From Verrucomicrobiia bacterium (GTDB taxonomy: Bacteria > Verrucomicrobiota > Verrucomicrobiia > JABWAM01), in NCBI GenBank assembly GCA_028687435.1, contig JAQUAF010000011.1:1-64000 (forward strand): DNA of 64,000 bases, given 5' to 3'. Position 1 is the stretch's first letter. Each line of letters starts with the position of its first letter. The position numbers were made by a program, and so were the translations under genes. Positions 1 to 64,000 of this stretch are shown here, piece after piece. The notes under the pieces were generated by a model. The model had not been told where the DNA came from. It did not search any database and saw only the letters and a program-made list of their open reading frames with translations.

Positions 1-319
1 AATCCAAAGGGAAAATAAAACCGCCCCTGAGATGTTCGGCAAGCCAGCGTAGCCCTAAATCTAAAATTTCCTGACCCTCTAGGCTAAAACCCACCCAAAA
101 AACCCGACGGAACTGCCATGCGCCCACTGTTGGACTGATGGCATGAAGCGACTTGAAATAAATGGCAAGTGTTTTTTTGCGATGACAATTTGAGGCTGTA
201 AAATTCGGCTTGTGCCAAGGTGTTGAAGGACAGGTTTGCAAAGGGAACCAAACAGAGATACCTTCAGTCTTCAGTCTATCAACCTAAACGGGAACCCGTT
301 TGATGCAAGAGAGGAATGA
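1..319. other. left-edge intergenic region, no supported gene
   Basis: No gene can be supported here. On the minus strand one frame stays open from about position 240 to the left edge, but it has no convincing start and no motif, so it is not called. Positions 262-275 hold two copies of the heptamer CTTCAGT, a motif that recurs at other gene junctions in this window. The purine-rich stretch AGAGAGG at about 308-314 is a plausible ribosome binding site for the gene starting at 320. Confidence 0.4.
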
Positions 320-2470
320 ATGACAGCTCTTCTGGACATGATTTGGCGCGAAAGCGCCAAGCCGGAGGAGTCCATGTGTGCGTTTTCCCGGAGGACAGCG
401 ACGGGATTGGCTGCGGGGGTGGTTCTGGCATTGACCGGTCTGTTTGCGGTTTACCTGTCTTTTTTTTATGTGCCCGCCTACCAGGGGGTTGACGAGAACG
501 GTTACATTATCACCGCCAAGTTGATGGCGCAGCACCGGGGAATAGCGGGGAAATGTTCGGCTGACGCCTATGAATTTGTCAGCGGCAACATGGTGGAAGG
601 GCGCGATGGAGTTTATTTTGCCAAGTATCCGATCGGATATCCCATGCTTTGTGTGGGTGCCATTCGTTTGGGGGGTCCGGATGCCATTTATTTGATCAAT
701 CCCCTGCTGGCCACCCTGAGTTTGGTGGGGATGTTTTTGTTGGGGCGGAGCGTGATTGGGATTTGGGCGGGGGTGCTGGCGGCGATTCTGCTGGCGGCCA
801 ATCCGTTGAATGCCTATTTTGGATTGTCGGCCCTGAGTCATTCGGGATCCACTTGTTTTGGGGTATGGGGCATGTTTTTTGCATGGCGCTGGCTGCAGAA
901 GGGCGGATTGGCGAATGCGGCTTTGGCCGGGTGTTTGAGCGCCTATGCGCTTACGATCCGCTATTCGGACGCATTGCTGGTGTTTCCGATGGGGATGGCG
1001 GTGTTGTGGCGCGGGGTGGAAATCTGGCGGACAACCGCCCTTGAACGGCGCGCCGCCGCCCTGTTGGAGGCGGGGGTGGAAATAGGCGTGATGGGACTGA
1101 CGGCTTTATTGGCGGTGTTGCCCCTTTATATTCATCATTGGGTGGCTTATGGTTCGCCGTGGGTGAATGGATACACCCTTTGCCAGGAATCCACGGGATT
1201 CAGTTGGGAGTGGTTTGAAAAGAACTGGCGGCTGATGCTGGGAAAAATGGATTCCACCGGCCTGTTTTTGATTTTTCCCGTTGGCTTGCTGGGCTTGATT
1301 TACCTTTTCTTCCATGATCTCAAGAAAGCTGTTTTTCTGGCGTTGTGGATCATGCCCACGCTGCTTCTCTATACCGCCTATTACTGGGCGCCGGTGGGTG
1401 AGGGGTGGGGCTATGTCCGTTTTTTTACCGGGATTTTTCCGCCGCTGGTGATTTGCGCGCTGGCCATGCCTTTTTCGTCCGAACGCAAAGGGGCGGCGTG
1501 GAATGTGGCGGTGGGATTGTTTGTCCTGCTGGTGGCCGGCGCCAACTTGAAGGATTCCGTCCTGCAATTGGAGAGGATGCGCGACCGGCTTTTGATGGCA
1601 AGACATGTGGGGGATTTGGTGAAGAAAAACGCGCCGCCGGATGGAGTGGTCTTTGCCGATGACTATATTCTCAACTTCATTGAATACGTGGGGGATTACC
1701 GTCTTTATCCCCGTGATTTGTTTGACATCGGGGCAATCAAACGCAGGATCACCGTGCTGGACAACAAAGATCCCCATCCATTCCAGCGTCAGAAGGCCCG
1801 GCGCATCGCCGATTTGTTCGGTAAAAAAAACAATGCCCAATTGGCGGAGTTGCAGCGCAAGGTGGTGGAGAGGCATGTCAAAAGCGGACGTCCGGTTTTT
1901 GTTCTGGCCCAGCAACATGCCATTGGCGGCTGGCGGGGGCGTCTCAGTTCTCAGTTCGATTTCCTTCCGCGGGGAGAGGTTCTGGACGTGACCGTGAGCC
2001 CCAGGGGTGACCGGCGAGCGACGGTTTGGTCTTTGCATGAGCTTCGTCCCCAGGAGAATCCGGAAATGGTGACCACCAACTCGGTTTCCGTGAAGAATTT
2101 GCAGCAGAAGATCGATCAGCTCCAATTTCACCTGGAGAATTTGCGAACAGCTCACAGGGAGCGTTATCCCGGCGCCCAGGAAAGCCAGAATCGCATCAGC
2201 TATGCGGAAAGAGAATTGCGTGATTTTCGCGAGCGGTTGAGGCGGCTGACGACCAAAAAAAAGGCGCCGCCCGCTGCCAAACCCCGGGTTCCTCCCACGG
2301 TGAAACCCCCTCCTGCCTCAGCTGCTCCCGTTGTTCCGTCTTCCAAACCGCCTGCGCCGGTGAACGTCAAACCGCCAAGGGGAGCTGTTGTCTCGACAAA
2401 TGCCACGATTGGGTGTACGGGTAACGTTATCGCCGTAACCAATAGCGTTGCGGGAAATGTCAAGCCATGA
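320..2470 (+). CDS. GT39/ArnT-like (GT-C fold) membrane glycosyltransferase with Pro-rich tail
   Basis: A 716-residue polytopic membrane protein. Residues about 28-50 form the first membrane span, followed by an acidic pair D58-E59, the position where GT-C enzymes such as ArnT and protein mannosyltransferases carry a catalytic/metal-binding acidic residue. Further spans continue to about residue 410. GT-C enzymes transfer sugars from polyprenyl-phosphate donors on the periplasmic face; that function is inferred from topology and the acidic loop. The C-terminal part (about 590-716) is unusual: a predicted coiled coil, then a Lys/Pro/Ala-rich low-complexity tail. The start is ATG 320 with AGAGAGG upstream; ATG 374 is an alternative. 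The stop overlaps the next start (ATGA), so translation is probably coupled to the pseudopilin gene. Confidence 0.7.
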   Translation: MTALLDMIWRESAKPEESMCAFSRRTATGLAAGVVLALTGLFAVYLSFFYVPAYQGVDENGYIITAKLMAQHRGIAGKCSADAYEFVSGNMVEGRDGVYFAKYPIGYPMLCVGAIRLGGPDAIYLINPLLATLSLVGMFLLGRSVIGIWAGVLAAILLAANPLNAYFGLSALSHSGSTCFGVWGMFFAWRWLQKGGLANAALAGCLSAYALTIRYSDALLVFPMGMAVLWRGVEIWRTTALERRAAALLEAGVEIGVMGLTALLAVLPLYIHHWVAYGSPWVNGYTLCQESTGFSWEWFEKNWRLMLGKMDSTGLFLIFPVGLLGLIYLFFHDLKKAVFLALWIMPTLLLYTAYYWAPVGEGWGYVRFFTGIFPPLVICALAMPFSSERKGAAWNVAVGLFVLLVAGANLKDSVLQLERMRDRLLMARHVGDLVKKNAPPDGVVFADDYILNFIEYVGDYRLYPRDLFDIGAIKRRITVLDNKDPHPFQRQKARRIADLFGKKNNAQLAELQRKVVERHVKSGRPVFVLAQQHAIGGWRGRLSSQFDFLPRGEVLDVTVSPRGDRRATVWSLHELRPQENPEMVTTNSVSVKNLQQKIDQLQFHLENLRTAHRERYPGAQESQNRISYAERELRDFRERLRRLTTKKKAPPAAKPRVPPTVKPPPASAAPVVPSSKPPAPVNVKPPRGAVVSTNATIGCTGNVIAVTNSVAGNVKP

Positions 2471-3144
2471 AAAAAAGACCCCTCTGGGACGCTTTTACAC
2501 TTGTGGAATTATTGGTTGTCATAACCATTATCGCTGCGTTGGCCGGCATGTTGTCGCCTTCACTGGCGGCGGCCCGGCGTCGCGGGCACGCGGCGGTTTG
2601 CATGAACAATTTGAAACAGCTTGGGCATGCCATCCAGATGTATTGGGATGAGAATGACGGAAAATTGTCGGGATTGAGCGGAACTTTCCCCTTGTGGACG
2701 GATACGGGGTCGACCCAGGCTTGGACGAAGCTGGTTTATCCCTACATCAAAACGACCAAGGTGTTTTTGGATCCCGGACGTCCGAAGTATCTGCCGGAAC
2801 TGCCGATTGATTATTATTTGAACCTGTTGCCGGCCTATGTGGCGGCGGGCAGTCCTGCCACAGGGATGTTTGACTTGCAGTCCAAGGAGATCAGCAATCC
2901 CTCGGCGTTTATTTTGTTGAGCGAGGATTTGTGGATCAATGGCATGCAGGAGGTTGATCCGACCAATGAGCGTGGGGATAAGACCGGATTTTCGGGCGGC
3001 AAGGACAACTATCCGCCTTTTCATCTGGGATTTGTGAACGTGCTTTTTGCCGATTCGCATGTTGCGCCCTGCGACCGGTATAATCAGGGGACCATGACCT
3101 ATTGGTATCACACCATGGCCAACTGGCAGGAGACCAAGCCATGA
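2467..3144 (+). CDS. type II secretion-type pseudopilin with H-x9-D motif
   Basis: A 225-residue protein with a class III prepilin signal: a short basic leader MKKRPLWDA, then FTLVELLVV with F10 at the predicted mature N-terminus and Glu14 as the usual position-5 glutamate. Residue -1 is Ala instead of the common Gly. The hydrophobic helix continues to about residue 33. Near the C-terminus the sequence FHLGFVNVLFADSH fits the H-x9-D(G) signature of the prepilin-type processing-associated proteins that are greatly expanded in PVC bacteria. It overlaps the preceding gene by ATGA and the following gene by ATGA, so the three are one transcription unit. Its actual substrate or role is unknown; minor pseudopilin-like surface structure is the family expectation. 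Confidence 0.85.
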   Translation: MKKRPLWDAFTLVELLVVITIIAALAGMLSPSLAAARRRGHAAVCMNNLKQLGHAIQMYWDENDGKLSGLSGTFPLWTDTGSTQAWTKLVYPYIKTTKVFLDPGRPKYLPELPIDYYLNLLPAYVAAGSPATGMFDLQSKEISNPSAFILLSEDLWINGMQEVDPTNERGDKTGFSGGKDNYPPFHLGFVNVLFADSHVAPCDRYNQGTMTYWYHTMANWQETKP

Positions 3145-4160
3145 ATCCGTTTCATTTCATTGCGGCGGTTTATCATTCTTTTCTCCATGGGCTCCGGCAT
3201 GGAGAGGAGGATTTGTCCCGCAAACGGGTGACCTTTGGGGGGATTTTCAAGCTGCCCATTATTTATTGGTTTTATTGGATGGGCGGCATGGTTTGGTGTT
3301 TTTTCCGGGCGTTGTTTCTTGCCGTAGGCGAGGCGTGGAGGGCTTGCCGTTACAGGGAGAAGACCCTTGCCGAAGGGGTGGTGGTGATTGAACCCCGGTT
3401 GAACTACCGGGTTGTGAACTGGCAATTCTGGTTTTTGGGATTGGTGGCGGCCGTGGTGGTGGGTTGGGGGGTGGTTCGTTTTGTTCAATCCTTCCGGATG
3501 GAATTGCCAGGCTGGCTGAACGAAAACCGCCGTTGCGGTTCTTCGTTGGACACGAGGCGGCAACCGGATCTTCCCTGGAACCGGCTCAAGGATTTGATGG
3601 GGCAGGTGGAGATCATGTGCAAAAGCAACAAAAAAGAATTTGGCGCGGTGCAACTGCTGGTTTTTGAGAACGATCCCCAAAAAGCGGTGATGTGGACGGT
3701 GGAAAAAGTTGTCAATCCCGGCTTTAATCCAATGCATCAGATTGAGCGTTCTCTGGGCATTCCCCCCGGGCTTTTTGTGGGATATTACACTGTTGCCGGA
3801 AAGGCCATGCCTTTTACGGTGAAGACTGTCACCAAGGAGGCCAAAAAATTCGGCACCACCATCGAATTGAAGAAACCCCTGGCGCCGGGTGAATCCATGG
3901 TTATGATCCGGTTGGAGAAACAAATGAAACGGGCCAGGCTGGGCAAGGATGGAAAACATGGGGTTGGCCTGGGGCGGATGCCCGAGGACAAGGTTCACGC
4001 CAGGGGAGTTTGTCTGCCCGAAGGCGCATTGCTGGCGGGATGCAATCCTCAAGGGGGCGCCATCACCTTTACCAACGGTGTGGGATGTGTTGCGTGGGTG
4101 AACGTCAGTTTGGAAAATTCCAAGGCGCCTTTGTCCCTGACGTTTTCCATGCCGAAATAG
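3141..4160 (+). CDS. two-TM membrane protein of unknown function
   Basis: A 339-residue protein that I do not recognise. The start is taken as ATG 3141 because it overlaps the preceding stop (ATGA), although the frame is open further upstream. Two hydrophobic segments, about residues 38-62 and 96-116, predict a membrane-anchored N-terminal region. A soluble, Lys/Gly-rich region of about 220 residues follows, presumably beta-rich and periplasmic. Co-translation with the GT-C enzyme and pseudopilin suggests a role in the same envelope process, but nothing in the sequence shows what it does. Confidence 0.75.
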   Translation: MNPFHFIAAVYHSFLHGLRHGEEDLSRKRVTFGGIFKLPIIYWFYWMGGMVWCFFRALFLAVGEAWRACRYREKTLAEGVVVIEPRLNYRVVNWQFWFLGLVAAVVVGWGVVRFVQSFRMELPGWLNENRRCGSSLDTRRQPDLPWNRLKDLMGQVEIMCKSNKKEFGAVQLLVFENDPQKAVMWTVEKVVNPGFNPMHQIERSLGIPPGLFVGYYTVAGKAMPFTVKTVTKEAKKFGTTIELKKPLAPGESMVMIRLEKQMKRARLGKDGKHGVGLGRMPEDKVHARGVCLPEGALLAGCNPQGGAITFTNGVGCVAWVNVSLENSKAPLSLTFSMPK

Positions 4161-4235
4161 AGGGATGAGAAAATATCGTGTGACCGAGGCGCCAAGGCAT
4201 TGGGGCGGCGGGAGGAAAAATTACGCGTCAAACGA

Positions 4236-4784
4236 ATGACACAAGTGGGACATAGCATCATGGGAGCCACTGTTGCGGTGGCATTTCTTCCATGGAAAAC
4301 GGGTTTTCTGAAGAAAATCGCGGTGATGGCGGTTTTTGTTTTTTTGGCAAACCTTCCGGATGCTCCGGTTCCTTGGTGGGGACACACGCGGTACGACATC
4401 AGCCACAGCATTTTTGTCAATGGATTGCTGGCGGCGGCGGTTGCTGTCCCGCTGGCTTTTTATTTGCGTTCCCGCCGTGTGGCGGGCGCCGGGACATTGG
4501 TTGCGGGGGGCGCATTGGCTTGGTTGAGCCATCTTCTTCTGGACACATTTTACAATCATGGAAAGGGGCTGGCTGTTTTCTGGCCTTTTGGTTCCGGGCG
4601 GGTTGCGCTGCCCGTGCCGTGGTTTAAAACATTAAACGGCCATCCGCTGCTTCCCCAAATTGATGCGTACACCGCCAGGCTTTATCTCATTGAGATGGCT
4701 TTCTATGGGACGCTATTCGCGCTCGCGCTGGTCATTCGCTGGTTGATCGAACGGAGGTTTTCGAGGCGGACTGCCGCAGGTTGA
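4236..4784 (+). CDS. YdjM/DUF457-like membrane-bound metal-dependent hydrolase
   Basis: A 182-residue membrane protein with the conserved pattern of the YdjM (DUF457) family: H6 in GHSIMG, NLPD at 39-42, H50, the HS pair at 57-58 and SHLLLD at 98-103. These His/Asp residues are the proposed metal ligands of a membrane-embedded hydrolase related to phospholipase C-like folds. The substrate is unknown. The start at ATG 4236 places the first conserved His near the N-terminus as in homologues; a TTG at 4200 in frame would add 12 charged residues and has poor support. It lies 75 bases after the preceding gene and ends 6 bases from the stop of a minus-strand gene, so the two converge. Confidence 0.75.
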   Translation: MTQVGHSIMGATVAVAFLPWKTGFLKKIAVMAVFVFLANLPDAPVPWWGHTRYDISHSIFVNGLLAAAVAVPLAFYLRSRRVAGAGTLVAGGALAWLSHLLLDTFYNHGKGLAVFWPFGSGRVALPVPWFKTLNGHPLLPQIDAYTARLYLIEMAFYGTLFALALVIRWLIERRFSRRTAAG

Positions 4785-4790
4785 TCTGAA

Positions 4791-4982
4791 TTATGCGCTT
4801 GGATCAATTTTGAATGTGATTGCAGGTGAACACCTGTGTGCACATGTAGGTAATGGGGGGGGGGGGGGGGTGTCTGACGCAGCGTACTGACTGCCTGCCA
4901 CTTGTGCGAGGAGTTCCTGATCCAGGATGTTTTCATCCGAAGATTCCTTGCAGTTGGGGAGTTCATTGATTTCGGTTTTCAT
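4791..4982 (-). CDS. 63-aa putative RiPP/bacteriocin-like precursor peptide
   Basis: A small gene with ATG at 4982 and a good ribosome binding site, AAGGA about 7 bases upstream. The N-terminal part is acidic and leader-like (MKTEINELPNCKES...), ending in DQELLAQVAGS at residues 21-31, which resembles the double-glycine leaders of bacteriocin and RiPP precursors (G-S instead of G-G). The remainder, residues 32-63, is a core-like segment with five consecutive prolines and CAHRC (Cys47, Cys51). The prolines come from a run of 16 C on the coding strand, so any slippage changes the C-terminus. No peptidase-transporter or modification gene of a classic type is nearby, though an FGE-like protein lies just upstream. 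The function is inferred only from leader resemblance. Confidence 0.5.
   Translation of the reverse strand: MKTEINELPNCKESSDENILDQELLAQVAGSQYAASDTPPPPPLPTCAHRCSPAITFKIDPSA
4855..4870. repeat. 16-base G homopolymer inside a small gene
   Basis: Sixteen consecutive G on the plus strand. On the minus strand it encodes five prolines of the 63-residue peptide gene. A tract of this length is prone to slipped-strand changes in vivo and also to sequencing or assembly error. One base gained or lost would replace the C-terminal CAHRC-containing segment with a different sequence. Confidence 0.9.
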
Positions 4983-5134
4983 GATTTTTCCTTTTGTTTC
5001 ATTTCCTCGGGATCCAATGAGCAGCTTCCATGCCATGCAGGAAATGGCGTTTTTGATGGGGATTCAGTGGTTCTACCGTCTTTCAGTAGAGCTCCGGCTC
5101 GTTTCAAATAGAGAGACTCATGCAAAACCAATGC

Positions 5135-5152
5135 CTCCCCTGGCAAGGGGAG
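5135..5152. repeat. short CTCCCCT/AGGGGAG hairpin
   Basis: Seven-base perfect arms with a GGCA loop lie between the FGE-like gene and the peptide gene, downstream of the former. There is no T run, so it is not a standard terminator. It resembles the other CCTCC/GGAGG hairpins at 35916-35968 and 38186-38206. Just beyond, 5164-5180 carries the GCGTCGAGCGTCGAGC motif seen again near 12104, 21561 and 35990. Confidence 0.6.
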
Positions 5153-5215
5153 ATGGGGTTTTCGCGTCGAGCGTCGAGCATGCTCCATCAAGCCGTCTTG
5201 CTGCCATGCGGCTCC

Positions 5216-6142
5216 TTAATTTTGGGCCATCAGGGAGAAGGATTCGAGGACGCAGCGGAATCCCCGGTCGGCGGCGCGGCGCGCGGCGCAACCCAGATTG
5301 TGGCAGGGAAGTGAGATGGGCGACAGATTGGGGATGGCGGGAGGGGGGCCGCCACGGAGCACGCGGTATTGGCCATTGCGTTCGACAGGGTCCATGCACC
5401 ATTCCCAAATGAGTCCTCCCATGGCGGTTGCTCCCGCCGCCCTATCCCATTCCCGGCTGTTGGGCAGGCGATAGTGTTGATGGGCGCCGAGATGCCCCAT
5501 GGCCCGTTCCCGATCAGTCAGCCAATCGCAAAAGGTCATGGCGTCTTCCCAACTGACATTGACCGCCAGTCCGTGTTTATTTCCGGTTTGCCAGTTGTTT
5601 CCGGCGGAATAGCGGGAGGTGGTGGCAAATGCCCGGTACTCGTCAACATGGGTTGGTTTTACGGCCATCCAAACCCTGCCGGCTTTGGTGAACTGCATGC
5701 CGATGGAGTTTTTCCACAGATTCCCCGGAGGGGTGGCGGTGGGTTTTGCGAAAGGAATGAGGGAAGAAGATTCCTGTGGTCGGAGAGGACTGGATCGAAA
5801 AGTTGACAGGCTCAGGACGATCGCGCTTGCAAGGAGGATGCAGGCGGTTGTGCCTGCAAGAATGCGGCGTGAAATTCCGCGTTGACAGGGGGGGGATGAC
5901 GGCAGGGGGGCATCGACTTCGTTTTCCCGGGACGGTGCGGGGCGTGGACGTTTTGCCGCGCCGACAACCACCTGGTATTCCCGGCGTCCTTGTTTGCCGG
6001 CAAAGGTGATGGAAACAGCCAGCCCGCCTTGTCCGGGCGCCGGACGGTTTCTGCCGGAAGGCGCGGGATATCCGCAATGCGGGCAACTTGCCGCATGGGT
6101 GGATACCGCTTGGGCACATTCAGGGCAGGGGCAGAGGCTCAT
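5216..6142 (-). CDS. zinc-ribbon, single-TM, FGE/SUMF1-like domain protein
   Basis: A 308-residue protein in three parts. An N-terminal double zinc knuckle has CPEC (C6, C9) and CPHCGYP (C20, C23). A membrane span lies at about 94-114. A C-terminal domain of about 165 residues carries formylglycine-generating-enzyme (SUMF1/EgtB/PvdO) hallmarks: NVSWEDAMTFCDWLT, RLPNSREWDRAAG, IWEWC, YRVLRGG and RGFRC. FGE-like domains oxidise cysteine or act in other metal/O2 chemistry; many bacterial paralogues only bind ligands. This copy is shorter than typical FGE domains, so catalysis is uncertain. Topology predicts a cytoplasmic zinc ribbon and an outside FGE-like domain. It precedes the 63-residue peptide gene on the same strand by 230 bases. 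Confidence 0.8.
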   Translation of the reverse strand: MSLCPCPECAQAVSTHAASCPHCGYPAPSGRNRPAPGQGGLAVSITFAGKQGRREYQVVVGAAKRPRPAPSRENEVDAPLPSSPPCQRGISRRILAGTTACILLASAIVLSLSTFRSSPLRPQESSSLIPFAKPTATPPGNLWKNSIGMQFTKAGRVWMAVKPTHVDEYRAFATTSRYSAGNNWQTGNKHGLAVNVSWEDAMTFCDWLTDRERAMGHLGAHQHYRLPNSREWDRAAGATAMGGLIWEWCMDPVERNGQYRVLRGGPPPAIPNLSPISLPCHNLGCAARRAADRGFRCVLESFSLMAQN

Positions 6143-6340
6143 GAGTTGTCTATAATCTAACCTAAAAATGCCTCGTGCGCAACGGCTTGTCTCAGGTCAA
6201 ACGCGGACAAAAACGGGCACGTTATGTTGAAGAATAACGTTTTGTGCCCGATTATGTCAGGGCATGACTTTGTTTTTGGGATTTTCAGCCTTTCCCTCCT
6301 CCTCCACATGGCCCGGTTCATTCAAGGCCCGCATCCTTTA

Positions 6341-8089
6341 TCACATTTTTTCCAAGGTCTCGATGCCCATGAGGTTGAGGCCGGTTTTGAGGGTGCGGGC
6401 GGCGATTTCGCAGAGCGCCAGCCGTTGGGAACGGAGGGGTTCCGCCTCCTTCAAAACAGGGCAGGCCTCGTAAAAACGGCTGAACTTGCAGGCCAGATCA
6501 TACAGATAGGCGGCAAGGAGGTGGGGACGGCAATCCTCCAGAACCTCATGAAGAGTGTCGCTGAAGCGGATCAGGTGTCTGGCCAGAACCCATTCTTCGG
6601 GTGTGTTCAATTCAAAGCCGGACGATGGGGGCTGGACGGCTGTTCCGGCGCTCCGAAAGATGGAACGGATGCGGACGTAGGCGTAGATGAGGTAGGGGGC
6701 GGTGTTGCCTTGCAGCGCCAGGAGTTTGTTCCAGTCGAACAGGTAATCGAGGTTGCGGTTCTGGCAGAGGTCGGCGTATTTGAGCGCTCCCAGGCCGATG
6801 ACCCGGGCGGCGTGCCGTTTTTCGTCCCCGGACAGGGCCGGATTTTTTTCCGTCACGATTTGGAGCGCCCGGCTTTCCGCCTCGTCGAGCAGATCCTCCA
6901 GTTTGATGGATTCGCCCGAGCGGGTTTTGATGGGCCGCTTGTCGGGGCCGAGGATGCTCCCGAAAACCACATGCCGCAGGACGGGGGGGCGCCATTGGCC
7001 GGCGGAAGGTTTTGAGGCAAACCATTTTTCAACGGCGGCAAAGAGCTGTTTGAAGTGGAGTTGCTGGCGGGCGTCGGTGACGTAAAGGATTTCATCGGTC
7101 TTCCACTCCCGCACCCGGTAAAGCACGGTGGCCAGGTCCGTGGTGGCGTAAAGGGCGGCCCCGTCGGCTTTTTGGATGATCATGGGCGCGGCATCCTTCA
7201 AGGCGGGATTGTCGCGGAAGAAGATACAGGCCGCTCCCTGGCTTTTTTCCGCCAGGCCCAGTTGGAGCAGTTCATCGACCACCTCCTTGAGCATGGGGTT
7301 GTAAAAACTTTCTCCAAGCGTGTGATCGAAGGAAACGCCCAGACGCTGGTAGGCGCGGTCGAATTGCTGAAGGGATTGTGAGGCGATGTCTTTCCAGATG
7401 CGAAGGTTTTCCGCGTCGCCGGCCTGCAGATTGGCCAGTTCCTGCCGGACTGCGGTCAGAATGGTTTCGTCTTTTTCGGAGAGGGCGTGGGCTTCCTTGT
7501 AGAGCCTTTCGAATTCAGCCACCGGATTGGCGGCCAGGGCCTGCGGATTCAGCATTTTCTTGTATCCGTAAATCAGCTTGCCGAACTGGGTGCCCCAATC
7601 GCCGAGATGATTGTCGGTGATGACCGTATGACCCACGGCGCGGGCCAGCCGTGCCAGGGCATCGCCCAGAAAAGTGGAACGGATGTGTCCCACATGCATG
7701 GCCTTGGCGATGTTGGGACTGGAAAAGTCGATCACCATCCGGCGCGGTGCGGCGGCTGGACGGATGCCGTTGCGTGGATCCTCCGCCATGGCCTTGAGTT
7801 GATTGGCGATGAAGGACGGTTTCAGACGGAAGTTGAGGAATCCGGCGCCGGCGATTTCCACTTTCTCGCAAAGGTCGTCAACCTTCAGCCGTTCCAGAAT
7901 CCGTCCGGCCACTTCGCGTGGCGGTTTGCCAAGCTTTTTGGCCAGGGGCATGGCGGTGTTGCTTTGGTAATCGCCAAAACGCGGATCCTGGCATGCGTTA
8001 ATGGCTGCGGCGGGCATTTCATCCGGTGATGCAACCCCGGCAAGGGCTTCGCGCAAAGCGGCGGCAAGATGGTCTGGAACTGAAATCAT
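6341..8089 (-). CDS. argS: arginyl-tRNA synthetase
   Basis: A 582-residue class I aminoacyl-tRNA synthetase that charges tRNA-Arg in the cytoplasm. The HIGH signature appears as HVGH (132-135) in the ArgS-specific context SPNIAKAMHVGHIRSTFLGD. The KMSKS loop is replaced by KTRSGE (388-393), as is usual in ArgS. An N-terminal Add-1 domain (about 1-100) and a C-terminal DALR anticodon-binding domain ending in GIETLEKM are present, and length is normal. The same frame is open far upstream, but that part is antisense to hypD, so the start is taken at ATG 8089. No clear Shine-Dalgarno is visible. It is divergent from hypD, with 153 bases between them. Confidence 0.97.
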   Translation of the reverse strand: MISVPDHLAAALREALAGVASPDEMPAAAINACQDPRFGDYQSNTAMPLAKKLGKPPREVAGRILERLKVDDLCEKVEIAGAGFLNFRLKPSFIANQLKAMAEDPRNGIRPAAAPRRMVIDFSSPNIAKAMHVGHIRSTFLGDALARLARAVGHTVITDNHLGDWGTQFGKLIYGYKKMLNPQALAANPVAEFERLYKEAHALSEKDETILTAVRQELANLQAGDAENLRIWKDIASQSLQQFDRAYQRLGVSFDHTLGESFYNPMLKEVVDELLQLGLAEKSQGAACIFFRDNPALKDAAPMIIQKADGAALYATTDLATVLYRVREWKTDEILYVTDARQQLHFKQLFAAVEKWFASKPSAGQWRPPVLRHVVFGSILGPDKRPIKTRSGESIKLEDLLDEAESRALQIVTEKNPALSGDEKRHAARVIGLGALKYADLCQNRNLDYLFDWNKLLALQGNTAPYLIYAYVRIRSIFRSAGTAVQPPSSGFELNTPEEWVLARHLIRFSDTLHEVLEDCRPHLLAAYLYDLACKFSRFYEACPVLKEAEPLRSQRLALCEIAARTLKTGLNLMGIETLEKM

Positions 8090-8242
8090 AGGTGTGAAAA
8101 ATAGGGAAATTCCATGTGAAGTCCATTTGTTTTCCGGATGCGGCCTGAAAATAATGGAAGGAAGGGATTTCCGCGCCGCCTCCGCTCCGGACGAAAATAA
8201 AAGTGTTTGGGGGAAATGCTCCGGGACTGCTAGAATGAGGCC

Positions 8243-9334
8243 ATGAAATACGTGGACGAATACCGGGATGCGGGGGTGGTTGCCAGATTGGCCGGAGCCG
8301 TGCGCCGGGTGGTGACGCGTCCATGGACGATCATGGAGGTATGCGGCGGACAGACCCATGCGATCGTCAAATACGGAATCGATGAATTGTTGCCAGGGGA
8401 AGTGGAGCTTATTCACGGACCGGGATGTCCGGTTTGTGTCACCCCCCTGGAGTTGGTGGACAAGGCCGTCGAGATCGCATCGCGTCCGGAAGTGATTTTT
8501 TGTTCCTATGGCGATATGTTGCGCGTGCCGGGCAGCCGGCGGGATTTGTTTGAAGTCAAGGCCGCGGGAGGGGATGTAAGGATGCTTTATTCGCCCATGG
8601 ACGCGGTGAATCTGGCCCGGGAAAACCCGGGACGGCAGGTGGTTTTTTTTGCCGTGGGATTTGAAACCACGGCGCCGGCCCATGCGCTGGCGGTTCAGCA
8701 GGCCCGGCAGATGGGGGCGCGCAATTTCAGCCTGTTGATGTCGCATGTGCTGGTGCCTCCGGCCATCAAGGCCATTTTGAGTTCTCCAGATTGCCGGGTG
8801 CAGGGATTCCTGGCCGCCGGGCATGTTTGCGCCGTGATGGGGTTTGAGGAGTACGAGCCGATCAGTCAAAAATACAAGGCGCCCATCGTGGTGACGGGGT
8901 TTGAACCGGTGGATGTGATGCAGGGAATCCTGATGACCGTCTGTCAACTTGAGGAGGGACGCGCGGAGGTTGAAAATCAATACAGCCGTTCCGTGCGGCG
9001 GGAGGGCAACCGGGGCGCGAGGGAATTGATGGGGAAGGTGTTCCGGGTGGTGAATCGCAAATGGCGGGGAATCGGGGAAATCCCGGAAAGCGGTTTGGGT
9101 TTGAGCGATGAGTATGGGGAATTCGACGCCGAGAAACGGTTTGGTCTGGCGGATTACCATGTGAGGGAGGATCCCGAATGTCTCAGCGGCCTGGTCTTGC
9201 AGGGAAAGAAAAAACCCTCGGAATGTCCCGCGTTTGGCGGTCGATGCAATCCGGATCATCCCTTGGGCGCGACCATGGTTTCCTCGGAAGGCGCCTGCGC
9301 TGCGTATTACCGCTACCGGCGGACGGCGGGGTAA
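8243..9334 (+). CDS. hypD: [NiFe]-hydrogenase maturation protein HypD
   Basis: A complete 363-residue HypD. With HypC it holds the Fe(CN)2CO unit during assembly of the [NiFe]-hydrogenase active site in the cytoplasm. Signature blocks are all present: MEVCGGQTH (31-39, C34), [10 protein letters not shown] (59-68), FAVGFETT (136-143), AGHVCAVMG (192-200) and C-terminal cysteines C313, C328, C335 and C352 for the [4Fe-4S] cluster. ATG 8243 follows TGAGG closely. No hypC, hypE, hypF, hypA/B or hydrogenase structural gene is in the window, so hypD is isolated here. Its stop codon abuts a 350-bp inverted-repeat element. Confidence 0.97.
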
Positions 9335-9682
9335 GGAGCCGCGCAAAAATTACTTCACATTCTGCTGGAGGGGATTTGGCCGGATGGCAAGGCGCGAGCG
9401 ACGAGCCCTTCGGCAAGCTCAGGACTCGTCCCGAGCGGGAGTCGAGGGGCGAGCATACCCTTCATGGGTGTCCATATCCGAGCAATCCGCCTTTGGCGGA
9501 CCAGCCGGCCAAAGCCCCCCAGCCCGCAGGGGCGCGGCAGCGTGCAGGCATCTGCGGTCCCGCTGTGCGGGATCAGCCCCGCTCCTGCGGGGTCCACGAG
9601 GGATATTCTCCTTCCTCGCGCCTGGCATCTGCCTGCACGGTGCTTTTGCCAGAATGTGAATTAATTTTTGCGCGGCTCCTAA
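9332..9682. mobile_element. 350-bp MITE-like element with 32-bp terminal inverted repeats
   Basis: Positions 9332-9363 and 9651-9682 are inverted copies with only two mismatches over 32 bases; each contains AGGAGCCGCGCAAAAATTA. The roughly 290 bases between them are GC-rich and have internal inverted segments, including a copy of the motif CCTGAGC..GTC/GCCGAAGGG (9406-9423). I see no convincing gene inside. It sits precisely between the convergent genes hypD and the secretin-like gene, and its left end overlaps the hypD TAA. No transposase is present, so mobility would need help in trans. Target-site duplication was not established. Confidence 0.6.
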
Positions 9683-9685
9683 GGA

Positions 9686-10579
9686 TCATTCCTTGTAATC
9701 CGGACGCGGGGGGAGTTCCTCAATCACCGCGCGAAGCTTGAGTTGCACCTGGCGGGCGCTGCCTCCCTGCTGGTACGTCTGGAAAAAACGGCGCATAAAT
9801 TCGCTGTCCTTGCTTTGCAAACCTCCCAAGTCCACCTCCTGGCCGTCCATAACGGTGACCTCCGTGGCGAGTTGCTGGACTTCCGTGATCAGCCATTGCC
9901 GGTCAACCAGCCGGTTGAGGGTGGGCACCAGGCGGATGCGGATGAAGCCGTTGGGCAGGACGAAAGGTTGCACCGCCAGTTTGGCGCCGACTTCCTTCCA
10001 TTGCGGTTCGGTGGCCCACAATCCATAGGGCGCCCCCCAGAAAAGGAACCATCCCACGTCGGGGATTTCCTCGCTGACGTTGATCATGGCCTTGCATCCG
10101 CTTGCGACGAGGATCTGTTGCTGGGTGTTGGAATCGGACATCACGTCCACCGTGCGGGCGCGCACTTGTATTCCACGCTGGGTTCCCGGCGGTCCCCGCT
10201 GGATGGTTGCATTGCCCACCCGTGTGTTCCATGTTGCGTCGATTTGCCGGCTGTTGCCCTGGGAATTGTCCAGTGATCGGACAAAGATCCGGACATTGCT
10301 CACGGGCGCCGTCCACGGCTGGTATAGGACACTGATTTTTTTTTGAATTTCCGGACGGTCGAGAACCATCAGCCGTTTGTTTTTGAAATCCTCAATGATC
10401 CGTCCGTCGGCGGAAAGCATGGGTTGGATGGTGGCCGCGGCTTTTTTAAACTCCTCGGGCTGGATGGCGTAGGCTTGGAGGTCGGGAGTGGACGAAGATG
10501 GAGCCTGGGCCGGGAGAACCATCGGGCAAGCCCAGAACATCCAGCATATCCAGGGGAGACGCATTTGGAGAAGGATCAA
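9686..10579 (-). CDS. secretin-like domain protein, exported
   Basis: A 297-residue protein with an N-terminal signal peptide (hydrophobic to about residue 24, cleavage near PAQA). The C-terminal third resembles the secretin module of GspD/PilQ proteins: a block like GAKLAVQPFVLPNGFIRIRL, then TEVTVMDGQEVDLGGL, the usual G-x-L-x-V-P and dG-x-x-xx-LGGL strands. It is far shorter than a true secretin and lacks several N-domains, so it may be a secretin-derived accessory protein. The start is taken as TTG 10579, which overlaps the preceding stop (TTGA) and has GAGGAAA upstream; ATG 10564 is a fair alternative. It is cotranscribed with the nitroreductase. Confidence 0.6.
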   Translation of the reverse strand: MILLQMRLPWICWMFWACPMVLPAQAPSSSTPDLQAYAIQPEEFKKAAATIQPMLSADGRIIEDFKNKRLMVLDRPEIQKKISVLYQPWTAPVSNVRIFVRSLDNSQGNSRQIDATWNTRVGNATIQRGPPGTQRGIQVRARTVDVMSDSNTQQQILVASGCKAMINVSEEIPDVGWFLFWGAPYGLWATEPQWKEVGAKLAVQPFVLPNGFIRIRLVPTLNRLVDRQWLITEVQQLATEVTVMDGQEVDLGGLQSKDSEFMRRFFQTYQQGGSARQVQLKLRAVIEELPPRPDYKE

Positions 10580-11091
10580 AAGCGCCAGATTTCCTCGCAG
10601 GTCATTTGCGCCATGCCAAGGCGCGATCGGGGGGAGGGGGTTTCCGCGGGATAACCGATGGGAAGAAGGTTCACCACCCGGATTGCGGCGGGAATGGAGA
10701 GCAGATTTTTAACCTTGTTTTCATCGAAAGCGCCGATCCAGCATGTGCCCAATCCCAGTTCGACCGCCCGGAGCGTCATGTGATCAATGGAAATGGCCAG
10801 ATCGATGGGATAACATTTCTGGCCGCAGGTCATGATGTGTTCGTTGGTGTCGGCGCAGCAGACCAAGACAACCGGCGCCTCGGCGACGAAAAACTGTTGG
10901 CGGGCGGCTTCGGCAAGCTGGCGGCGGCGGGTGGAATCCTTGACCGCGATATACCGCCATTCCTGCCGGTTGCTGGCGGATGGAGCGATCCGGCCCGCCT
11001 CAAGCACGGCATGGAGTTTGTCCGGTTCGATATCCCGGTTTTGAAAGCGGCGGATGCTCCGCCGGGAGAGGATGGCTTCTTCGACGGTCAT
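10576..11091 (-). CDS. nitroreductase family FMN-dependent oxidoreductase
   Basis: A 171-residue cytoplasmic flavoprotein. The N-terminal SRRSIRRF is the FMN-phosphate-binding segment of the nitroreductase family, and APSASNRQEWRY is the second FMN-contact motif. GLGTCWIGAF and LPIGYP are the conserved C-terminal blocks. Family members reduce nitro compounds, quinones, enones or flavins with NAD(P)H; the physiological substrate cannot be read from sequence. Its stop overlaps the start of the secretin-like gene. It is divergent from prmA, with 84 bases between them. Confidence 0.9.
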   Translation of the reverse strand: MTVEEAILSRRSIRRFQNRDIEPDKLHAVLEAGRIAPSASNRQEWRYIAVKDSTRRRQLAEAARQQFFVAEAPVVLVCCADTNEHIMTCGQKCYPIDLAISIDHMTLRAVELGLGTCWIGAFDENKVKNLLSIPAAIRVVNLLPIGYPAETPSPRSRLGMAQMTCEEIWRF

Positions 11092-11175
11092 AAGGGGAAT
11101 TTAGCGCCGCAGGGGTTGGGACTCAAGTTGCAAAAAGCTTTGGCGATCAGGGACAAGGACTGTTAAAAAGGGGAG

Positions 11176-12066
11176 ATGAAAAAAACAAGCCGTCCGGTGG
11201 CATGGAAACTGACGCGGATCGTCAAACCGTTTGAGGCGGAGGTGTTGTTGGAGGTTTTCAAGCAGGCGGGCATGCCGGCGCCGCATTACCTTGAGACATC
11301 CGCGGGAGAGAATGTCCGGCTGGAAATGGTTTACACGCAGAAGCCGCCCCGATTGGCGGGGTGGAAATGCGTTCCCCTGGCGGATTTTGATCTGGCGGCC
11401 AACAACGCGCTGGAGAAACCTTTGAGGATTGGCCGGACCTGGATGGTGATGCCTTCCGGCACTGAGGGAAAAAAAGAAAAACAGCGGCATCGGCTGGTTG
11501 TGGAAGCCGGGATGGGATTTGGATCGGGAAAACACGAAACCACCCGTCTTTGCTTGGAAATGCTGGAGGATGCGCCGGTGGGGAAATCCTGTCTGGATTT
11601 GGGGGCGGGCTCGGGCATCCTGGCCATTGCCGCCGAAAAGATCGGATTCAAACAGGTGGTGGCGGTGGAACTGGACCCGAAGGCGGTCTCGAATGCGAAG
11701 CGGAATGCGCGGTTGAATGGAATCCGGCGGATCGAATGGATTCGCGCCGATCTGGGGCGCTGGAAGAATGAAAGGGCTTATGATTTGGTGATGGCGAATC
11801 TGCTGGCGGGATTGTTGGTGGAACAGGCCGGACGGGTGGCGGGCTGGGTGAGGCGGGGGGGGAGGCTCATTTGTTCGGGGATTTTGCGGCGCCAGGCAAA
11901 CGATGTTTGCCATGCGTTTTCATCGCGCGGAATGAGGTTCGAAGAGAAAAAGGTTCGAGGCAAGTGGTGCGCCTTGAGGTTCAGCCGGGCTGTGACTTAT
12001 TCAGGAAATTCAATATTGGTGGAAAAGGCGGTGCGGGAGCCCCGCCCTCCATTTGTCGCGAAATAA
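11176..12066 (+). CDS. prmA: ribosomal protein L11 methyltransferase
   Basis: A 296-residue PrmA homologue that would methylate ribosomal protein L11 using S-adenosylmethionine. Motifs are the PrmA-specific GMGFGSGKHETT (112-123), the SAM loop DLGAGSGILAIAA (141-153), acidic E165 and the active-site ANLLAG (207-212). The C-terminal residues after about 277 are odd: they are translated from a dispersed palindromic repeat (12027-12092), giving the tail AVREPRPPFVAK before the TAA, and homology to another repeat copy near 55826-55870 begins even earlier (about 12004). The original C-terminus seems to have been replaced. Confidence 0.92.
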   Translation: MKKTSRPVAWKLTRIVKPFEAEVLLEVFKQAGMPAPHYLETSAGENVRLEMVYTQKPPRLAGWKCVPLADFDLAANNALEKPLRIGRTWMVMPSGTEGKKEKQRHRLVVEAGMGFGSGKHETTRLCLEMLEDAPVGKSCLDLGAGSGILAIAAEKIGFKQVVAVELDPKAVSNAKRNARLNGIRRIEWIRADLGRWKNERAYDLVMANLLAGLLVEQAGRVAGWVRRGGRLICSGILRRQANDVCHAFSSRGMRFEEKKVRGKWCALRFSRAVTYSGNSILVEKAVREPRPPFVAK

Positions 12067-12092
12067 ATGGAGGGCGGGGCTCCCGCACCGCC
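12027..12092. repeat. perfect 28-bp-arm palindromic repeat (type-A copy 1)
   Basis: Arms 12027-12054 and 12065-12092 are exact reverse complements separated by 10 bases. The arm core is GGAGGGCGGGGCTCCCGCAC. This is the best-preserved of at least eight related copies (others near 22560, 23986, 26959, 34541, 41847, 53103 and 55807). It supplies the last codons of prmA and lies between convergent prmA and the araC-type gene, so it could also act as a bidirectional terminator. Confidence 0.9.
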
Positions 12093-12123
12093 TTGCCGGT
12101 TTTCTGTGTCGAGCGTCAATCCG

Positions 12124-13059
12124 CTATCCGGGGTAATCTGCTTTTTCCTTTTGTTGTGTCTTCATTTCGCGATGACGGTAGGTTGAGCGGTATTGGCGCG
12201 GGGACATGCCGGTTTCGTGGCGGAAACACCGGGAGAAATAGGCGATTTCCTGGTAGCCAACCAAACCGGCGGTCCGGCTGATGGATTCATCTGAATAGCG
12301 CAGGACGCGGCAGGCTTCCTCGATTCGCACATGGTGAAGGTATCGGATGATTCCCATGCCCATTTGGCGGGCAAAACTGCGCGACAGATAGGCGGGGCTC
12401 AAATGCAGACGCTTGGCCAGGGTGTCCAAACCAAGATTTTCCGTGAAATGTTCCTCGATGTAATCCGCCGCTTCGACCACCGCTTCCATGGCCCGGTTGG
12501 CCAGGAAGGGTGTTGATTTGCCGGGATTTTGACGGCTCAGGCGGCTGAGAAAAACCAGATAATCCAGCAGTTGCAGCGCAATCACAGCCTGCCAGTCGCG
12601 TTTTTTTTCCCGCATTTCAGTCATCATCCCCTCCAGTTTTTGGACAATCTGGGCGCGGTGGGAAGGCTGCGCATGCAACACCAGGGGGGCGGTCAGACGC
12701 GGTTTGCCGGCGCATCGGCGCACCATGTCGAAAACCCCGCTCAACCTGGACAGCAGCGGCCCGCACTGGCGAAGGATGGAGTTGTCGAACAGGCAATTGA
12801 TGATGGAAAATCCACGCTGTTGACGGTTTTGATGCCACATTCGTGGTTGCAAGATGATGATGTCCCCGGGATGCAATTTTTGTATTCCGCCAGCGGTGAG
12901 ATGTTCCGCGCTTCCTGATTCGATGTAAACAATTTCGTGGAAGTCATGTTCATGCAAAAGGGTGGTTGTTTGATTTGGCACGCGCACGATCAGCAAGTGA
13001 ATTTCTCCAGGAATCCATCTCCGTTGCCCGGTCAAAAGCGCCGGCTTATTGGTGTTCAT
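12124..13059 (-). CDS. AraC-family transcriptional regulator with cupin sensor domain
   Basis: A 311-residue regulator. The N-terminal half is a cupin-type ligand domain (LLHEHDFHEIVYIESGSAEH, then LHPGDIIILQP). The C-terminal 100 residues hold two helix-turn-helix motifs, including LAKRLHLSPAYLSRSFARQ and the family signature VGYQEIAYFSRCFRHETGMSPRQYR. The start is taken at ATG 13059; a TTG at 13074 would add five residues. It is divergent from the GH106-like hydrolase operon, the classic arrangement for a sugar-responsive activator of neighbouring carbohydrate genes. The ligand is unknown. Confidence 0.9.
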   Translation of the reverse strand: MNTNKPALLTGQRRWIPGEIHLLIVRVPNQTTTLLHEHDFHEIVYIESGSAEHLTAGGIQKLHPGDIIILQPRMWHQNRQQRGFSIINCLFDNSILRQCGPLLSRLSGVFDMVRRCAGKPRLTAPLVLHAQPSHRAQIVQKLEGMMTEMREKKRDWQAVIALQLLDYLVFLSRLSRQNPGKSTPFLANRAMEAVVEAADYIEEHFTENLGLDTLAKRLHLSPAYLSRSFARQMGMGIIRYLHHVRIEEACRVLRYSDESISRTAGLVGYQEIAYFSRCFRHETGMSPRQYRSTYRHREMKTQQKEKADYPG

Positions 13060-13242
13060 GACAAAATTGTACAAGAATTCAGCATGGTTATGCTAGTTTT
13101 TTGTGACAAAAACGGTTAGGTTGGTGCATGAAGTTTCAAGGCACTGAGGCACTGGGGCACTGAGGGGGAGGAATGCCGAGGTGCAAGGTTGAAGGATGGG
13201 CAACCCTTTATGGGAGGATTGACTGCATGGTGTATGAACGAA

Positions 13243-13336
13243 GTCATTGCGATCCTGCTGAGGCAGGAGAAGCAATCTCGTGTTTCGCAATTTGAGATTG
13301 CTTCGTCATCCGCCACGGCGGATTTCTCGCAATGAC
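13243..13336. repeat. nested palindrome with GTCATTGCGA ends
   Basis: Outer arms 13243-13252 (GTCATTGCGA) and 13327-13336 are perfect reverse complements, and inner arms GAAGCAATCTC (13269-13279) and GAGATTGCTTC (13294-13304) are also perfect. This 94-bp nested structure is like the palindromic GTCATTGCGAG/GAAGCAATCTC elements known from many bacterial genomes. It occupies the regulatory region between the divergent AraC regulator and the hydrolase operon, which spans about 300 bases and otherwise shows no feature I can name. Confidence 0.75.
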
Positions 13337-13363
13337 ACTGCTGGCAAACTTGATTTTTAAAAA

Positions 13364-16300
13364 ATGAAAACGGCGACATCCCAGGTCAAAAACGGTTCCG
13401 CGATCTTTCATCGCCGCAGCTATGGGCCGTTGGCCTTCTGGTTTTTGAATCACAGGCTGGAAAAGGATGAGCTTGCGCGGCAGTTGGACGAAATGAAGGA
13501 CAGGGGTTTTTCCGGGGTGTTTATGCATCCGCGTCCCGGGCTGCTGATTCCCTATGGATCAAAGGATTGGTTTGAAATGACGGGGTTCATCATCGAACAA
13601 GCCAAACGCCGGGGCATGGAAGCATGGCTTTACGATGAGGATCCCTGGCCGTCCGGCATGGCGGGGGGAAGGGTGACTCTGGAGCATCCGGAATGGCGGG
13701 CGTCCTCTTTGCAATACAAGATTCTGAAGATTGACCGTCCGGGTCATTACGAATTGGATTTGCCGGAGGGGTTGTTGATTGCTGCGCATTTGATTGATCG
13801 CCGCGGCATGTTGCGCGTCGATGAGTGCGCCGGATTGGCGCGGACCGAATGGGGAAGACCCTGGCTGAACTCGAACGGCTACTATCCGCCTTATACCGAC
13901 GGAAATCCCCATTGGCGCGCAACAAACGGACAGACGCATTTCCGGCTTGCGATCGATGTCCGGCGCGCGCCGGCCACGCTGATTGGTTTTGTGCGTCAGT
14001 ATGTTCACAACGGTTTTTGGGGGGAATATGTGGATTTGCTCAATCCGGCGCCGGTGGAGCGGTTTATTGAATTGACCCATCGCGAATATCAGCGCCGGTT
14101 CGGGCGGGAATTCGGGCGCGCCATTCCCGGCATTTTCACGGACGAACCCAAGGTGAATGGCGCTTTGCCCTGGTCGGAGCATTTGGAGCCGTATTTTCAC
14201 GCGATCACGGGAAAAGGATTGAGGGATTGCCTGCCGCATCTGGCCATGGATTGGAACGATGACGATCCGTATTTCCGCTGGGCCTTTCGCGAGGCCAATT
14301 CGCAGGCGTTCAAGGCGGCGTTCATCGATCCGATCGAAAATTTCTGCCGGAAGTCGGGAATTGTCTTCACCGGCCACATCAGTCCCGAGGAGGACCCCAT
14401 CGGGCAGGCGCGCATGACACCCGGCTTGATGAACTGGGTGGGAGACATGGGATTGCCGGGAACGGATATCATTGGGTCGAACATCGGCGACAGGCTGCAT
14501 CCGTTGCTGCACCTTGGCCCCAAGCTGGTCAGTTCGGCGGCGCATACACGGGGCAAGACGCATGTTTTGTGCGAGGCGTTTGCCGTGGGGGATTGGTCGC
14601 AGGATCTTTCCGCGATGGGCAGGACCGTCAACTGGCTTTACGCGCTGGGCGTCAACATGCTGACGGTTCACGGGCAGTTTTACTCGATCGACGGCCTGCG
14701 CAAAAGGGAGGCCGCGCCCTCCCAGTTTTATCAGGCGTCCTATTGGGAACATTTCGGGGCGTTCAGCGGATATGTGGGGAATCTTTCGCGGGAATTGACG
14801 CGCGGGCATCATGAGGCGCCGATCCTCCTTTATTATCCCGCCGAGGCTTTCATGGCGTTGTCCTCGGCGCCAGATTGCGGGGAGGGGGAGAAGCCAGCCT
14901 CCTGGCATGAGGCGGATCGTTTGCGAAGCAGGCTGGCGATGTTGATGGATGAACTGCTGACGCATGGCTGCGACTTTGATCTGATCGATGCCCAGGGATT
15001 GATGAATGCAAAAGCGGACAAGAGGGGAATTGAAGTGGATCGGGAGATGTACGAGGCGCTGGTTTTACCGGGGGGATGGATTCGCAAGGACGTTTCCGCC
15101 AAATTGCTCCAATTGCAGGAAGAGGGGGCGATGATTTTGGCGGTTGAGAAAAAACTGCCGGTGTTGGGCGGTGGATGGCATCGGGCGCCCGCGTTTGCGG
15201 ATTTGGGCCGGGTTTCTGGCTGGCTCAAATCGCGTGTGCAGCCGCTTTTCGAGGTGGGCGGGCGATTGATGGGACATCAGCGGGCGTATCCCGGCGGACG
15301 ATCGATTTTTTTGGTGAACAACGATGAAAAGCCGTTTGACGGTCCGGTGAAGCTCCATTTCGAGGGGCCCTATGAGATTTTCGATCCCCAGACCGGGAAG
15401 AGCCGCCAGGCGCCCGATCCTTTGCGTTTGGAGTTAAAGCCATGGCGCGGCGTGGTGATCCGGCAGACGCAAAAGGCTGGCGGAATTCGGGTGATGGAAA
15501 AACAGCCCGATTGGCGGCCATGGGTTGATTTGACCAGGGACTGGATTGCGCGGCCGGAAGGCGACAATTGCCTGATCCTGAGTGAATTTCGCGTGAAGAC
15601 CGCGGGCGATCCGGTTGCGGCGCTTAAAATCCCCCCAGAACAATGGGGGGGGGCGCCGATGGTGGATTTGTTGTCGCCCCAGGCGGATCAGGTGAAACAA
15701 TTTTTGGGACGGACCACGGTTTTTTGCGCTGTCTTCGATTCCCATGGTTATCACGGCCCCCTGAGTCTTGTGCGCGACAGCCAGCTGGGGCCGTCCGGCG
15801 AACGGGATGCCGCCGATGGCTTTGTGTTTTCACTGAATGGACGGAATGTGGCGGGGTTTCAACGAACACGGCGGTTTGATTCTTTCAATATGGAAGCGCG
15901 ATTGGATCATCTGGTTCGCGAGGGACGCAACTGGTTGTTGATGGCGCGGCAACTGTCCGGGGATGCGCCGGTGTTGGATTGCTTGCCGTACGACGCCATC
16001 CGGCTTTTCGGCGCGTTTGAGGTGGATTTTCCTTATGGACGCGAGTGTCCGGCGGCGCTTCGTCCGCGTCCGGATTTTCGCCGGCTGGCGTATCCGGTTT
16101 CGCCTTTGGAAATGGGACATCCCCAATATGGGGGGATTTATATTTATGAACATGAATTGCGGTTGGATCGTGTGCCCTCCCAACTGGCGATCGGTTTTGA
16201 AAAACTTCACGAGTCCGCCGCAATCCGGGTGAATGGAAAAGACGCGGGCGTTCTGTGGCAGGAACCGCACCGGTTGGAATTTCCTGCCGCTTTGTTCCGC

Positions 16301-16456
16301 CGGGGCGCCAATCGAATCGAGATCCGGTGCTCAACCAGCCCCGCCAATTATTTGCAAGGATTGCGCCGCCCGTCGGGATTCACCGGCGCGGTGACGCTTT
16401 TCGCCGGGGACGATTCGAAGGATGACGGAAAGAAAATGGCGTTGAACTCAAAGTGA
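13364..16456 (+). CDS. GH106-like (alpha-L-rhamnosidase-like) glycoside hydrolase
   Basis: A 1030-residue protein without signal peptide, so probably cytoplasmic. The N-terminal part (about 20-130) has a TIM-barrel-like opening, with [30 protein letters not shown] and [19 protein letters not shown], that resembles GH106 and related uncharacterised hydrolases. The barrel continues to about 430, with [16 protein letters not shown] as a candidate acidic active-site strand. The last 300 residues look like beta-sandwich carbohydrate-binding modules ([22 protein letters not shown]). Substrate is uncertain; rhamnose-containing glycans are the GH106 expectation. It opens an operon that overlaps or abuts a pseudopilin gene and a GH123-like gene and is divergent from the AraC regulator. 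Confidence 0.7.
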
Positions 16457-16479
16457 CCGCCGGATATTTTTACGTGACG

Positions 16480-17154
16480 ATGAAAATACGAAAAAAATTG
16501 AGTGGCGGATTCACGCTGGTGGAGCTGTTGGTCGTGACAGTGATTTTGTCGATATTAGCCGCCCTGTTGAGTCCGGCCCTGAGAAGCGCGAGGGATTCCG
16601 CCAGGACGATCCAGTGCGTCAACAATCTCCGGCAATGCGGCCTGGCGATGTTGCAGTACGCGGAGGAAAGCGAGGGAAAAGTGTTGATTTATCAGAGCTG
16701 GGCGACCGGCACGGAAAAAGGATGGTCCACTCCGCTGATCGCCGGAGGATATATCAAAGATACGCGCGCCATGCTTTGCCCCTCGCAACCTCCCAAAACA
16801 TGGGTTTCAGGAAAGCAGTATGGAATTTATAATAGCTCCGATAGCGTTGATGATTCTTTCGTTTCTCTTGCCGGTCCTTATTGGTATCGCGATCTCAATA
16901 GAATCAACAATCTTTCCATTCGGATTTGTTTGGCGGATAGCATTTACCCCATTGATAACGCGGGATATCCAAATCAATGCTGGCAATTTAAAAATACGGC
17001 AATATCGGGCAATGCCACCGTTCATTTAAGGCATCAAGGACGGGCCGCTTGCGTATTTTTCGACAATCATGCCGAACTAACCGAATATGCCACGCTGAAA
17101 AAGGCGGGCCTTGTCAACGGAAGGGACAAGGACGGAAATGTTGTGGTTTTTTAA
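16480..17154 (+). CDS. type II secretion-type pseudopilin with H-x9-D motif
   Basis: A 224-residue pseudopilin. The leader [10 protein letters not shown] is followed by FTLVELLVV, with cleavage predicted after G10 and Glu15 at mature position 5. The C-terminal [16 protein letters not shown] matches H-x9-D (here DN). The start at ATG 16480 gives a canonical short leader; GTG 16453 overlaps the preceding stop (GTGA) and would give nine extra residues, so coupling to the hydrolase gene is possible. It lies between two glycoside hydrolase genes, an arrangement repeated in PVC bacteria but not explained. Confidence 0.85.
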
Positions 17155-17204
17155 TCACAATATGGAAAACACGCGGCCCGTGTTTTTCAGAGCAGTTTTG
17201 ATTG

Positions 17205-17210
17205 AGGAGG
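17205..17210 (+). promoter_or_regulatory. strong ribosome binding site AGGAGG
   Basis: AGGAGG six bases before ATG 17217 decides the start of the GH123-like gene. A consensus site stands out here because most genes in this window have weak or no visible Shine-Dalgarno. Confidence 0.85.
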
Positions 17211-17216
17211 TTTAAA

Positions 17217-19685
17217 ATGAAAAAATATTGCCAGTTTTTTGTTTTTTGCATTGGTTTATTTTTGTCAAAAGCGTCCGGCGCCGATACGCCATGCGTTTGG
17301 GTTGAGGATGCCTTGGTCAAGGTTTTTCCGGATGCGCCGCCGCCCGGAAATCCGGCGGCGCCGGTCATCCGCGTGCAATGCGCGAAAAATGAGTATGAGC
17401 CTGCGCAATTGCTGATCCGGTCGAAGAGTTTGGTCGAAAACCTTTCGGTGATCCCGGGCGATTTGATTCATGAATCCGGACGCCAGTCCATTTCCTCCAA
17501 AAATATCACGTGGAATTTTGTGGGGTTCATTCCGATTGAAAAAAACAGCGTTGCCAGCGCCCCGGAGCGCGTGGTGAGGGTGGCGCCATGCGAGATACCC
17601 GATGTCTTGCTGGAAGAGAAAAACATGGCTTTGCAGGCGGACAGGACCCAGCCCGTCTGGATCACCTTTCACGTTCCCAAGGATGCGGCTGCCGGGAAAT
17701 ACACCGGAAAGTTGGAACTGGCGTCGGGGCCGGTCCGTATTGCCGTGCCGGTGGAATTGGAGGTTTGGGATTTTGCCGTTCCTGACGAAAGACATCTGTT
17801 TGTGTCAACTTGGTTTAATCACGGTCAGATGTATCGCCAGGTGGAAAGGGAGAATTGGGGCAAATCATCCGGCTATTGGATATGGACTCCCGATTTTGCC
17901 GTCAACAGCAAGGGGCGGGTGTTTTTTCGGCGAGTTTTTGAGCTGGCTGGCGAATTCAAACAAGCCCGGCTGAGGATAAAAGGGGATGATTCCTGTGTTG
18001 CCCATGTCAATGGGAAGAAAATCAAGAGTGGTTCCAGTTGGATGAGTGAAGATGTTTGCTCAATAGGCGAACAATTGGTTCAGGGAAAAAATGTGATTGC
18101 GGTGGAGGCAAAGAATTCCGCCGGTCCGGGAGGTGTGTTTGCCGTGTTGGAAATTGACATGACCAATGGCAAGCAAATAAAACTGGCAACGGACAAGACT
18201 TGGCGCATATGGCGCGCGGACAAGAATCCGCCTGTTTCCAGCGATTGGAAACTTGCCGGCGCGGATGACGGCAAATGGCTTGCGGCAGGGGAAGTGGCGA
18301 CAGCCTCAGGCGGCGCTTGGGGAGGAAATATCGGCGCCCTTTATGAAGACGAGAAATTTTGGGAAATGCTTCCCGTCTATCTGACCAATCTGGCCGTGCA
18401 CCGGAATAATATCAGCCGGGCGCCTTCGAGTTTGATTAAAATTCACCGTGAAGAAGGCGGGACATTGAGTTTTGATTACAAGCATTTCGACCGTTTTATC
18501 GAAATGCTGCATGACCATGGACTTGCGGACAGGATTGAGCTGCAACATGTCGCTTTTTGCGATCGTGCAACCGGAAAAATATGTTTGGATGGATTATATA
18601 TTGTGGATCGGAAGACCGGGAGGACTGACGGGTTAAAAGATGAAACGATTCTTTTCGCCGTGTTGAGGGATGTGGAGCAGCATCTTGCCTCCAAGGGCTG
18701 GATTGACAAAACCGTGCTGCATCTGGCTGATGAGCCGTGGCCGCAAAATGTGGCTGCCTACCGGGAATTCTCGCGCAAGGTCCGCCAGTCGGCGCCGCGT
18801 CTGAAATTCATCGACGCCATCGAGACGTTTGGTTTTGGAGAGGATCTGGATGTGTGGGTGCCCACGATCAATCATCTGGATAACTTTTACGAGCAATATC
18901 AAAAAGCCAGGAATGAAGGCAGGGAATTGTGGTTTTACACATGCAACAATCCCTGGGCGGGATTTTATCCAAACCGGGGTTTGGATTATCCGTTGCCGCA
19001 TGCGCGCCTGATGCACTGGATTAATTATCGTTATGATCTGGTTGGTTATTTGCACTGGGGATATAATCAATGGTATATGCCGGATCCTTTTGGAAAACCC
19101 TTCAGGGGTGAGATCGCGGCGCCCGGCGATGCGTTTGTTGTTTATCCCGGCAAATCCGGGCCGTTGAATTCGCTGCGTTGGGAAGCCCAGAGGGATGGAA
19201 TCGAGGATTATGAGTATTTGTGGGTGTTGGGCGAAAAAATGAAGAAGCTCAAGCAACGTCTTGGCAAGGCGGCGGAGGAGTATGATCCAACACAAAGGGG
19301 GAAGGAGTTGTGCAATCTTTTGATCACGAGTCTGCATCAGGTGAATGCCGATCCGTCGCAGCTTCGCCGGGCCAGGGCGGCAATCGCCCGGGAGATCATG
19401 GAAGTCGACGCGGAGCCGGCGGCGCTGGTGTGGACAACCCCCCTGGCCGGGGCTGAAATGACATGGGGACCGGCAAAGATTCAGGTGAATGGAGCGGTGG
19501 AGCCTGGAACAAAGGTCAAAATCGACAATACCAAGGGGGTTTATATGGGGGACGATGGCCGTTTTGCCTCAATGACGTGGATCAGCAAAAAGGATGAGGG
19601 GGCGGATACGGTTACAGTCCGAGTGGAAGTGTCTGGCAAGGGCAAACAGCGGACGATCAAGCGGGAGTTTAAGATCAGGAAATGA
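17217..19685 (+). CDS. secreted GH123/DUF4091-like glycoside hydrolase
   Basis: An 822-residue exported protein. Residues 1-21 are a signal peptide with likely cleavage after KASGA. An N-terminal beta-sandwich (about 25-200) is followed by an inserted galactose-binding-like domain (about 220-330; VFFRRVFELAGEF, IKGDDSCVAHVNGKK). The (beta/alpha)8 domain of the DUF4091/GH123 type contains LHLADEPWP with D505-E506, matching the Asp-Glu pair used in GH123 for substrate-assisted hydrolysis of N-acetylgalactosaminides. The C-terminal GPLNSLRWEAQRDGIEDYEYL is a DUF4091 hallmark. A small beta domain ends the protein. Activity on amino-sugar glycans in the periplasm or outside is inferred. It is the last gene of the AraC-linked operon. 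Confidence 0.82.
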   Translation: MKKYCQFFVFCIGLFLSKASGADTPCVWVEDALVKVFPDAPPPGNPAAPVIRVQCAKNEYEPAQLLIRSKSLVENLSVIPGDLIHESGRQSISSKNITWNFVGFIPIEKNSVASAPERVVRVAPCEIPDVLLEEKNMALQADRTQPVWITFHVPKDAAAGKYTGKLELASGPVRIAVPVELEVWDFAVPDERHLFVSTWFNHGQMYRQVERENWGKSSGYWIWTPDFAVNSKGRVFFRRVFELAGEFKQARLRIKGDDSCVAHVNGKKIKSGSSWMSEDVCSIGEQLVQGKNVIAVEAKNSAGPGGVFAVLEIDMTNGKQIKLATDKTWRIWRADKNPPVSSDWKLAGADDGKWLAAGEVATASGGAWGGNIGALYEDEKFWEMLPVYLTNLAVHRNNISRAPSSLIKIHREEGGTLSFDYKHFDRFIEMLHDHGLADRIELQHVAFCDRATGKICLDGLYIVDRKTGRTDGLKDETILFAVLRDVEQHLASKGWIDKTVLHLADEPWPQNVAAYREFSRKVRQSAPRLKFIDAIETFGFGEDLDVWVPTINHLDNFYEQYQKARNEGRELWFYTCNNPWAGFYPNRGLDYPLPHARLMHWINYRYDLVGYLHWGYNQWYMPDPFGKPFRGEIAAPGDAFVVYPGKSGPLNSLRWEAQRDGIEDYEYLWVLGEKMKKLKQRLGKAAEEYDPTQRGKELCNLLITSLHQVNADPSQLRRARAAIAREIMEVDAEPAALVWTTPLAGAEMTWGPAKIQVNGAVEPGTKVKIDNTKGVYMGDDGRFASMTWISKKDEGADTVTVRVEVSGKGKQRTIKREFKIRK

Positions 19686-19849
19686 GGGCGGGGCGGCGGT
19701 TTGTTTTCAATGTTTTTTTGAACGAAGACCAAATCAAGAACAACCCCATCGGACAACTGAAATAAGATATCTCAATGCCGGTGACGTGCCTTCGCTGAAC
19801 TGTCACATTTGATGGCCGCTGTAGTCCGTGGCAGGACCACGATGTGGCC

Positions 19850-21412
19850 TCAGCGGACGAACTCTTCCCAGAGGCATCGAATGGCGCGTTCTGCGAAGCC
19901 GCCTGCGGCGAGCAGCACGATGGGGCGGGGATCGGCCAGGTAAGGCTCGTAATAACGCCGGGCCTTGATTTGCGCCATGGCGTCCTCGGCGGCGCCCAGC
20001 TTGAATTCGATGATATAGATCGCCGCGTCTGTTTTAAGCACGGCATCCACCCGCCCCTTGTCGCTGCGCGACTCCGGCGTCAGCTCGCCACCCGCCGCCT
20101 GCAGCGCCACCACGAAAAGGGAATGGTAGTACGCCTCGCGTTCCACCTGAAGTTCGCCGGGGATGGACGCGAATAACGCCGTCAGCGCCTGCTCAAAACG
20201 CGAACGATCCCCCGCTCGCAACGCCCCGAGCATGACCGCCGCCGATGTCTGGCTGTCCGAGTCGCCGGCGCCGCAGAATCGCTCCAACATCATGCCGAAC
20301 CATGCCTCGCGCACTTCGGTGTTTGGAAATCCCAGGGTATAGACCTGTCCGCCAACCGCCTTGACCGTGAGGTAACCGGATTGCCAGAGCAAAGGCACGG
20401 GTTTGGGATTGGTAATGTCGAACAACAACGACAGGTCGGTGGCTTGAATGCCTTCCAGATCGCCGTCCGGACGCCGCAATGTTTCCGCCAGCTTGATCAG
20501 CATGCCAGGTGTTCCGCTTGACCACCAGTAGCTTCCAAATTCGCCGCCGCGCAGGGAGTTTAGAATTGCCCAGGGATTATAGACCTTTTTGCCTTCGCCC
20601 CACCAGTATCCGTTGTAACGATCTTGCAGTGTATTCCATGCCTGGGGTTCCGTCAGTTGGTTCTTTTCCGCCAGCCGTCCGATAAAAGGTTGAAAGCAGG
20701 CGCGCAACTCGGTCTCGGTGTAGCCGCATATTTCGGCGGCTTCGGGGGTGAGGGTCAGGTCCAGCATCTGATTGAGTTCGGAAAAAATGCTGGTGCGGAC
20801 CATTCGCCCGATGCCGGTGATGAAAACCTTCTCCAGATGGGCGTCGCATCCCTTGATCGCTCCATAGAACGAGGACAGCACATCGCGCATGCGCCTGGCT
20901 TCCGCCATGTCGTCAAGATGATCGTGAACCGGCTTTTCATATTCGTCCACGATCACCACCACCCGGCGTCCGGTTTGGGCGTGAATTCCGCGCAGCAGTG
21001 TGGCGAAATCAGATGGCAATAGCCGTCCGGTCAACGCAATTCCATAGGGATGGGCCTGATCGGCCAGCAATTTGAGCAGTGATTCCCGCAAGGACTCGAC
21101 CGAACTGGCGTCCACGCCTGTCAGTTCCAGATGCGCCACTGGATGGGTTTTGCTCCAGTCCCAGTCCGGTTCGATGGCCAGCCCGGCGAACAGATCCCGG
21201 CGTCCGGCGTAGAGGGCCGCGATGGTGGAGCAAAGCAGCGATTTGCCGAACCGCCGGGGCCGGGCCAAAAAAAGATAATTGCCGGCCTGCAGCATGCCGG
21301 CCAGCGCGCGCGTTTTGTCCACGTAAAGATAGTTGGCGCCGGATTCACGGAGTTTTGCGAAATCGCTCAGCCCGAGCGGCAAATGGGGCAATGCTTGACT
21401 CATGGACGGCAT
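19850..21412 (-). CDS. AAA-ATPase-like / PD-(D/E)XK nuclease family protein
   Basis: A 520-residue protein of the paired AAA-ATPase-like (DUF1703-associated) and PD-(D/E)XK nuclease families. The N-terminus carries LPLGLSDFAKLRESGANYLYVDKT, the Walker A variant ARPRRFGKS (50-58) and Walker B VVVIVDEYEKPV. The C-terminus carries the nuclease core: RVDAVLKTDAAIYIIEFKLG (D...E-x-K). These proteins are numerous in Bacteroidetes and PVC genomes; their role is unclear, possibly linked to mobile DNA. The start is taken at ATG 21412, where family similarity begins. It is convergent with the GH123-like gene, with 164 featureless bases between. Confidence 0.85.
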   Translation of the reverse strand: MPSMSQALPHLPLGLSDFAKLRESGANYLYVDKTRALAGMLQAGNYLFLARPRRFGKSLLCSTIAALYAGRRDLFAGLAIEPDWDWSKTHPVAHLELTGVDASSVESLRESLLKLLADQAHPYGIALTGRLLPSDFATLLRGIHAQTGRRVVVIVDEYEKPVHDHLDDMAEARRMRDVLSSFYGAIKGCDAHLEKVFITGIGRMVRTSIFSELNQMLDLTLTPEAAEICGYTETELRACFQPFIGRLAEKNQLTEPQAWNTLQDRYNGYWWGEGKKVYNPWAILNSLRGGEFGSYWWSSGTPGMLIKLAETLRRPDGDLEGIQATDLSLLFDITNPKPVPLLWQSGYLTVKAVGGQVYTLGFPNTEVREAWFGMMLERFCGAGDSDSQTSAAVMLGALRAGDRSRFEQALTALFASIPGELQVEREAYYHSLFVVALQAAGGELTPESRSDKGRVDAVLKTDAAIYIIEFKLGAAEDAMAQIKARRYYEPYLADPRPIVLLAAGGFAERAIRCLWEEFVR

Positions 21413-21602
21413 TTGTAGCCGCTGCCGCCAGACGATGCAAACCGGAACTTTTTTAACGTTCGAGGCTTCTGCGTCGAGCACTTGTCCCGCCGGCTCGTCC
21501 GACAAAGCCTTGGCGCAGTCGGAAGTTCCGCAAAGCGGGACGAAGGAGGAATTAAGGAGGGGTGCGTCGAGCGTCAAGCCGCCGCGCCTGGCGCGGCTTA
21601 AT

Positions 21603-22454
21603 TCAATGTTTTTTTGCCATGCAAGCTGCGAGATGGTTGCGCAGGGATTCCATGGAGCACCAGGATGTCCGGCTGGGGAAGGGCAGTTCGCCGCTCTGTC
21701 GGAATTTGGCGGCCAGTTTGTGGTTGAAGGTCTGGCGCGCCGTCATGAACTGTCCCCAGGTTCCCAGGTTGCCCGCGATCTCTGCGGGAGGGCTCATGCG
21801 TTCTCCCCATTTGGGGGGGAACAATTCCAGCCAGCGGGGGTGTGAATTGAGCCATGTTCCGGTGCCGAGTTCCGTGACGCCAAACGTTTTTTCCGTTTTT
21901 TCCATCAGCGACATCAGGCATTGGGGCAGATAATGCGGGTCGTCGAAAAGGGACGCCGGATAGCAGGCGTTGGCGATGTGAAAACCGATTCGTTTTGGGG
22001 CGTCCTCCTGCGGCTTGGCGTTGTGCCGCAATGATCCGCATTGGAATTCCGCGAGGAAACGGCGTTCGCGCAAACTTTGCAAATCGCGTTCCACCCTTGA
22101 CGGCAACAGGGGGGAAATTTTTCGCATGGCCTCGTGTTCAAAAGCGCCGGATTCCGTTTCGTTTTTTGTTTGTTCTTGCAATGCGGACAATTTCTCCACC
22201 AGCCGGTTCCAGTCCGCGACTGGCGCGCCATCCGAAGAACCGTGCAATTCCCCCTGATTCAGTGAGGTCCGGCGGAAGATGTCCAGCCGCCGGTTGATGA
22301 CTTGGTCAAACGTTTCCTCCGGATGTTTGCGGCAATGGTTCCATGCGAACCACAGCATCAGCCGGATGCCGGACTCGAGATAATCAAGGTGTTCGGCCGC
22401 AGTTTTTTCCCCGGCGTTTTCCCGCAGTTTGTTCGATGGGGGGATGGATTTCAT
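21603..22454 (-). CDS. conserved protein of unknown function
   Basis: A 283-residue soluble protein that I cannot assign. Visible features are FHIANACYPASLFDDPHYLPQ, a TWLNSHPRWLELFPPKWGE stretch rich in Trp and Pro, GTWGQFMTARQTFN, and a C-terminal SWCSMESLRNHL. No signal peptide or membrane segment is seen. ATG 22454 is chosen; a TTG at 22502 in frame has no better ribosome site. It ends 21603, after a short hairpin-containing stretch (21579-21602, AAGCCGC/GCGGCTT arms) shared with other junctions. Confidence 0.65.
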   Translation of the reverse strand: MKSIPPSNKLRENAGEKTAAEHLDYLESGIRLMLWFAWNHCRKHPEETFDQVINRRLDIFRRTSLNQGELHGSSDGAPVADWNRLVEKLSALQEQTKNETESGAFEHEAMRKISPLLPSRVERDLQSLRERRFLAEFQCGSLRHNAKPQEDAPKRIGFHIANACYPASLFDDPHYLPQCLMSLMEKTEKTFGVTELGTGTWLNSHPRWLELFPPKWGERMSPPAEIAGNLGTWGQFMTARQTFNHKLAAKFRQSGELPFPSRTSWCSMESLRNHLAACMAKKH

Positions 22455-22559
22455 GGAGGGGGGAAGTTTGGGATTTTCCGGGAAAAAGAAAAGCAATTTC
22501 AAGCGAGGCGGGAAGCCGGGCGGAATTGTTTTGAAAAACAGGCGCGCGCAAGAAAGGTT

Positions 22560-22620
22560 GCGCGGGAGCCCAACCCTCCTTTTATTTCATTGGACGGCCA
22601 CGGACAAAAGGGAGGGAGCC
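22560..22620. repeat. degenerate type-A palindromic repeat
   Basis: GCGGGAGCCCAACCCTCCTTTT and, about 25 bases on, AAAAGGGAGGGAGCC form weak arms related to the dispersed palindrome best seen at 12027-12092. It lies between two minus-strand genes. Confidence 0.55.
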
Positions 22621-22625
22621 TCAAA

Positions 22626-23804
22626 TCAGTAGATGAAGCGGATTTCGCCTTCGCGGAAGTTTCCGGCGATGGCTTTCATATTGTCGGGGAATGGGTCGAA
22701 CGGCCCCGATTTTTCCAGCACCTGCAGACAGATGGCGGCCAGAAAGGCGTTGGCGCTGTTTTTGGTGACCTGCAGTTCCGTGAGCGTGCCGTCCGCCAGA
22801 AGCTTGAAGCTGACCTCGACTTCGCCGGCGGCTTCGCCATAGACCCGTTCGCGGTTGAGTTCGACAAAATAAGCGCCGATCTTGGCGATGATCTTCTTGT
22901 CGTAACTGGCAAACGGGGATTGGGCGGAGTTGAAAGCCAGCACATTGCCTGTGCGTTGAACCCCGCCGTCAAGACGGGATTTGGCGGCCAGCACCTGCCG
23001 GTTTGATGAAGGGGATGGAGGTATTTTTGTCGCGGAACTATTCTTGGCGGGGAGGTTTGGCGTTGTCTGATTGTTGTCATCGCCCTTCTTTTCCTCCTTT
23101 TGAGGATTGGTTTCCGGTTTGTTGGGAGCTTTCAGAATGGCCAGATCGCCCTCCCTTGGCACTTGCTTGATGGGAGAGGGCGGTTGGGGCTTGTTGGGTT
23201 GGGCTTGCTGTCCGGCTTGGGAAGGCGGCGTGGGCGCAGGGGAAGGCTGCTGGGTCTTGGATTGATTGCCGTCTTGCGGAGGCGGCAATCGTGGTGTGGG
23301 TAATGCGGTGGCGGTGGCCATCGTCTTGGTGTTGTTGCCGTTGGCCAAGGGGATGTCTTCGGATTTGACCGGCGAAGGGCTTGTCTGGGTGGCGACCGTA
23401 TTGTGCTCGGAGTAATATTTTGCGTCTTGGGGCGTGTCTTTTACAGCTTGAGATGAATCGGTTTCCAGAAAAGTGCGGGGAGGCGCAGGGTGGCGTTTGG
23501 ATTGTGGCATTGCCGGCGGACGACGCTGCAGGACAAGTTGGGGAACCTGACGCCGGGCCTGGGCTGCCTTGGCTTGAACCTTGCGCATGGCTTCCTGCCT
23601 GAGATTGAAGGAGAAAAGCAGCCAGATCAGGAGCAGGTTGATCACCACCGAGAAAACAATGGAGACCACAAATCGGCGGCGATAAGCGACGGCTGAATCA
23701 AAGGAATTATCATCCCGCGCATTCCGTAAAAATCCACCTTGGGGAATTGCCTTGAAAGCATTTCCTGATGCCTTGGGTGGTTCGACTACCGAATGAAGAG
23801 TCAT
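22626..23804 (-). CDS. TonB/TolA-like energy-transducer protein
   Basis: A 392-residue protein with TonB-like architecture: a short cytoplasmic N-terminus, one membrane span at about 45-66, a long Pro/Gln/Lys-rich periplasmic linker (about 75-290) and a C-terminal TonB/TolA-type domain (about 295-392; AAGEVEVSFKLLADGTLTELQV). Such proteins couple the inner-membrane proton-driven motor to outer-membrane transporters or to envelope constriction. No exbB/exbD or tolQ/tolR gene is in the window. The start is ATG 23804. The 255-base upstream gap is very AT-rich at 23860-23970, in contrast to its surroundings, and probably holds the promoter. Confidence 0.85.
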   Translation of the reverse strand: MTLHSVVEPPKASGNAFKAIPQGGFLRNARDDNSFDSAVAYRRRFVVSIVFSVVINLLLIWLLFSFNLRQEAMRKVQAKAAQARRQVPQLVLQRRPPAMPQSKRHPAPPRTFLETDSSQAVKDTPQDAKYYSEHNTVATQTSPSPVKSEDIPLANGNNTKTMATATALPTPRLPPPQDGNQSKTQQPSPAPTPPSQAGQQAQPNKPQPPSPIKQVPREGDLAILKAPNKPETNPQKEEKKGDDNNQTTPNLPAKNSSATKIPPSPSSNRQVLAAKSRLDGGVQRTGNVLAFNSAQSPFASYDKKIIAKIGAYFVELNRERVYGEAAGEVEVSFKLLADGTLTELQVTKNSANAFLAAICLQVLEKSGPFDPFPDNMKAIAGNFREGEIRFIY

Positions 23805-23985
23805 GTGCTCAACAAAATATTTTTAACTTGAAATCTTTCTAATCTACATTGGTCAATCCACAACATAGCATATTTTTTTCTGTTTACAAGTTAAAAAACA
23901 AGGTGCCAAAAAAATAGATTTGACTTTAAAAATAAAATTTCAATAAAAAAATATTAAGAGCAAAATGATCTGATGCAGAAAAGAT

Positions 23986-24053
23986 TGTGCGGGAGCCCAA
24001 CCCTCCATTCGTTCACGAAAGAGATAAATGGAGGGCGGAGCTCCCGCGCCGCC
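23986..24053. repeat. type-A palindromic repeat downstream of gpmI
   Basis: Imperfect arms about 23986-24009 and 24026-24053 (right arm contains AAATGGAGGGCGGAGCTCCC). It begins 7 bases after the gpmI stop on the minus strand, so the RNA hairpin could end gpmI transcription. The rest of the 23805-24059 gap is AT-rich spacer. Confidence 0.75.
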
Positions 24054-24059
24054 ACATGA

Positions 24060-25631
24060 TCAGACAAGGCTTTTGCCGGTCATTTCCCCGGGTTGTTTGA
24101 GTCCCATGAGAGACAGGATGGTGGGTGCGATGTCTGCCAGGCAACCGCCGGGACGAATCGTTTTGCCGTGCCAGAATCCGCTGACCACATACAGGGGCGC
24201 GTCATTGGTGGTATGGCTGGTGTGGGGCATCTTGTTGACGGGATCGTACATTTGTTCGCAGTTGCCGTGGTCCGCGGTGATCACGACGGACGCGCCGGTT
24301 TTTTGCGCGGCTTCCAGAATGCGTCCGACACATTGGTCCACGGTTTCGACGGCCTTGACCGCCGCCGCAAGGGAGCCGGTGTGGCCGACCATGTCGCCAT
24401 TGGCGAAATTGACCACGCCCAGATCGTATTGTTTGGACAGCACGCGTTTGACCATTTCGTCGCAGACGGGGATGGCGGACATTTCGGGTTGCATGTCATA
24501 AGTCGCCACCTTGGGGGATGCGACAAGGAAACGGTCTTCGCCCGGAAAGGGTTCCTCGCGGTAATCGTTGAAGAAGAAGGTGACGTGGGCGTATTTTTCG
24601 GTTTCAGCGCATCGGAATTGTTTCAAGCCGGGATCGGCCAGATACATGCCGAGGATGTTTTTCATTTTTTCCGGCTTTGGAAAGATCAGGTTCACGGGCA
24701 GCCCCGACTGGTATTCGGTGAGCGTGGCATAATAGAGGTTGAACTTTTTTCCCCGTGGAAAGGCGGAGAACTCGGCGTCCACCAGCGAATGGGTGATTTC
24801 GCGCGGACGGTCTCCGCGGAAATTGAAGAAGATGACGCTGTCCCCGTCGCCGATGGTGGCCAGGGGGCTGCCCTGATCATCCACCAGATTGGTTGGGGTG
24901 ATGAACTCGTCGCCCGAACGGTTGGGGGCGTCCGGCTTGTCGTAATAGTTTTGCACCGCTTCAGCGGCGGAACGGCATTTCAAGCCCTTGCCGAAGACGA
25001 GACATTCGTAGGCCTTTTGGACGCGGTCCCAACGTTTGTCGCGGTCCATGGCGTAATAGCGCCCGGAAACGGAGACGATGCGTCCGACGCCAATTTTTTT
25101 GCATTCCTCCTCCAATTGGCGGATATAGCCCAAACCGGAGGTGGGCGGGGTGTCGCGTCCGTCCATGAAGGCGTGCACAAAGATCCGGTCGAAATTCTGC
25201 TGCCGCGCCATTTTGAGGCAGGCGTACAGGTGTTCCATGATGGAATGAACGCCGGCATCGGACACGAGCCCCATGAGATGGATTTTGCCGTTGTTTTTGC
25301 GGGCGAAATCCACGGTCTGCAGCAGCACGGGATTCTTGAAGAATTCCCCTGTGGAAATGGCTTTGCTGATGCGCACGATTTCCTGGTCAACAATGCGTCC
25401 GGCGCCGATATTCTGGTGTCCGACTTCGCTGTTGCCCATGGTGCCGGGGGGCAGCCCGACATCGAGGCCGCAGGTTTTGATCAGAGTTGAGGGGGAGTTT
25501 GCCTTGAGTTTGTCTTCCGTGGGGGTTTTGCCGGCATGGGTGGCGTCGTAGTTCGCCAGGGATGGATCGGGGTTGTGGCCCCAACCGTCGCGAATGATGA
25601 GAATGACTGGTTTGCAGGTCGGAGATGGCAT
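24060..25631 (-). CDS. gpmI: 2,3-bisphosphoglycerate-independent phosphoglycerate mutase
   Basis: A 523-residue Mn-dependent cytoplasmic enzyme interconverting 3- and 2-phosphoglycerate in glycolysis and gluconeogenesis. RDGWG (14-18) supplies a metal-binding Asp, and Ser68 in MGNSEVGH is the phosphorylated catalytic serine. MDGRDTPP, FNFRGDRPRE, NFANGDMVGHTG, TADHGNCEQM and the C-terminal HTTNDAP metal site are intact. Length is normal. The start ATG 25631 lies 12 bases after the upstream DegT gene, so the two are probably cotranscribed. Confidence 0.97.
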   Translation of the reverse strand: MPSPTCKPVILIIRDGWGHNPDPSLANYDATHAGKTPTEDKLKANSPSTLIKTCGLDVGLPPGTMGNSEVGHQNIGAGRIVDQEIVRISKAISTGEFFKNPVLLQTVDFARKNNGKIHLMGLVSDAGVHSIMEHLYACLKMARQQNFDRIFVHAFMDGRDTPPTSGLGYIRQLEEECKKIGVGRIVSVSGRYYAMDRDKRWDRVQKAYECLVFGKGLKCRSAAEAVQNYYDKPDAPNRSGDEFITPTNLVDDQGSPLATIGDGDSVIFFNFRGDRPREITHSLVDAEFSAFPRGKKFNLYYATLTEYQSGLPVNLIFPKPEKMKNILGMYLADPGLKQFRCAETEKYAHVTFFFNDYREEPFPGEDRFLVASPKVATYDMQPEMSAIPVCDEMVKRVLSKQYDLGVVNFANGDMVGHTGSLAAAVKAVETVDQCVGRILEAAQKTGASVVITADHGNCEQMYDPVNKMPHTSHTTNDAPLYVVSGFWHGKTIRPGGCLADIAPTILSLMGLKQPGEMTGKSLV

Positions 25632-25643
25632 GTGTTTTTTGGG

Positions 25644-26747
25644 TTATTTTTTGAAAAAGGCCAGAACTTGGTCGCAAACATAATCGACCTGGCTTTCGGT
25701 GAGTTCCCCGAACATGGGCAGCGACAGCATGGTGTCCGCGCATTGTTCGGTGACGGGCAGTTGGCCGCGTTTGACGCCGAGAAATTCATAACAGGGCTGC
25801 AGGTGCACCGGGATGGGATAGTGGATGCCCGTGCTGACGCCGGCGGCTTGCAGGTGTTTGGCCAGTTCAGCGCGTTGTTGGGTGCGGATGGGGTAGAGAT
25901 GATAGACATGGCGCCGGTTGGGAAATTCGTGAGGCGTGGTGACCACGTCCTTCAACCGGCTGGTGTAATGGGCCGCATGGGCGCGTCGTTGTCCGGTCCA
26001 TTTGTCCAGATGCCGTAGTTTGACCTGGAGGATGGCGGCCTGAAGAGTGTCGAGGCGGTAACCAAAGCCGATGGATAAATGTTCGTATTTGCCTCCCTTG
26101 GGGCAGCCGTGGTTGTGGAAACGGACAATGTATTCGTAAATTTTCTCGTCCTGGGTGACCACCGCGCCGGCGTCGCCATAGGCGCCGAGGTTTTTGCCCG
26201 GGTAGAAGCTGAACGCGGCCGTGCCGCACAAGGGGCTGCGTTTGCCCTGGTATTCGGCGGCGTGGGCCTGGGCGGCGTCTTCCAGCACAATGAGATGGTG
26301 TTTTTTGGCGATGGCGAGAATCCGGTCCATGTCGCACATCTGGCCGAAGAGATGGACGGGCACGACCGCCTTGGTCTTGGGTGTGATGGCGGCTTCAAAG
26401 AGCGCCGGGTCCATGAGTTGTCCCTGGGGTTCCACATCCACAAAACGGGGGGTGGCGCCGGTTGTCGAGATGGCTTCGACGGTGGCGATAAAGGTGTTGG
26501 AAACCGTGATGACCTCATCGCCCGGGCCTATGCCGAGGGCTTTCATGGCCAGATAGAGGGCGTCGGTGCCGGAGCCGACGCCAATGCAGAAGCGGGCATT
26601 GCAGTAACGGGCAAAATCGTTTTCAAAGGCTTCCTTGCGCGGTCCCATGATGAAGGCTGTCTCGGCAAGAATGGTTTTGATGGCCTCGTCCATTTCTTTT
26701 TGAATGGTGAGGTATTGGGCTTTGAGATCTACAAAAGGAATTTTCAT
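25644..26747 (-). CDS. DegT/DnrJ/EryC1/StrS family PLP aminotransferase
   Basis: A 367-residue sugar aminotransferase. It begins MKIPFVDLKAQY, the family N-terminus; the frame is open upstream but ATG 26747 fits best. VHLFGQ (131-136), EDAAQAHAAEY (156-166) and SFYPGKNLGAYGDAG with the PLP lysine K185 are canonical. Members transfer an amino group from Glu or Gln to a keto-sugar nucleotide, giving amino sugars for surface glycans. It sits just outside the large polysaccharide cluster, divergent from it, and has a paralogue at 56737-57918. Confidence 0.92.
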   Translation of the reverse strand: MKIPFVDLKAQYLTIQKEMDEAIKTILAETAFIMGPRKEAFENDFARYCNARFCIGVGSGTDALYLAMKALGIGPGDEVITVSNTFIATVEAISTTGATPRFVDVEPQGQLMDPALFEAAITPKTKAVVPVHLFGQMCDMDRILAIAKKHHLIVLEDAAQAHAAEYQGKRSPLCGTAAFSFYPGKNLGAYGDAGAVVTQDEKIYEYIVRFHNHGCPKGGKYEHLSIGFGYRLDTLQAAILQVKLRHLDKWTGQRRAHAAHYTSRLKDVVTTPHEFPNRRHVYHLYPIRTQQRAELAKHLQAAGVSTGIHYPIPVHLQPCYEFLGVKRGQLPVTEQCADTMLSLPMFGELTESQVDYVCDQVLAFFKK

Positions 26748-26958
26748 GCGAAGATCGCATGTGATAGCGGGAAACCGGCGGAAACGCAAATCAACAATCG
26801 GGAGATTTGACAGGGGGCCGGTTGGGTTTTGTGAAGGGATTTTGGCGGCGTTGAGCGCTTGTCCCGCCCGCCTGCGAGACGAAATGGAGTGGCAGCGGCG
26901 TCCGGCAAGGCGCATACGCGTCAACCTAAGGAATCAATGAATCATATCTCTATCATAG

Positions 26959-27025
26959 GCGGTGCGGGAGCCCCGCCCTCCATTTTTTACCGTGCAGACA
27001 ATGGAGGGCGGGGCTCCCGCACCGC
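26959..27025. repeat. type-A palindromic repeat, 26-bp perfect arms
   Basis: Arms 26959-26984 and 27000-27025 are exact reverse complements around a 15-base loop. The sequence core is the same as at 12027-12092, so this is a second intact copy of the family, here between divergent genes rather than convergent ones. Confidence 0.88.
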
Positions 27026-27246
27026 TTCCATCAGAACGGAATGGTCCCAGATTGGGCAAATGTTAGCGGCGTTGGGCAGGACGCCCTCGTTCCCAGGAAA
27101 GGATCTCAATTAGGTTGACGCGAATGGGCAAGGCGGGACTTGAATTTAGTCGTTTTTTTCTCAGGGGAACCGTCTATACTGTTCCCGGCATTGTTCCCTG
27201 GCGGCGTGTTTTTTTGAATGTAAATCGAAGTGAATTGCCACGCCCG

Positions 27247-27269
27247 CCGGGGTGCGGTAGCCTGCCCGG
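27247..27269 (+). promoter_or_regulatory. ops-like element in a hairpin loop upstream of NusG-like gene
   Basis: Positions 27253-27263 read TGCGGTAGCCT, matching the enterobacterial ops consensus GGCGGTAGYNT at 10 of 11 positions. It lies in the loop of a hairpin with CCGGG (27247-27251) and CCCGG (27265-27269) arms, 16 bases before the ATG of a NusG/RfaH-like gene that heads a polysaccharide operon. In E. coli, ops recruits RfaH to paused RNA polymerase. Function here is inferred from sequence and place. Confidence 0.4.
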
Positions 27270-27285
27270 ACCTTTTGAATAAAAA

Positions 27286-27840
27286 ATGATGAAACCCATC
27301 GATTACGCCGCGCTCCAGTGGTATTGCGTCCACACCAAGCCTTCGCATGAGGCCGCAGTGGCGGAATCCTTGCGCCGGCTGGCGCCCGGGGTGCGCGAAA
27401 ACGTGGGTGAAATCGAGGTTTATTTCCCGCGCATCCGGGCGAAAATGCCCGTGGGCGGCGCCCTGCGCATGGTTTCGCGCCCCTTGTTCCCGCGCTATCT
27501 TTTCGCCCGTTTTGCCTTGCCGCAGGCCGGGCGTTTTGTGGCCAGCCGCCTGAATGTGCTTCGTCTGGTCCAGTTCGGCGAACATCCCGCCGTGGTGCCG
27601 GCGGAAATGGTGGAGGAATTGCGGAGCCTGGGGGATGCCGGGGACGCCGAGGTGCTCGACCCGACCCTCGATCTTCGGCCCGGCCAGCGGGTGGTCATCC
27701 AGGGCGGCCCCTTCAAGGGAATGGAGGCGGAATTGGTGTGTCACTTGAGCGACAGCAAGCGGGTGTCCCTGTTGCTCGATCATCTGCAGATCCAGGCCAG
27801 CATGATTGTGGACCGTTCCCTGCTCAAACCGGTTTATTGA
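27286..27840 (+). CDS. NusG/RfaH-family transcription antiterminator
   Basis: A 184-residue NusG paralogue: an NGN domain (about 9-110; WYCVHTKPSHEAAVAESL, YFPRIRAK, PLFPRYLFARF) and a C-terminal KOW motif (LRPGQRVVIQGGPFKGMEAEL, about 130-150). Specialised paralogues such as RfaH, UpxY and LoaP sit at the head of long polysaccharide or secondary-metabolite operons and let RNA polymerase read through them. Being the first gene of a cluster of some 30 kb, this is almost certainly such a regulator. Its stop is followed directly by the next ATG without spacer. Confidence 0.88.
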   Translation: MMKPIDYAALQWYCVHTKPSHEAAVAESLRRLAPGVRENVGEIEVYFPRIRAKMPVGGALRMVSRPLFPRYLFARFALPQAGRFVASRLNVLRLVQFGEHPAVVPAEMVEELRSLGDAGDAEVLDPTLDLRPGQRVVIQGGPFKGMEAELVCHLSDSKRVSLLLDHLQIQASMIVDRSLLKPVY

Positions 27841-28794
27841 ATGAAAGCGCTTATCACAGGCGGGGCGGGATTCATCGGAAGCCATCTGGCGGATGCGCTG
27901 CTGCGGCAGGGGCATCAGGTGACGGCGCTGGACAGCCTGCTTTTCGGCAACAAACTCGGCCAGGACGCCCGCCGCGCGGTGAAATTGATCGAGGGCGATG
28001 TGCGCGACCGGACCGTGGTTGCCCGGGCGGTCGAAGGATGCGAAATGATTTATCATTTTGCCGCCGTGGTCGGGGTGGAGGTGGTGATGAAACAACCGGT
28101 CATGACCATGGAAACCGAGGCCATGGGATTGCGCAATGTCACGGAGGCCGCCTTGGAAGCCGGGGTGAGGCGGATCGTTTATGCCTCCAGCAGCGATGTC
28201 TATGGCGGCATGAACGGAGGCGAAAGCATGGATGAGATCCAATCCGTGGCGCCCGTGTCCAGCTATGCCGTGGCCAAACGGTTCAATGAAATTTACCTGG
28301 CGTCGCTGGGGCAGGAAAGGGGGTTGGAGGCAGCTTCGATCCGCTACTTCAATGTGTATGGACCGAGGCAGGACGAACGCATGGTGGTGCCCCGTTTCTT
28401 CCGCCAGGCCATGGCGGGCGAACCGGTGCGGGTTTTTAGCGATGGGGCGCAAACAAGGGATTTCACCTACGTGGACGACGCCGTGGCCGCCACGCTTTTG
28501 GTTGCGGAGAAATTTCGCGGCTGCCCCATTGTCAACGTTGCCACGGGTGTGGAACGCCCCATCCGTGACGTGGCCGGGGAGATCATCGCCTGTTGCGGAT
28601 CGCCCTCGAAGGTGGCTTTTGCCGCCCCCGCCAGCGGACGCAAGCCTTTCGAGGTGGCCCGGCGCGTGGGATCGTGCGCACGGCTCAGGGAAATGACCGG
28701 CTTCACCGCCGCCGTGGAATTGCGCCAGGGCCTGGACAGGACCCTGGCGGCGTTGCGCGGAACGGATGGGACTGGAGACAAGGCGAAGGCGTAA
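27841..28794 (+). CDS. NAD-dependent nucleotide-sugar epimerase/dehydratase (SDR)
   Basis: A 317-residue extended SDR enzyme. The Rossmann NAD-binding loop is TGGAGFIGSH (6-15), and the catalytic pair is Y142-K146 in SSYAVAKR with upstream SSSDVYG. RYFNVYGPRQ is the substrate-loop signature of UDP-glucose 4-epimerase/dTDP-glucose dehydratase relatives. It would supply an activated sugar for the glycan made by the cluster; the exact reaction (4-epimerase, dehydratase or other) cannot be decided. It starts immediately after the antiterminator stop. Confidence 0.92.
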   Translation: MKALITGGAGFIGSHLADALLRQGHQVTALDSLLFGNKLGQDARRAVKLIEGDVRDRTVVARAVEGCEMIYHFAAVVGVEVVMKQPVMTMETEAMGLRNVTEAALEAGVRRIVYASSSDVYGGMNGGESMDEIQSVAPVSSYAVAKRFNEIYLASLGQERGLEAASIRYFNVYGPRQDERMVVPRFFRQAMAGEPVRVFSDGAQTRDFTYVDDAVAATLLVAEKFRGCPIVNVATGVERPIRDVAGEIIACCGSPSKVAFAAPASGRKPFEVARRVGSCARLREMTGFTAAVELRQGLDRTLAALRGTDGTGDKAKA

Positions 28795-28795
28795 T

Positions 28796-29641
28796 ATGGG
28801 AACCAGGGTTGAGGATCTGGAGATCACCGAAATTCATGCTAATGCGCATGAAAGCCTGCGGCATGTGTTGATCGACCTGTGGCGCTACCGGGAATTGTTC
28901 CTCGCGTTTGTGGTGCGCGACCTCAAGGTGCGCTACAAACAGACGTTGCTGGGGGTGGCCTGGGTGATTATTGTCCCCCTGCTCATGAGCGGCGTCATCA
29001 CGGTCATCATGAGCAAGGTGGGGCAGAATCATCAGGTCAAACAGGATTTGCCCGGCATGCTTTTTTATCTGGCGGCTTTTGTGCCATGGCAATGTTTCGC
29101 CAGCGGTCTCAGCCAGGCCGCTTCGTGTCTTGAGTCCAGTTCAGGCTTGATCAGCAAGATTTATTTCCCCCGCATCATCGTGCCGCTTTCCGTGCTTTGT
29201 GCCACGGTCATCGACTTTTTGATCGGCTGGACGTTTTTCAATGTTCTTGCGGCTTTCCTGGGATACTGGACTTGGAAATTTTTGGTTTTCACGCCGGTCC
29301 TGTTGTCGCTCCAACTGGCGACCGCGCTTGGGGCGGGGGTGGTCCTGGCGGCGTTGAATGCCCAGTTTCGCGACATCCGCTATGTGGTGCCGTTTCTCAC
29401 CCAGTTCGGCATGTTTCTCACGCCCGTTCTTTACACCGCCACCATGGTGCCGAAATGGTTGATATGGGGGGTGTGGATCAATCCCATGGCGGGAGTCATC
29501 GAGGCCTATCGCGCCCTTCTGATCAACGATTATGTGCCTTACCGAATGCTTGCCGCCAATACGGTTACAGCCATGATTCTTTTGTTGTTTGGCATCTGGT
29601 TTTTCCAAAGAAGGGTTCAGCGAATCATTGATTTCCTCTGA
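28796..29641 (+). CDS. polysaccharide ABC exporter permease (Wzm/KpsM/TagG type)
   Basis: A 281-residue ABC-2 type permease with about six membrane spans. RDLKVRYKQTLLGVAWVIIVPLL and the C-terminal NPMAGVIEAYRALL are typical of Wzm/TagG/RfbA permeases that export lipid-linked polysaccharide across the inner membrane. ATG 28796 is one base after the previous TAA; an upstream ATG at 28766 would overlap the epimerase. It is paired with the ATPase gene that follows. Confidence 0.93.
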   Translation: MGTRVEDLEITEIHANAHESLRHVLIDLWRYRELFLAFVVRDLKVRYKQTLLGVAWVIIVPLLMSGVITVIMSKVGQNHQVKQDLPGMLFYLAAFVPWQCFASGLSQAASCLESSSGLISKIYFPRIIVPLSVLCATVIDFLIGWTFFNVLAAFLGYWTWKFLVFTPVLLSLQLATALGAGVVLAALNAQFRDIRYVVPFLTQFGMFLTPVLYTATMVPKWLIWGVWINPMAGVIEAYRALLINDYVPYRMLAANTVTAMILLLFGIWFFQRRVQRIIDFL

Positions 29642-29642
29642 T

Positions 29643-30893
29643 ATGTCCTGGTCCATTCAAGCGGAACACATCGGCAAACGGTATCGGCGCGGGGAAATGC
29701 AGGCCTTGTCGAACAACTTTCGCGCGGTTCTTATGGGGAGCCTCAAGGGATTTTGGCCGCGTTGGCTGGGGGGAAGCTCAAAGCCTGCGTGCCGCGAGAA
29801 CTTTTATGCGCTTAAAGACATCGGCTTTGAAATCGGACAGGGCGAATTGGTTGGCATTGTGGGCCGGAACGGAGCGGGAAAATCCACTTTGTTAAAAATT
29901 TTCTCCCGCATTACCCCGCCGTCGGAGGGAATCTTTCGGTTTCGCGGACGGCTGGCCAGTCTTCTAGAGGTCGGGGCGGGTTTTCATGATCAACTGACCG
30001 GCCGGGAAAACATTTTCCTCAACGGCTCCATTCTGGGGCTTTCGCGCGAGGAAATTTTCCGGAAGTTCGACGCCATCGTGGCCTTTGCGGGTGTGGAGGC
30101 GTTTCTGGACACCCCCGTGCGTTTCTATTCGAGCGGCATGTACATGAGGCTGGCTTTTGCCGTGGCTGCCCATCTTGAGTCCGACATCCTTCTGGTCGAT
30201 GAAGTGCTGGCGGTGGGTGACGCCGAATTCCAAAAACGTTGCACGGAGCGAATGGGAGAGGTCACCAAGGGGGGGAGAACAATTCTCTTTGTCAGCCATA
30301 ACATGGGTGCCATTACGCGTTTTTGCCGCCGTGTCATCTGGCTCGATGCCGGACGCATCGTCATGGAAGGGCCGGCCCAGGAGATTGTCCACCGGTATTT
30401 GTCCAGCAACATGAAGGTGGCCCGCTCGTGGGTCCGGCCGGATGGAATGGCTGAACGCGAGGTGGTGATCCGGGAAGTGCGGCTGGCCGGCGAAAGATCG
30501 TTGCCCACCGGGATGTTCGGAGGCGATGAGGATGTCAGGGTGGAGATTGATTATGAGGTGAAATGTTTTGTGCCGGCCTGCCAATTGGCCGTGAGATTGG
30601 CGGATTCCGACGGGGTTCCGGTCTTGACGACCGCCGACACCGATGCGGAGCCGGGCGGCATGGCGGCAAGGAAGGCGGGCCGGTACAGGGCGCGGTTCGT
30701 CATTCCCAAACGTTTTTTGCCCCCGGATACCTATTCGATTCTCGTGGCCGCGCATGTGCCCTATCAATGTCTTTTCGATCAAGTCGAGAACGCCTTGTTT
30801 TTCGAGGTCGGAGAGGCGGGTTCGTTGGTGGCCCTCGATGGACGGTTGGGCGCCGTTGCCCCGTTGCTGTCTTGGACCACCGAGGGCGTCTGA
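29643..30893 (+). CDS. polysaccharide ABC exporter ATPase with Wzt-like C-terminal domain
   Basis: A 416-residue ATPase. Walker A is GRNGAGKS (74-81), the signature is YSSGMYMRLA (162-171), and Walker B DILLVDE is at 181-187, followed by VLAVGDAEFQKRC typical of the Wzt/TagH subfamily. The extra region after about 250 has the size and beta-rich look of the Wzt C-terminal carbohydrate-binding domain, which in O-antigen systems recognises the terminal, often methylated, sugar of the finished chain. Start ATG 29643 lies 1 base after the permease stop. Confidence 0.93.
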   Translation: MSWSIQAEHIGKRYRRGEMQALSNNFRAVLMGSLKGFWPRWLGGSSKPACRENFYALKDIGFEIGQGELVGIVGRNGAGKSTLLKIFSRITPPSEGIFRFRGRLASLLEVGAGFHDQLTGRENIFLNGSILGLSREEIFRKFDAIVAFAGVEAFLDTPVRFYSSGMYMRLAFAVAAHLESDILLVDEVLAVGDAEFQKRCTERMGEVTKGGRTILFVSHNMGAITRFCRRVIWLDAGRIVMEGPAQEIVHRYLSSNMKVARSWVRPDGMAEREVVIREVRLAGERSLPTGMFGGDEDVRVEIDYEVKCFVPACQLAVRLADSDGVPVLTTADTDAEPGGMAARKAGRYRARFVIPKRFLPPDTYSILVAAHVPYQCLFDQVENALFFEVGEAGSLVALDGRLGAVAPLLSWTTEGV

Positions 30894-30897
30894 TTTT

Positions 30898-31728
30898 ATG
30901 TTGCGCCGGCTGATAAAAAAATGCGTGAGGGAATGGGCGAAATGGCGGTTTCGTTGTTTTCCCCGCTCGGTTCGCGCCAGATGTTGGTGCGGGGGCGATC
31001 TGCGGCCTTTTCCCCGGCAACCGATCTATGGCATCTGCCGGGAATGCGGGACGTATGTGAATCGCCAGCCGCTTGCCATCGAGAGTTTGCGGCGGCTTTA
31101 TTCTTTCGATTTGTACTGGCACGCGCGGCAACGTTTGAAGGGGCATCCGGTCATTGAACAGCGGGCGGCTCATGACCGGGGGGATGGAAGGGTGGATTTT
31201 TGGATCGGATTGATAAAAGAACATGGACCGTCTTCCGGCCAGGTGGTGGAGGTGGGGTGCGGCAGCGGGGTGTTGCTGGCTGAACTCAAGCGGATGGGGT
31301 ATTCCTGCTGCGGAGTGGAACCCGACCGGAAAACCGCGGAATGGGTGGCGGACAGCGCGGGGGTGGAGATGGTGAGCGGTTTGTTTCCCGATGCGCCGGC
31401 GCCCCGTTGCGATTTGTTTCTGGCCATGGACGTCATGGAACACTCGATCGATCCTTTGGCTTTCATGAGAAAGGCTGCGCAATTGCTGAGGCAGGGCGGG
31501 GTGGCGGTCATCCAAACCCCCATTCATCGCGATGGCGATGATCCTCCGTTTGGCGACCGTTTCAACGATGCATTCGATCCCACGGAGCACAATTTCATTT
31601 TTACCGACCAAGCCATGCGACGGCTGGCCGAACTGGCGGGCTTGCGGGTGATTGATGCCGGCAGGCGCCTGGCCGCGCACCATGAAATATGCGTCTTCAA
31701 GGCGGATCTCAAAAAGGTGGACAATTGA
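30898..31728 (+). CDS. SAM-dependent methyltransferase with N-terminal zinc-binding motif
   Basis: A 276-residue class I methyltransferase. The N-terminus has a C-x-C..C-x2-C arrangement (C29, C31, C47, C50), as in sugar C- and O-methyltransferases of the Methyltransf_13/23 type. The SAM loop is VVEVGCGSGVLLAEL, followed by GVEPDRKTAEW and AMDVMEHSIDP. With a Wzt-type exporter upstream, chain-terminal methylation is an attractive role but is inference. It begins four bases after the ATPase gene. Confidence 0.85.
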   Translation: MLRRLIKKCVREWAKWRFRCFPRSVRARCWCGGDLRPFPRQPIYGICRECGTYVNRQPLAIESLRRLYSFDLYWHARQRLKGHPVIEQRAAHDRGDGRVDFWIGLIKEHGPSSGQVVEVGCGSGVLLAELKRMGYSCCGVEPDRKTAEWVADSAGVEMVSGLFPDAPAPRCDLFLAMDVMEHSIDPLAFMRKAAQLLRQGGVAVIQTPIHRDGDDPPFGDRFNDAFDPTEHNFIFTDQAMRRLAELAGLRVIDAGRRLAAHHEICVFKADLKKVDN

Positions 31729-32948
31729 AAAAACTTCTGGCGGCGGTTTACAGCGCGTTGTTTTCGAGCGGCGTGACACGGGCGTTTTTTGAGGCGTTTT
31801 TCCATCTGATGGGGAGACGCGGGGAGATGGATCTTTGCCGGGCCAGGCGGATTTTGGTGGTGCGGCTGGATGAGATCGGCGACGTGGCGCTGACCGTTCC
31901 GTTTTTGCGCCGCCTGCGCAGTCAGTGCGCCGATGCCCGCATCACGCTGGTGGTGAATTCGAAGACGCGGAATCTGGTGGAAAACTGTCCGTATGTGGAT
32001 GGGGTTCTGGCGTTCGATCCTCCGCAAACAGGCGGATTGTTCAAGGCGAGGCGCCTGGGGCGGGCCATTGGGTTTGCCTCATTGAAACTGTGGCGGTTGA
32101 ATTGCGATGCCGCTTTCGTTCCTCGCAGGGGAACGGATGTTTATTATGGCGCAAAATGCCTGGCGTTTCTCAGCGGCGCCCGGCATCGCCTGGCCTTGCG
32201 TTGGGACTGCCTCAAGGCGGGGGAGGAACTTGACGCCGAAGGCGGGTCGTGGATGACGCAGATGTTCGAGGCGCCGATCGAATGTCATGAGGCGGAGGCG
32301 CCGATGGCGCTGTTTGCCCCGTGGACAAAGGATGGAAAATGCCCGGAAGCGGAAGGCTTGGAATTGTGGCCTTCGCCGGATGATGATCGGACGGTCCGGT
32401 CGCTGCTCTCGTCGGGCGGGTTTTCTCCGGAAAAGGGGTGGATCGCTCTTGGGGTGGGAGCGGCCAGGGCTTTTCGCCGGTGGCCGGAGGAAAATTTCAT
32501 CGAGATCGCGCGATTTTTGACGTCGGAACGGCATGGAGTGGTGGTCGTGGGCGGCCCGATGGAATCGGCATTGGGGGATCGCCTGGTTCGTGAAGTGGGA
32601 AAAGGCGCGTTGAATGCCGCCGGGCGCACGACTTTGAGCCAGTTGGCCGCTCTCATGTGTCATTGCCGCTTGTATGCGGGCAACGACAGCGGGCCCATGC
32701 ACATTGCCGCAGCCATGGGAATCCCCGTGGTGGAAATCAGTTCCCATGCGCGTTCCGCAAATCCTTTCCATGCCTGCTCCCCCTCGCGGTTCGGACCGTG
32801 GCGGACGCCTCATCGCGCGCTCCGGCCGGACGGCTTGTTGCCGCCTTGCCGGAACGCTTGCGCCGAAGGGGAACCCCATTGCATACGGCAGATCGGCCTG
32901 GCGGAAGTGAGGACGGCGATTGCTGAATTGACGGGGGAACGGGTGTGA
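31725..32948 (+). CDS. glycosyltransferase family 9 (heptosyltransferase-like)
   Basis: A 407-residue GT-B enzyme similar to ADP-heptose:LPS heptosyltransferases. RILVVRLDEIGDVALTVPFLRRLR is the family N-terminal signature, and YAGNDSGPMHIAAAMGIPVVEI is the donor-binding motif of GT9. The start is taken as TTG 31725, which overlaps the previous stop (TTGA) with AAGGTGG just upstream; the first in-frame ATG in this part would remove the N-terminal helix. Adds a sugar to a lipid-linked acceptor on the cytoplasmic face. Confidence 0.87.
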   Translation: MKKLLAAVYSALFSSGVTRAFFEAFFHLMGRRGEMDLCRARRILVVRLDEIGDVALTVPFLRRLRSQCADARITLVVNSKTRNLVENCPYVDGVLAFDPPQTGGLFKARRLGRAIGFASLKLWRLNCDAAFVPRRGTDVYYGAKCLAFLSGARHRLALRWDCLKAGEELDAEGGSWMTQMFEAPIECHEAEAPMALFAPWTKDGKCPEAEGLELWPSPDDDRTVRSLLSSGGFSPEKGWIALGVGAARAFRRWPEENFIEIARFLTSERHGVVVVGGPMESALGDRLVREVGKGALNAAGRTTLSQLAALMCHCRLYAGNDSGPMHIAAAMGIPVVEISSHARSANPFHACSPSRFGPWRTPHRALRPDGLLPPCRNACAEGEPHCIRQIGLAEVRTAIAELTGERV

Positions 32949-32960
32949 TTTGAGACTTTT

Positions 32961-33884
32961 ATGGATTCCGAGCCAATCTTGACTGTGGTGTCTGTGCCCA
33001 AACCGTTTGCCGGCCGGATGAATCTCATCCAACGCAACGCCCTGGCGACATGGAAAATGCCGGGGCCATCGGTTGAAATCATCCTTTGCGGCGACGAACG
33101 GGGGACCGCCGAAACAGCGGCTGAGTTTGGAGTCGCGCATTGTCCATTGGCGCGGCGCAATGAATTTGGAACGCCTTATTTGAGGGATGCCTTTGCCGCG
33201 GGACGGGAGCGCGGGAGGGGAAGATTGATGTGCTATATCAACGCCGATATTCTTGTGACCGGCGCTTTTTTTGAGGCGGTATGCGGGATTGAGCGGCAGG
33301 CGGAACGTTTCCTGGTCGTCGGCGAATGCATGAATCTCGATCTTCCCGAAGACTGGAGGGTGGCCGGCGGCGGATGGGAAAAGGAGGCCCGCCAGTTGGT
33401 TGCGGAAAGAGGGGTGAGGCGCGGCGTCCAATCCCTTGATTTTTTTGTCTTCGAAAAGGATTTTTACATGGATTTGCCCGATTTCCTGCTGGGGAGATAC
33501 TGGTTTGACAACTGGCTGGTGTGGAACGCCCGCAAGTCCGGCGCAACGGTTGTGGATCTTTCCGCCTCGGTCCTGATGATCCATCAAAATCACAATTATT
33601 CCCATGTCGCCGGAGGTTTCGCGGGCGGACAGTTTCAGGAGGAGAACAGGCGGAATTGGGCCGCGGCGGGAAAGGGGTTCCGTGTTTATACGACCCAGGA
33701 GGCCACCCACCGGTGGCTCGATGGCATCCTGGCGCCGCAACTGGGGGGAAGGCTTTTGTTGGGTTATTATCGCCGCCGCATGGAACGTTTTTTTGCAAGG
33801 GTCAAACATTATTCCCAGAGAATCGTCTTTTACAGCCGCAACCCCCGCGCGGTGATCAACAAGATAAGATATGGACATCCATGA
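32961..33884 (+). CDS. putative GT-A-like glycosyltransferase
   Basis: A 307-residue soluble protein. SVEIILCGDERGTAETAAEFGV, RNEFGTPYLRDAF and YINADILV (N94-A95-D96, in the place of a DxD metal motif) suggest a GT-A fold, and DFFVFEK, WFDNWLVWNARK and MIHQNHNYSHV match a poorly characterised family common in polysaccharide clusters. It begins 12 bases after the GT9 gene. Donor and acceptor are unknown. Confidence 0.7.
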   Translation: MDSEPILTVVSVPKPFAGRMNLIQRNALATWKMPGPSVEIILCGDERGTAETAAEFGVAHCPLARRNEFGTPYLRDAFAAGRERGRGRLMCYINADILVTGAFFEAVCGIERQAERFLVVGECMNLDLPEDWRVAGGGWEKEARQLVAERGVRRGVQSLDFFVFEKDFYMDLPDFLLGRYWFDNWLVWNARKSGATVVDLSASVLMIHQNHNYSHVAGGFAGGQFQEENRRNWAAAGKGFRVYTTQEATHRWLDGILAPQLGGRLLLGYYRRRMERFFARVKHYSQRIVFYSRNPRAVINKIRYGHP

Positions 33885-34025
33885 CGAATCGAAAACGGGG
33901 GTCAACTCTCAACACTTAACATTTTCAGGAACAATAAAACGCAGCTTTTTCTATAGGTGATGAGAATGGCAAAGCCGTGCTGATCAAGGCTTGTTTTTCT
34001 TGGCATCATGTTTTATGTTTGAGGT

Positions 34026-34217
34026 ATGAGCCTTGCGAAAATCATGCAAGAGGTTGAAGACATGCCGGGCGAACAACGCTGGGAATTGCTTGGACGCCTT
34101 CAACAATTGACGGAGCAGGACATTCCGGAGTCATTACGCCAGGGGATGGCTGAAGCGCAGCGCGGCGAGCTTTGTGATCTGGATGAAATCCTTTCCAAGC
34201 CGCCCCCCGATTTGTGA
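34026..34217 (+). CDS. putative antitoxin of a RelE/ParE-type module
   Basis: A 63-residue, mostly helical acidic protein beginning MSLAKIMQEVEDMPGEQRWELL. Its position directly before and overlapping (GTGA) a RelE/ParE-fold toxin gene, and its small size, identify it as the likely antitoxin. GAGG lies just upstream of the ATG. The family is not recognised more precisely. Confidence 0.7.
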   Translation: MSLAKIMQEVEDMPGEQRWELLGRLQQLTEQDIPESLRQGMAEAQRGELCDLDEILSKPPPDL

Positions 34218-34486
34218 ATTGGCGTTTCAAGGGTACGCCCACCTTTTGGAAGTCCCTTTACCGGTTGCCGTTGCAACAACAGGAAACCGCCCGTCGTGTT
34301 TTTCAAATTTTCAAGATCAATCCTTTTGATCCGCGTCTGCACACGCACAAAATCCATCATCTTTCCGCGCATTATGGACGGACGATCCATGCGGTGAGAG
34401 TTGAAGGCGATTTGCGCGTTATTTTCTACTTGGAAGGAAATGCGGTGATCACGGTCGATATTGGAACCCACGCAATTTATCGTTGA
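34214..34486 (+). CDS. RelE/ParE-superfamily toxin
   Basis: A 90-residue basic protein. TFWKSLYRLPLQQQETARRVF and the C-terminal VRVEGDLRVIFYLEGNAVITVDIGTH fit the RelE/ParE fold (YoeB/YafQ-like), whose members cleave mRNA at the ribosome or poison gyrase. The start is GTG 34214, overlapping the antitoxin stop. Toxin-antitoxin pairs inside a polysaccharide cluster often mark a mobile or recently exchanged segment. Confidence 0.8.
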   Translation: MNWRFKGTPTFWKSLYRLPLQQQETARRVFQIFKINPFDPRLHTHKIHHLSAHYGRTIHAVRVEGDLRVIFYLEGNAVITVDIGTHAIYR

Positions 34487-34540
34487 ATCGGGCGGCATAT
34501 CAACATCAAGGATTTCGTGGTGAATGCGGGGGTGACGGCG

Positions 34541-34569
34541 ACGGCCCGCCCTCCATTTGCCGCGAAATG
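34541..34569. repeat. partial type-A palindrome (left arm only)
   Basis: GGCCCGCCCTCCATTTGCCG-like sequence followed by CGAAATGA matches the left arm and loop of the family at 12027-12092 and 53103; the right arm is missing. It abuts the HicA-like remnant. Confidence 0.65.
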
Positions 34570-34742
34570 AGGTCTGGAATTGGAAGGTCGTGTGCCGGGA
34601 CTGGGGTTATCGGCAGGTGTATCAAGAGGGGAGTTCTGTCATTTTGAAGACCGAGGAGCCATTCCGCCAGCGGATACCGATTCCGGCGCATCGTTGCTTG
34701 CGTATTGGCACACTCAATGCCATCTTGCTTGGATTTGAATGA
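34557..34742 (+). pseudogene. HicA-like toxin remnant with 5' end replaced by a repeat
   Basis: A 61-residue open frame whose latter part, YRQVYQEGSSVILKTEE then RQRIPIPAHRCLRIGTLNAIL, matches the HicA mRNA interferase core (double-stranded-RNA-binding-like fold with the GSH/GSS..P..H pattern; the usual catalytic His after Gly-Ser is Ser here). The frame can only start at a TTG inside a fragment of the type-A palindrome (34541-34569), so the natural 5' end is lost. No HicB follows. A decayed module is the best reading. Confidence 0.55.
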
Positions 34743-34792
34743 AGCGTTTTTGTCCGAAAAGGGCGTCTCATTATTTTCTAAATCATCAAAAA

Positions 34793-35737
34793 ATGAATTC
34801 ATTGTCCATCATTGTGCCGAGCTACGGGCGGGCGGGGGCGCTTTGCGATCTGGCGGGGGATTTGCTGGGGCAGACGCGTCGGCCGCATGAGATCCTGGTC
34901 ATTCACCAGCGCCCGGCAGTGGCTGATCCGGCGACCGCGCGGTTGCGGGCTTGGGCGGCGGAGGGGCGGATCCGGCTTTTTGAACCGGATTTCGCCAATG
35001 CGCAAAAGGCGCGGAATTTGGGGATTCGGGAAGCGACGGGTGAGTTGGTGCTGTTGCTGGACGATGACATCCGCGTCCGTCCCGATTTGGTTGAATGTCA
35101 TTTGCGGAATTACGAGAACGATTCGCGGATCGACGGGGTGGTGGGGCAGATTTTGGAGGAAAAACAGCAGCCGACGCTGGCGTTGTCCCCGCAGGTTTGG
35201 TGGCCGCATGTGGGCTGGCAATATTTTCCGCTCAACTATGGGGCGCGAACCCGGATTGAAAATTGGCCGAGCACCAATTCATCGGTGCGGCGGGAACTGG
35301 CCATGGCGGTGGGGGGGTTTGATGAGCAATTCGAACGGACCTGGCTGGATGACACCGATTTTTCCTGCCGCTTGCGCCAGGCCGGTGCGCGTTTGGTCTT
35401 TGATCCAGCGGCTTCGATTGTGCATCTGAAAACGCCAACGGGCGGCCGGCGGGTCCAGGTGTCGCCGATGTTGTTCGCCGACCGGGAGGGATGGGCGACT
35501 TATTTCTATTTTTGGCGGAAAAACCTTGGCATCTGGCGGGCGCGTTGTTCGGTTGCCTGGTTCATCCGGTATTTCATCCTGCGCAAGGCCGTGCTGATCC
35601 GCCCCCATTGGATGGCGTTGAATCTGTGGCATTTGGCGGAAGGCTGGCGTCTGGCGGCGCGGAAGCTGAAGCAGGGGCCGCGGTATCTGGAGGAAAGGCT
35701 GAAGGCTGAAGGCTGGAGGTTGAAGGTTGAAGGTTGA
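34793..35737 (+). CDS. glycosyltransferase family 2
   Basis: A 314-residue GT-A enzyme. NSLSIIVPSYGRAG opens the nucleotide-binding domain, VLLLDDDIRV with D90-D91-D92 binds the metal and sugar nucleotide, and GGFDEQFERTWLDDTDFSCRLRQAG carries the ED/DD-type acceptor-site motif. The C-terminal 14 residues (ERLKAEG WRLKVEG) are translated from six tandem heptanucleotide units (35696-35737), and the stop codon falls exactly at the end of the sixth. ATG 34793 is preferred over ATG 34739. Confidence 0.88.
   Translation: MNSLSIIVPSYGRAGALCDLAGDLLGQTRRPHEILVIHQRPAVADPATARLRAWAAEGRIRLFEPDFANAQKARNLGIREATGELVLLLDDDIRVRPDLVECHLRNYENDSRIDGVVGQILEEKQQPTLALSPQVWWPHVGWQYFPLNYGARTRIENWPSTNSSVRRELAMAVGGFDEQFERTWLDDTDFSCRLRQAGARLVFDPAASIVHLKTPTGGRRVQVSPMLFADREGWATYFYFWRKNLGIWRARCSVAWFIRYFILRKAVLIRPHWMALNLWHLAEGWRLAARKLKQGPRYLEERLKAEGWRLKVEG
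35696..35737. repeat. six tandem heptanucleotide units at the end of a GT2 gene
   Basis: Units AGGCTGA, AGGCTGA, AGGCTGG, AGGTTGA, AGGTTGA, AGGTTGA run without interruption and provide the stop codon of the GT2 gene. Similar heptamers (CTTCAGT, AGGCTGA, TTGAACC) recur at 262-275, 35810-35822, 46785-46810, 53045-53074, 53180-53188, 57949-57974, 58038-58072 and 59359-59403. Confidence 0.85.
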
Positions 35738-36035
35738 AGGAATGAAGCGCCTGATGGTCGAACTGAAAAAACGGTTTTGAGGCGAAAAATGTTGCCCTGG
35801 AATACCTGACAGTCTTCAGTCTGATTTTATGTTGAAGAAATTCAACGTTGACACGAAAGCGCCATGGCGAAAAAGAATTTGACAGGATTTTTATACAAGA
35901 GGCGGACCTCCCCAACCCCTCCTTGGAAAGGAGGGGCTTAAATTGAGCCTCCCCTTAACAAGGGGAGGATTAAGGTGGGGTTCATCGTGCATCGAGCGTC
36001 GAGCAACTGCGGGCCTTGGGTCCGGCTTAATTTAA
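35738..36035. repeat. 298-bp spacer with two GC hairpins (35916-35936, 35948-35968)
   Basis: No gene is seen. Two perfect hairpins occur: CCCCTCCTT/AAGGAGGGG with a GGA loop, and CCTCCCCTT/AAGGGGAGG with an AAC loop, eleven bases apart. A third relative is at 38186-38206. After them comes GCATCGAGCGTCGAGC and a GGCTTAATTT stretch that directly precedes the next ATG; the same stretch directly precedes the ATGs at 38283 and 39641 in slightly altered form. Confidence 0.7.
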
Positions 36036-37940
36036 ATGAGCAAATTATTAAAATGGGGGAGGAACATCCGGCATTGGCCTGCGCTGGAGAAATACGAGGG
36101 GGTTTGGGATGTGTTGCGTCCCGCCTATCATTGCCTGTTGAACTGGCATGGGCGTGGGGTGTCGATCATGCTGGGGGGAAGCGTGACGGTGAGGGTTCCG
36201 CCGGTTTTTTGCGGGACGGCCTGGGAAAATTATGAAGTGTCGGAAATAAGGGCGATGGCGGCCTGGCTTCGCAAGCAGTCATCGGCGGATTTTCTCGATG
36301 TGGGTTCTTCCGTGGGGATGTTCAGCGTGGCGGCCTTGAACGCCTCCCAAAATGTGAGGGTCACGGCGTTTGATTCGGATTTGCCCAGTCTCATGTCGGT
36401 GAAGCGGCTTTGCCGTTACGCGCCCAACAGGAATTTGAGGGTGGTGCATGGTTATTTGAGCGAACGGCATGAGAGCGGTTTGACCCTGGAGCGGGCGGGG
36501 TGGCACACGGCCGGGGAACTGGCCCGCAGCGGATTGAGCGGCGATCCGGAGGCGGTTCGCTACCGTTGTCTGGACGCGGGGATTGAGGAGGGGATTCCGG
36601 TTCACAGCCTGGATGGATTGCTGAAGGATGAACTTGAGTCGGCGCGGCCGATGTTGATCAAGTGCGATGTGGAAGGCGCCGAGATCCTGGTTTTGCGTGG
36701 CGCCGAGCGACTGCTTGCGAACCGGTCGCCCGCCATTTTGTTGAGTGTGCACGACTGGGGATTGGCGCGTTTTGGCAGTTCGGTGGAAAAATTGCGCGAT
36801 TTTCTGGAGTCAAGGGGATATGCCATCTGGTTGATGGGGGTGGATCATGAGACCCATTGGTGGTGCGAAAAGACGTCCCAAAAAGACCTGCCCTCGCCTC
36901 CTTCCATTGGGGAAAAGCCGGTTGCCGAAACCTCGCCGGCCCAGGCGCGTTCGGGGCTGGAGAAGGGATTGCATTTGATGAGAAAGACGGTTGCCTTTGT
37001 GGCGAGCGAAACCGGCGCCACCCATGTTCTTCACCGGTTGCTGGTTCGGTCCGCGCCCTGTGTGGCGACGCTTTATCACAGGGTTTACCGGCGCGACGAG
37101 GAATTGGGCTCCATGCCGATGGGAGAGATCCGCCTGGATCATCTTGAACAGCAATTGAAATGGCTCAGGAAAAATTGCGTGGTTTGCGGGCTGGAGGAGT
37201 GGCTGGACTGGCGGGTGGGCGGGATGCGGCGGGGCAAGCCGCGGGTGTTGGTCACTTTCGACGACGCCTATCATGATTTTATCGCCCATGCGGCGCCGTT
37301 GTGCCAGTCGCTGGGAATCCGTCCGGTATTGTTTGTTTCCACGGGTTTCCTCGACAACCGGCGGTTGAAACCGTGGTGGGATTATCTTTATCGGGGAATT
37401 CCGCCGGCCCATTGCGATTTCAACCGGGCGTTTGGGGCGCTTGAAAAAATCATTCCTCACGATGGCGAAGATGCCGGCGGGGCGGTCCGGGAATGGGCGG
37501 AGCGGGAGGGCTGGCGGCTTCCGGTGAAGGATTCGCCAAACGAATTTTGTTCGTGGGACGAGTTGCGCGCATGGTCGGATAGAATATCCATCGGCACACG
37601 CGGGCAGTTTCATCTGCCCTTTTGGGAAATGTCCGAGGTCCGGCTGCGAAAGGCGCTGAGGGAAAGCGTGGGGCGGATTGAGGAGATGACCGGGCGCCGT
37701 CCCATTGCGCTGGCTTATCCTTACGGCGGCAAGCCGCATCTCACGGCGGACGTGATCAACGCTTTTAAAAAGGAGGGGTTGAAGGCTGCGTTTTGCATGG
37801 ATGGCCCGTTTGATGCCCGCGAAATGGATCCGTGGCGGCTTTCCCGCTGTGTTTTCCCGCCCAAAGGGACCGCCAATTTTTCCGCGCACTGGTTGAAGAT
37901 GATGCTTATGGGGAACGGGTGTCCGCCCGTGGGGGGGTGA
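36036..37940 (+). CDS. FkbM-type methyltransferase / polysaccharide deacetylase fusion
   Basis: A 634-residue two-domain protein. Residues about 60-275 are an FkbM-family methyltransferase: FLDVGSSVGMFSVAAL (86-101), VTAFDSD (109-115) and MLIKCDVEGAEILVLRGAERLL (206-227). After a linker, about 340-634 is a NodB-like carbohydrate esterase 4 domain: LVTFDDAYHDF (405-415) is motif 1 with the catalytic and metal Asp pair, and ALAYPYG (558-564) is motif 3. Motif 2, normally H-S/T-x-x-H, reads TRGQFH (521-526), so the first metal-binding His is Arg. Either deacetylase activity is altered or lost. The pairing suggests successive O-methylation and N-deacetylation of one glycan. Confidence 0.85.
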   Translation: MSKLLKWGRNIRHWPALEKYEGVWDVLRPAYHCLLNWHGRGVSIMLGGSVTVRVPPVFCGTAWENYEVSEIRAMAAWLRKQSSADFLDVGSSVGMFSVAALNASQNVRVTAFDSDLPSLMSVKRLCRYAPNRNLRVVHGYLSERHESGLTLERAGWHTAGELARSGLSGDPEAVRYRCLDAGIEEGIPVHSLDGLLKDELESARPMLIKCDVEGAEILVLRGAERLLANRSPAILLSVHDWGLARFGSSVEKLRDFLESRGYAIWLMGVDHETHWWCEKTSQKDLPSPPSIGEKPVAETSPAQARSGLEKGLHLMRKTVAFVASETGATHVLHRLLVRSAPCVATLYHRVYRRDEELGSMPMGEIRLDHLEQQLKWLRKNCVVCGLEEWLDWRVGGMRRGKPRVLVTFDDAYHDFIAHAAPLCQSLGIRPVLFVSTGFLDNRRLKPWWDYLYRGIPPAHCDFNRAFGALEKIIPHDGEDAGGAVREWAEREGWRLPVKDSPNEFCSWDELRAWSDRISIGTRGQFHLPFWEMSEVRLRKALRESVGRIEEMTGRRPIALAYPYGGKPHLTADVINAFKKEGLKAAFCMDGPFDAREMDPWRLSRCVFPPKGTANFSAHWLKMMLMGNGCPPVGG

Positions 37941-38282
37941 GGCTCTAAGACAAGAGCAAGGCTAAGGGCTGCAGTCTGTTGGAGCATTTTACTTAAAGCT
38001 GTAGCCGTTATGATGCCAAGGATTATAAACAATTTTTTAGCCACAAAAGGCACAAAAGAGTTCAAAATAAAATTGTTGCCAAGCAGTGGGCTGATTATTT
38101 GTGAATTTTGTGTCTTTTTTCGGCTAATATCCATGAAGATTCTTGCTGTTTTTTTGTGGAAATCGCGAGAATACCACCTCCCCATCCCCTCCTTGTTAAG
38201 GAGGGGCTTGATTTAACCGTTGAACCGTGAACCTTAAACCTTGCCCCCTAAACCTCCACCGCGCTCCGGCGCGGCTTGATCC
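37941..38282. repeat. 342-bp spacer with imperfect TTAGCCAC palindrome and GC hairpin
   Basis: No gene is supported. Positions 38038-38126 form an imperfect AT-rich palindrome starting TTAGCCACAAAAGGCACAAAA and ending TTTTCGGCTAA; a GC-rich relative with TTAGCCACGGAG ends is at 44606-44761. A perfect CCCCTCCTT/AAGGAGGGG hairpin is at 38186-38206. Tandem TGAACC-like units and a CCGCGC..GCGCGG hairpin then lead straight to the ATG at 38283. Confidence 0.65.
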
Positions 38283-39575
38283 ATGAAAATCATCCTGACA
38301 GTCGGCTGGTATTTTCCCGAGCAATGCGGGGGAAGCGAGGTTTATGTGGCGGGATTGGCCAGGGAATTGAAAAAGCTGGGGTGGCAGGTGTTGGTGGCGG
38401 CGCCCCAGGATGGAGAAGGGGAAAGGACGTATGTCCACGACGGAATTGAAGTTTATCGTTATCCGGCCCGGGCTTCCGCGGAGCCGCTGCTGAATTGGTT
38501 GCGCCAACAGCGTCCTGCTGTGGCGCATTTTCATTCCCTCACCGGCGGGCTGGGATACCGGCATTGGCGCGCCGTTCAGCAAGCGGGTTTTCCCGTTTAT
38601 CTGACCTTTCATATGCCGACCGCTTTTTGCTGCCGGGGTTCCATGTTGCGGTGGGGACAGCGGCCTTGCGATGGCGAGGTGCGTCCGTGGCGTTGCACGG
38701 CATGTTACATTCATTCCCGCCTGTGTGCTGGGGATTCTGTCGCGGATTCGGCTCACAGCTCCGGTGTTCTGTTGGGGGGGGGCGCGTGTCCGGCGCAGCC
38801 GGGCGCCAACGCGATTTCGCGTCTGAAAACCCTGATCGGGCTTCCAGCGGCTTTGCGTCAGCGGCGGGCGCAGCTTCAGGAAATGTTTTCCCGGAGCCGC
38901 CGGGTGGTGGCGGTTTGCGAATGGATCCGGAAGGCGCTTCTCGACAATGGTTGTTCCGCTGAGAAGTTGGTTTTGTCGCGGCAGGGGGTGACCGAAGGCT
39001 TTGCGGATACGGGTGCGGAAAAAACGGATGCCGGAATTCCGCGTCTGGGATATCTGGGGCGGTTGGACTGGGGAAAGGGCGATGGGTTGTTGGCGGAAGC
39101 GGTGCGTTCATTGCCGTCTGACTGCCGGATGCAGGTTGAGTTGCGGGGGATTCCGGGGGACGCGCCGCACCTGCAACAATTGGAGAAGCTTGTTCAAGGG
39201 GATGGGCGTTTGCGGTTGTTGCCGCCCTTGCCGACAGCTGAGGTGGGGACCTGGTTGCGGAGTCTGGATGCGTTGGTTGTGCCGTCGCGAGTGATGGAGA
39301 CCGGGCCTTTGGTGATTTATGAGGCGTGGGCGGCGGGGCTTCCGGTGATCGGCGCCGGACATGGCGGGATTGCCGAATTGGTTCAGGAGGGAGTGAATGG
39401 TTTGTTGTTTGTTCCCGGTTCGGTTTCCTCCCTGGCGAAGATTTTGCGACAGGTGTGCGCTGATCCATCCCGCTTGGCTTCGTTGAGAAAGGGTATTGGG
39501 CCGGTTCGTGACATGAGGGAAGTGGCGGAGGAAATGGATGAAATTTACCGACGGGTTGGGATTGATGTGCCTTAA
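38283..39575 (+). CDS. glycosyltransferase family 4
   Basis: A 430-residue GT-B retaining glycosyltransferase. The N-terminal ILTVGWYFPEQCGGSEVYVAGLARELKK-type opening carries the glycine-rich acceptor loop, and the C-terminal PSRVMETGPLVIYEAWAAGLPVIG is the E-x7-E donor motif. A Cys-rich stretch with five Cys at about 115-150 (FCCRG, RCTACYIHSRLC) is an insertion also seen in some GT4 enzymes that may bind a metal. It adds a sugar to the glycan on the cytoplasmic face. No Shine-Dalgarno is visible. Confidence 0.9.
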   Translation: MKIILTVGWYFPEQCGGSEVYVAGLARELKKLGWQVLVAAPQDGEGERTYVHDGIEVYRYPARASAEPLLNWLRQQRPAVAHFHSLTGGLGYRHWRAVQQAGFPVYLTFHMPTAFCCRGSMLRWGQRPCDGEVRPWRCTACYIHSRLCAGDSVADSAHSSGVLLGGGACPAQPGANAISRLKTLIGLPAALRQRRAQLQEMFSRSRRVVAVCEWIRKALLDNGCSAEKLVLSRQGVTEGFADTGAEKTDAGIPRLGYLGRLDWGKGDGLLAEAVRSLPSDCRMQVELRGIPGDAPHLQQLEKLVQGDGRLRLLPPLPTAEVGTWLRSLDALVVPSRVMETGPLVIYEAWAAGLPVIGAGHGGIAELVQEGVNGLLFVPGSVSSLAKILRQVCADPSRLASLRKGIGPVRDMREVAEEMDEIYRRVGIDVP

Positions 39576-39640
39576 TTTAACCGTGAACCTTACCCCTTAA
39601 ACCTCTGCCGTCCCGCCGTGGCGGGAGCGCAGCTTAATTT

Positions 39641-40495
39641 ATGGGACGCTGGCAATTTGCGGTGTGGGCCATGGGCGCCCGTTTCAAGGCGGATGCCGGA
39701 CGGTGTCCGTATTGCCGTTCGACCAGGCACCTTTTTTTGCAGCGAAAGAAGATTTTGCTGCAGGCGCGGCGCTGTCGGGATTGCGGGCTGGTCTATCGCT
39801 GGCCGGCGGATGATCCCGAACGTTTGCGGAAATGGTACAACCAGGGATATGACGGGGGGATTGTCACCGATTTGCCGCGGGCGGAGGAGTTGCCGGGATT
39901 GCTTGAAAAAAGCTTTTGCGGATCGCGCTATGAAAAAGCGGATTATTTACGGTGGGTCAGCGAAGCGATCCCGGCGCCCGCCAGGGTTTTGGACTACGGT
40001 TGTTCCTGGGGATACTTTGTGTGGCAGTTGCAACGCGCCGGGTATGCTGCGGAAGGATTTGAAATTTCGGGGGTGCGGACCGGTTTTGGCCGGGAAAAGC
40101 TTGGGTTGCGGCTGGTTTCCGATTGGGAGGCAAACCGTCCGGCCATAAAGGAGTCCTACGATGTGGTTTTTTCCGGACATGTGTTGGAGCATGCGGCGGA
40201 GGTGAAAAAGGGGCTGACGCAATTGACGGAGGCCATCCGGCCCGGTGGATTTCTGGTGTTGGTGGTTCCCAATGGTGGCGGTCGCGAAGCCCGGCGCTGG
40301 GGTGTGCGCTGGGGGCCTTATCTCGGCGAAACCCATACGGTGGCTTTTGAGGCGGAATGGTTTTCCAATCATCTGGGCGAGTTCGGCATGAAGATCGGGG
40401 AACTGTTTTCCCCGGATCGTGACGGCAAGGATCGAAAGTGTGAGGGCGATGAACTGGTGTGCGTCGCGCAAAAGGGAGGAGACCGGGATTTTTAA
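39641..40495 (+). CDS. SAM-dependent methyltransferase with zinc-ribbon N-terminus
   Basis: A 284-residue protein. A zinc ribbon CPYC (C22, C25) and CRDC (C45, C48) is followed by a class I methyltransferase domain: RVLDYGCSWGYFVWQLQ, FEISGVRTGFG and VVFSGHVLEHAAEV (Methyltransf_23 type). The layout is like the gene at 30898-31728 but sequence similarity is modest. Sugar methylation is the likely role. The ATG directly follows a CAGCTTAATTT stretch. Confidence 0.85.
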   Translation: MGRWQFAVWAMGARFKADAGRCPYCRSTRHLFLQRKKILLQARRCRDCGLVYRWPADDPERLRKWYNQGYDGGIVTDLPRAEELPGLLEKSFCGSRYEKADYLRWVSEAIPAPARVLDYGCSWGYFVWQLQRAGYAAEGFEISGVRTGFGREKLGLRLVSDWEANRPAIKESYDVVFSGHVLEHAAEVKKGLTQLTEAIRPGGFLVLVVPNGGGREARRWGVRWGPYLGETHTVAFEAEWFSNHLGEFGMKIGELFSPDRDGKDRKCEGDELVCVAQKGGDRDF

Positions 40496-40556
40496 TTTTG
40501 GATTGATGATTGCAACCGCTGAACCATTGAACCTCTAACACCAACAACCTAAAAAA

Positions 40557-41801
40557 ATGGAGACAACACTGGTTTCTTCGCCGGATTTGCGGCCGAGCCT
40601 TTTGGGGGTGCTGGAGGGCATGGCGCAGGACGGATTGCTTTCGCGAGTGCTGACAACGCTGGTCTTGCGGAACCGTTCCGGAGTGGGACGGTGGCTGCGG
40701 CTGATGGCGCCGGAAAAATGGCGGGGAAAGCTGGAGAAACGGTTCGCGCCTGATTTTTTGGAGGATCGGGTGGAGGGCTATCCGTGGCGTGAATTGGCGC
40801 GGTTGGCCGCCGGTTATGTGGGAGGCGCCGAATGGTCCCATCAGACATGGCTTTGGGCGGAGTTGGGATTTGATCGGTGGGTGGCGCGATCGTTGCGTTC
40901 GGAAGACCGGTGCGTTTACGGGATGGAGCATGCGTCGTTGGAAACCTTCCGGGCAATGCGGGCAAAAAACGGACGCTGCATCCTGCGGGCGGTGATGGCC
41001 CACGGCGACGCGGTGGATGCGGTGCTTTCCAGGGAAATTGGCAAACCTTCCCATGCGGCATCGGCTTACGAAAAACGCTGGTTGCGGGATCAGGCGCGGG
41101 TGTTGGAACGCAAGCGGGCGGAATGCGAACTGGCCGGCCTGATCATCGCCAATTCGGATTTTGTGCGGCAGACTTATCTGGCCGCCGGGTTGCCACCGGA
41201 ACGCGTGGTGGCTGTGCCGACGGGCTGTCCGCCAGTGGAGGGGGAAGCCGCCAGGGCGGGAGCGGGAAAGGACAAGCTGATTTTTCTTTTTGCCGGCACG
41301 TTGTCTCTGCGCAAGGGCATGATGGATTTGTTGGCGGCCTGGGAGCGTTGGGATGGAAGAAAACAGGCGGAGTTATGGCTGGCGGGATCGGAGGAAGTGA
41401 CGCTGGATCGGGAGCGCTACAGTGGATGGGGAGTGCGTTTTTTGGGCAGGCTGGGGAGCGCGGAAATGGATCGTGTGTATCGTCAGGCGGATGTTTTTGT
41501 TTTACCCACCCATTTGGAAGGACTGGCGTATGTCGTGCTGGAGGCGATCGCCCATGGATTGCCGGTGGTGACGACCGAGGCGTCGGGTTGCGGAAAACTG
41601 GTGGAGGATGGGGTGAATGGCCGGATTGTGCGACCGGGACAGGTGGAGTTGTTGGTGGAGGTTTTGGAGGGATGTCTGGCGCAACGGGGAAGGTTGCCGG
41701 AGATGGGAAGGATCTCGCGTGAGAAAGCGAAGGGCTGGACCCAGGCGGATTCCCAACGCGCGCATCATGCCGCCATCCGGGAATTTTTACGGAGAGAATG
41801 A
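40557..41801 (+). CDS. glycosyltransferase family 4
   Basis: A 414-residue GT-B enzyme. The C-terminal half is clear: LIFLFAGTLSLRKGMMDLLAAWE opens the donor domain, and LPTHLEGLAYVVLEAIAHGLPVVTTEASG is the E-x7-E motif. IANSDFVRQTYLAAGLPPERVVAVPTG is the usual interdomain block. The N-terminal acceptor domain is divergent, so the acceptor is unknown. It starts 61 bases after the methyltransferase gene. Confidence 0.9.
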   Translation: METTLVSSPDLRPSLLGVLEGMAQDGLLSRVLTTLVLRNRSGVGRWLRLMAPEKWRGKLEKRFAPDFLEDRVEGYPWRELARLAAGYVGGAEWSHQTWLWAELGFDRWVARSLRSEDRCVYGMEHASLETFRAMRAKNGRCILRAVMAHGDAVDAVLSREIGKPSHAASAYEKRWLRDQARVLERKRAECELAGLIIANSDFVRQTYLAAGLPPERVVAVPTGCPPVEGEAARAGAGKDKLIFLFAGTLSLRKGMMDLLAAWERWDGRKQAELWLAGSEEVTLDRERYSGWGVRFLGRLGSAEMDRVYRQADVFVLPTHLEGLAYVVLEAIAHGLPVVTTEASGCGKLVEDGVNGRIVRPGQVELLVEVLEGCLAQRGRLPEMGRISREKAKGWTQADSQRAHHAAIREFLRRE

Positions 41802-41846
41802 TTGGATTAAAGTTCGTGATGAAAAAAAGTGCAGTGGATTTGAAAC

Positions 41847-41916
41847 GGTGGTGCGGGCGCTCCGCCTTATCATTGGTTCCGTAACGAAACAAATGGAGGG
41901 CGGGGCTCCCGCACCG
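41847..41916. repeat. type-A palindromic repeat, right arm intact
   Basis: The right arm 41891-41916 matches the family exactly (AAATGGAGGGCGGGGCTCCC...); the left arm 41847-41866 is degenerate. It lies between the GT4 gene and the AsnB-like gene. Confidence 0.75.
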
Positions 41917-41951
41917 ACACGGTCAAAAAGTCATCCGATGGAGACAAAACG

Positions 41952-43646
41952 ATGTGTGGTTTTTTAGGACGATTAAGGATTGATGGTTTGGTGTCGGGGG
42001 AGGTTCCCCTGGCTGCCGGACTGCCGCTATTGCGTCGCCGGGGGCCGGATTCCTCGCGTGAGTGGCGGTCGGCGGATGGTTTGGCTGAGTTGTTGCACGC
42101 GCGGCTGGCGATGGTGGACATGGACGAGCGCGCGCATCAGCCGCTGACCGATTCGCGGCGGAGGGTAAGTCTGGCTTTTGTTGGGGAGGTTTATAATCAC
42201 CGGGAACTGCGCAAGGAATTGGCGGATTATCCTTTTCGGACGGAGTCGGATACGGAAGTGATTCTGGCGGCTTATTTGCTCCGGGGGATTGACGGATTGG
42301 GCATGCTGAAAGGCATGGTGGCGTGTTGTCTGGTGGATGAGGAACGGCGGCGGATCATCCTGTTTCGCGACGCGGTCGGCAAAAAACCGCTCTTCTTTGC
42401 CCGCTGGCAGGGATATCTCGTGTTTGGGAGTTCGTTGCTGGCCATGGCGCGCGCGGCGGGGGCCAGTCCCCGGATTGATCCGGCAGTGTTGGACTTCTAT
42501 TGGCAAAAGATGTTTGTGCCGCCACAGCAGACGGTTTTTTTCGATGCCCAACCGGTGCTGCCGGGCGAGGCGATCGAGTTTGATTGGCAGGGTGCGGAAG
42601 TGGGACGTCGCCGGCTCGAACCCCCAGCCGCCGTCAAATACGGCGGGGAATCATTCGCCGAAAGCATGGGGGTGTTGCGGGAACTGATTGATCGGGCGGT
42701 GTTTCGCCGGTTGGATCATCAGCATCGTCCGGCGCTGCTGCTTTCCGGGGGAATCGATTCGACGGTGATTGCGGACGCCGCGGCGCGGGTCGCGTCCCGA
42801 GAGGGGGCGGATCCCCGGCTGGAAGCCTTGACGCTGGCATCCCTCCTGCCATGGCTTGATGATGAGCCTTACGCCAAAATGGCCGCCAAACGTCTGGGCC
42901 TGGATTTGAAGTTGGTGCGGCCTGATTTTTCGCGTTTGGGAGAGAATGTTGTGCGGGCCTTGGATTTGCAGGATGAACCGTTGGGCATGCCTTCCTTTTT
43001 TTTGTTGGAACGATTGGTTCATGCGGCCGCGAACCACAACCGCATCCTTTTGAGCGGAGATGGCGGAGACGAGGTGTTTTTGGGATATGGACGACCGGAA
43101 GAATGGCAGGGGACGGGACAAGGGGAGACAACGTCCTTGAGCGGACCGGCCCTGCCGTCATGGTTTTCGCCGTGGGCGAGGGAGACCGCCGGACCGGTTT
43201 TGTTGGGCCACATGCTGCCCAAGGTGGATCGCGCGTCCGTCGAACAGGGAGTGGAAATCCGTTGTCCGTTGCTGGATTGGGAGGTGATGGCCTATGCCCG
43301 CGGGTTACCCTTCGAGTTTTTGACTTGTGGCGGACAGGCCAAGGGGATGTTGAAAGAGACGCTGACGGGCTGGCCCCGGCGGTTTATCCGGCGTCCCAAA
43401 CTGGGTTTTACCTATCATTTGCGCTGGCAATGGGTGCTGGATGATTTTAACGGATTGCGCGAGAACATCCATGATCGCGCGCTGGATGCGTTTGCCGGTC
43501 GCCTGCCGAAAGGATTGCGCGGCCGCCCGGATTCATGGGGACGCATCGCCGTGTTCCGGCATTTTAACGATGCCTGGCGATTGCTGGCTTGGAGCCGGTT
43601 TTTGTTCAGGTTGTCCGCCTCCGCGAGCGGTGTGGAAAAAGGGTGA
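41952..43646 (+). CDS. asnB: glutamine-hydrolysing asparagine synthetase-type amidotransferase
   Basis: A 564-residue protein with an N-terminal class II glutaminase domain and a C-terminal ATP-PPase synthetase domain. Cys2 is the nucleophile; RRRGPDSS and GEVYNHRELR (78-87) complete the glutaminase site. SGGIDST (265-271) is the pyrophosphate loop, and LLSGDGGDEVFLGYGR is conserved. AsnB makes asparagine, but paralogues in O-antigen clusters amidate uronic acids on sugar nucleotides or chains, and context favours that here. GGAG lies 9 bases before ATG 41952. Confidence 0.92.
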   Translation: MCGFLGRLRIDGLVSGEVPLAAGLPLLRRRGPDSSREWRSADGLAELLHARLAMVDMDERAHQPLTDSRRRVSLAFVGEVYNHRELRKELADYPFRTESDTEVILAAYLLRGIDGLGMLKGMVACCLVDEERRRIILFRDAVGKKPLFFARWQGYLVFGSSLLAMARAAGASPRIDPAVLDFYWQKMFVPPQQTVFFDAQPVLPGEAIEFDWQGAEVGRRRLEPPAAVKYGGESFAESMGVLRELIDRAVFRRLDHQHRPALLLSGGIDSTVIADAAARVASREGADPRLEALTLASLLPWLDDEPYAKMAAKRLGLDLKLVRPDFSRLGENVVRALDLQDEPLGMPSFFLLERLVHAAANHNRILLSGDGGDEVFLGYGRPEEWQGTGQGETTSLSGPALPSWFSPWARETAGPVLLGHMLPKVDRASVEQGVEIRCPLLDWEVMAYARGLPFEFLTCGGQAKGMLKETLTGWPRRFIRRPKLGFTYHLRWQWVLDDFNGLRENIHDRALDAFAGRLPKGLRGRPDSWGRIAVFRHFNDAWRLLAWSRFLFRLSASASGVEKG

Positions 43647-44101
43647 ATGGACACGATGTGAAAATTTCTTCCTTCAAGCGGCTGTTTCGGGAGCGGGGGG
43701 CGTGGCGTCAGGCGGTTCAATCGCTGGTTTGCCGCGCCAACCGGCGTTTGGGGAGGCGGACCTTGGGGCGTTTTTATTTCGAGGGGCTTTACGCGGAGGA
43801 CGACCCGTGGCATTACGAGGACAGCGAATACGAAAAGGCCAAGTACGCCAAGACCCTGGCCGCCTTGCCCCGGGAGAAGTATTGCCGCGGATTGGAGATT
43901 GGATGCAGCATCGGGATTTTCACCCGGTTGCTGGCGGAGAGGGTGGAGCGGCTGGATGCGCTGGACATTTCAAGGCGGGCTGTGGCGCGGGCTGCGGAGA
44001 GGCGTGGGATTCGCGATTTGTGGCTGAAAAATTTCCGGTCAACCCCATGTTCATATCAAAAGGAGCTATTTCTGAAAAATGATGGGATGACTGCGAAATG
44101 A
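43643..44101 (+). CDS. NodS-like methyltransferase, C-terminally truncated
   Basis: A 152-residue protein starting at GTG 43643, overlapping the asnB stop (GTGA). DPWHYEDSEYEKAKYAKTL then CRGLEIGCSIGIFTRLLAERV and LDALDISRRAVARA are the hallmark start of NodS-type SAM-dependent N-methyltransferases. The family continues for about 50-60 further residues; here it switches at about residue 125 to unrelated sequence ending FLKNDGMTAK. That ending lies in a 30-base segment (about 44069-44100) nearly repeated at 44802-44834, so recombination probably cut the gene. Likely non-functional. Confidence 0.75.
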   Translation: MNGHDVKISSFKRLFRERGAWRQAVQSLVCRANRRLGRRTLGRFYFEGLYAEDDPWHYEDSEYEKAKYAKTLAALPREKYCRGLEIGCSIGIFTRLLAERVERLDALDISRRAVARAAERRGIRDLWLKNFRSTPCSYQKELFLKNDGMTAK

Positions 44102-44505
44102 AAATGTTGGTTCAAATGGTGTTTGGCGCCATTGGGGCTATTCTGACCGCCCTGTTGCTGGTGTTTGGATTGGCGGGGTTGAGCGAGATTGGAGTTGATC
44201 TTTATTTTTGCGGATGCAAAGGGGCGGTGTTGGATCCCATGTTGTTCGGAGCGCCAATCGGTGGAGTTTGCGGACTTGTTTTGTATCGAAGAATATTTGG
44301 CGCCGGGATGCCGCGGGGAATCCTGCCGGTGATCCTCGGGATTGTTTTGGGGACGGTTGGAGCGGTTTGCGGTATTATGATGATGGATATTGCCGGTGTT
44401 GTGATTGGCTTGGTTTTATCGTTTGTCACGAGCGTTTTTTTCTGTTTTACCGGCTGTCATGCGCCTTTGATTTTTATGAAAAGTGAGGATATTGAAAGAA
44501 AATAA
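44098..44505 (+). CDS. small four-TM membrane protein
   Basis: A 135-residue highly hydrophobic protein with about four membrane spans rich in Gly, Val and Leu, starting at ATG 44098 that overlaps the previous stop (ATGA). It is not recognised. Three Cys in YFCGCKGAV and CFTGCHAP are notable. It may have arrived with the segment that truncated the preceding methyltransferase. Confidence 0.6.
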   Translation: MKMLVQMVFGAIGAILTALLLVFGLAGLSEIGVDLYFCGCKGAVLDPMLFGAPIGGVCGLVLYRRIFGAGMPRGILPVILGIVLGTVGAVCGIMMMDIAGVVIGLVLSFVTSVFFCFTGCHAPLIFMKSEDIERK

Positions 44506-44507
44506 AT

Positions 44508-44832
44508 CACAGCCATCCCATAATTTTGCAAAACAGGCAAATTTTAGGTTTTGTTCAGAAGAGCATGAAGTGAAAAACCAAAAGCTGAGATTAAGATTGC
44601 ATGGATTAGCCACGGAGTCCCCACGGACATCCCCCGACCCTGTCCACTCGACTTTGCTCGTGGCAAGCCACCTCCCTCCTGCCCTTGCGATGAGGATAGC
44701 CTTGGGAAGGAGGGCGAGGGGCACCAGGGTCTGAGGGATGTCCGTGGGGCTCCGTGGCTAAAAAGTTTTTGGTCAACTCTCAATTGCATTACGATAAAAA
44801 AAATATTTCTGAAAAATTATGGGATGGCTGTG
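44508..44832. mobile_element. nested inverted-repeat element (325 bp)
   Basis: Outer arms 44508-44527 (CACAGCCATCCCATAATTTT) and 44813-44832 are perfect 20-base reverse complements. Inside, 44606-44633 and 44735-44761 form a second inverted pair, identical but for one extra T, starting TTAGCCACGGAG; pairing continues irregularly inwards. There is no gene inside. The outer arm also occurs in direct orientation, slightly changed, at about 44069-44100. The layout suggests a non-autonomous element or a set of recombination repeats. Confidence 0.65.
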
Positions 44833-44846
44833 AAAACAAATGTAAA

Positions 44847-46040
44847 ATGATGTTTGGGATATTGAATGCAATGGGTTGGTCGCTGTTTTTGTTTGCCGCC
44901 ATGGGGGCGGCTGAGGGGGACTCCATTGACAAATATGAGCAATCCCTGTGCTCCACGAATTTGGAATCCCGAGTTCAGGCATTGTGTCAACTGAAACAGA
45001 TGGGCGCCTTGGCCGGGCCGGCGCTTCCATTCATCGAGCCGTTGTTCAAGGATGAATCCATAAAAATTCAAATGGCCGCCATTGCGGTGGCGGGTGAGAT
45101 TGGTCCCGCTGCCAAAGAAGCCGTGCCGCAACTGGTTGCATTTCTAAAATCGGACGATGTCCGCCTCCTTCGTTCAGTCCTGACCGCTTTGGGACAAATC
45201 GGCTCCGAAGCCAGTGTTGCGATGCCCGAATTTGTCCGCCTGCTCCGGCATCAGGACGAGGCCATCCGGACAGTGGCGGCCTGGACCATCGGAAGAATGG
45301 GATCCAAAGACGCGCGAGCGGCCAGGCTGCTGGCCGCGATGCTTTCCGACGGCAGTTTTACTGTGGCCAAGAGTTCGGCAAACGCCTTGGGCCGGTTGGG
45401 TGATGATTCTCCTCAAGTCATATCGGCTCTTTGTGAGCGGTTGCAGTCAAGCGCAAACGATCTTGTTCTGTCTTCGCTGATGTCCTTGGTCAAGTTGCAT
45501 GCCGACCCCAAGGTTGCGGGACCGGCTCTTAAAAAGGCAATCGTTGTATGGAATAATGAAAAAGGGATTCCCGGCTGGCGTAGAGATTTCCATCGTCAGC
45601 TTGCGGACAGGGCAATGGATGCCTTGAACGGAAAAATATCGTGGGTTCCTGATCGGGCGGGTGACTGTCTTGGAAAGCGCATGAGATTTAAATGCAGGGT
45701 GGCAAGCGGAAAGGGACGCTGGCTTCAGGTGTTCGATGAGGATTTGATCGCGATTGCTTCTGCGTTTCCATGCGGCGTGGATATGGCGTCTTTTTCACCC
45801 AAGGAATGGATTCAGGTTGATGGGATGCTGAACGAAAAATGGATTTCAGATCCCTGCACACGCTCGCAAGTGGCTTTCCAAGTCGTGCGCAGCATCACCG
45901 TTTTTTCCGCCAGCCGTATTTTGGTGGATGAGAAGGTTGTTGCGGAAAAAATAAATATCCCTTTTGATGGGATGCGGGGTGAAAAAGAAGGATGTATTTT
46001 GAACGAATTGAGGGGGCGGATAACAAGAGAACCGAGATGA
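44847..46040 (+). CDS. exported HEAT-repeat protein
   Basis: A 397-residue protein starting MMFGILNAMGWSLFLFAAMGAAEG, a signal peptide. From about 35 to 250 it has at least five HEAT-like helical repeats (for example IQMAAIAVAGEIGPAAKEAVPQLVAFLK and RTVAAWTIGRMGSKDARAARLL). The C-terminal 130 residues look beta-rich. Such repeats mediate protein binding; the partner is unknown. Its stop overlaps the next start (ATGA). The earliest codons lie close to the right end of the inverted-repeat element. Confidence 0.75.
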   Translation: MMFGILNAMGWSLFLFAAMGAAEGDSIDKYEQSLCSTNLESRVQALCQLKQMGALAGPALPFIEPLFKDESIKIQMAAIAVAGEIGPAAKEAVPQLVAFLKSDDVRLLRSVLTALGQIGSEASVAMPEFVRLLRHQDEAIRTVAAWTIGRMGSKDARAARLLAAMLSDGSFTVAKSSANALGRLGDDSPQVISALCERLQSSANDLVLSSLMSLVKLHADPKVAGPALKKAIVVWNNEKGIPGWRRDFHRQLADRAMDALNGKISWVPDRAGDCLGKRMRFKCRVASGKGRWLQVFDEDLIAIASAFPCGVDMASFSPKEWIQVDGMLNEKWISDPCTRSQVAFQVVRSITVFSASRILVDEKVVAEKINIPFDGMRGEKEGCILNELRGRITREPR

Positions 46041-46648
46041 TGACGCGTGCTCTGGTGTTTTTTGCGGCAATTCAATGTTGCATGTCGCTTTGCGCAAAGG
46101 AGCTTTCCATTGGCGATAAATGCAAATCTCCGGACGGTCAATGCGAAATTTCGATGGTCAAAACGGTTTTTTTATGGCCGGACAACCATCTGCCCGGGCT
46201 TGAGTGGAAAATGGATTTCTGTTCGATTGTGATTTCAAAGAAAGGGGTTTCCCTGAAAAACCTGATTGTGGAAAGGCGGAGAACCCATGTGGTTTGGGCG
46301 CCTGATTCAAAATTCGCGCTGATTGCCGACTCGCCCGACAAGGGGAATGTGAAGCTTGTTGTGGTTGAGGTGGATGACTGGCAGGTTGAGATTCATGATG
46401 TGAATTTTGATGCGGTGCGGCAATTGGCCTTGCGTGAAGTGCCCGTGACCGAAGATGTTTTCCGGACTTTGTGTGTTGAATCGGTTGAGACGATATCCGC
46501 ACCGGCGCCGGCTTCTTTTGCCGGGGTTTTTCGGCGCGCCGGCGGAAAAAAAGAGGCGCTTGTCAAATTTGAAATTGCGCGTGACAGGCGGGGTGATGGA
46601 AGATTTGTCGCGACAATTCTTTCCGTAAGCAAAAGCGATGGATTATAA
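46037..46648 (+). CDS. exported protein of unknown function
   Basis: A 203-residue protein beginning MMTRALVFFAAIQCCMSLCAKE, a likely signal peptide (a lipobox is possible but weak). Mature sequence includes VVWAPDSKFALIADSPDKGNVKLVVVEVDDWQ, reminiscent of a beta-propeller blade. Four Cys lie near the N-terminus. It overlaps the HEAT-repeat gene by ATGA and presumably works with it. Confidence 0.65.
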   Translation: MMTRALVFFAAIQCCMSLCAKELSIGDKCKSPDGQCEISMVKTVFLWPDNHLPGLEWKMDFCSIVISKKGVSLKNLIVERRRTHVVWAPDSKFALIADSPDKGNVKLVVVEVDDWQVEIHDVNFDAVRQLALREVPVTEDVFRTLCVESVETISAPAPASFAGVFRRAGGKKEALVKFEIARDRRGDGRFVATILSVSKSDGL

Positions 46649-46828
46649 GGTTTTTCATTGTGGCGGAGATGGCGCCGCAGCCACTTCCACCTTCGCCCGA
46701 ACGCTTCGGCGAGACAGGTTGGCGCGGCGAAGGCCCGCGTTCCCGGGAGATTAATGCGTTTGCCCTGTGTTTTTTCGCAAAATTCCTTCAGTCTTCAGCC
46801 TTCGGTCTGATAATCTGTTCATCTCCCC

Positions 46829-48061
46829 ATGAAGCGAATTTTGTTAATCACCGGCAGTCATGTGGTGTCTTGTCCGCGTCTGGTCAAGAATGCGGACGCT
46901 TTGCACCGGGCTGGTTATGAGGTTCTGGCGTTGGGGACGCAGACGGTGCCGGCGGCTTCGCGGATGGATGCGGCGCTGGCGGGGAGGCGGCCTTGGCGGA
47001 TTCATTTTCTGAACCTGGAAAAACGCGGTTTATGGCTTCGAGCCTATTGGAAGGCGGGCCGGTTGCTGGCCGGGCAGTTGATTCGCGGCGGGGGCGCGTC
47101 GGCGGTGGATTTTTGCCGCGCCACGGCACCGTGGTACAAATGGATTTTGCGGGAATTGGCGGAATTCAAACCGGATTTGGTGCTGGCCCATACCCTTGCC
47201 GGTTTGGTTCCGGCTCATCTGGCGTTCCAACGGATGGGGATTCCCTTTGGTTTTGACATGGAGGATTTTCATGCCGGGGAACGCGAGGGCGGATTGCTGG
47301 ATCCACGTAACCGCCTGGCGGATGACGTGTTGCGCGGGTGTCTGCTGTCGGCCCGGTTTGTCTTTTGCGCGGCGCCGTTGATCGCGTCCGAGGCGGCGAA
47401 AACGTATGGCCTGACGGAACCGCCGGTGTTGTTGAATGGGTTTCCCTTGGCGTCGTTTCCCTGGAGGGAGGAGCGGCTTCCCGCAAAGCCGGGACTGTCG
47501 CTGGCTTGGTTTTCACAGACCATTGGAATGGATCGGGGATTGCAGGATGTGCTGGTGGCGGCGGCGCTTTTGAAGGGGGATTTTACCATTCATCTTCGCG
47601 GCAGTTGCGGCGAGGAGGTACGTCGGGAGATTGAAACCCTGGCGCGTCTGGGTGGGTTTGCCGATCGTTGTCATATTCATCCCTGGTGTCCGCCGGATGA
47701 GTTGCCCGCCTGGCTGGCGCGGCATGATGTCGGACTGGCCTTGGAACCACGGACGTCTGTGAATCGCGATCTTTGTATTTCCAACAAGATTCTCCTGTAT
47801 CCGCTGGCGGGGTTGGCGGTGGCGGCAACCCGGACGCGTGGACAGGAATGGGTGATGCAACAAGCGCCGGAAATGGGTTTTTTGTATGAACCGGGTGATG
47901 TGGCGGGTTTGACCGCGGGGTTGCAACGGTGGTTGGATGATCCGGCTGCCTTGGCGGGGGCCAAGACCGCCGCGCGACGCGCGGCTGAGGAACGGTTCTG
48001 TTGGGAAAAGGAAGAGCCTCGATTTTTGAAATTAATGGAAACGACACTGGCTGGATTATGA
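46829..48061 (+). CDS. GT-B glycosyltransferase (GT4-like)
   Basis: A 410-residue protein. KRILLITGSHVVSCPRLVKNADALHRAGYEV is a typical GT-B opening, PDLVLAHTLAGLVPAHLA the mid-domain strand, and NKILLYPLAGLAVAATRTRGQ the donor-domain block in place of the standard E-x7-E motif. It starts a set of five genes overlapping by ATGA (to 53058). The 180-base gap before it has CTTCAGT-type heptamers (46785-46810). Confidence 0.82.
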   Translation: MKRILLITGSHVVSCPRLVKNADALHRAGYEVLALGTQTVPAASRMDAALAGRRPWRIHFLNLEKRGLWLRAYWKAGRLLAGQLIRGGGASAVDFCRATAPWYKWILRELAEFKPDLVLAHTLAGLVPAHLAFQRMGIPFGFDMEDFHAGEREGGLLDPRNRLADDVLRGCLLSARFVFCAAPLIASEAAKTYGLTEPPVLLNGFPLASFPWREERLPAKPGLSLAWFSQTIGMDRGLQDVLVAAALLKGDFTIHLRGSCGEEVRREIETLARLGGFADRCHIHPWCPPDELPAWLARHDVGLALEPRTSVNRDLCISNKILLYPLAGLAVAATRTRGQEWVMQQAPEMGFLYEPGDVAGLTAGLQRWLDDPAALAGAKTAARRAAEERFCWEKEEPRFLKLMETTLAGL

Positions 48062-49371
48062 TCAGCGGAACAAAAGAAAAAAAACGGGTTTGGCTGGTAT
48101 CGGCCCATTTTCCGCCGTCCAATCTGGTTTCGGTGCATCGCGCCCGGATGTTGGCCAATCACTTGGGAGCGCGGGGGTGGAGTCCCACGGTGTTGTGCGT
48201 GGCGCCGGAATATTATGAGGAAAAACTGGATCCGGAGTTGGAAAAGCTGGTGGAACCGTCGGTCCGGGTGATCCGGGTTCCGGCGATTTCGCCGCGGGTT
48301 GCCCGTCCCCTGGGTTGGGGCGACATTGGTTTGCGGGGTTGGCCTTATCTTTATCGGGCGTTGGCGGAGGAAGCCCGGCAGGGGCGGGTGGAGGTGGTTC
48401 ATATTACCCTGCCCAACAACTACCAGTCGCTTCTGGGCCGTCTTTTGTGGGAGCGGCATGGTGTGCCGTATATTCTGGATTACATGGATCCGTGGGTTTA
48501 CGAGTCCGATCAAGGGGATCGTTTTCCCAGCAAGGCGTGGGGTTCGCAGTTTTTAGCCAAAAGGCTGGAGCCGTTGGCGGTTGCCCGGGCGTCGGGAATC
48601 ATGGGGATTACCGCGCGTCATTTTGCGGGGGCGGTGAGACGCAATCCGCAACTGGCGGAGGCGCCGCAACTGGCGGCGCAGTATGGGAGTTCCCAGTGGG
48701 ATCAGGAAAAGGTTAAAGCATTGAAGATCGAGCCGAGGCGTCTGGAGCGGAATGCCCCGGTGCGGCAGATTGTTTATGCGGGAGGAATCTGGCCCAAGGC
48801 GGTGGATACGATGCGGGCCTGGTTGCGAGCCATGGGAGAAGTGAACCGGCAGTTAAAAGGCGCGAAACCGTTTCGGTTGGTTTGTTTGGGCACGGGCAAT
48901 CGGCCCTCGGATCCGGAGTCATTCCAGGTTTTGCCGCTTGCCCGCGAGGAGGGGGTTGCCGAATGGGTGCGGGAATATCCTGAAAGACATTCATTTCTTG
49001 AAGTGCTGGCGACCCTGGCGGCGGCGGAAGGTTCGCTGATTATTGGGTCCACGGAACCGCATTATTCGCCGTCGAAGTTATTTCAGTGTGTGCTGGCGCG
49101 CCGTCCGGTGGCGGCGGTGTTGTTTCATGAATGCGAGGGTTTGGGGATTCTTCGCGAATCCGGGGCCGGGATGGTGATTCCGTTTGTTTTGCCGTGGAAT
49201 GCCGGCCAAGTGACCCGGGATTGCGCGAACGCGCTTCGGCGGTGGCCGGAGCATGCTCCGGACGACGTGCGTTGGGATTTGTTTCGCGATTATGATATGG
49301 AGAACATTGCCACTCAAGTGGCGCGGTTTTACGATGAGGTGATGGATTACAATCAACGGCGGAAGACATGA
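48058..49371 (+). CDS. GT-B glycosyltransferase (GT4-like)
   Basis: A 437-residue protein. VWLVSAHFPPSNLVSVHRARMLANHL opens the acceptor domain; VPYILDYMDPWV, IVYAGGIWPKAVDTM and EPHYSPSKLFQCVLARRPVAAVL are donor-domain blocks of this GT4-like group. ATG 48058 overlaps the previous stop. Specificity unknown. Confidence 0.82.
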   Translation: MISGTKEKKRVWLVSAHFPPSNLVSVHRARMLANHLGARGWSPTVLCVAPEYYEEKLDPELEKLVEPSVRVIRVPAISPRVARPLGWGDIGLRGWPYLYRALAEEARQGRVEVVHITLPNNYQSLLGRLLWERHGVPYILDYMDPWVYESDQGDRFPSKAWGSQFLAKRLEPLAVARASGIMGITARHFAGAVRRNPQLAEAPQLAAQYGSSQWDQEKVKALKIEPRRLERNAPVRQIVYAGGIWPKAVDTMRAWLRAMGEVNRQLKGAKPFRLVCLGTGNRPSDPESFQVLPLAREEGVAEWVREYPERHSFLEVLATLAAAEGSLIIGSTEPHYSPSKLFQCVLARRPVAAVLFHECEGLGILRESGAGMVIPFVLPWNAGQVTRDCANALRRWPEHAPDDVRWDLFRDYDMENIATQVARFYDEVMDYNQRRKT

Positions 49372-50534
49372 AAAGGCTCGCGGTCATTGCCACGCATCCG
49401 ATCCAGTATTACGCGCCGATTTACCAGCGTTTGTCGGAGGCATTGGGCGGGAATGTGCGGGTTTTCTATGCCGGGGTTCCGGACGCGGAGAAGCAGGGCG
49501 AGGGATATGGGCGGGCTTTTCAATGGGACGTGGATCTGACTTCCGGTTACGAATCCACGACCGGAGCGGAGAGCATGGGACGGCTGCGGAAGGAGCTTGC
49601 GGATGGATGTTTTGACGCGGTTTTGGTTCATGGCTGGCATCATCCGTTTTATCGCGACGCCATCCGGCTGGCCTGGCGGCTGGGGGTTCCGGTGATGGTG
49701 AGGGGCGATTCGCATTTGCGAACGCCGCGTCCCTGGTGGAAGCGGGCGCTCAAGGCGCCGGTTTACCGCCGGTTGCTGAGGCGGTTTTCCTGTTGTCTGG
49801 CGGTGGGGACGTGGAATGCCGATTATTACCGGCATTATGGGGTGGCGGAGGAACGGATCATTTTATCGCCTCATTGCGTGGACAACGAACGGTTTGAGCG
49901 GCAGGCGGCGGAATGCCGTCCGCAGCGGCTGGAATTGCGGCGGCAATGGCAGGCGCGGGACGACGAGACGCTTTTTTTGTTTGTCGGGCGGTTGCATCCG
50001 ATGAAACGAGTGCCGGATTTTCTGCAGGCCTTGGCCGCATGTCGAAGTCGATGCCTGCCGGTGCGGGGGCTGGTGGTGGGTGACGGTCCGGACGCTGCCC
50101 GCTGCCGGCAATTGGCGGTGGATATTCAAGCGCCGGTGACTTTTGCCGGATTTCTCAACCAGAGCGCCATGGTGCGGGCTTATGTGGCGGCGGATGCGCT
50201 GGCGCTGCCTTCGGACGCGCGGGAGACCTGGGGGTTGGTGGTGAACGAGGCGCTGGCCTGCGGATTGCCGTGTCTGGTGTCGGATCAAGCGGGGTGTGGG
50301 CCGGACATGATCAAGCCGGGCGTGAACGGCGAGATTTTTCGTTGCGGGGATGTGGTGGATTTGATTGGCGCCATGTCGATGTATGTGACCGGGAAGGGAA
50401 AGATGGATCCGAAAAGCGAAGCATGGCGGGGTTTGGTGGAGGGACACTCCTGCGAGGCGGCGGCGCGCGGAATCCTGGCTGGTCTGGAGCTTGGGAAAGA
50501 CGGCGATGATTGCCTGGAAGGGGTGGAGGCATGA
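49368..50534 (+). CDS. glycosyltransferase family 4
   Basis: A 388-residue GT-B enzyme. LAVIATHPIQYYAPIYQRLSE is the family opening used for UDP-/GDP-sugar transferases, LFLFVGRLHPMKRVPDFLQALA begins the donor domain, and PSDARETWGLVVNEALACGLPCLVSDQAG is the E-x7-E motif. It overlaps both neighbours by ATGA. Confidence 0.9.
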   Translation: MKRLAVIATHPIQYYAPIYQRLSEALGGNVRVFYAGVPDAEKQGEGYGRAFQWDVDLTSGYESTTGAESMGRLRKELADGCFDAVLVHGWHHPFYRDAIRLAWRLGVPVMVRGDSHLRTPRPWWKRALKAPVYRRLLRRFSCCLAVGTWNADYYRHYGVAEERIILSPHCVDNERFERQAAECRPQRLELRRQWQARDDETLFLFVGRLHPMKRVPDFLQALAACRSRCLPVRGLVVGDGPDAARCRQLAVDIQAPVTFAGFLNQSAMVRAYVAADALALPSDARETWGLVVNEALACGLPCLVSDQAGCGPDMIKPGVNGEIFRCGDVVDLIGAMSMYVTGKGKMDPKSEAWRGLVEGHSCEAAARGILAGLELGKDGDDCLEGVEA

Positions 50535-51973
50535 GTCTGGATTCCGTGGACACTTATCATTGGTTGCAGACCGGACGCCGGACCAATCCGTTTCTTGTTT
50601 TTCTTTGGTGTGTATTGGGCGTGATGGCGATCCAGGCGGCCAACAGTCCCGCTGACTGGGGATTGGCATGGGTGGGGCTGGGCGCGGCGACGCTGGCGGC
50701 CTGTCATCTGTTGAGGATCCGCATGGTATTGGTGCTGACCGCTCCGGTGTTTCTGGCGATTCTCAGTTATTCGATCACCACGATTTATCTCAGCCGGGAG
50801 GCGGGCGCCTTTGACCTGTCGCGGGACAGGGGATTGAACGGCGCCATGTGGATGGCGTGGATGGGAATGGCGGCTTATCAACTGGGTCTGTTCATGGGGT
50901 TGAGGATGCCGTCGCGCATTTTGCAGGGTTCGCCGGTGCGTGTGAACATGAGGGATGCGGTGGTCATGACGCTGTTCGGGTTTTTTTGCAACGAGGTTTT
51001 GTTGAGGGTCACGCCGTTTTCGCTGAGAAATGTTGTCTATATGTTTGGCTGCTGCGCGCCGGCGGGTTTGTTTCTGATTTTGCACGCGTTTGGCGGCGCG
51101 AAGCAGGCCGGGGGGATGGGATGGCGGTTTGCGCTTTGGCTGGCGGGGGTGGGAATCTGGTTCATCGGCAGCGTGAAGAGCGGAATTTTTGGCAGCACGC
51201 TTCTCATCATGGTTTTTCTTGTGGCGCCCTACATCGAGCGGTCGCGCTGGCTGCTGGCGGCGGTGATCATGGTTTGTTTTTCGATGGCGCCCCTTTGCCA
51301 GGACATCAAGCAGGATTACCGCAAACGGCTTGCGGAAGAGGAACCGGCCAGCCGACAGACCGTGGCGGAGGTGGTGATGGAAAATTTTCGCAAGTTTTTT
51401 GTGGAAGGAGACATGAACACCTACCGCAAAGGCATCACGGCGTTGGCGGACCGCCTGTGCACATTCGACATCTGGTACCGCGTCAAACAACATCTGGATA
51501 CGCAGCGGGATTATGCCGGGGGGCGGACGGTGAAGGACGCATTGCTGGCCAGTTTCATTCCCCGTTTTCTCTGGCCCGACAAGCCGGTGACGGGCGGGGC
51601 CAGCGACCTGGCGATTCGTTACGCGGATATGCGTATTCAGGAGGGCACCAGCGTCGGGGTTGGGGCGATCAGCGAGTTTGCCATCAATGGCGGGGGAATG
51701 GCGGTGGGGTTTGGAATGCTGATGTTTGGCTTGTTTGGCGGCATGCTGTTGATTTCCGGCTGGCTTGACCGGGTGCAGCCCCTGGGGGTGATCATGGCGG
51801 TGCTGGCGTTTGCAAACATGGTGAGGCCGGAAACCAACCTGTCGGACGCATTGGGAGGCGCAATCCGGGTGGTGTTCGTCTGGGGGGTGGCGCGTTGGTG
51901 GGTGTTGAGGCGCCATCACAAAACGATTTTTCGACGCCGGGCGCCGGGACGGGAGGAGGCGGGGGAGACATGA
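50531..51973 (+). CDS. Wzy-like O-antigen polymerase/ligase family membrane protein
   Basis: A 480-residue protein with about ten hydrophobic spans and a large soluble loop (about 265-350; DIKQDYRKRLAEEE...ADRLCTFDIWYRVKQHL) between late spans. Topology, size and position in a glycosyltransferase run fit an O-antigen polymerase or ligase; sequence signatures for this group are weak, so the call rests on topology and context. GGAGG lies just before ATG 50531. It would be unusual beside a Wzm/Wzt exporter, where a Wzy polymerase is normally not needed. Confidence 0.65.
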   Translation: MSLDSVDTYHWLQTGRRTNPFLVFLWCVLGVMAIQAANSPADWGLAWVGLGAATLAACHLLRIRMVLVLTAPVFLAILSYSITTIYLSREAGAFDLSRDRGLNGAMWMAWMGMAAYQLGLFMGLRMPSRILQGSPVRVNMRDAVVMTLFGFFCNEVLLRVTPFSLRNVVYMFGCCAPAGLFLILHAFGGAKQAGGMGWRFALWLAGVGIWFIGSVKSGIFGSTLLIMVFLVAPYIERSRWLLAAVIMVCFSMAPLCQDIKQDYRKRLAEEEPASRQTVAEVVMENFRKFFVEGDMNTYRKGITALADRLCTFDIWYRVKQHLDTQRDYAGGRTVKDALLASFIPRFLWPDKPVTGGASDLAIRYADMRIQEGTSVGVGAISEFAINGGGMAVGFGMLMFGLFGGMLLISGWLDRVQPLGVIMAVLAFANMVRPETNLSDALGGAIRVVFVWGVARWWVLRRHHKTIFRRRAPGREEAGET

Positions 51974-53058
51974 GCTCGATTTTATTGCTGGTGACGGATG
52001 GATTGGATGGCCAGGCCGGAGGAGTGCAGCGGGTGACCCGGAGCGTTGTCCGGGCGGCGATGGGATTGGGGGATGAGGTTCGGGTTTGGTCGGCGAACGA
52101 TCGCGATGGCGGTTTTTGTTCGCGCGAGGCCGGGGGGGTGCGGACGTTGTGTTTCAATCGCCGGTATTTTGACATGGGGCTGGCGGCCCTGTTGGGACGC
52201 GATTTGCCTTTCGATTGCCGGAGGGTGGATTGCTGGCACCTGGCTTTGTCCCCGATCGCGCGGGTTTTGTCGGCGCGATTGCGGTGTCCTTACCGGGTTT
52301 TTTTTCATGGAGTTGAAGCTTGGGGCGGGTTTTCGTGGATTCAAAATTGGGGGATGCGTGGCGCCGCCGGTTTCGCGGCCAACAGTCGTTACACATGGGA
52401 GCGTTTCCGGTCGGTTCATCCGGATCTGGCTGGCATTCCAGCGGATGTGATTCCACTGGGATTGAATGAGGAATTTGAGCGGACAGTCGCGCCTTTTGCC
52501 GGAAGGGAAGGAAGACCGTACCTGCTTACGGTTACGCGTCTGGCGGAAACCTACAAGGGGATGGAAACCTTGTTGCGGGCGTTTTTGACGGTCAGCCGGG
52601 AATGGCCCGAAATCGAGCTTGTTTGTGTGGGGGAAGGGCCGCGGCGCGCGGAGTGGGAGGAGATGGCGGCTTCTTTGGGGCTTGCGGAACGGGTTTGGTT
52701 TGCGGGCAGGGTGCCGGACGCCGAACTGGCGGCTTTTTACGCGGGGTGCCGGGCTTTTGCGCTGCTTAGCGAGGAGGAGGGTTTTGGGATCGTTTATCTG
52801 GAGGCCATGTTCCATGGCAAACCGTGTCTGGCGTCGGGCGCCGGCGCCGCGCGGGAAATTGTGAGGGATGGGGAGACGGGGCTGGTTGTGCCGCCAAGGG
52901 ATGCCGGGGCGGCGGCGGCGGCCTTGCGGCGTTTGCTGGATGGAAGCGGGGAAAGGGAACGCCTTGGTGAAGCCGCCCGGCGGATGGTGCTTGCGGATTA
53001 CACCGCGACCGAATTTGAGGGGCGGTTGAGGAAGTTTCTCGGGCAGGCTGAAGACTGA
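51970..53058 (+). CDS. glycosyltransferase family 4
   Basis: A 362-residue GT-B enzyme. SILLLVTDGLDGQAGGVQRVTRSVV carries the acceptor-site GGVQR loop; YLLTVTRLAETYKGMETLLRAF starts the donor domain; LSEEEGFGIVYLEAMFHGKPCLAS is the E-x7-E motif. ATG 51970 overlaps the Wzy-like stop. The gene ends just before an AGGCTGAAG heptamer run. Confidence 0.92.
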   Translation: MSSILLLVTDGLDGQAGGVQRVTRSVVRAAMGLGDEVRVWSANDRDGGFCSREAGGVRTLCFNRRYFDMGLAALLGRDLPFDCRRVDCWHLALSPIARVLSARLRCPYRVFFHGVEAWGGFSWIQNWGMRGAAGFAANSRYTWERFRSVHPDLAGIPADVIPLGLNEEFERTVAPFAGREGRPYLLTVTRLAETYKGMETLLRAFLTVSREWPEIELVCVGEGPRRAEWEEMAASLGLAERVWFAGRVPDAELAAFYAGCRAFALLSEEEGFGIVYLEAMFHGKPCLASGAGAAREIVRDGETGLVVPPRDAGAAAAALRRLLDGSGERERLGEAARRMVLADYTATEFEGRLRKFLGQAED

Positions 53059-53102
53059 AGGTGAAAGGCTGAAGATGCGGCCTGTCCCGAGCCTGTCGAG
53101 GT

Positions 53103-53168
53103 GGCGGTGCGGGAGCCCCGCCCTCCATTTGCTGCGAAATAATGGATGGCAGGCTGTCGCCGCACCGC
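53103..53168. repeat. type-A palindromic repeat, left arm intact
   Basis: The left arm 53103-53130 matches the family; the right arm 53140-53168 has several changes. A CTTCAGTC unit follows at 53180. Together with heptamers at 53045-53074 it fills the gap between two glycosyltransferase genes. Confidence 0.75.
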
Positions 53169-53209
53169 TTGTTTTTTTTCTTCAGTCTAGTAACCTGTGG
53201 CAACCCTTC

Positions 53210-54061
53210 ATGACCACCTCCATTCCAACGGTTGAATCGCAGACCAGGATCAGCGTATTGATTTTCACGCTGAATGAGGAGGTTAATCTGCCGCATTGTC
53301 TTGGCGCGTTGGATCAGTGCGACGATATTGTGGTGGTCGATTCCTTCAGCCAGGATCGGACCTGCGAACTGGCCCGGCAGGCTGGCGCCCGGGTTTTCCA
53401 GCATGAGTTCACGGGATTCGGAGACCAGCGCATGTGGGCGTTGCAGACCATTCCTTTGCGCCATCCCTGGGCTTTGATTCTTGACGCCGACGAGCGGGTG
53501 ACGCCCGCCTTGTGGAGGGAGATGCGTCTGCGGGTGGCGGATGCCGCCGGGAATGCTGCGGCCTTCCGGTTGAAACGGCGTTTTTTTTGGGATGGACACT
53601 GGTTGAGGCATGCCAACCTGTATCCCAGCTGGGTGGTGCGCCTGATCCGGGTTGGAAAGGTGAAGTATTCCAATCGCGGGCATGCGGAAACCCAAACCGT
53701 GGACGGAGAGGTGGGCGAGTTGGGAGAGGATTTGGCGGACGAGAATTTCAAGGGGCTGGAGGCATGGCGGGAGAGGCAGAGGCATTATGCCCGGTCGGAG
53801 GCGATGTATGAGGCGGAAACCGACGGTTCCTGGCGCTGGCCGGAGCTGTGGCAGTCTGATCCGCTGGGCCGGCGGGCGGCTTGGAAGAAGATTGCGCGGC
53901 GGTTGCCGGCGAGAGGCGGATGTTATTTTATTTATGCTTATGTGTTTCGCGGAGGGTGGAAGGATGGGGCGGCCGGTCTGCGTTTCTGTCTTGAAAAAGC
54001 CCGGTTTCAGGCTGATATCGGGCGGATGTCCCGCCGCCTCAGAAAGGGAGAAAGCATTTGA
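53210..54061 (+). CDS. glycosyltransferase family 2 (WaaE/KdtX-like)
   Basis: A 283-residue GT-A enzyme. RISVLIFTLNEEVNLPHCLGAL, DDIVVVDSFSQDRT, GDQRMWAL and LILDADERV (DADE at 92-95) closely follow the WaaE group of LPS-core beta-1,4-glucosyltransferases. The C-terminal YIYAYVFRGGWKDGAAGLRFC is a membrane-associated tail also typical of that group. ATG 53210 is chosen, giving the usual N-terminus. Confidence 0.9.
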   Translation: MTTSIPTVESQTRISVLIFTLNEEVNLPHCLGALDQCDDIVVVDSFSQDRTCELARQAGARVFQHEFTGFGDQRMWALQTIPLRHPWALILDADERVTPALWREMRLRVADAAGNAAAFRLKRRFFWDGHWLRHANLYPSWVVRLIRVGKVKYSNRGHAETQTVDGEVGELGEDLADENFKGLEAWRERQRHYARSEAMYEAETDGSWRWPELWQSDPLGRRAAWKKIARRLPARGGCYFIYAYVFRGGWKDGAAGLRFCLEKARFQADIGRMSRRLRKGESI

Positions 54062-55767
54062 ACTGGAGTTTACGAGCCAAATGGCTGGTTGCCGTGCTGC
54101 TTTTCTTTGTGTTGCCGCTTTTGCTGGTGAAACCCCTGTTCTGGGCCGGGCGTTCATGGCGGGCCAGCAGTTTTTTGAAAGCTGCTGGACAGGCGTCGGC
54201 AAGGGGGGATTGGCTTCTGGCCAGGCAACAAGTGGAGGCCGCATTGAAACTGGATCCAGGACGTCTGGATGCCATGCGTTTGCAGGCCCGGGTGGCTGAT
54301 TCCACCGGCGAAAAAGGGGGGGTGGAACGGTGGCGGGAAATTGTCCTCCTGCCGAAGGCGACTGCGGAGGACCGCCTGGGGCTTGCCTGCGCGGCTTTGC
54401 GCGAGAATTTCCCCGAACTGGCCCAGGATCAGCTTTCTTATTTGTTGCAGATGCCGGCGCCGGGCAAGGAGGCCCATTATCTTGGCGGTTTGCTGGCGAT
54501 GCAGAACCATGACATTGTTCTGGCGCGCGCCAGTTTTCAACGCGCCCTGGCGATTGATGCGAACTATGCCCCGGCGATCATTGGCATGGCCCGCACGGAA
54601 TTGGCGGATACCGGGCAGGTCGAGATTTTGCGGAAGGGATTGCGGAGGCTGGTTGAATTGGGAAACCGGATGGATGAGAATGGCTTGGTGGCGTTGCGGA
54701 TGGTTGTCGAGTGGGGCGTGCAGCGTCCGGAGATGCTGGCTTTTGACCGGAGTGTGGCGGATCAGCTCCGGCGGCATCCTCTTGCGGGCATCCGGGATCA
54801 ATGCCTGGCATGCGAGTGGGAGCTCAAACATGTGGTTGGGACGCGGAGGGTGGAACTGGCTGTGCGCAAGCTGGTGTCCATGGCGCCCGATCTTGTGCCG
54901 GTGGATCAATGTGCGCTGGCGGCATGGCTCAACCGGCAGGGGCTTTTGCAGCAAACACTGGCGGCCTTCCCCCTTAATCCCCGGGCGCCGGAGGAATTGA
55001 TCCTGATCCAGCTGGATGCCATGGCGGGTTTGGGGTTGTGGGCGGGTTTGGACGAGTTTCTCCGGCACAATCTTTTTCCGACCCGTCCGGTTTTATTGTG
55101 GCTGTACCGGGCGCGGGTGGCCCGTGAATTGGGGCAGGCGGACCGGTTTGCCTCCTATTGGGACCGCGCTTTGAGGGAGGCTGGCAGCGACAAGGAAACT
55201 CTGAGATATGTGGCTCAATACGCCGAAAGCATCGGAGAAACCGGCAAATGCGCCCAAGCGTATGAATTGTTGAGTCATGAGCCCGGTGCTGAATTGGAAT
55301 CGTTGTTCAAACTGGTCAAGTATTACGAGAAACTGGGCCGGACCCGCCAGTTGATGCGAACCATTGAGCGGCTGGTGATTTTGTATCCGCAAGATTATGC
55401 GGTGGCCAATGATCTGGCTTATCTGGCGTTGTTGTTGAACGATTCCTCCTGCAAACCCCAGGAACGCGCAAAGGAGATCTATGCCGCCGGACCGGGCTTG
55501 CCCTCTTTTGCCGCCACCTATGCCCTGGCTCGACTCAAGGCGGGCAAGCCGAATGAGGCCCTGCGTGCCTGCAAGGATTTTTCCCCGGCCCGTTGGACGG
55601 CGCCCTCATGGCAGGCGGTTTACGCTGCTGTTTTGCTGGCAAATGGACGGAGGGCAGATGCGTTGCTGGTGGCCAATGCCATTGAAGTCTCGAAATTGAA
55701 GCCCGAGGAAAAGCGGTTGCTTGCGCCGCTTTATCCCCAGAGGGCGAAGGCGGCTGGCAAGAAGTGA
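54058..55767 (+). CDS. membrane-anchored TPR protein
   Basis: A 569-residue protein starting at TTG 54058, which overlaps the previous stop (TTGA) and has GGGAG 7 bases before. One membrane anchor lies at about 9-30. The rest is helical with tetratricopeptide repeats, for example AGQASARGDWLLARQQVEAALKLDPGRLDAM and ARASFQRALAIDANYAPAI near the N-terminus and YALARLKAGKPNEALRACKDF near the C-terminus. In polysaccharide clusters such proteins scaffold export or length control; that role is inferred. Confidence 0.82.
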   Translation: MNWSLRAKWLVAVLLFFVLPLLLVKPLFWAGRSWRASSFLKAAGQASARGDWLLARQQVEAALKLDPGRLDAMRLQARVADSTGEKGGVERWREIVLLPKATAEDRLGLACAALRENFPELAQDQLSYLLQMPAPGKEAHYLGGLLAMQNHDIVLARASFQRALAIDANYAPAIIGMARTELADTGQVEILRKGLRRLVELGNRMDENGLVALRMVVEWGVQRPEMLAFDRSVADQLRRHPLAGIRDQCLACEWELKHVVGTRRVELAVRKLVSMAPDLVPVDQCALAAWLNRQGLLQQTLAAFPLNPRAPEELILIQLDAMAGLGLWAGLDEFLRHNLFPTRPVLLWLYRARVARELGQADRFASYWDRALREAGSDKETLRYVAQYAESIGETGKCAQAYELLSHEPGAELESLFKLVKYYEKLGRTRQLMRTIERLVILYPQDYAVANDLAYLALLLNDSSCKPQERAKEIYAAGPGLPSFAATYALARLKAGKPNEALRACKDFSPARWTAPSWQAVYAAVLLANGRRADALLVANAIEVSKLKPEEKRLLAPLYPQRAKAAGKK

Positions 55768-55806
55768 GGAGTATTCGCCGGGAACTGGCAGGCAGCCCAA
55801 GATGCC

Positions 55807-55870
55807 GGCCCTCCATTTAATGTTTGGGAAATTCAATGTTTACTGGAAAAGGCGGTGCAGGAACCCCGCC
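55807..55870. repeat. rearranged type-A repeat fragment
   Basis: Contains GGCCCTCCATTT (55807-55818) and GGCGGTGCAGGAACCCCGCC (55851-55870). From about 55826 it aligns with the 3' end of prmA (about 12004-12045) beyond the palindrome itself, showing that the repeat unit is longer than its hairpin. Confidence 0.6.
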
Positions 55871-55916
55871 TTGCTGGCTTTCTGCGTCGTGTCCTGATGC
55901 CTTTGGTTTTGCGCGC

Positions 55917-55953
55917 AAAAAAAATGCCGGACGTTTCCGTCCGGCATTTTTTT
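55917..55953. terminator. bidirectional intrinsic terminator
   Basis: A perfect stem ATGCCGGACG / CGTCCGGCAT with TTTC loop, flanked by seven A on the left and seven T on the right. It would end transcription from both the plus-strand cluster (TPR gene) and the minus-strand PagL-like gene whose stop is 18 bases away. Confidence 0.92.
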
Positions 55954-55971
55954 GCAATTGATGGATGCCGC

Positions 55972-56661
55972 TTAGAAGCGGTAACCCACTGAAACTTCGG
56001 GCCCAATGGCGTCCATGGAACGATTCTTGCGTCCAGGTTCCGAAAGACCGGCGTTCGAAAAGTGGGTGTATATGGCGGCGCAACGCATGAACCAGCTTTC
56101 AGTGAAGTCGTAGCGGAAGCCTGTGGCAATTCCGAATTGGAAGCAGAAGTCCTGTCCCATGCCCACCTGCCGATCGCCATTTGTGCCCAGGTTTACGCCT
56201 TGGGAATCGTCAAAGGCAAAACCCACGTTGCCTTCGACAAAGGGAACAACTTTCCAACCGGGTTGGACGAAGTTGTAACGGGGACCGAAGTTGGAACCGA
56301 TGAAGCGGGATTCAATGCCATGGATGACCTTGTATCCGAACCCACGGAAGAGGAATTCGGTGTTGCCGCGGAAGATGCCGTCGCAGAAGTTGTCGAGGCT
56401 GACTTCATCCACCGCTATGGCGGCGGTCAAATCGCCTCCGGCCAAGGTGTAGCCGGTGTTATCCGTGCGGATATCCGACCACAGTCCGGTTCCGCCGATT
56501 TCCAAGGACCAATCCTTTTCATTCATGAGGCTTCTTTTGGCTGGGGCGGTGATGCCGGTTTTTTTCCTGGTCATTTTTGCGCCGGCGTCATCAGCCCAAG
56601 CGGGGCCAGCCACCAGTGCCGTGGAGAAAACAGATAACAAAAGAATGGATTTAACGTTCAT
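55972..56661 (-). CDS. PagL-like lipid A deacylase family outer-membrane beta-barrel
   Basis: A 229-residue exported protein with signal peptide (1-23, AWA-DD). Alternating hydrophobic strands and a terminal aromatic (YRF) indicate a beta-barrel. The YTHFSNAGLS motif gives H200 and S202 in the H-x-S arrangement of the PagL/acyloxyacyl hydrolase catalytic site. The catalytic Glu of PagL, about 14 residues after the His, is not evident (Arg there), so activity is uncertain. It would trim acyl chains of lipid A in the outer membrane. A terminator follows it. Confidence 0.72.
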   Translation of the reverse strand: MNVKSILLLSVFSTALVAGPAWADDAGAKMTRKKTGITAPAKRSLMNEKDWSLEIGGTGLWSDIRTDNTGYTLAGGDLTAAIAVDEVSLDNFCDGIFRGNTEFLFRGFGYKVIHGIESRFIGSNFGPRYNFVQPGWKVVPFVEGNVGFAFDDSQGVNLGTNGDRQVGMGQDFCFQFGIATGFRYDFTESWFMRCAAIYTHFSNAGLSEPGRKNRSMDAIGPEVSVGYRF

Positions 56662-56736
56662 GGAGTCTATTTATCGTGAGAATTTGCGTTTGCCAAGAAA
56701 AAAATGAAGGAGACGCTTCTTTTTTAAGTCCTTGAT

Positions 56737-57918
56737 TTAGAGGGAGTTCCAGTTGAAGGCTGCCAGTGAGTCAACAACGTGGGTGATTTGGGATTCGGTG
56801 AGTTCCGGGAAGATGGGCAGAGCCAGGCTGGTTTGATTGGCAGCCTCGCTATTGGGGAGATCCCCCGCGCGATACCCCCAGGAGGCGAAACAGGGTTGTT
56901 GATGCAGGGATACAGGATAGTACACCCGGGATCCGATATTTCCATCTTGCAGGAATTGGCGCAGGGCATTCCGGGCGGATGGGTTGACGGTGCGGATGAC
57001 AAATTGATTGTAAACATGCCGGGATTGGCATGCGGCGGGCAGGATGATGGGTTTGCCGGAGGAGGATGGAACCGGATTTGCGCACCCCTGACAGCCGGAG
57101 GGGGCATCGGCCAGACCGGCGGCGGTGATTTTTGCGATGTAAAGGCTGGCGTTGCGCTGGCGGGCTTCCGTCCATTCGTCCAGATGCCGGAGTTTGATGC
57201 GCAGGAAGGAAGCTTGAATGGCGTCGAGGCGGGAATTGATGCCCAGCCATTGGTGGTTGTATTCGGTTTTTGCGCCATGGAGCCGCAGGATTTTGAGTTT
57301 TTCCGCCAGGGCGGAGTCGTTGGTGACCAGCATGCCGCCGTCGCCGAGACCGCCGAGGTTTTTGGTGGGGAAGAAGCTGAGACATCCCACATCGCCAATG
57401 CCGCCGACCCTTTGGCCGCGGTATTCGGCGCCGATGGCTTGCGCGGCGTCTTCGATGATCTTGATGCCTTTTTCCCTGGCGACGGCAAGGCAGGGGGCCA
57501 TGTCGGCGCTTTGGCCGAAGAGATGGACCGGGATGATGGCCTTGGTGCGCGGGGTTATTTTGCGGAGGACATCCTGCGGATCGAGATTGAAACAGCGCAG
57601 GGAAATGTCCGCGAAGACCGCTTTTGCGCCCATGCGGGCGATGCAACTGGCGGTGGCGAAAAAGCTGTAGGGGGAGGTGATGACCTCATCCCCGGGGCCG
57701 ATGCCGAAGGCCATGAGGGACAGGAGCAGGGCGTCTGAGCCGCTGGCGCAGGCGATGCCGTGGCGGGCCTGGCAGTAACGGGCGGTTTCCTGTTCCAATG
57801 CTTCGACTTCGGAGCCAAGGATAAAGCGGCCGGAATCCAGGGTTTTTGCAAAGGCGGCCATCAGTTCATCTTTGAGGGCTTGGTGTTGCCGGGAGAGATC
57901 AAGAAGGGGAACGTTCAT
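56737..57918 (-). CDS. DegT/DnrJ/EryC1/StrS family PLP aminotransferase
   Basis: A 393-residue sugar aminotransferase: MNVPLLDLSRQHQAL opening, VHLFGQSADM (131-140), IIEDAAQAIGAEY and SFFPTKNLGGLGDGG with PLP lysine K186. About 22 residues longer than the paralogue at 25644-26747, with an insert GCQGCANPVPSSSGKP. Likely forms an amino sugar for this cluster. It is divergent from the GT4 gene at 58176; the 257-base gap holds TGAACC-type tandem units at 57949-57974 and 58038-58072. Confidence 0.92.
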   Translation of the reverse strand: MNVPLLDLSRQHQALKDELMAAFAKTLDSGRFILGSEVEALEQETARYCQARHGIACASGSDALLLSLMAFGIGPGDEVITSPYSFFATASCIARMGAKAVFADISLRCFNLDPQDVLRKITPRTKAIIPVHLFGQSADMAPCLAVAREKGIKIIEDAAQAIGAEYRGQRVGGIGDVGCLSFFPTKNLGGLGDGGMLVTNDSALAEKLKILRLHGAKTEYNHQWLGINSRLDAIQASFLRIKLRHLDEWTEARQRNASLYIAKITAAGLADAPSGCQGCANPVPSSSGKPIILPAACQSRHVYNQFVIRTVNPSARNALRQFLQDGNIGSRVYYPVSLHQQPCFASWGYRAGDLPNSEAANQTSLALPIFPELTESQITHVVDSLAAFNWNSL

Positions 57919-58175
57919 TGGATTCAAGATTCGTAACAACTCGGGTTGGTTGGTTCAGTGGTTCAGGGTTCAGAGGTTGATTTCGCGTGCCGGCTTTTGT
58001 GCCGATTGTCTGGTCGCGATATTTTTGATTTTTTATTGTTCCAACCATTGAATCGTGAACCGTTGAACCCCGACAGCCTTGCCAAGCAATGGCCGGAATT
58101 CAAGGTTCAAATTCGGAAAGAAAATATGGCGAAGGGGGCAAACCGCAACGAAGGGGCTCGACAGGGGGGATGGGG

Positions 58176-59348
58176 ATGTTTATTTCTTGGGTCATGCAGG
58201 CGATACATGTGGTGGCCGGACTTGGCCGGCTTGAAGGAGGACCTTCGAATACCTTGCCCAAATTGTGGTCTCATTTGAAGACCCAGGGGGTGGATGTGTC
58301 GGCTTTTACAACTGTCACGGGGAGGGAGAAACCCTCGGAATTGCCTGCCATCCGGGATGGAATCGTTTTGAACAAGACGCGCCGGATTTTTCCCAGGCGT
58401 TTCAAGTTTTCGCCGGAACTGGGGCAAATGTTGCGCCGGGAAATGCCCAAGGCGGATCTTTGCCACAACCACGGTTGCTGGCTGCACCCGAACTGGCTGG
58501 CGGCGCGGGTGGCCCGTTCCTGCAAAAAACCCCTGATTATTTCTCCTTTGGGACATCTGGACCCCTGGTCATTGGAACGGCATGCCTGGGCCAAGAAAAT
58601 TCTTCGGCTCCTGGTTGAGGAACGTCATTGGTTTTACGCTTCGGCTTTTGTGGCCAAGTCCGAAGTGGAGGCGGAGAATCTACGGCATCTGGGGTTGAAA
58701 CAGACGATCCGGGTGATCCCCAACGGGATTGATGTGGAGGATTGGAAAAAACCGGTTTCCTCCGAGCTTTTTTTTGAGCGGTTTCCCGAATTGTTGAATC
58801 ATCAACTGGCGTTGTTTCTTTCCCGGTTGCATCCCAAGAAGGGAATTATTTCCTTGTTGAAGACTTGGGAGAAGGTGTCGGCCCGGCATCCGGATTGGTG
58901 TCTGGTTCTGGCGGGCGGCGGCGACGAGGTTTATGTCCGCAAGCTGCGGCATTGGGTGGACAACAGCGGGTGCGCCGGGCAGGTGGCGTTTGTGGGGGAA
59001 CTGGATTGGTTTTTGAAAAGGGCCGTTTTTGTGGCGGCCAGTTTTTTTGTGTTGCCGAGCCACAGTGAGAATTTTGGGCAGGTCATCCTGGAATCGCTGG
59101 CATCCGGGACGCCGGTCATTGCGAGCCGGGGATGTCCATGGCCGGAGTTGGAAAAACGCGGTTGCGGCTGGTGGATGGAGAATACGGAGGCCGCCCTCGA
59201 ACACGCCTTGGAAACCTCCATTGGATGTCCTCCGGTGGAATTGCGGGCGATGGGCGCCCGCGGCAGGGAATGGGCTTTGCGGGATTTCGACTGGAAACAA
59301 ATCGCCGGACGAATGAGGGATTTGTACCAGGAAGTTTTGGGGCATTAG
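58176..59348 (+). CDS. glycosyltransferase family 4
   Basis: A 390-residue GT-B enzyme. QAIHVVAGLGRLEGGPSNTLPKL is the acceptor loop; ISPLGHLDPWSLERHAWAKK, VIPNGID, LALFLSRLHPKKGIISLLKTWE and PSHSENFGQVILESLASGTPVIAS are standard GT4 blocks. Three in-frame ATGs are close together (58170, 58176, 58194); 58176 is chosen because AGGGGGG lies 6 bases before it. It closes the polysaccharide cluster. Confidence 0.9.
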   Translation: MFISWVMQAIHVVAGLGRLEGGPSNTLPKLWSHLKTQGVDVSAFTTVTGREKPSELPAIRDGIVLNKTRRIFPRRFKFSPELGQMLRREMPKADLCHNHGCWLHPNWLAARVARSCKKPLIISPLGHLDPWSLERHAWAKKILRLLVEERHWFYASAFVAKSEVEAENLRHLGLKQTIRVIPNGIDVEDWKKPVSSELFFERFPELLNHQLALFLSRLHPKKGIISLLKTWEKVSARHPDWCLVLAGGGDEVYVRKLRHWVDNSGCAGQVAFVGELDWFLKRAVFVAASFFVLPSHSENFGQVILESLASGTPVIASRGCPWPELEKRGCGWWMENTEAALEHALETSIGCPPVELRAMGARGREWALRDFDWKQIAGRMRDLYQEVLGH

Positions 59349-59415
59349 AAGCTGCATGCCTTCGGTCTGACAGCCTCTTTTTTCAACCTCTGAACCGTGA
59401 ACCAGGCAATCTGGG

Positions 59416-60324
59416 TCATTGATCGGTCGGAGCCGGAAGGTCCTCGGGGGGTTTGATCAATTCGGTGACAATGGAGATGGTGAGAGGACGATCCATGGAG
59501 ACTTTCTGGCCTCCGACGTCGAGGTTGAGTTTGAGGTCGAGATTCAACCGGGTGTCGTTTCGCTGCAAATAATTGTGGGTGAGGTTGTAATCAATGTTGC
59601 CCTTGCCTGTGCCGCTGATGGTCATTTCAGTGGGCATGCTGGCGGTGGCGGCGTTTTTGGTGGCGGGCACGGTGAATTCGACGGTCACACAGGCGATTTT
59701 TGCCCCGGCTTCCTCACGCACCTCCTTCAAAAGGGCTTTGGCCTGGATATTCAGGGTCATGGAAATGCCCGATTGATTGAGCGGCAGACTGTAGTTGAAT
59801 GTCCATGATTCGCCCGGTTTGATGGGTTTCCCGGGCAGCATGCTGACGGGGTTGGTCATTTTGGAAAACTGTTCCGGATTGGCGTCGGTGGGCAGGGTGC
59901 GCTTGTCTGCGCTGGGGAGAAGTTTCCCGTCCTTGTCGATCCGCGAGGTCCAGCTTTTGCCGGGAAAATTTTCGGACGGAATGGCCATGGATGCGCCGCC
60001 CATTTTGGTGCCGCCGCTGGCGCGTTCGCAGATTTGAAGCATCTCGATGCTGCCGTCCGGCAGCTTGGATTTGATTTCCTGGGAGATATCGGTTTCCATT
60101 TGTATGGTCATGTCCGATCCGGCGCCGTTTTGAGCGGTGGGAAGCGACATCTGCATCTTGATTTCCATCTTCGAACGGTGCGTGACTTTTTGTCCGGACG
60201 GCGGATCGAATTTCAGCAGAACGGCTTCCTCTGCCAACGAGGGAAGGGCGGCGGCAAGGATGAAGAGGAGATGAAGGAGATGCCGGGGGATGGACATGCG
60301 CGGGAGTATCCGTATTTTGCGCAT
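59416..60324 (-). CDS. exported protein of unknown function (DUF6263-like)
   Basis: A 302-residue protein with a signal peptide (cleavage near PSLA-EE). The mature part is Thr/Ser/Met-rich and beta-strand-rich, with LKFDPPSGQKVTHRSKMEIKMQM, GKSWTSRIDKDGKLL, PGKPIKPGESWTF and a final VSMDRPLTISIVTEL, resembling periplasmic DUF6263-type proteins. Role unknown. ATG 60324 is taken; ATG 60297 would also leave a signal peptide. It follows comM by 21 bases and may be cotranscribed. Confidence 0.7.
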   Translation of the reverse strand: MRKIRILPRMSIPRHLLHLLFILAAALPSLAEEAVLLKFDPPSGQKVTHRSKMEIKMQMSLPTAQNGAGSDMTIQMETDISQEIKSKLPDGSIEMLQICERASGGTKMGGASMAIPSENFPGKSWTSRIDKDGKLLPSADKRTLPTDANPEQFSKMTNPVSMLPGKPIKPGESWTFNYSLPLNQSGISMTLNIQAKALLKEVREEAGAKIACVTVEFTVPATKNAATASMPTEMTISGTGKGNIDYNLTHNYLQRNDTRLNLDLKLNLDVGGQKVSMDRPLTISIVTELIKPPEDLPAPTDQ

Positions 60325-60345
60325 CGGAATCAACGAGGAATTCCC

Positions 60346-61893
60346 TCATGTCCAGATGCTGCGGTCCAAGGCCCTGTGCTGAAGGGCTTCGCCGATGTGG
60401 CGGGTGGTGATTTGTTCCGAGGCGTCGAGATCGGCGATGGTGCGGGCCACTTTGAGAATGCGGTCGTAGGCGCGGGCGCTGAAACGCATTTCGGTGACCG
60501 CCGAGCGAAGAAATTCATGGCCGCTTTCATCGGGCTGGCAGTGGGCGCGAAACGCCCTGGCGCCCAGCGCGGCGTTGGTTTGGCCCTGTTTTCGATAACG
60601 CTGGTATTGGCGGTAACGGGCCTGGACGACGCGATCCCGGATGGCGGCGGAGGTTTCGCCAGGAGCGGACCTGGTCATTTCAGTGTAGGGAATGGCGGGC
60701 ACTTCGACGTGCAGGTCGATGCGGTCAAGAAGGGGGCCGGAGATTTTCGACCGGTAGCGCTGGATTTGGACGGGACTGCAGCGGCATTCCTTTCCGGGAT
60801 CGCCATAGTAGCCGCAGGGGCAGGGGTTCATGGCCGCCACGAGCATGAAACGGCACGGGAACGCGACCGCGCCGGTGGCGCGGGCCACATGGATGGCGCC
60901 GTCCTCGATGGGCTGGCGCAGGGCTTCAAGGGTGGATCTTTTGAATTCCGGCAGCTCATCCAGAAAAAGCATCCCATGGTGGGCAAGGCTGACCTCGCCG
61001 GGACGCAGATCCGCCGTGCCGCCGGTCAGGGCGATGTCCGACATGGTGTGATGGGGGGATCGAAAAGGGCGCGCCGCCACCATGGGCTGGCTGGGGGGGA
61101 GGATGCCGGCCACGCTGTGGATGCGGGTGGTTTCCAACGCCTCGTCGAGGGTCATGGGCGGCGCGATGGTGGGCAGGCGGCGGGAGAGCATGCTTTTGCC
61201 GCTGCCGGGGGGGCCGATGAGCAGGACGTTGTGGCCGCCTGCCATGGCGATTTCCATGGCGCGTTTGGCGTGGGATTGGCCTTTGATGTCGCTGAAATCC
61301 AGTTCGTGCCCGGCTTGGGCGGCCAGGAGAAGATCCGTGTCGTGGCGGTGCGGCATGAGTTTGATTTTATTGGCCAGGAATTCCGCGCATTCGCGCAGGT
61401 TGCCGGCGCCGTAAACCTCAAGCCCCTGGACAAGGGATGCCTCCGCCGCGTTTTGTTTTGGCACGATCACGCCAGCCCGTCCGATTTCCCGGGCCAGCAT
61501 GGCCATGGACAGCACGCCCCGGGTCGGACGCAGGGCGCCGTTGAGCGCCAGTTCGCCCACGATCAGGAATTCCGCCAGCCGCGGCATGGCCAGTTGCTCG
61601 GTTGCGGCCAGGATGCCCAGCGCCATGGGCAGGTCGTAAACCGGCCCTTCCTTGCGAAGGTTGGCGGGCGCCAGATTGATGGTGGTGCGGGTGCGGATGT
61701 GGCGGAACCCGCAGTTTTCCAGGGCGGTCTTGACCCGGTCGCGGGATTCGGTGACGGCCTTGTCGGGCAGCCCCACAATCACCACTTGGGGAACGCCCTG
61801 CCCGGTGTTGGTTTCGACCTCCACCATGGCGGCGTCCAAACCCGATATCGAAGCGGAAAAACATCGTGAAAGCATAGGGTGAATGACCGCCAT
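60346..61893 (-). CDS. comM: ComM/YifB-type Mg-chelatase-like AAA+ ATPase
   Basis: A 515-residue AAA+ protein. The N-terminal Lon-protease-like (ChlI) domain includes VETNTGQGVPQVVIVGLPDKAV. Walker A is GPPGSGKSML, Walker B LFLDELPEF, and AMNPCPCGYYGD is the diagnostic cysteine block of this family; the C-terminal domain ends HRALDRSIW. ComM is a helicase that drives branch migration during natural transformation. ATG 61893 with GGAAG just before it is chosen; ATG 61875 is an alternative. Confidence 0.93.
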   Translation of the reverse strand: MAVIHPMLSRCFSASISGLDAAMVEVETNTGQGVPQVVIVGLPDKAVTESRDRVKTALENCGFRHIRTRTTINLAPANLRKEGPVYDLPMALGILAATEQLAMPRLAEFLIVGELALNGALRPTRGVLSMAMLAREIGRAGVIVPKQNAAEASLVQGLEVYGAGNLRECAEFLANKIKLMPHRHDTDLLLAAQAGHELDFSDIKGQSHAKRAMEIAMAGGHNVLLIGPPGSGKSMLSRRLPTIAPPMTLDEALETTRIHSVAGILPPSQPMVAARPFRSPHHTMSDIALTGGTADLRPGEVSLAHHGMLFLDELPEFKRSTLEALRQPIEDGAIHVARATGAVAFPCRFMLVAAMNPCPCGYYGDPGKECRCSPVQIQRYRSKISGPLLDRIDLHVEVPAIPYTEMTRSAPGETSAAIRDRVVQARYRQYQRYRKQGQTNAALGARAFRAHCQPDESGHEFLRSAVTEMRFSARAYDRILKVARTIADLDASEQITTRHIGEALQHRALDRSIWT

Positions 61894-62168
61894 CTTCCGC
61901 CGCGCGCGGATGGAAGGGGGGCATCTGAAGATCCGATGGGTTGATTGACGGGAAAAATCAAGGTGCCAAGGAAAAATATATTTTTCCACATGAGTCTCAC
62001 AAAAGAATTTATTGAGGATTCACTAAATAATGGATACGCGACGGGGATACCTTGCGGCGGCAGGCCACGCCTGAGCCTGTCGAAGGGCTTGGGTTTGGCC
62101 AAAGGAATTTATCGCGCCAAGCATCGTAGTTTTGCAAGAACCCCCATAATATGTTTAACATGACTGAG
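61894..62168. promoter_or_regulatory. divergent spacer between comM and GH20-like gene
   Basis: 275 bases with no gene. 62070-62087 carries CCTGAGCCTGTCGAAGGG, a motif widespread in bacterial intergenic DNA, with relatives at 9406-9423 and 53081-53101. An AT-rich block (61975-62035) probably holds the promoters. Confidence 0.4.
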
Positions 62169-64000
62169 ATGAATGGAAAAATTTGTCGTTTATCCGGGAA
62201 GGGGACCCCATTGCGATTGGTTCGCGGTTTTCAATGGGATCTGGCGCGGCAGATGGAGCGGGTGGATTTTCTGCGACGCTGGATTCCGCGGTATGCCGGC
62301 TGGGGGTACGACGAGATGTATCTTTATCTGGAGGACGCCTTTGATTATCCCTCGGCGCCGGGGGTGGGGCGCAAGGGGGCGTTGTCGTTGGGGCAAATGG
62401 AGGGACTGGCGCGTTGCGCGGAGCGGAGCGGGCTCAAGGTGGTTCCGGTTGTCCCATTGATGGGGCATGCGGCGTATTTGATGAAGGTTCCGCGGTTGAG
62501 GCAACTGGCCGAGATTCGCGACCGGAGCGGCAATCCGCTTGCCTGCGGCCAGATTTGTCCCCTGCATGAGGGGACATTGAAGCTGGCGGAGAAACTGTTG
62601 CGCGATGTGGCGCCTTTTTGCACGGCGGGGATTGCGCATGTGGGATTGGACGAGTCGTTTGAAATCGGGCGCTGCCCGGAATGCCGGGCCGAGGTGCGGC
62701 GCATCGGGCTGGCGCGTCATTTTGCGGGGCATGTGCAACGGTTGCATGCAATCTGCCGCCGTCTGGGGCTGCGGTTGGGAATGTGGGCGGACATGCTTTA
62801 TTATGTGCCGGAGGCCATTCCGTTGCTCCCCAGGGACATTGTGGCCTACGATTGGTATTATTATCCGTTCCGGCGGTTCCCCAAGGTCGAGCTGTACAAC
62901 TTTGCCGGGGCGGATTCGACCGGCCGCCTGCGGCGGGCGGGGATCGACGTCTATGGCTGCCCAAACAACGGCCCGTTTCTGCATGAGCCTCTCACGCCGT
63001 TTCTGGACCGGCTGCGCAACATTCTGTCGTGGTGGCGGTATATCCAGCGGAAAAACGCCCAAGGCATGCTGATCACCTCTTGGTCGCCAAGCCGCACCTG
63101 TCTTGAGATGAACATGCTGGTCGATGCCGCCGCGGCTTCGCTCTGGCTGGACAGCGGCCTGGACGATCCGCGCCGGATGCTGGAGCGGGGATTGCGCCGG
63201 ATGTGGGGGATTGGCGGCGCGAAGGCCGCGGCCCTGGTTGCGGAGGCGGAGAAATATCAGTATGCGGGGTATTATCGCTGGCAAACCCATGACAACTGGC
63301 GCGCGCTGGCCGGGGACATGCCTGTTGCGCCTTATCGCCGGGAGGCGCGGCATTTTGAAAGATTGGTTGACCGGGCCAAGACGATGAAGTTGCCGGTTCC
63401 TTTGCGCAACAGCCTGGTGATGCGCCGCTTCATTGCGCGGAAGGATGTTTTTCTCAAGGAAGGAAGCCGGGGGATTTTCGATGCCCGCCGCGCGATGGCG
63501 CAACGAAAGCCGGATCTGGCGGTGACCCTGTTGCAAAAAATCCGGCGAGCGGCGGATGGGGCGATGACCGATCATGCCCGGACTCTTTCCGTGGCGCGTG
63601 TTCTTTGGAGACGCTCCCGTTCGCCGCGGGAAAAAAATCCCGTCGGGCAAATGTTGAAAACGGGAATGGGCAGGCTGCGGGAATTGAGAGGGTTTCTTGA
63701 CCGTGCGATGGACGATCCCCGCCGGGTTTGGGAGGCCAATCCCCTGGCCGGGCAATGGCAGCTTCTTTTTTGGGTTCGGAATTTCGAGCCCGCTTTGCAG
63801 GGTGCGGTGGTATTGACGCCCGATGCCAAGGGGGGATGGAAGACCTTGCATTCGCTTTGGTCGTTGGAGTTCATTGCCCGGGCCGGGAATTCCCGCGCCA
63901 ATTTTTTGCGGCGTCATTCCGCGTCTGTTGAATGGGATGGGCGCGAACCGTTGCGATTGAGACTGGCGGTGCGCGGGATGGGACGCCTGGAGATCGGCGG
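62169..64000 (+). CDS. GH20-like beta-N-acetylhexosaminidase, partial at right edge
   Basis: An open frame of 610 codons running off the window. It starts MNGKICRLSGKGTPLRL at ATG 62169 (weak CTGAG upstream). RGFQWDLARQMERVDFLRRW and WGYDEMYLYLEDAFDYPS open a TIM barrel; GIAHVGLDESFEIGRC carries D161-E162, matching the Asp-Glu pair by which GH20 enzymes cleave terminal N-acetylhexosamine with substrate assistance. Beyond the barrel (after about 350) is a helical region and then a beta domain that is incomplete. No signal peptide is seen, so it may act on imported oligosaccharides. Confidence 0.8.
   Translation, partial: MNGKICRLSGKGTPLRLVRGFQWDLARQMERVDFLRRWIPRYAGWGYDEMYLYLEDAFDYPSAPGVGRKGALSLGQMEGLARCAERSGLKVVPVVPLMGHAAYLMKVPRLRQLAEIRDRSGNPLACGQICPLHEGTLKLAEKLLRDVAPFCTAGIAHVGLDESFEIGRCPECRAEVRRIGLARHFAGHVQRLHAICRRLGLRLGMWADMLYYVPEAIPLLPRDIVAYDWYYYPFRRFPKVELYNFAGADSTGRLRRAGIDVYGCPNNGPFLHEPLTPFLDRLRNILSWWRYIQRKNAQGMLITSWSPSRTCLEMNMLVDAAAASLWLDSGLDDPRRMLERGLRRMWGIGGAKAAALVAEAEKYQYAGYYRWQTHDNWRALAGDMPVAPYRREARHFERLVDRAKTMKLPVPLRNSLVMRRFIARKDVFLKEGSRGIFDARRAMAQRKPDLAVTLLQKIRRAADGAMTDHARTLSVARVLWRRSRSPREKNPVGQMLKTGMGRLRELRGFLDRAMDDPRRVWEANPLAGQWQLLFWVRNFEPALQGAVVLTPDAKGGWKTLHSLWSLEFIARAGNSRANFLRRHSASVEWDGREPLRLRLAVRGMGRLEIG

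What the first reader, a model, noticed from the sequence alone, without database searches (positions are those of the whole stretch)
4791..4982. RiPP-like 63-residue peptide gene with a 16-base slippage tract in its core
Seen: good ribosome site, leader-like N-terminus ending DQELLAQVAGS, a core with PPPPP and CAHRC, and a C16 tract on the coding strand. Known: double-glycine leaders end GG/GA/GS and mark exported or modified peptides; long homopolymers phase-vary. Inference: a secreted peptide whose C-terminus could switch between alternative sequences by slippage. Two other frames after the tract also stay open for many codons.
Basis: partly seen in the sequence, partly recalled or inferred. 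Interest (0 to 1): 0.66.

Follow-up and report, generated by a model that had tools for sequence, protein, structure and literature searches.

The report
Lanthipeptide precursor with slippage-prone core junction
A verrucomicrobial genome carries a small gene for the raw form of a ring-bridged secreted peptide, one of four scattered copies that probably share one modifying enzyme and one exporter, and a run of 16 identical bases where its leader meets its product could let the cell switch which product is made, although switching itself has not been shown.

Summary
Window 4791-4982 (-) is a 63-codon ORF with a ribosome site, a leader ending VAGS and a C16 tract, the longest C/G run in the 5.97 Mb genome (the next two are C12; about 0.005 runs of 16 or more expected). 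The RiPP reading is supported and sharpened. The genome has three more genes with the same leader (consensus ITDEELLxxVAGG), two with the core TCSxxTCRAQQC, one just upstream of the only LanM. That LanM passes its curated cut-off and falls in the CCG-motif (ProcM-like) clade. A complete NHLP export set lies on another contig. So this is a class II lanthipeptide precursor (LanA), probably modified and exported in trans. The slippage reading is plausible, not proven. After the tract, codon usage favours the frame needing 14 or 17 C (ITYMCTQVFTCNHIQN*), not the assembled frame, though non-coding DNA is not excluded. The LanM-linked paralogue also has a Cys-rich tail out of frame with its leader, by a different repeat. 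This fits a contingency switch, decay, or a miscounted tract; read-level tract lengths would decide. No orthologue was found in 383 other genomes of the class, so conservation could not be tested.

The parts
4791..4982 (-). LanA-type precursor peptide gene (63 codons as assembled, stop included)
   Evidence: ORF and ribosome site read directly; matched by a leader-family profile together with three paralogues in the genome, E 6e-28 (the sequence is one of the four in the profile); leader DNA homologous to paralogues, z 13.1, 5.8 and 5.1
4988..4993 (-). Ribosome binding site AAGGAA
   Evidence: direct reading
4890..4982 (-). Leader, MKTEINELPNCKESSDENILDQELLAQVAGS, double-glycine type (GS) cleavage site for a C39 peptidase
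   Evidence: alignment with paralogue leaders ending VAGG/VAGG/IVGG; C39 peptidase present in the genome; the cleavage itself is inferred
4855..4870 (-). C16 homopolymer near the start of the core, coding TPPPPP
   Evidence: longest C/G run in the genome
4794..4854 (-). Tail in the assembled frame (16 C): LPTCAHRCSPAITFKIDPSA
   Evidence: two Cys, but codon usage unlike host genes (synonymous score -0.63, GC3 0.25)
4804..4854 (-). Alternative tail (14 or 17 C): ITYMCTQVFTCNHIQN followed by stop; the most coding-like frame
   Evidence: synonymous score +0.11, GC3 0.62; end-anchored similarity to the C61 core p 0.03 and to the C132 core p 0.08
4703..4854 (-). Third frame (15 or 18 C), Cys-free, runs into the antisense of the YdjM gene; probably not a product
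4200..4784 (+). Neighbour, YdjM-like membrane protein, convergent; not thought to be part of the system
   Evidence: PF04307, 41.7 bits over cut-off 29
5216..6142 (-). Neighbour upstream, FGE-sulfatase (SUMF1) domain protein; not thought to be part of the system
   Evidence: PF03781, 41.7 bits over cut-off 23.3
5134..5153 (-). Terminator-like hairpin between the FGE-sulfatase gene and the precursor, suggesting a separate transcript
   Evidence: consensus scan only

Best explanation
The gene encodes a class II lanthipeptide precursor (LanA), one of a scattered four-member family in this genome. Shown: a shared leader across four genes; one LanM of the CCG (ProcM-like) type; a complete NHLP export set with a C39 peptidase; a C16 tract between leader and the Cys-bearing part of the core; and a coding-like Cys/Thr tail out of register with the leader at the assembled tract length. 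Inferred: the LanM recognises the common leader in trans, dehydrates Ser/Thr and closes thioether rings with the core cysteines; the NHLP C39 transporter cuts after VAGS and exports the product; and slipped-strand mispairing in the C tract changes which tail is joined to the leader. At 16 C the product would carry TCAHRC, at 14 or 17 C it would carry MCTQVFTC, and at 15 or 18 C it would carry no core cysteine and so no ring. The tract would then act as a contingency switch between two cores and an off state.
For: Paralogues with the same leader, at E 2e-27 to 1e-16 to the family profile built from them, two sharing TCSxxTCRAQQC. LanM: TIGR03897 731 bits, cut-off 304; DUF4135 and LANC_like; Zn motif WCHG...CCG. 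Single CCG group in the tree, support 100. NHLP set TIGR03796, TIGR03794, TIGR03797 all over cut-off, adjacent. Tract is the longest C/G run in the genome. Frame evidence: a real-gene model prefers the 14/17 C frame over the assembled frame by 13.3 log units, a margin that no real 16-codon segment reached in favour of a wrong frame. Precedent: double-glycine peptide genes napC and napR in Neisseria, judged phase-variable from poly-T and poly-G tracts (PMC11798529).
Against: Only one tract length is known; no second strain or reads. Core similarity between this gene and the paralogues is weak in any frame. Against an AT-rich shuffled null the coding model for the tail is not significant (p 0.16; best-frame score alone p 0.02). 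The LanM and exporter are not near this gene, so processing in trans is inferred. The leader departs from the family at several positions (ILDQ for ITDE, GS for GG).
Confidence: 0.45

Rival explanations
1. A decaying LanA paralogue: a spare precursor no longer under selection, whose C-rich core junction expanded by unopposed slippage and lost its frame. No product of use is made.
For: Leader differs from the family at otherwise shared positions; the assembled tail has un-host-like codons; the LanM-linked paralogue is also out of frame with its Cys-rich tail, which fits general decay of precursors as well as switching; non-coding null for the tail not rejected.
Against: Leader, ribosome site and start are intact and leader DNA is still strongly similar to C61; no stop in the leader; two Cys with Thr/Ser remain in both Cys-bearing frames.
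Confidence: 0.27
2. A working LanA with a constant core; the tract is miscounted by the assembly (true length 14 or 17) and the real peptide ends ITYMCTQVFTCNHIQN.
For: Draft assembly in 154 contigs; homopolymers are error-prone (general knowledge); the coding-like frame needs just this change and it gives a short tail of paralogue-like length.
Against: A run of 14-17 C would still be the longest in the genome and still prone to slippage, so this shades into the main explanation.
Confidence: 0.16
3. A working LanA in the assembled frame: the core is QYAASDTPPPPPLPTCAHRCSPAITFKIDPSA, with a polyproline spacer and a TCxxxC ring motif, and the tract has no regulatory role.
For: Frame is open to a natural stop; LPTC-A..C resembles LTTCSAQTC of C132, though not significantly (p 0.11).
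Against: Codon usage of the tail is far from host genes (synonymous score about -0.64 against 0.19, sd 0.14).
Confidence: 0.08
4. Chance ORF, not a peptide gene.
For: No Pfam, NCBIfam or PDB match for the peptide itself; no homologue in relatives.
Against: Leader homology to three paralogues at protein and DNA level, one of them next to LanM.
Confidence: 0.02

Closest known systems
Prochlorosins / ProcM-type class II lanthipeptides (CCG-motif LanM)
   Same: Single LanM with the CCG zinc motif, several precursors spread over the genome, conserved leader and differing cores.
   Different: Leader here is a short double-glycine type, not the long Nif11-type leader of prochlorosins; four precursors found, not dozens; host is a verrucomicrobium, not a picocyanobacterium; a homopolymer sits at the leader/core junction.
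Short-leader class II lantibiotic-like precursors of Bacillaceae/Paenibacillaceae (at L107, L110, L126, L136)
   Same: Short precursor with leader ending (S)DEELxxVAGG directly before a Cys-rich core, near LanM.
   Different: Their LanMs are CHG type; leader similarity to this family is weak (E 0.4 or worse); no long C/G tract.
NHLP bacteriocin export systems (TIGR03794/03796/03797)
   Same: All three export components present and adjacent in this genome.
   Different: The precursors matched no nitrile-hydratase or Nif11 leader family; the export genes lie on another contig.
Phase-variable Nap peptides of Neisseria gonorrhoeae (napC, napR)
   Same: Double-glycine peptide genes with homopolymer tracts that shift frame (PMC11798529).
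   Different: Nap peptides have features of class II microcins; length variation among isolates is documented there, not here; here the tract lies after the leader, so it would swap the core and keep the leader.

Membership tests
Class II lanthipeptide precursor (LanA) | Short ORF with a leader conserved among precursors and a Ser/Thr/Cys-bearing core | tested here: met
   Leader shared with three paralogues; core has 2 Cys and several Thr/Ser in the assembled and in the 14/17 C frame
Class II lanthipeptide precursor (LanA) | Cognate LanM in the genome | tested here: met
   TIGR03897 731 bits over 304 at C71:5472-8798, next to a paralogous precursor
Class II lanthipeptide precursor (LanA) | Precursor gene adjacent to LanM (usual, not required: prochlorosins) | tested here: not met
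   No LanM in the window; the sole LANC_like hit is on another contig
Class II lanthipeptide precursor (LanA) | Dehydration and thioether rings in the product | not testable with these tools
   needs mass spectrometry
ProcM-like (CCG) LanM system | CCG instead of CHG zinc motif and placement in the CCG clade | tested here: met
   QCCCGNLG in the alignment; CCG group is one side of a branch, support 100, own enzyme inside; meaning of the motif from PMC10027976. ProcM itself was not in the tree
ProcM-like (CCG) LanM system | Multiple unlinked precursors per LanM | tested here: met
   Four precursors on C61, C71, C101, C132; one LanM. That one enzyme acts on all four is inferred
Prochlorosin family proper | Nif11-type leader | tested here: not met
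   No Pfam or NCBIfam hit of the leaders to Nif11 or NHLP families
NHLP export substrate | Double-glycine type site and a C39-bearing TIGR03796 transporter | tested here: inconclusive
   Both present; cleavage not tested and the leader is not of NHLP type
Simple-sequence contingency (phase-variable) locus | Long homopolymer inside an ORF | tested here: met
   C16, genome maximum
Simple-sequence contingency (phase-variable) locus | Tract length varies among cells or strains | not testable with these tools
   One assembly; no congener held; no match elsewhere

The most novel reading that the evidence does not exclude
A lanthipeptide contingency locus: a C16 tract at the leader/core junction keeps the leader constant and swaps between two Cys-bearing cores and a Cys-free off state, with the LanM-linked paralogue using a 35-nt direct repeat (73-nt spacing) to the same end, so that a promiscuous CCG LanM is fed products that vary within a clone.
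Probability: 0.3. Interest if true: 0.75.

Novelty: new variant of a known kind. Interest (0 to 1): 0.5.

Why it matters
Promiscuous CCG LanMs are known to tolerate many cores; how genomes generate those cores is a live question. A homopolymer placed just after a leader would be a simple way to vary the product within one clone without touching recognition or export. In six literature searches of the open library I found phase-variable double-glycine peptides (Neisseria Naps) but no report of a lanthipeptide core behind a slippage tract; most subscription papers are not in that library. Even without switching, it adds a scattered ProcM-type system in a verrucomicrobial lineage whose close relatives lack it.

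Tried and rejected
Pfam, NCBIfam, PADLOC and PDB searches with the peptide gave no hit. Search of 57 genomes of relatives with the peptide gave only chance-level matches outside this genome; the family profile found no precursor in 383 other genomes of the class except one weak core-only match. The first genome-contig scan with the LanM alone found nothing; the alignment-based scan worked. Core-to-core alignment in three frames, by protein and DNA, was not significant, so the frame argument rests on codon usage and a weak end-anchored similarity. I considered the two C12 tracts as parts of a genome-wide contingency set and rejected it: they lie in an AraC-type regulator ORF and at the end of a membrane-protein-like ORF, with no leader. 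The neighbouring FGE-sulfatase protein was considered as a modifying enzyme and set aside: no evidence links it. The third frame (15 or 18 C) was rejected as a product because it is Cys-free and overlaps the antisense of the YdjM gene. No inverted repeat of 10 or more bases was reported next to the tract. Viral contigs and plasmids hold no copy.

Full report
What is there. On the minus strand of the window, 4982 to 4791, lies a 63-codon ORF with a ribosome site AAGGAA just before its ATG. The leader MKTEINELPNCKESSDENILDQELLAQVAGS is followed by QYAASDT, five prolines from a run of exactly 16 C (+ strand 4855-4870), and LPTCAHRCSPAITFKIDPSA. It sits between a convergent YdjM-like gene and, upstream on the same strand, an FGE-sulfatase domain gene followed by a terminator-like hairpin. 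No RiPP enzyme was recognised among the large ORFs read in the first 40 kb of the window.

Is the tract unusual? In the 5.97 Mb genome only two other places reach 12 C/G, both exactly 12, in ordinary ORFs. The run-length decay measured in 152 kb of the genome predicts about one run of 12 or more and about 0.005 of 16 or more. One C/G run of 10 was the only one of that size around 80 LanM loci from other organisms.

What the gene is. A search of the genome with the peptide gave two weak matches that turned out to be short ORFs with the same leader: C61 MKGNIENNEANIDDSPVEKITDEELLQDVAGG/QGAGDLRPTLVTCSMLTCRAQQC and C132 MNDDKREKEKNQIPPSKPNEEITDEELLRQVAGG/QGVGDMRNTLTTCSAQTCRAQQC. A third, on C71, MKTEIEEVRTSQTDEFFGEITDEELLMGIVGG/KGAG..., starts about 320 bases before the start of a large ORF. 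That ORF is the genome's only LANC_like protein and scores 731 bits to the LanM model against a cut-off of 304. A profile of the four finds just these four in the genome (these are the sequences it was built from, so the point is the absence of more). Leader DNA of the window gene is homologous to the paralogues (z 13.1, 5.8, 5.1) and the 120 bases upstream of it match those of C71 (none of 500 shuffles as good). The genome's only C39 peptidase is in an NHLP exporter with its HlyD and second ABC subunit side by side, each over its cut-off. So the gene is a class II lanthipeptide precursor; processing by these enzymes in trans is inferred.

The enzyme. The LanM has the WCHG and CCG zinc motifs, and aligned with three other LanM-like proteins of the class it keeps the invariant D391, H393, N396, D408 and E410 of the dehydratase domain. 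Its best matches in 84,980 species genomes are CCG enzymes, mainly cyanobacterial, at about 30-34% identity. In a tree of 78 rows the CCG enzymes form one group, support 100, with ours inside. CCG LanMs are described as the promiscuous type, ProcM serving precursors spread over a genome (PMC10027976). LanM is rare in the class: 4 of 384 genomes over the cut-off, none in the four other genomes of the family. The class includes a record named Verrucomicrobiales (L141 and G339:C120 share contig length and LanM position), so the host is taken to be a verrucomicrobium. Precursors with this leader are absent from the other 383 genomes apart from one weak core-only match.

Which frame is the core? 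With 16 C the tail is LPTCAHRCSPAITFKIDPSA; with 14 or 17 it is ITYMCTQVFTCNHIQN; with 15 or 18 it is Cys-free and long. The 14/17 frame has host-like codons (synonymous score 0.11, GC3 0.62), like the C61 and C132 cores (0.12, 0.14) and real genes (0.19, sd 0.14); the assembled frame does not (about -0.64, GC3 0.25). Under a model trained on window genes, the 14/17 frame beats the assembled frame by 13.3 log units; no real segment favoured a wrong frame by that much, although single 16-codon calls are right only 84% of the time. The end-anchored match to the C61 core has p 0.03, to the C132 core p 0.08. Against shuffled DNA of the same composition, however, coding is not significant (p 0.16; best score alone 0.02), and local core alignments are not significant. 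So: if the tail codes, it most likely codes in the frame that the assembled tract length does not reach. These are several looks at one short stretch, chosen after seeing it.

A second hint. In the C71 precursor a 35-base segment recurs 73 bases downstream with 3 mismatches (73 is not a multiple of three). As assembled, the leader reads into ...FHPPPPMSCRLD and stops, while a tail LVGWIESYNAETPVMFCLATKLCPPQKC lies in another frame; reading with one copy of the unit left out joins leader and tail. Two of four precursors thus have a Cys-rich tail out of register behind a DNA repeat. Switching and decay both predict this; it does not separate them.

Mechanism, most likely. Shown: family, enzyme, exporter, tract, frame mismatch. 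Inferred: leader-guided LanM action in trans, C39 cleavage after VAGS, ring formation, and slippage choosing among two Cys-bearing tails and a Cys-free one. I put the LanA identity at about 0.88 and slippage with a biological role at 0.3 to 0.45; decay (about 0.27) and a miscount (about 0.16) are the main rivals. The nearest precedent is the Neisseria nap island, where double-glycine peptide genes carry variable poly-G and poly-T tracts (PMC11798529).

Limits.

Noticed in passing
L015 (G000:C71) 5151-5425: Precursor next to LanM carries a 35-nt direct repeat (32 of 35 identical) 73 nt apart that leaves a Cys-rich tail out of frame with the leader.
   Followed up: partly
L015 (G000:C71) about 5294-5314: Between the two repeat copies lies ACCACCCAAGGGGTGGTTTTT, which by eye looks like an intrinsic terminator inside the precursor; the consensus scan did not list it.
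   Followed up: no
L072 (G361:C43) 4168-4635 and 10808-11104: Another CCG LanM locus of the class has neighbours with long leaders ending LSDEDLEEVAGG / LSDEDLEKVAGG and Cys-bearing cores, resembling Nif11-type precursors by eye.
   Followed up: no
window 5134-5158: Terminator-like hairpin downstream of the FGE-sulfatase gene; only one copy in the window.
   Followed up: partly
L074 (G000:C91) 8840-10537: 565-aa ORF directly upstream of the NHLP HlyD gene on the same strand, no NCBIfam match at 1e-60; possible extra part of the export operon.
   Followed up: no
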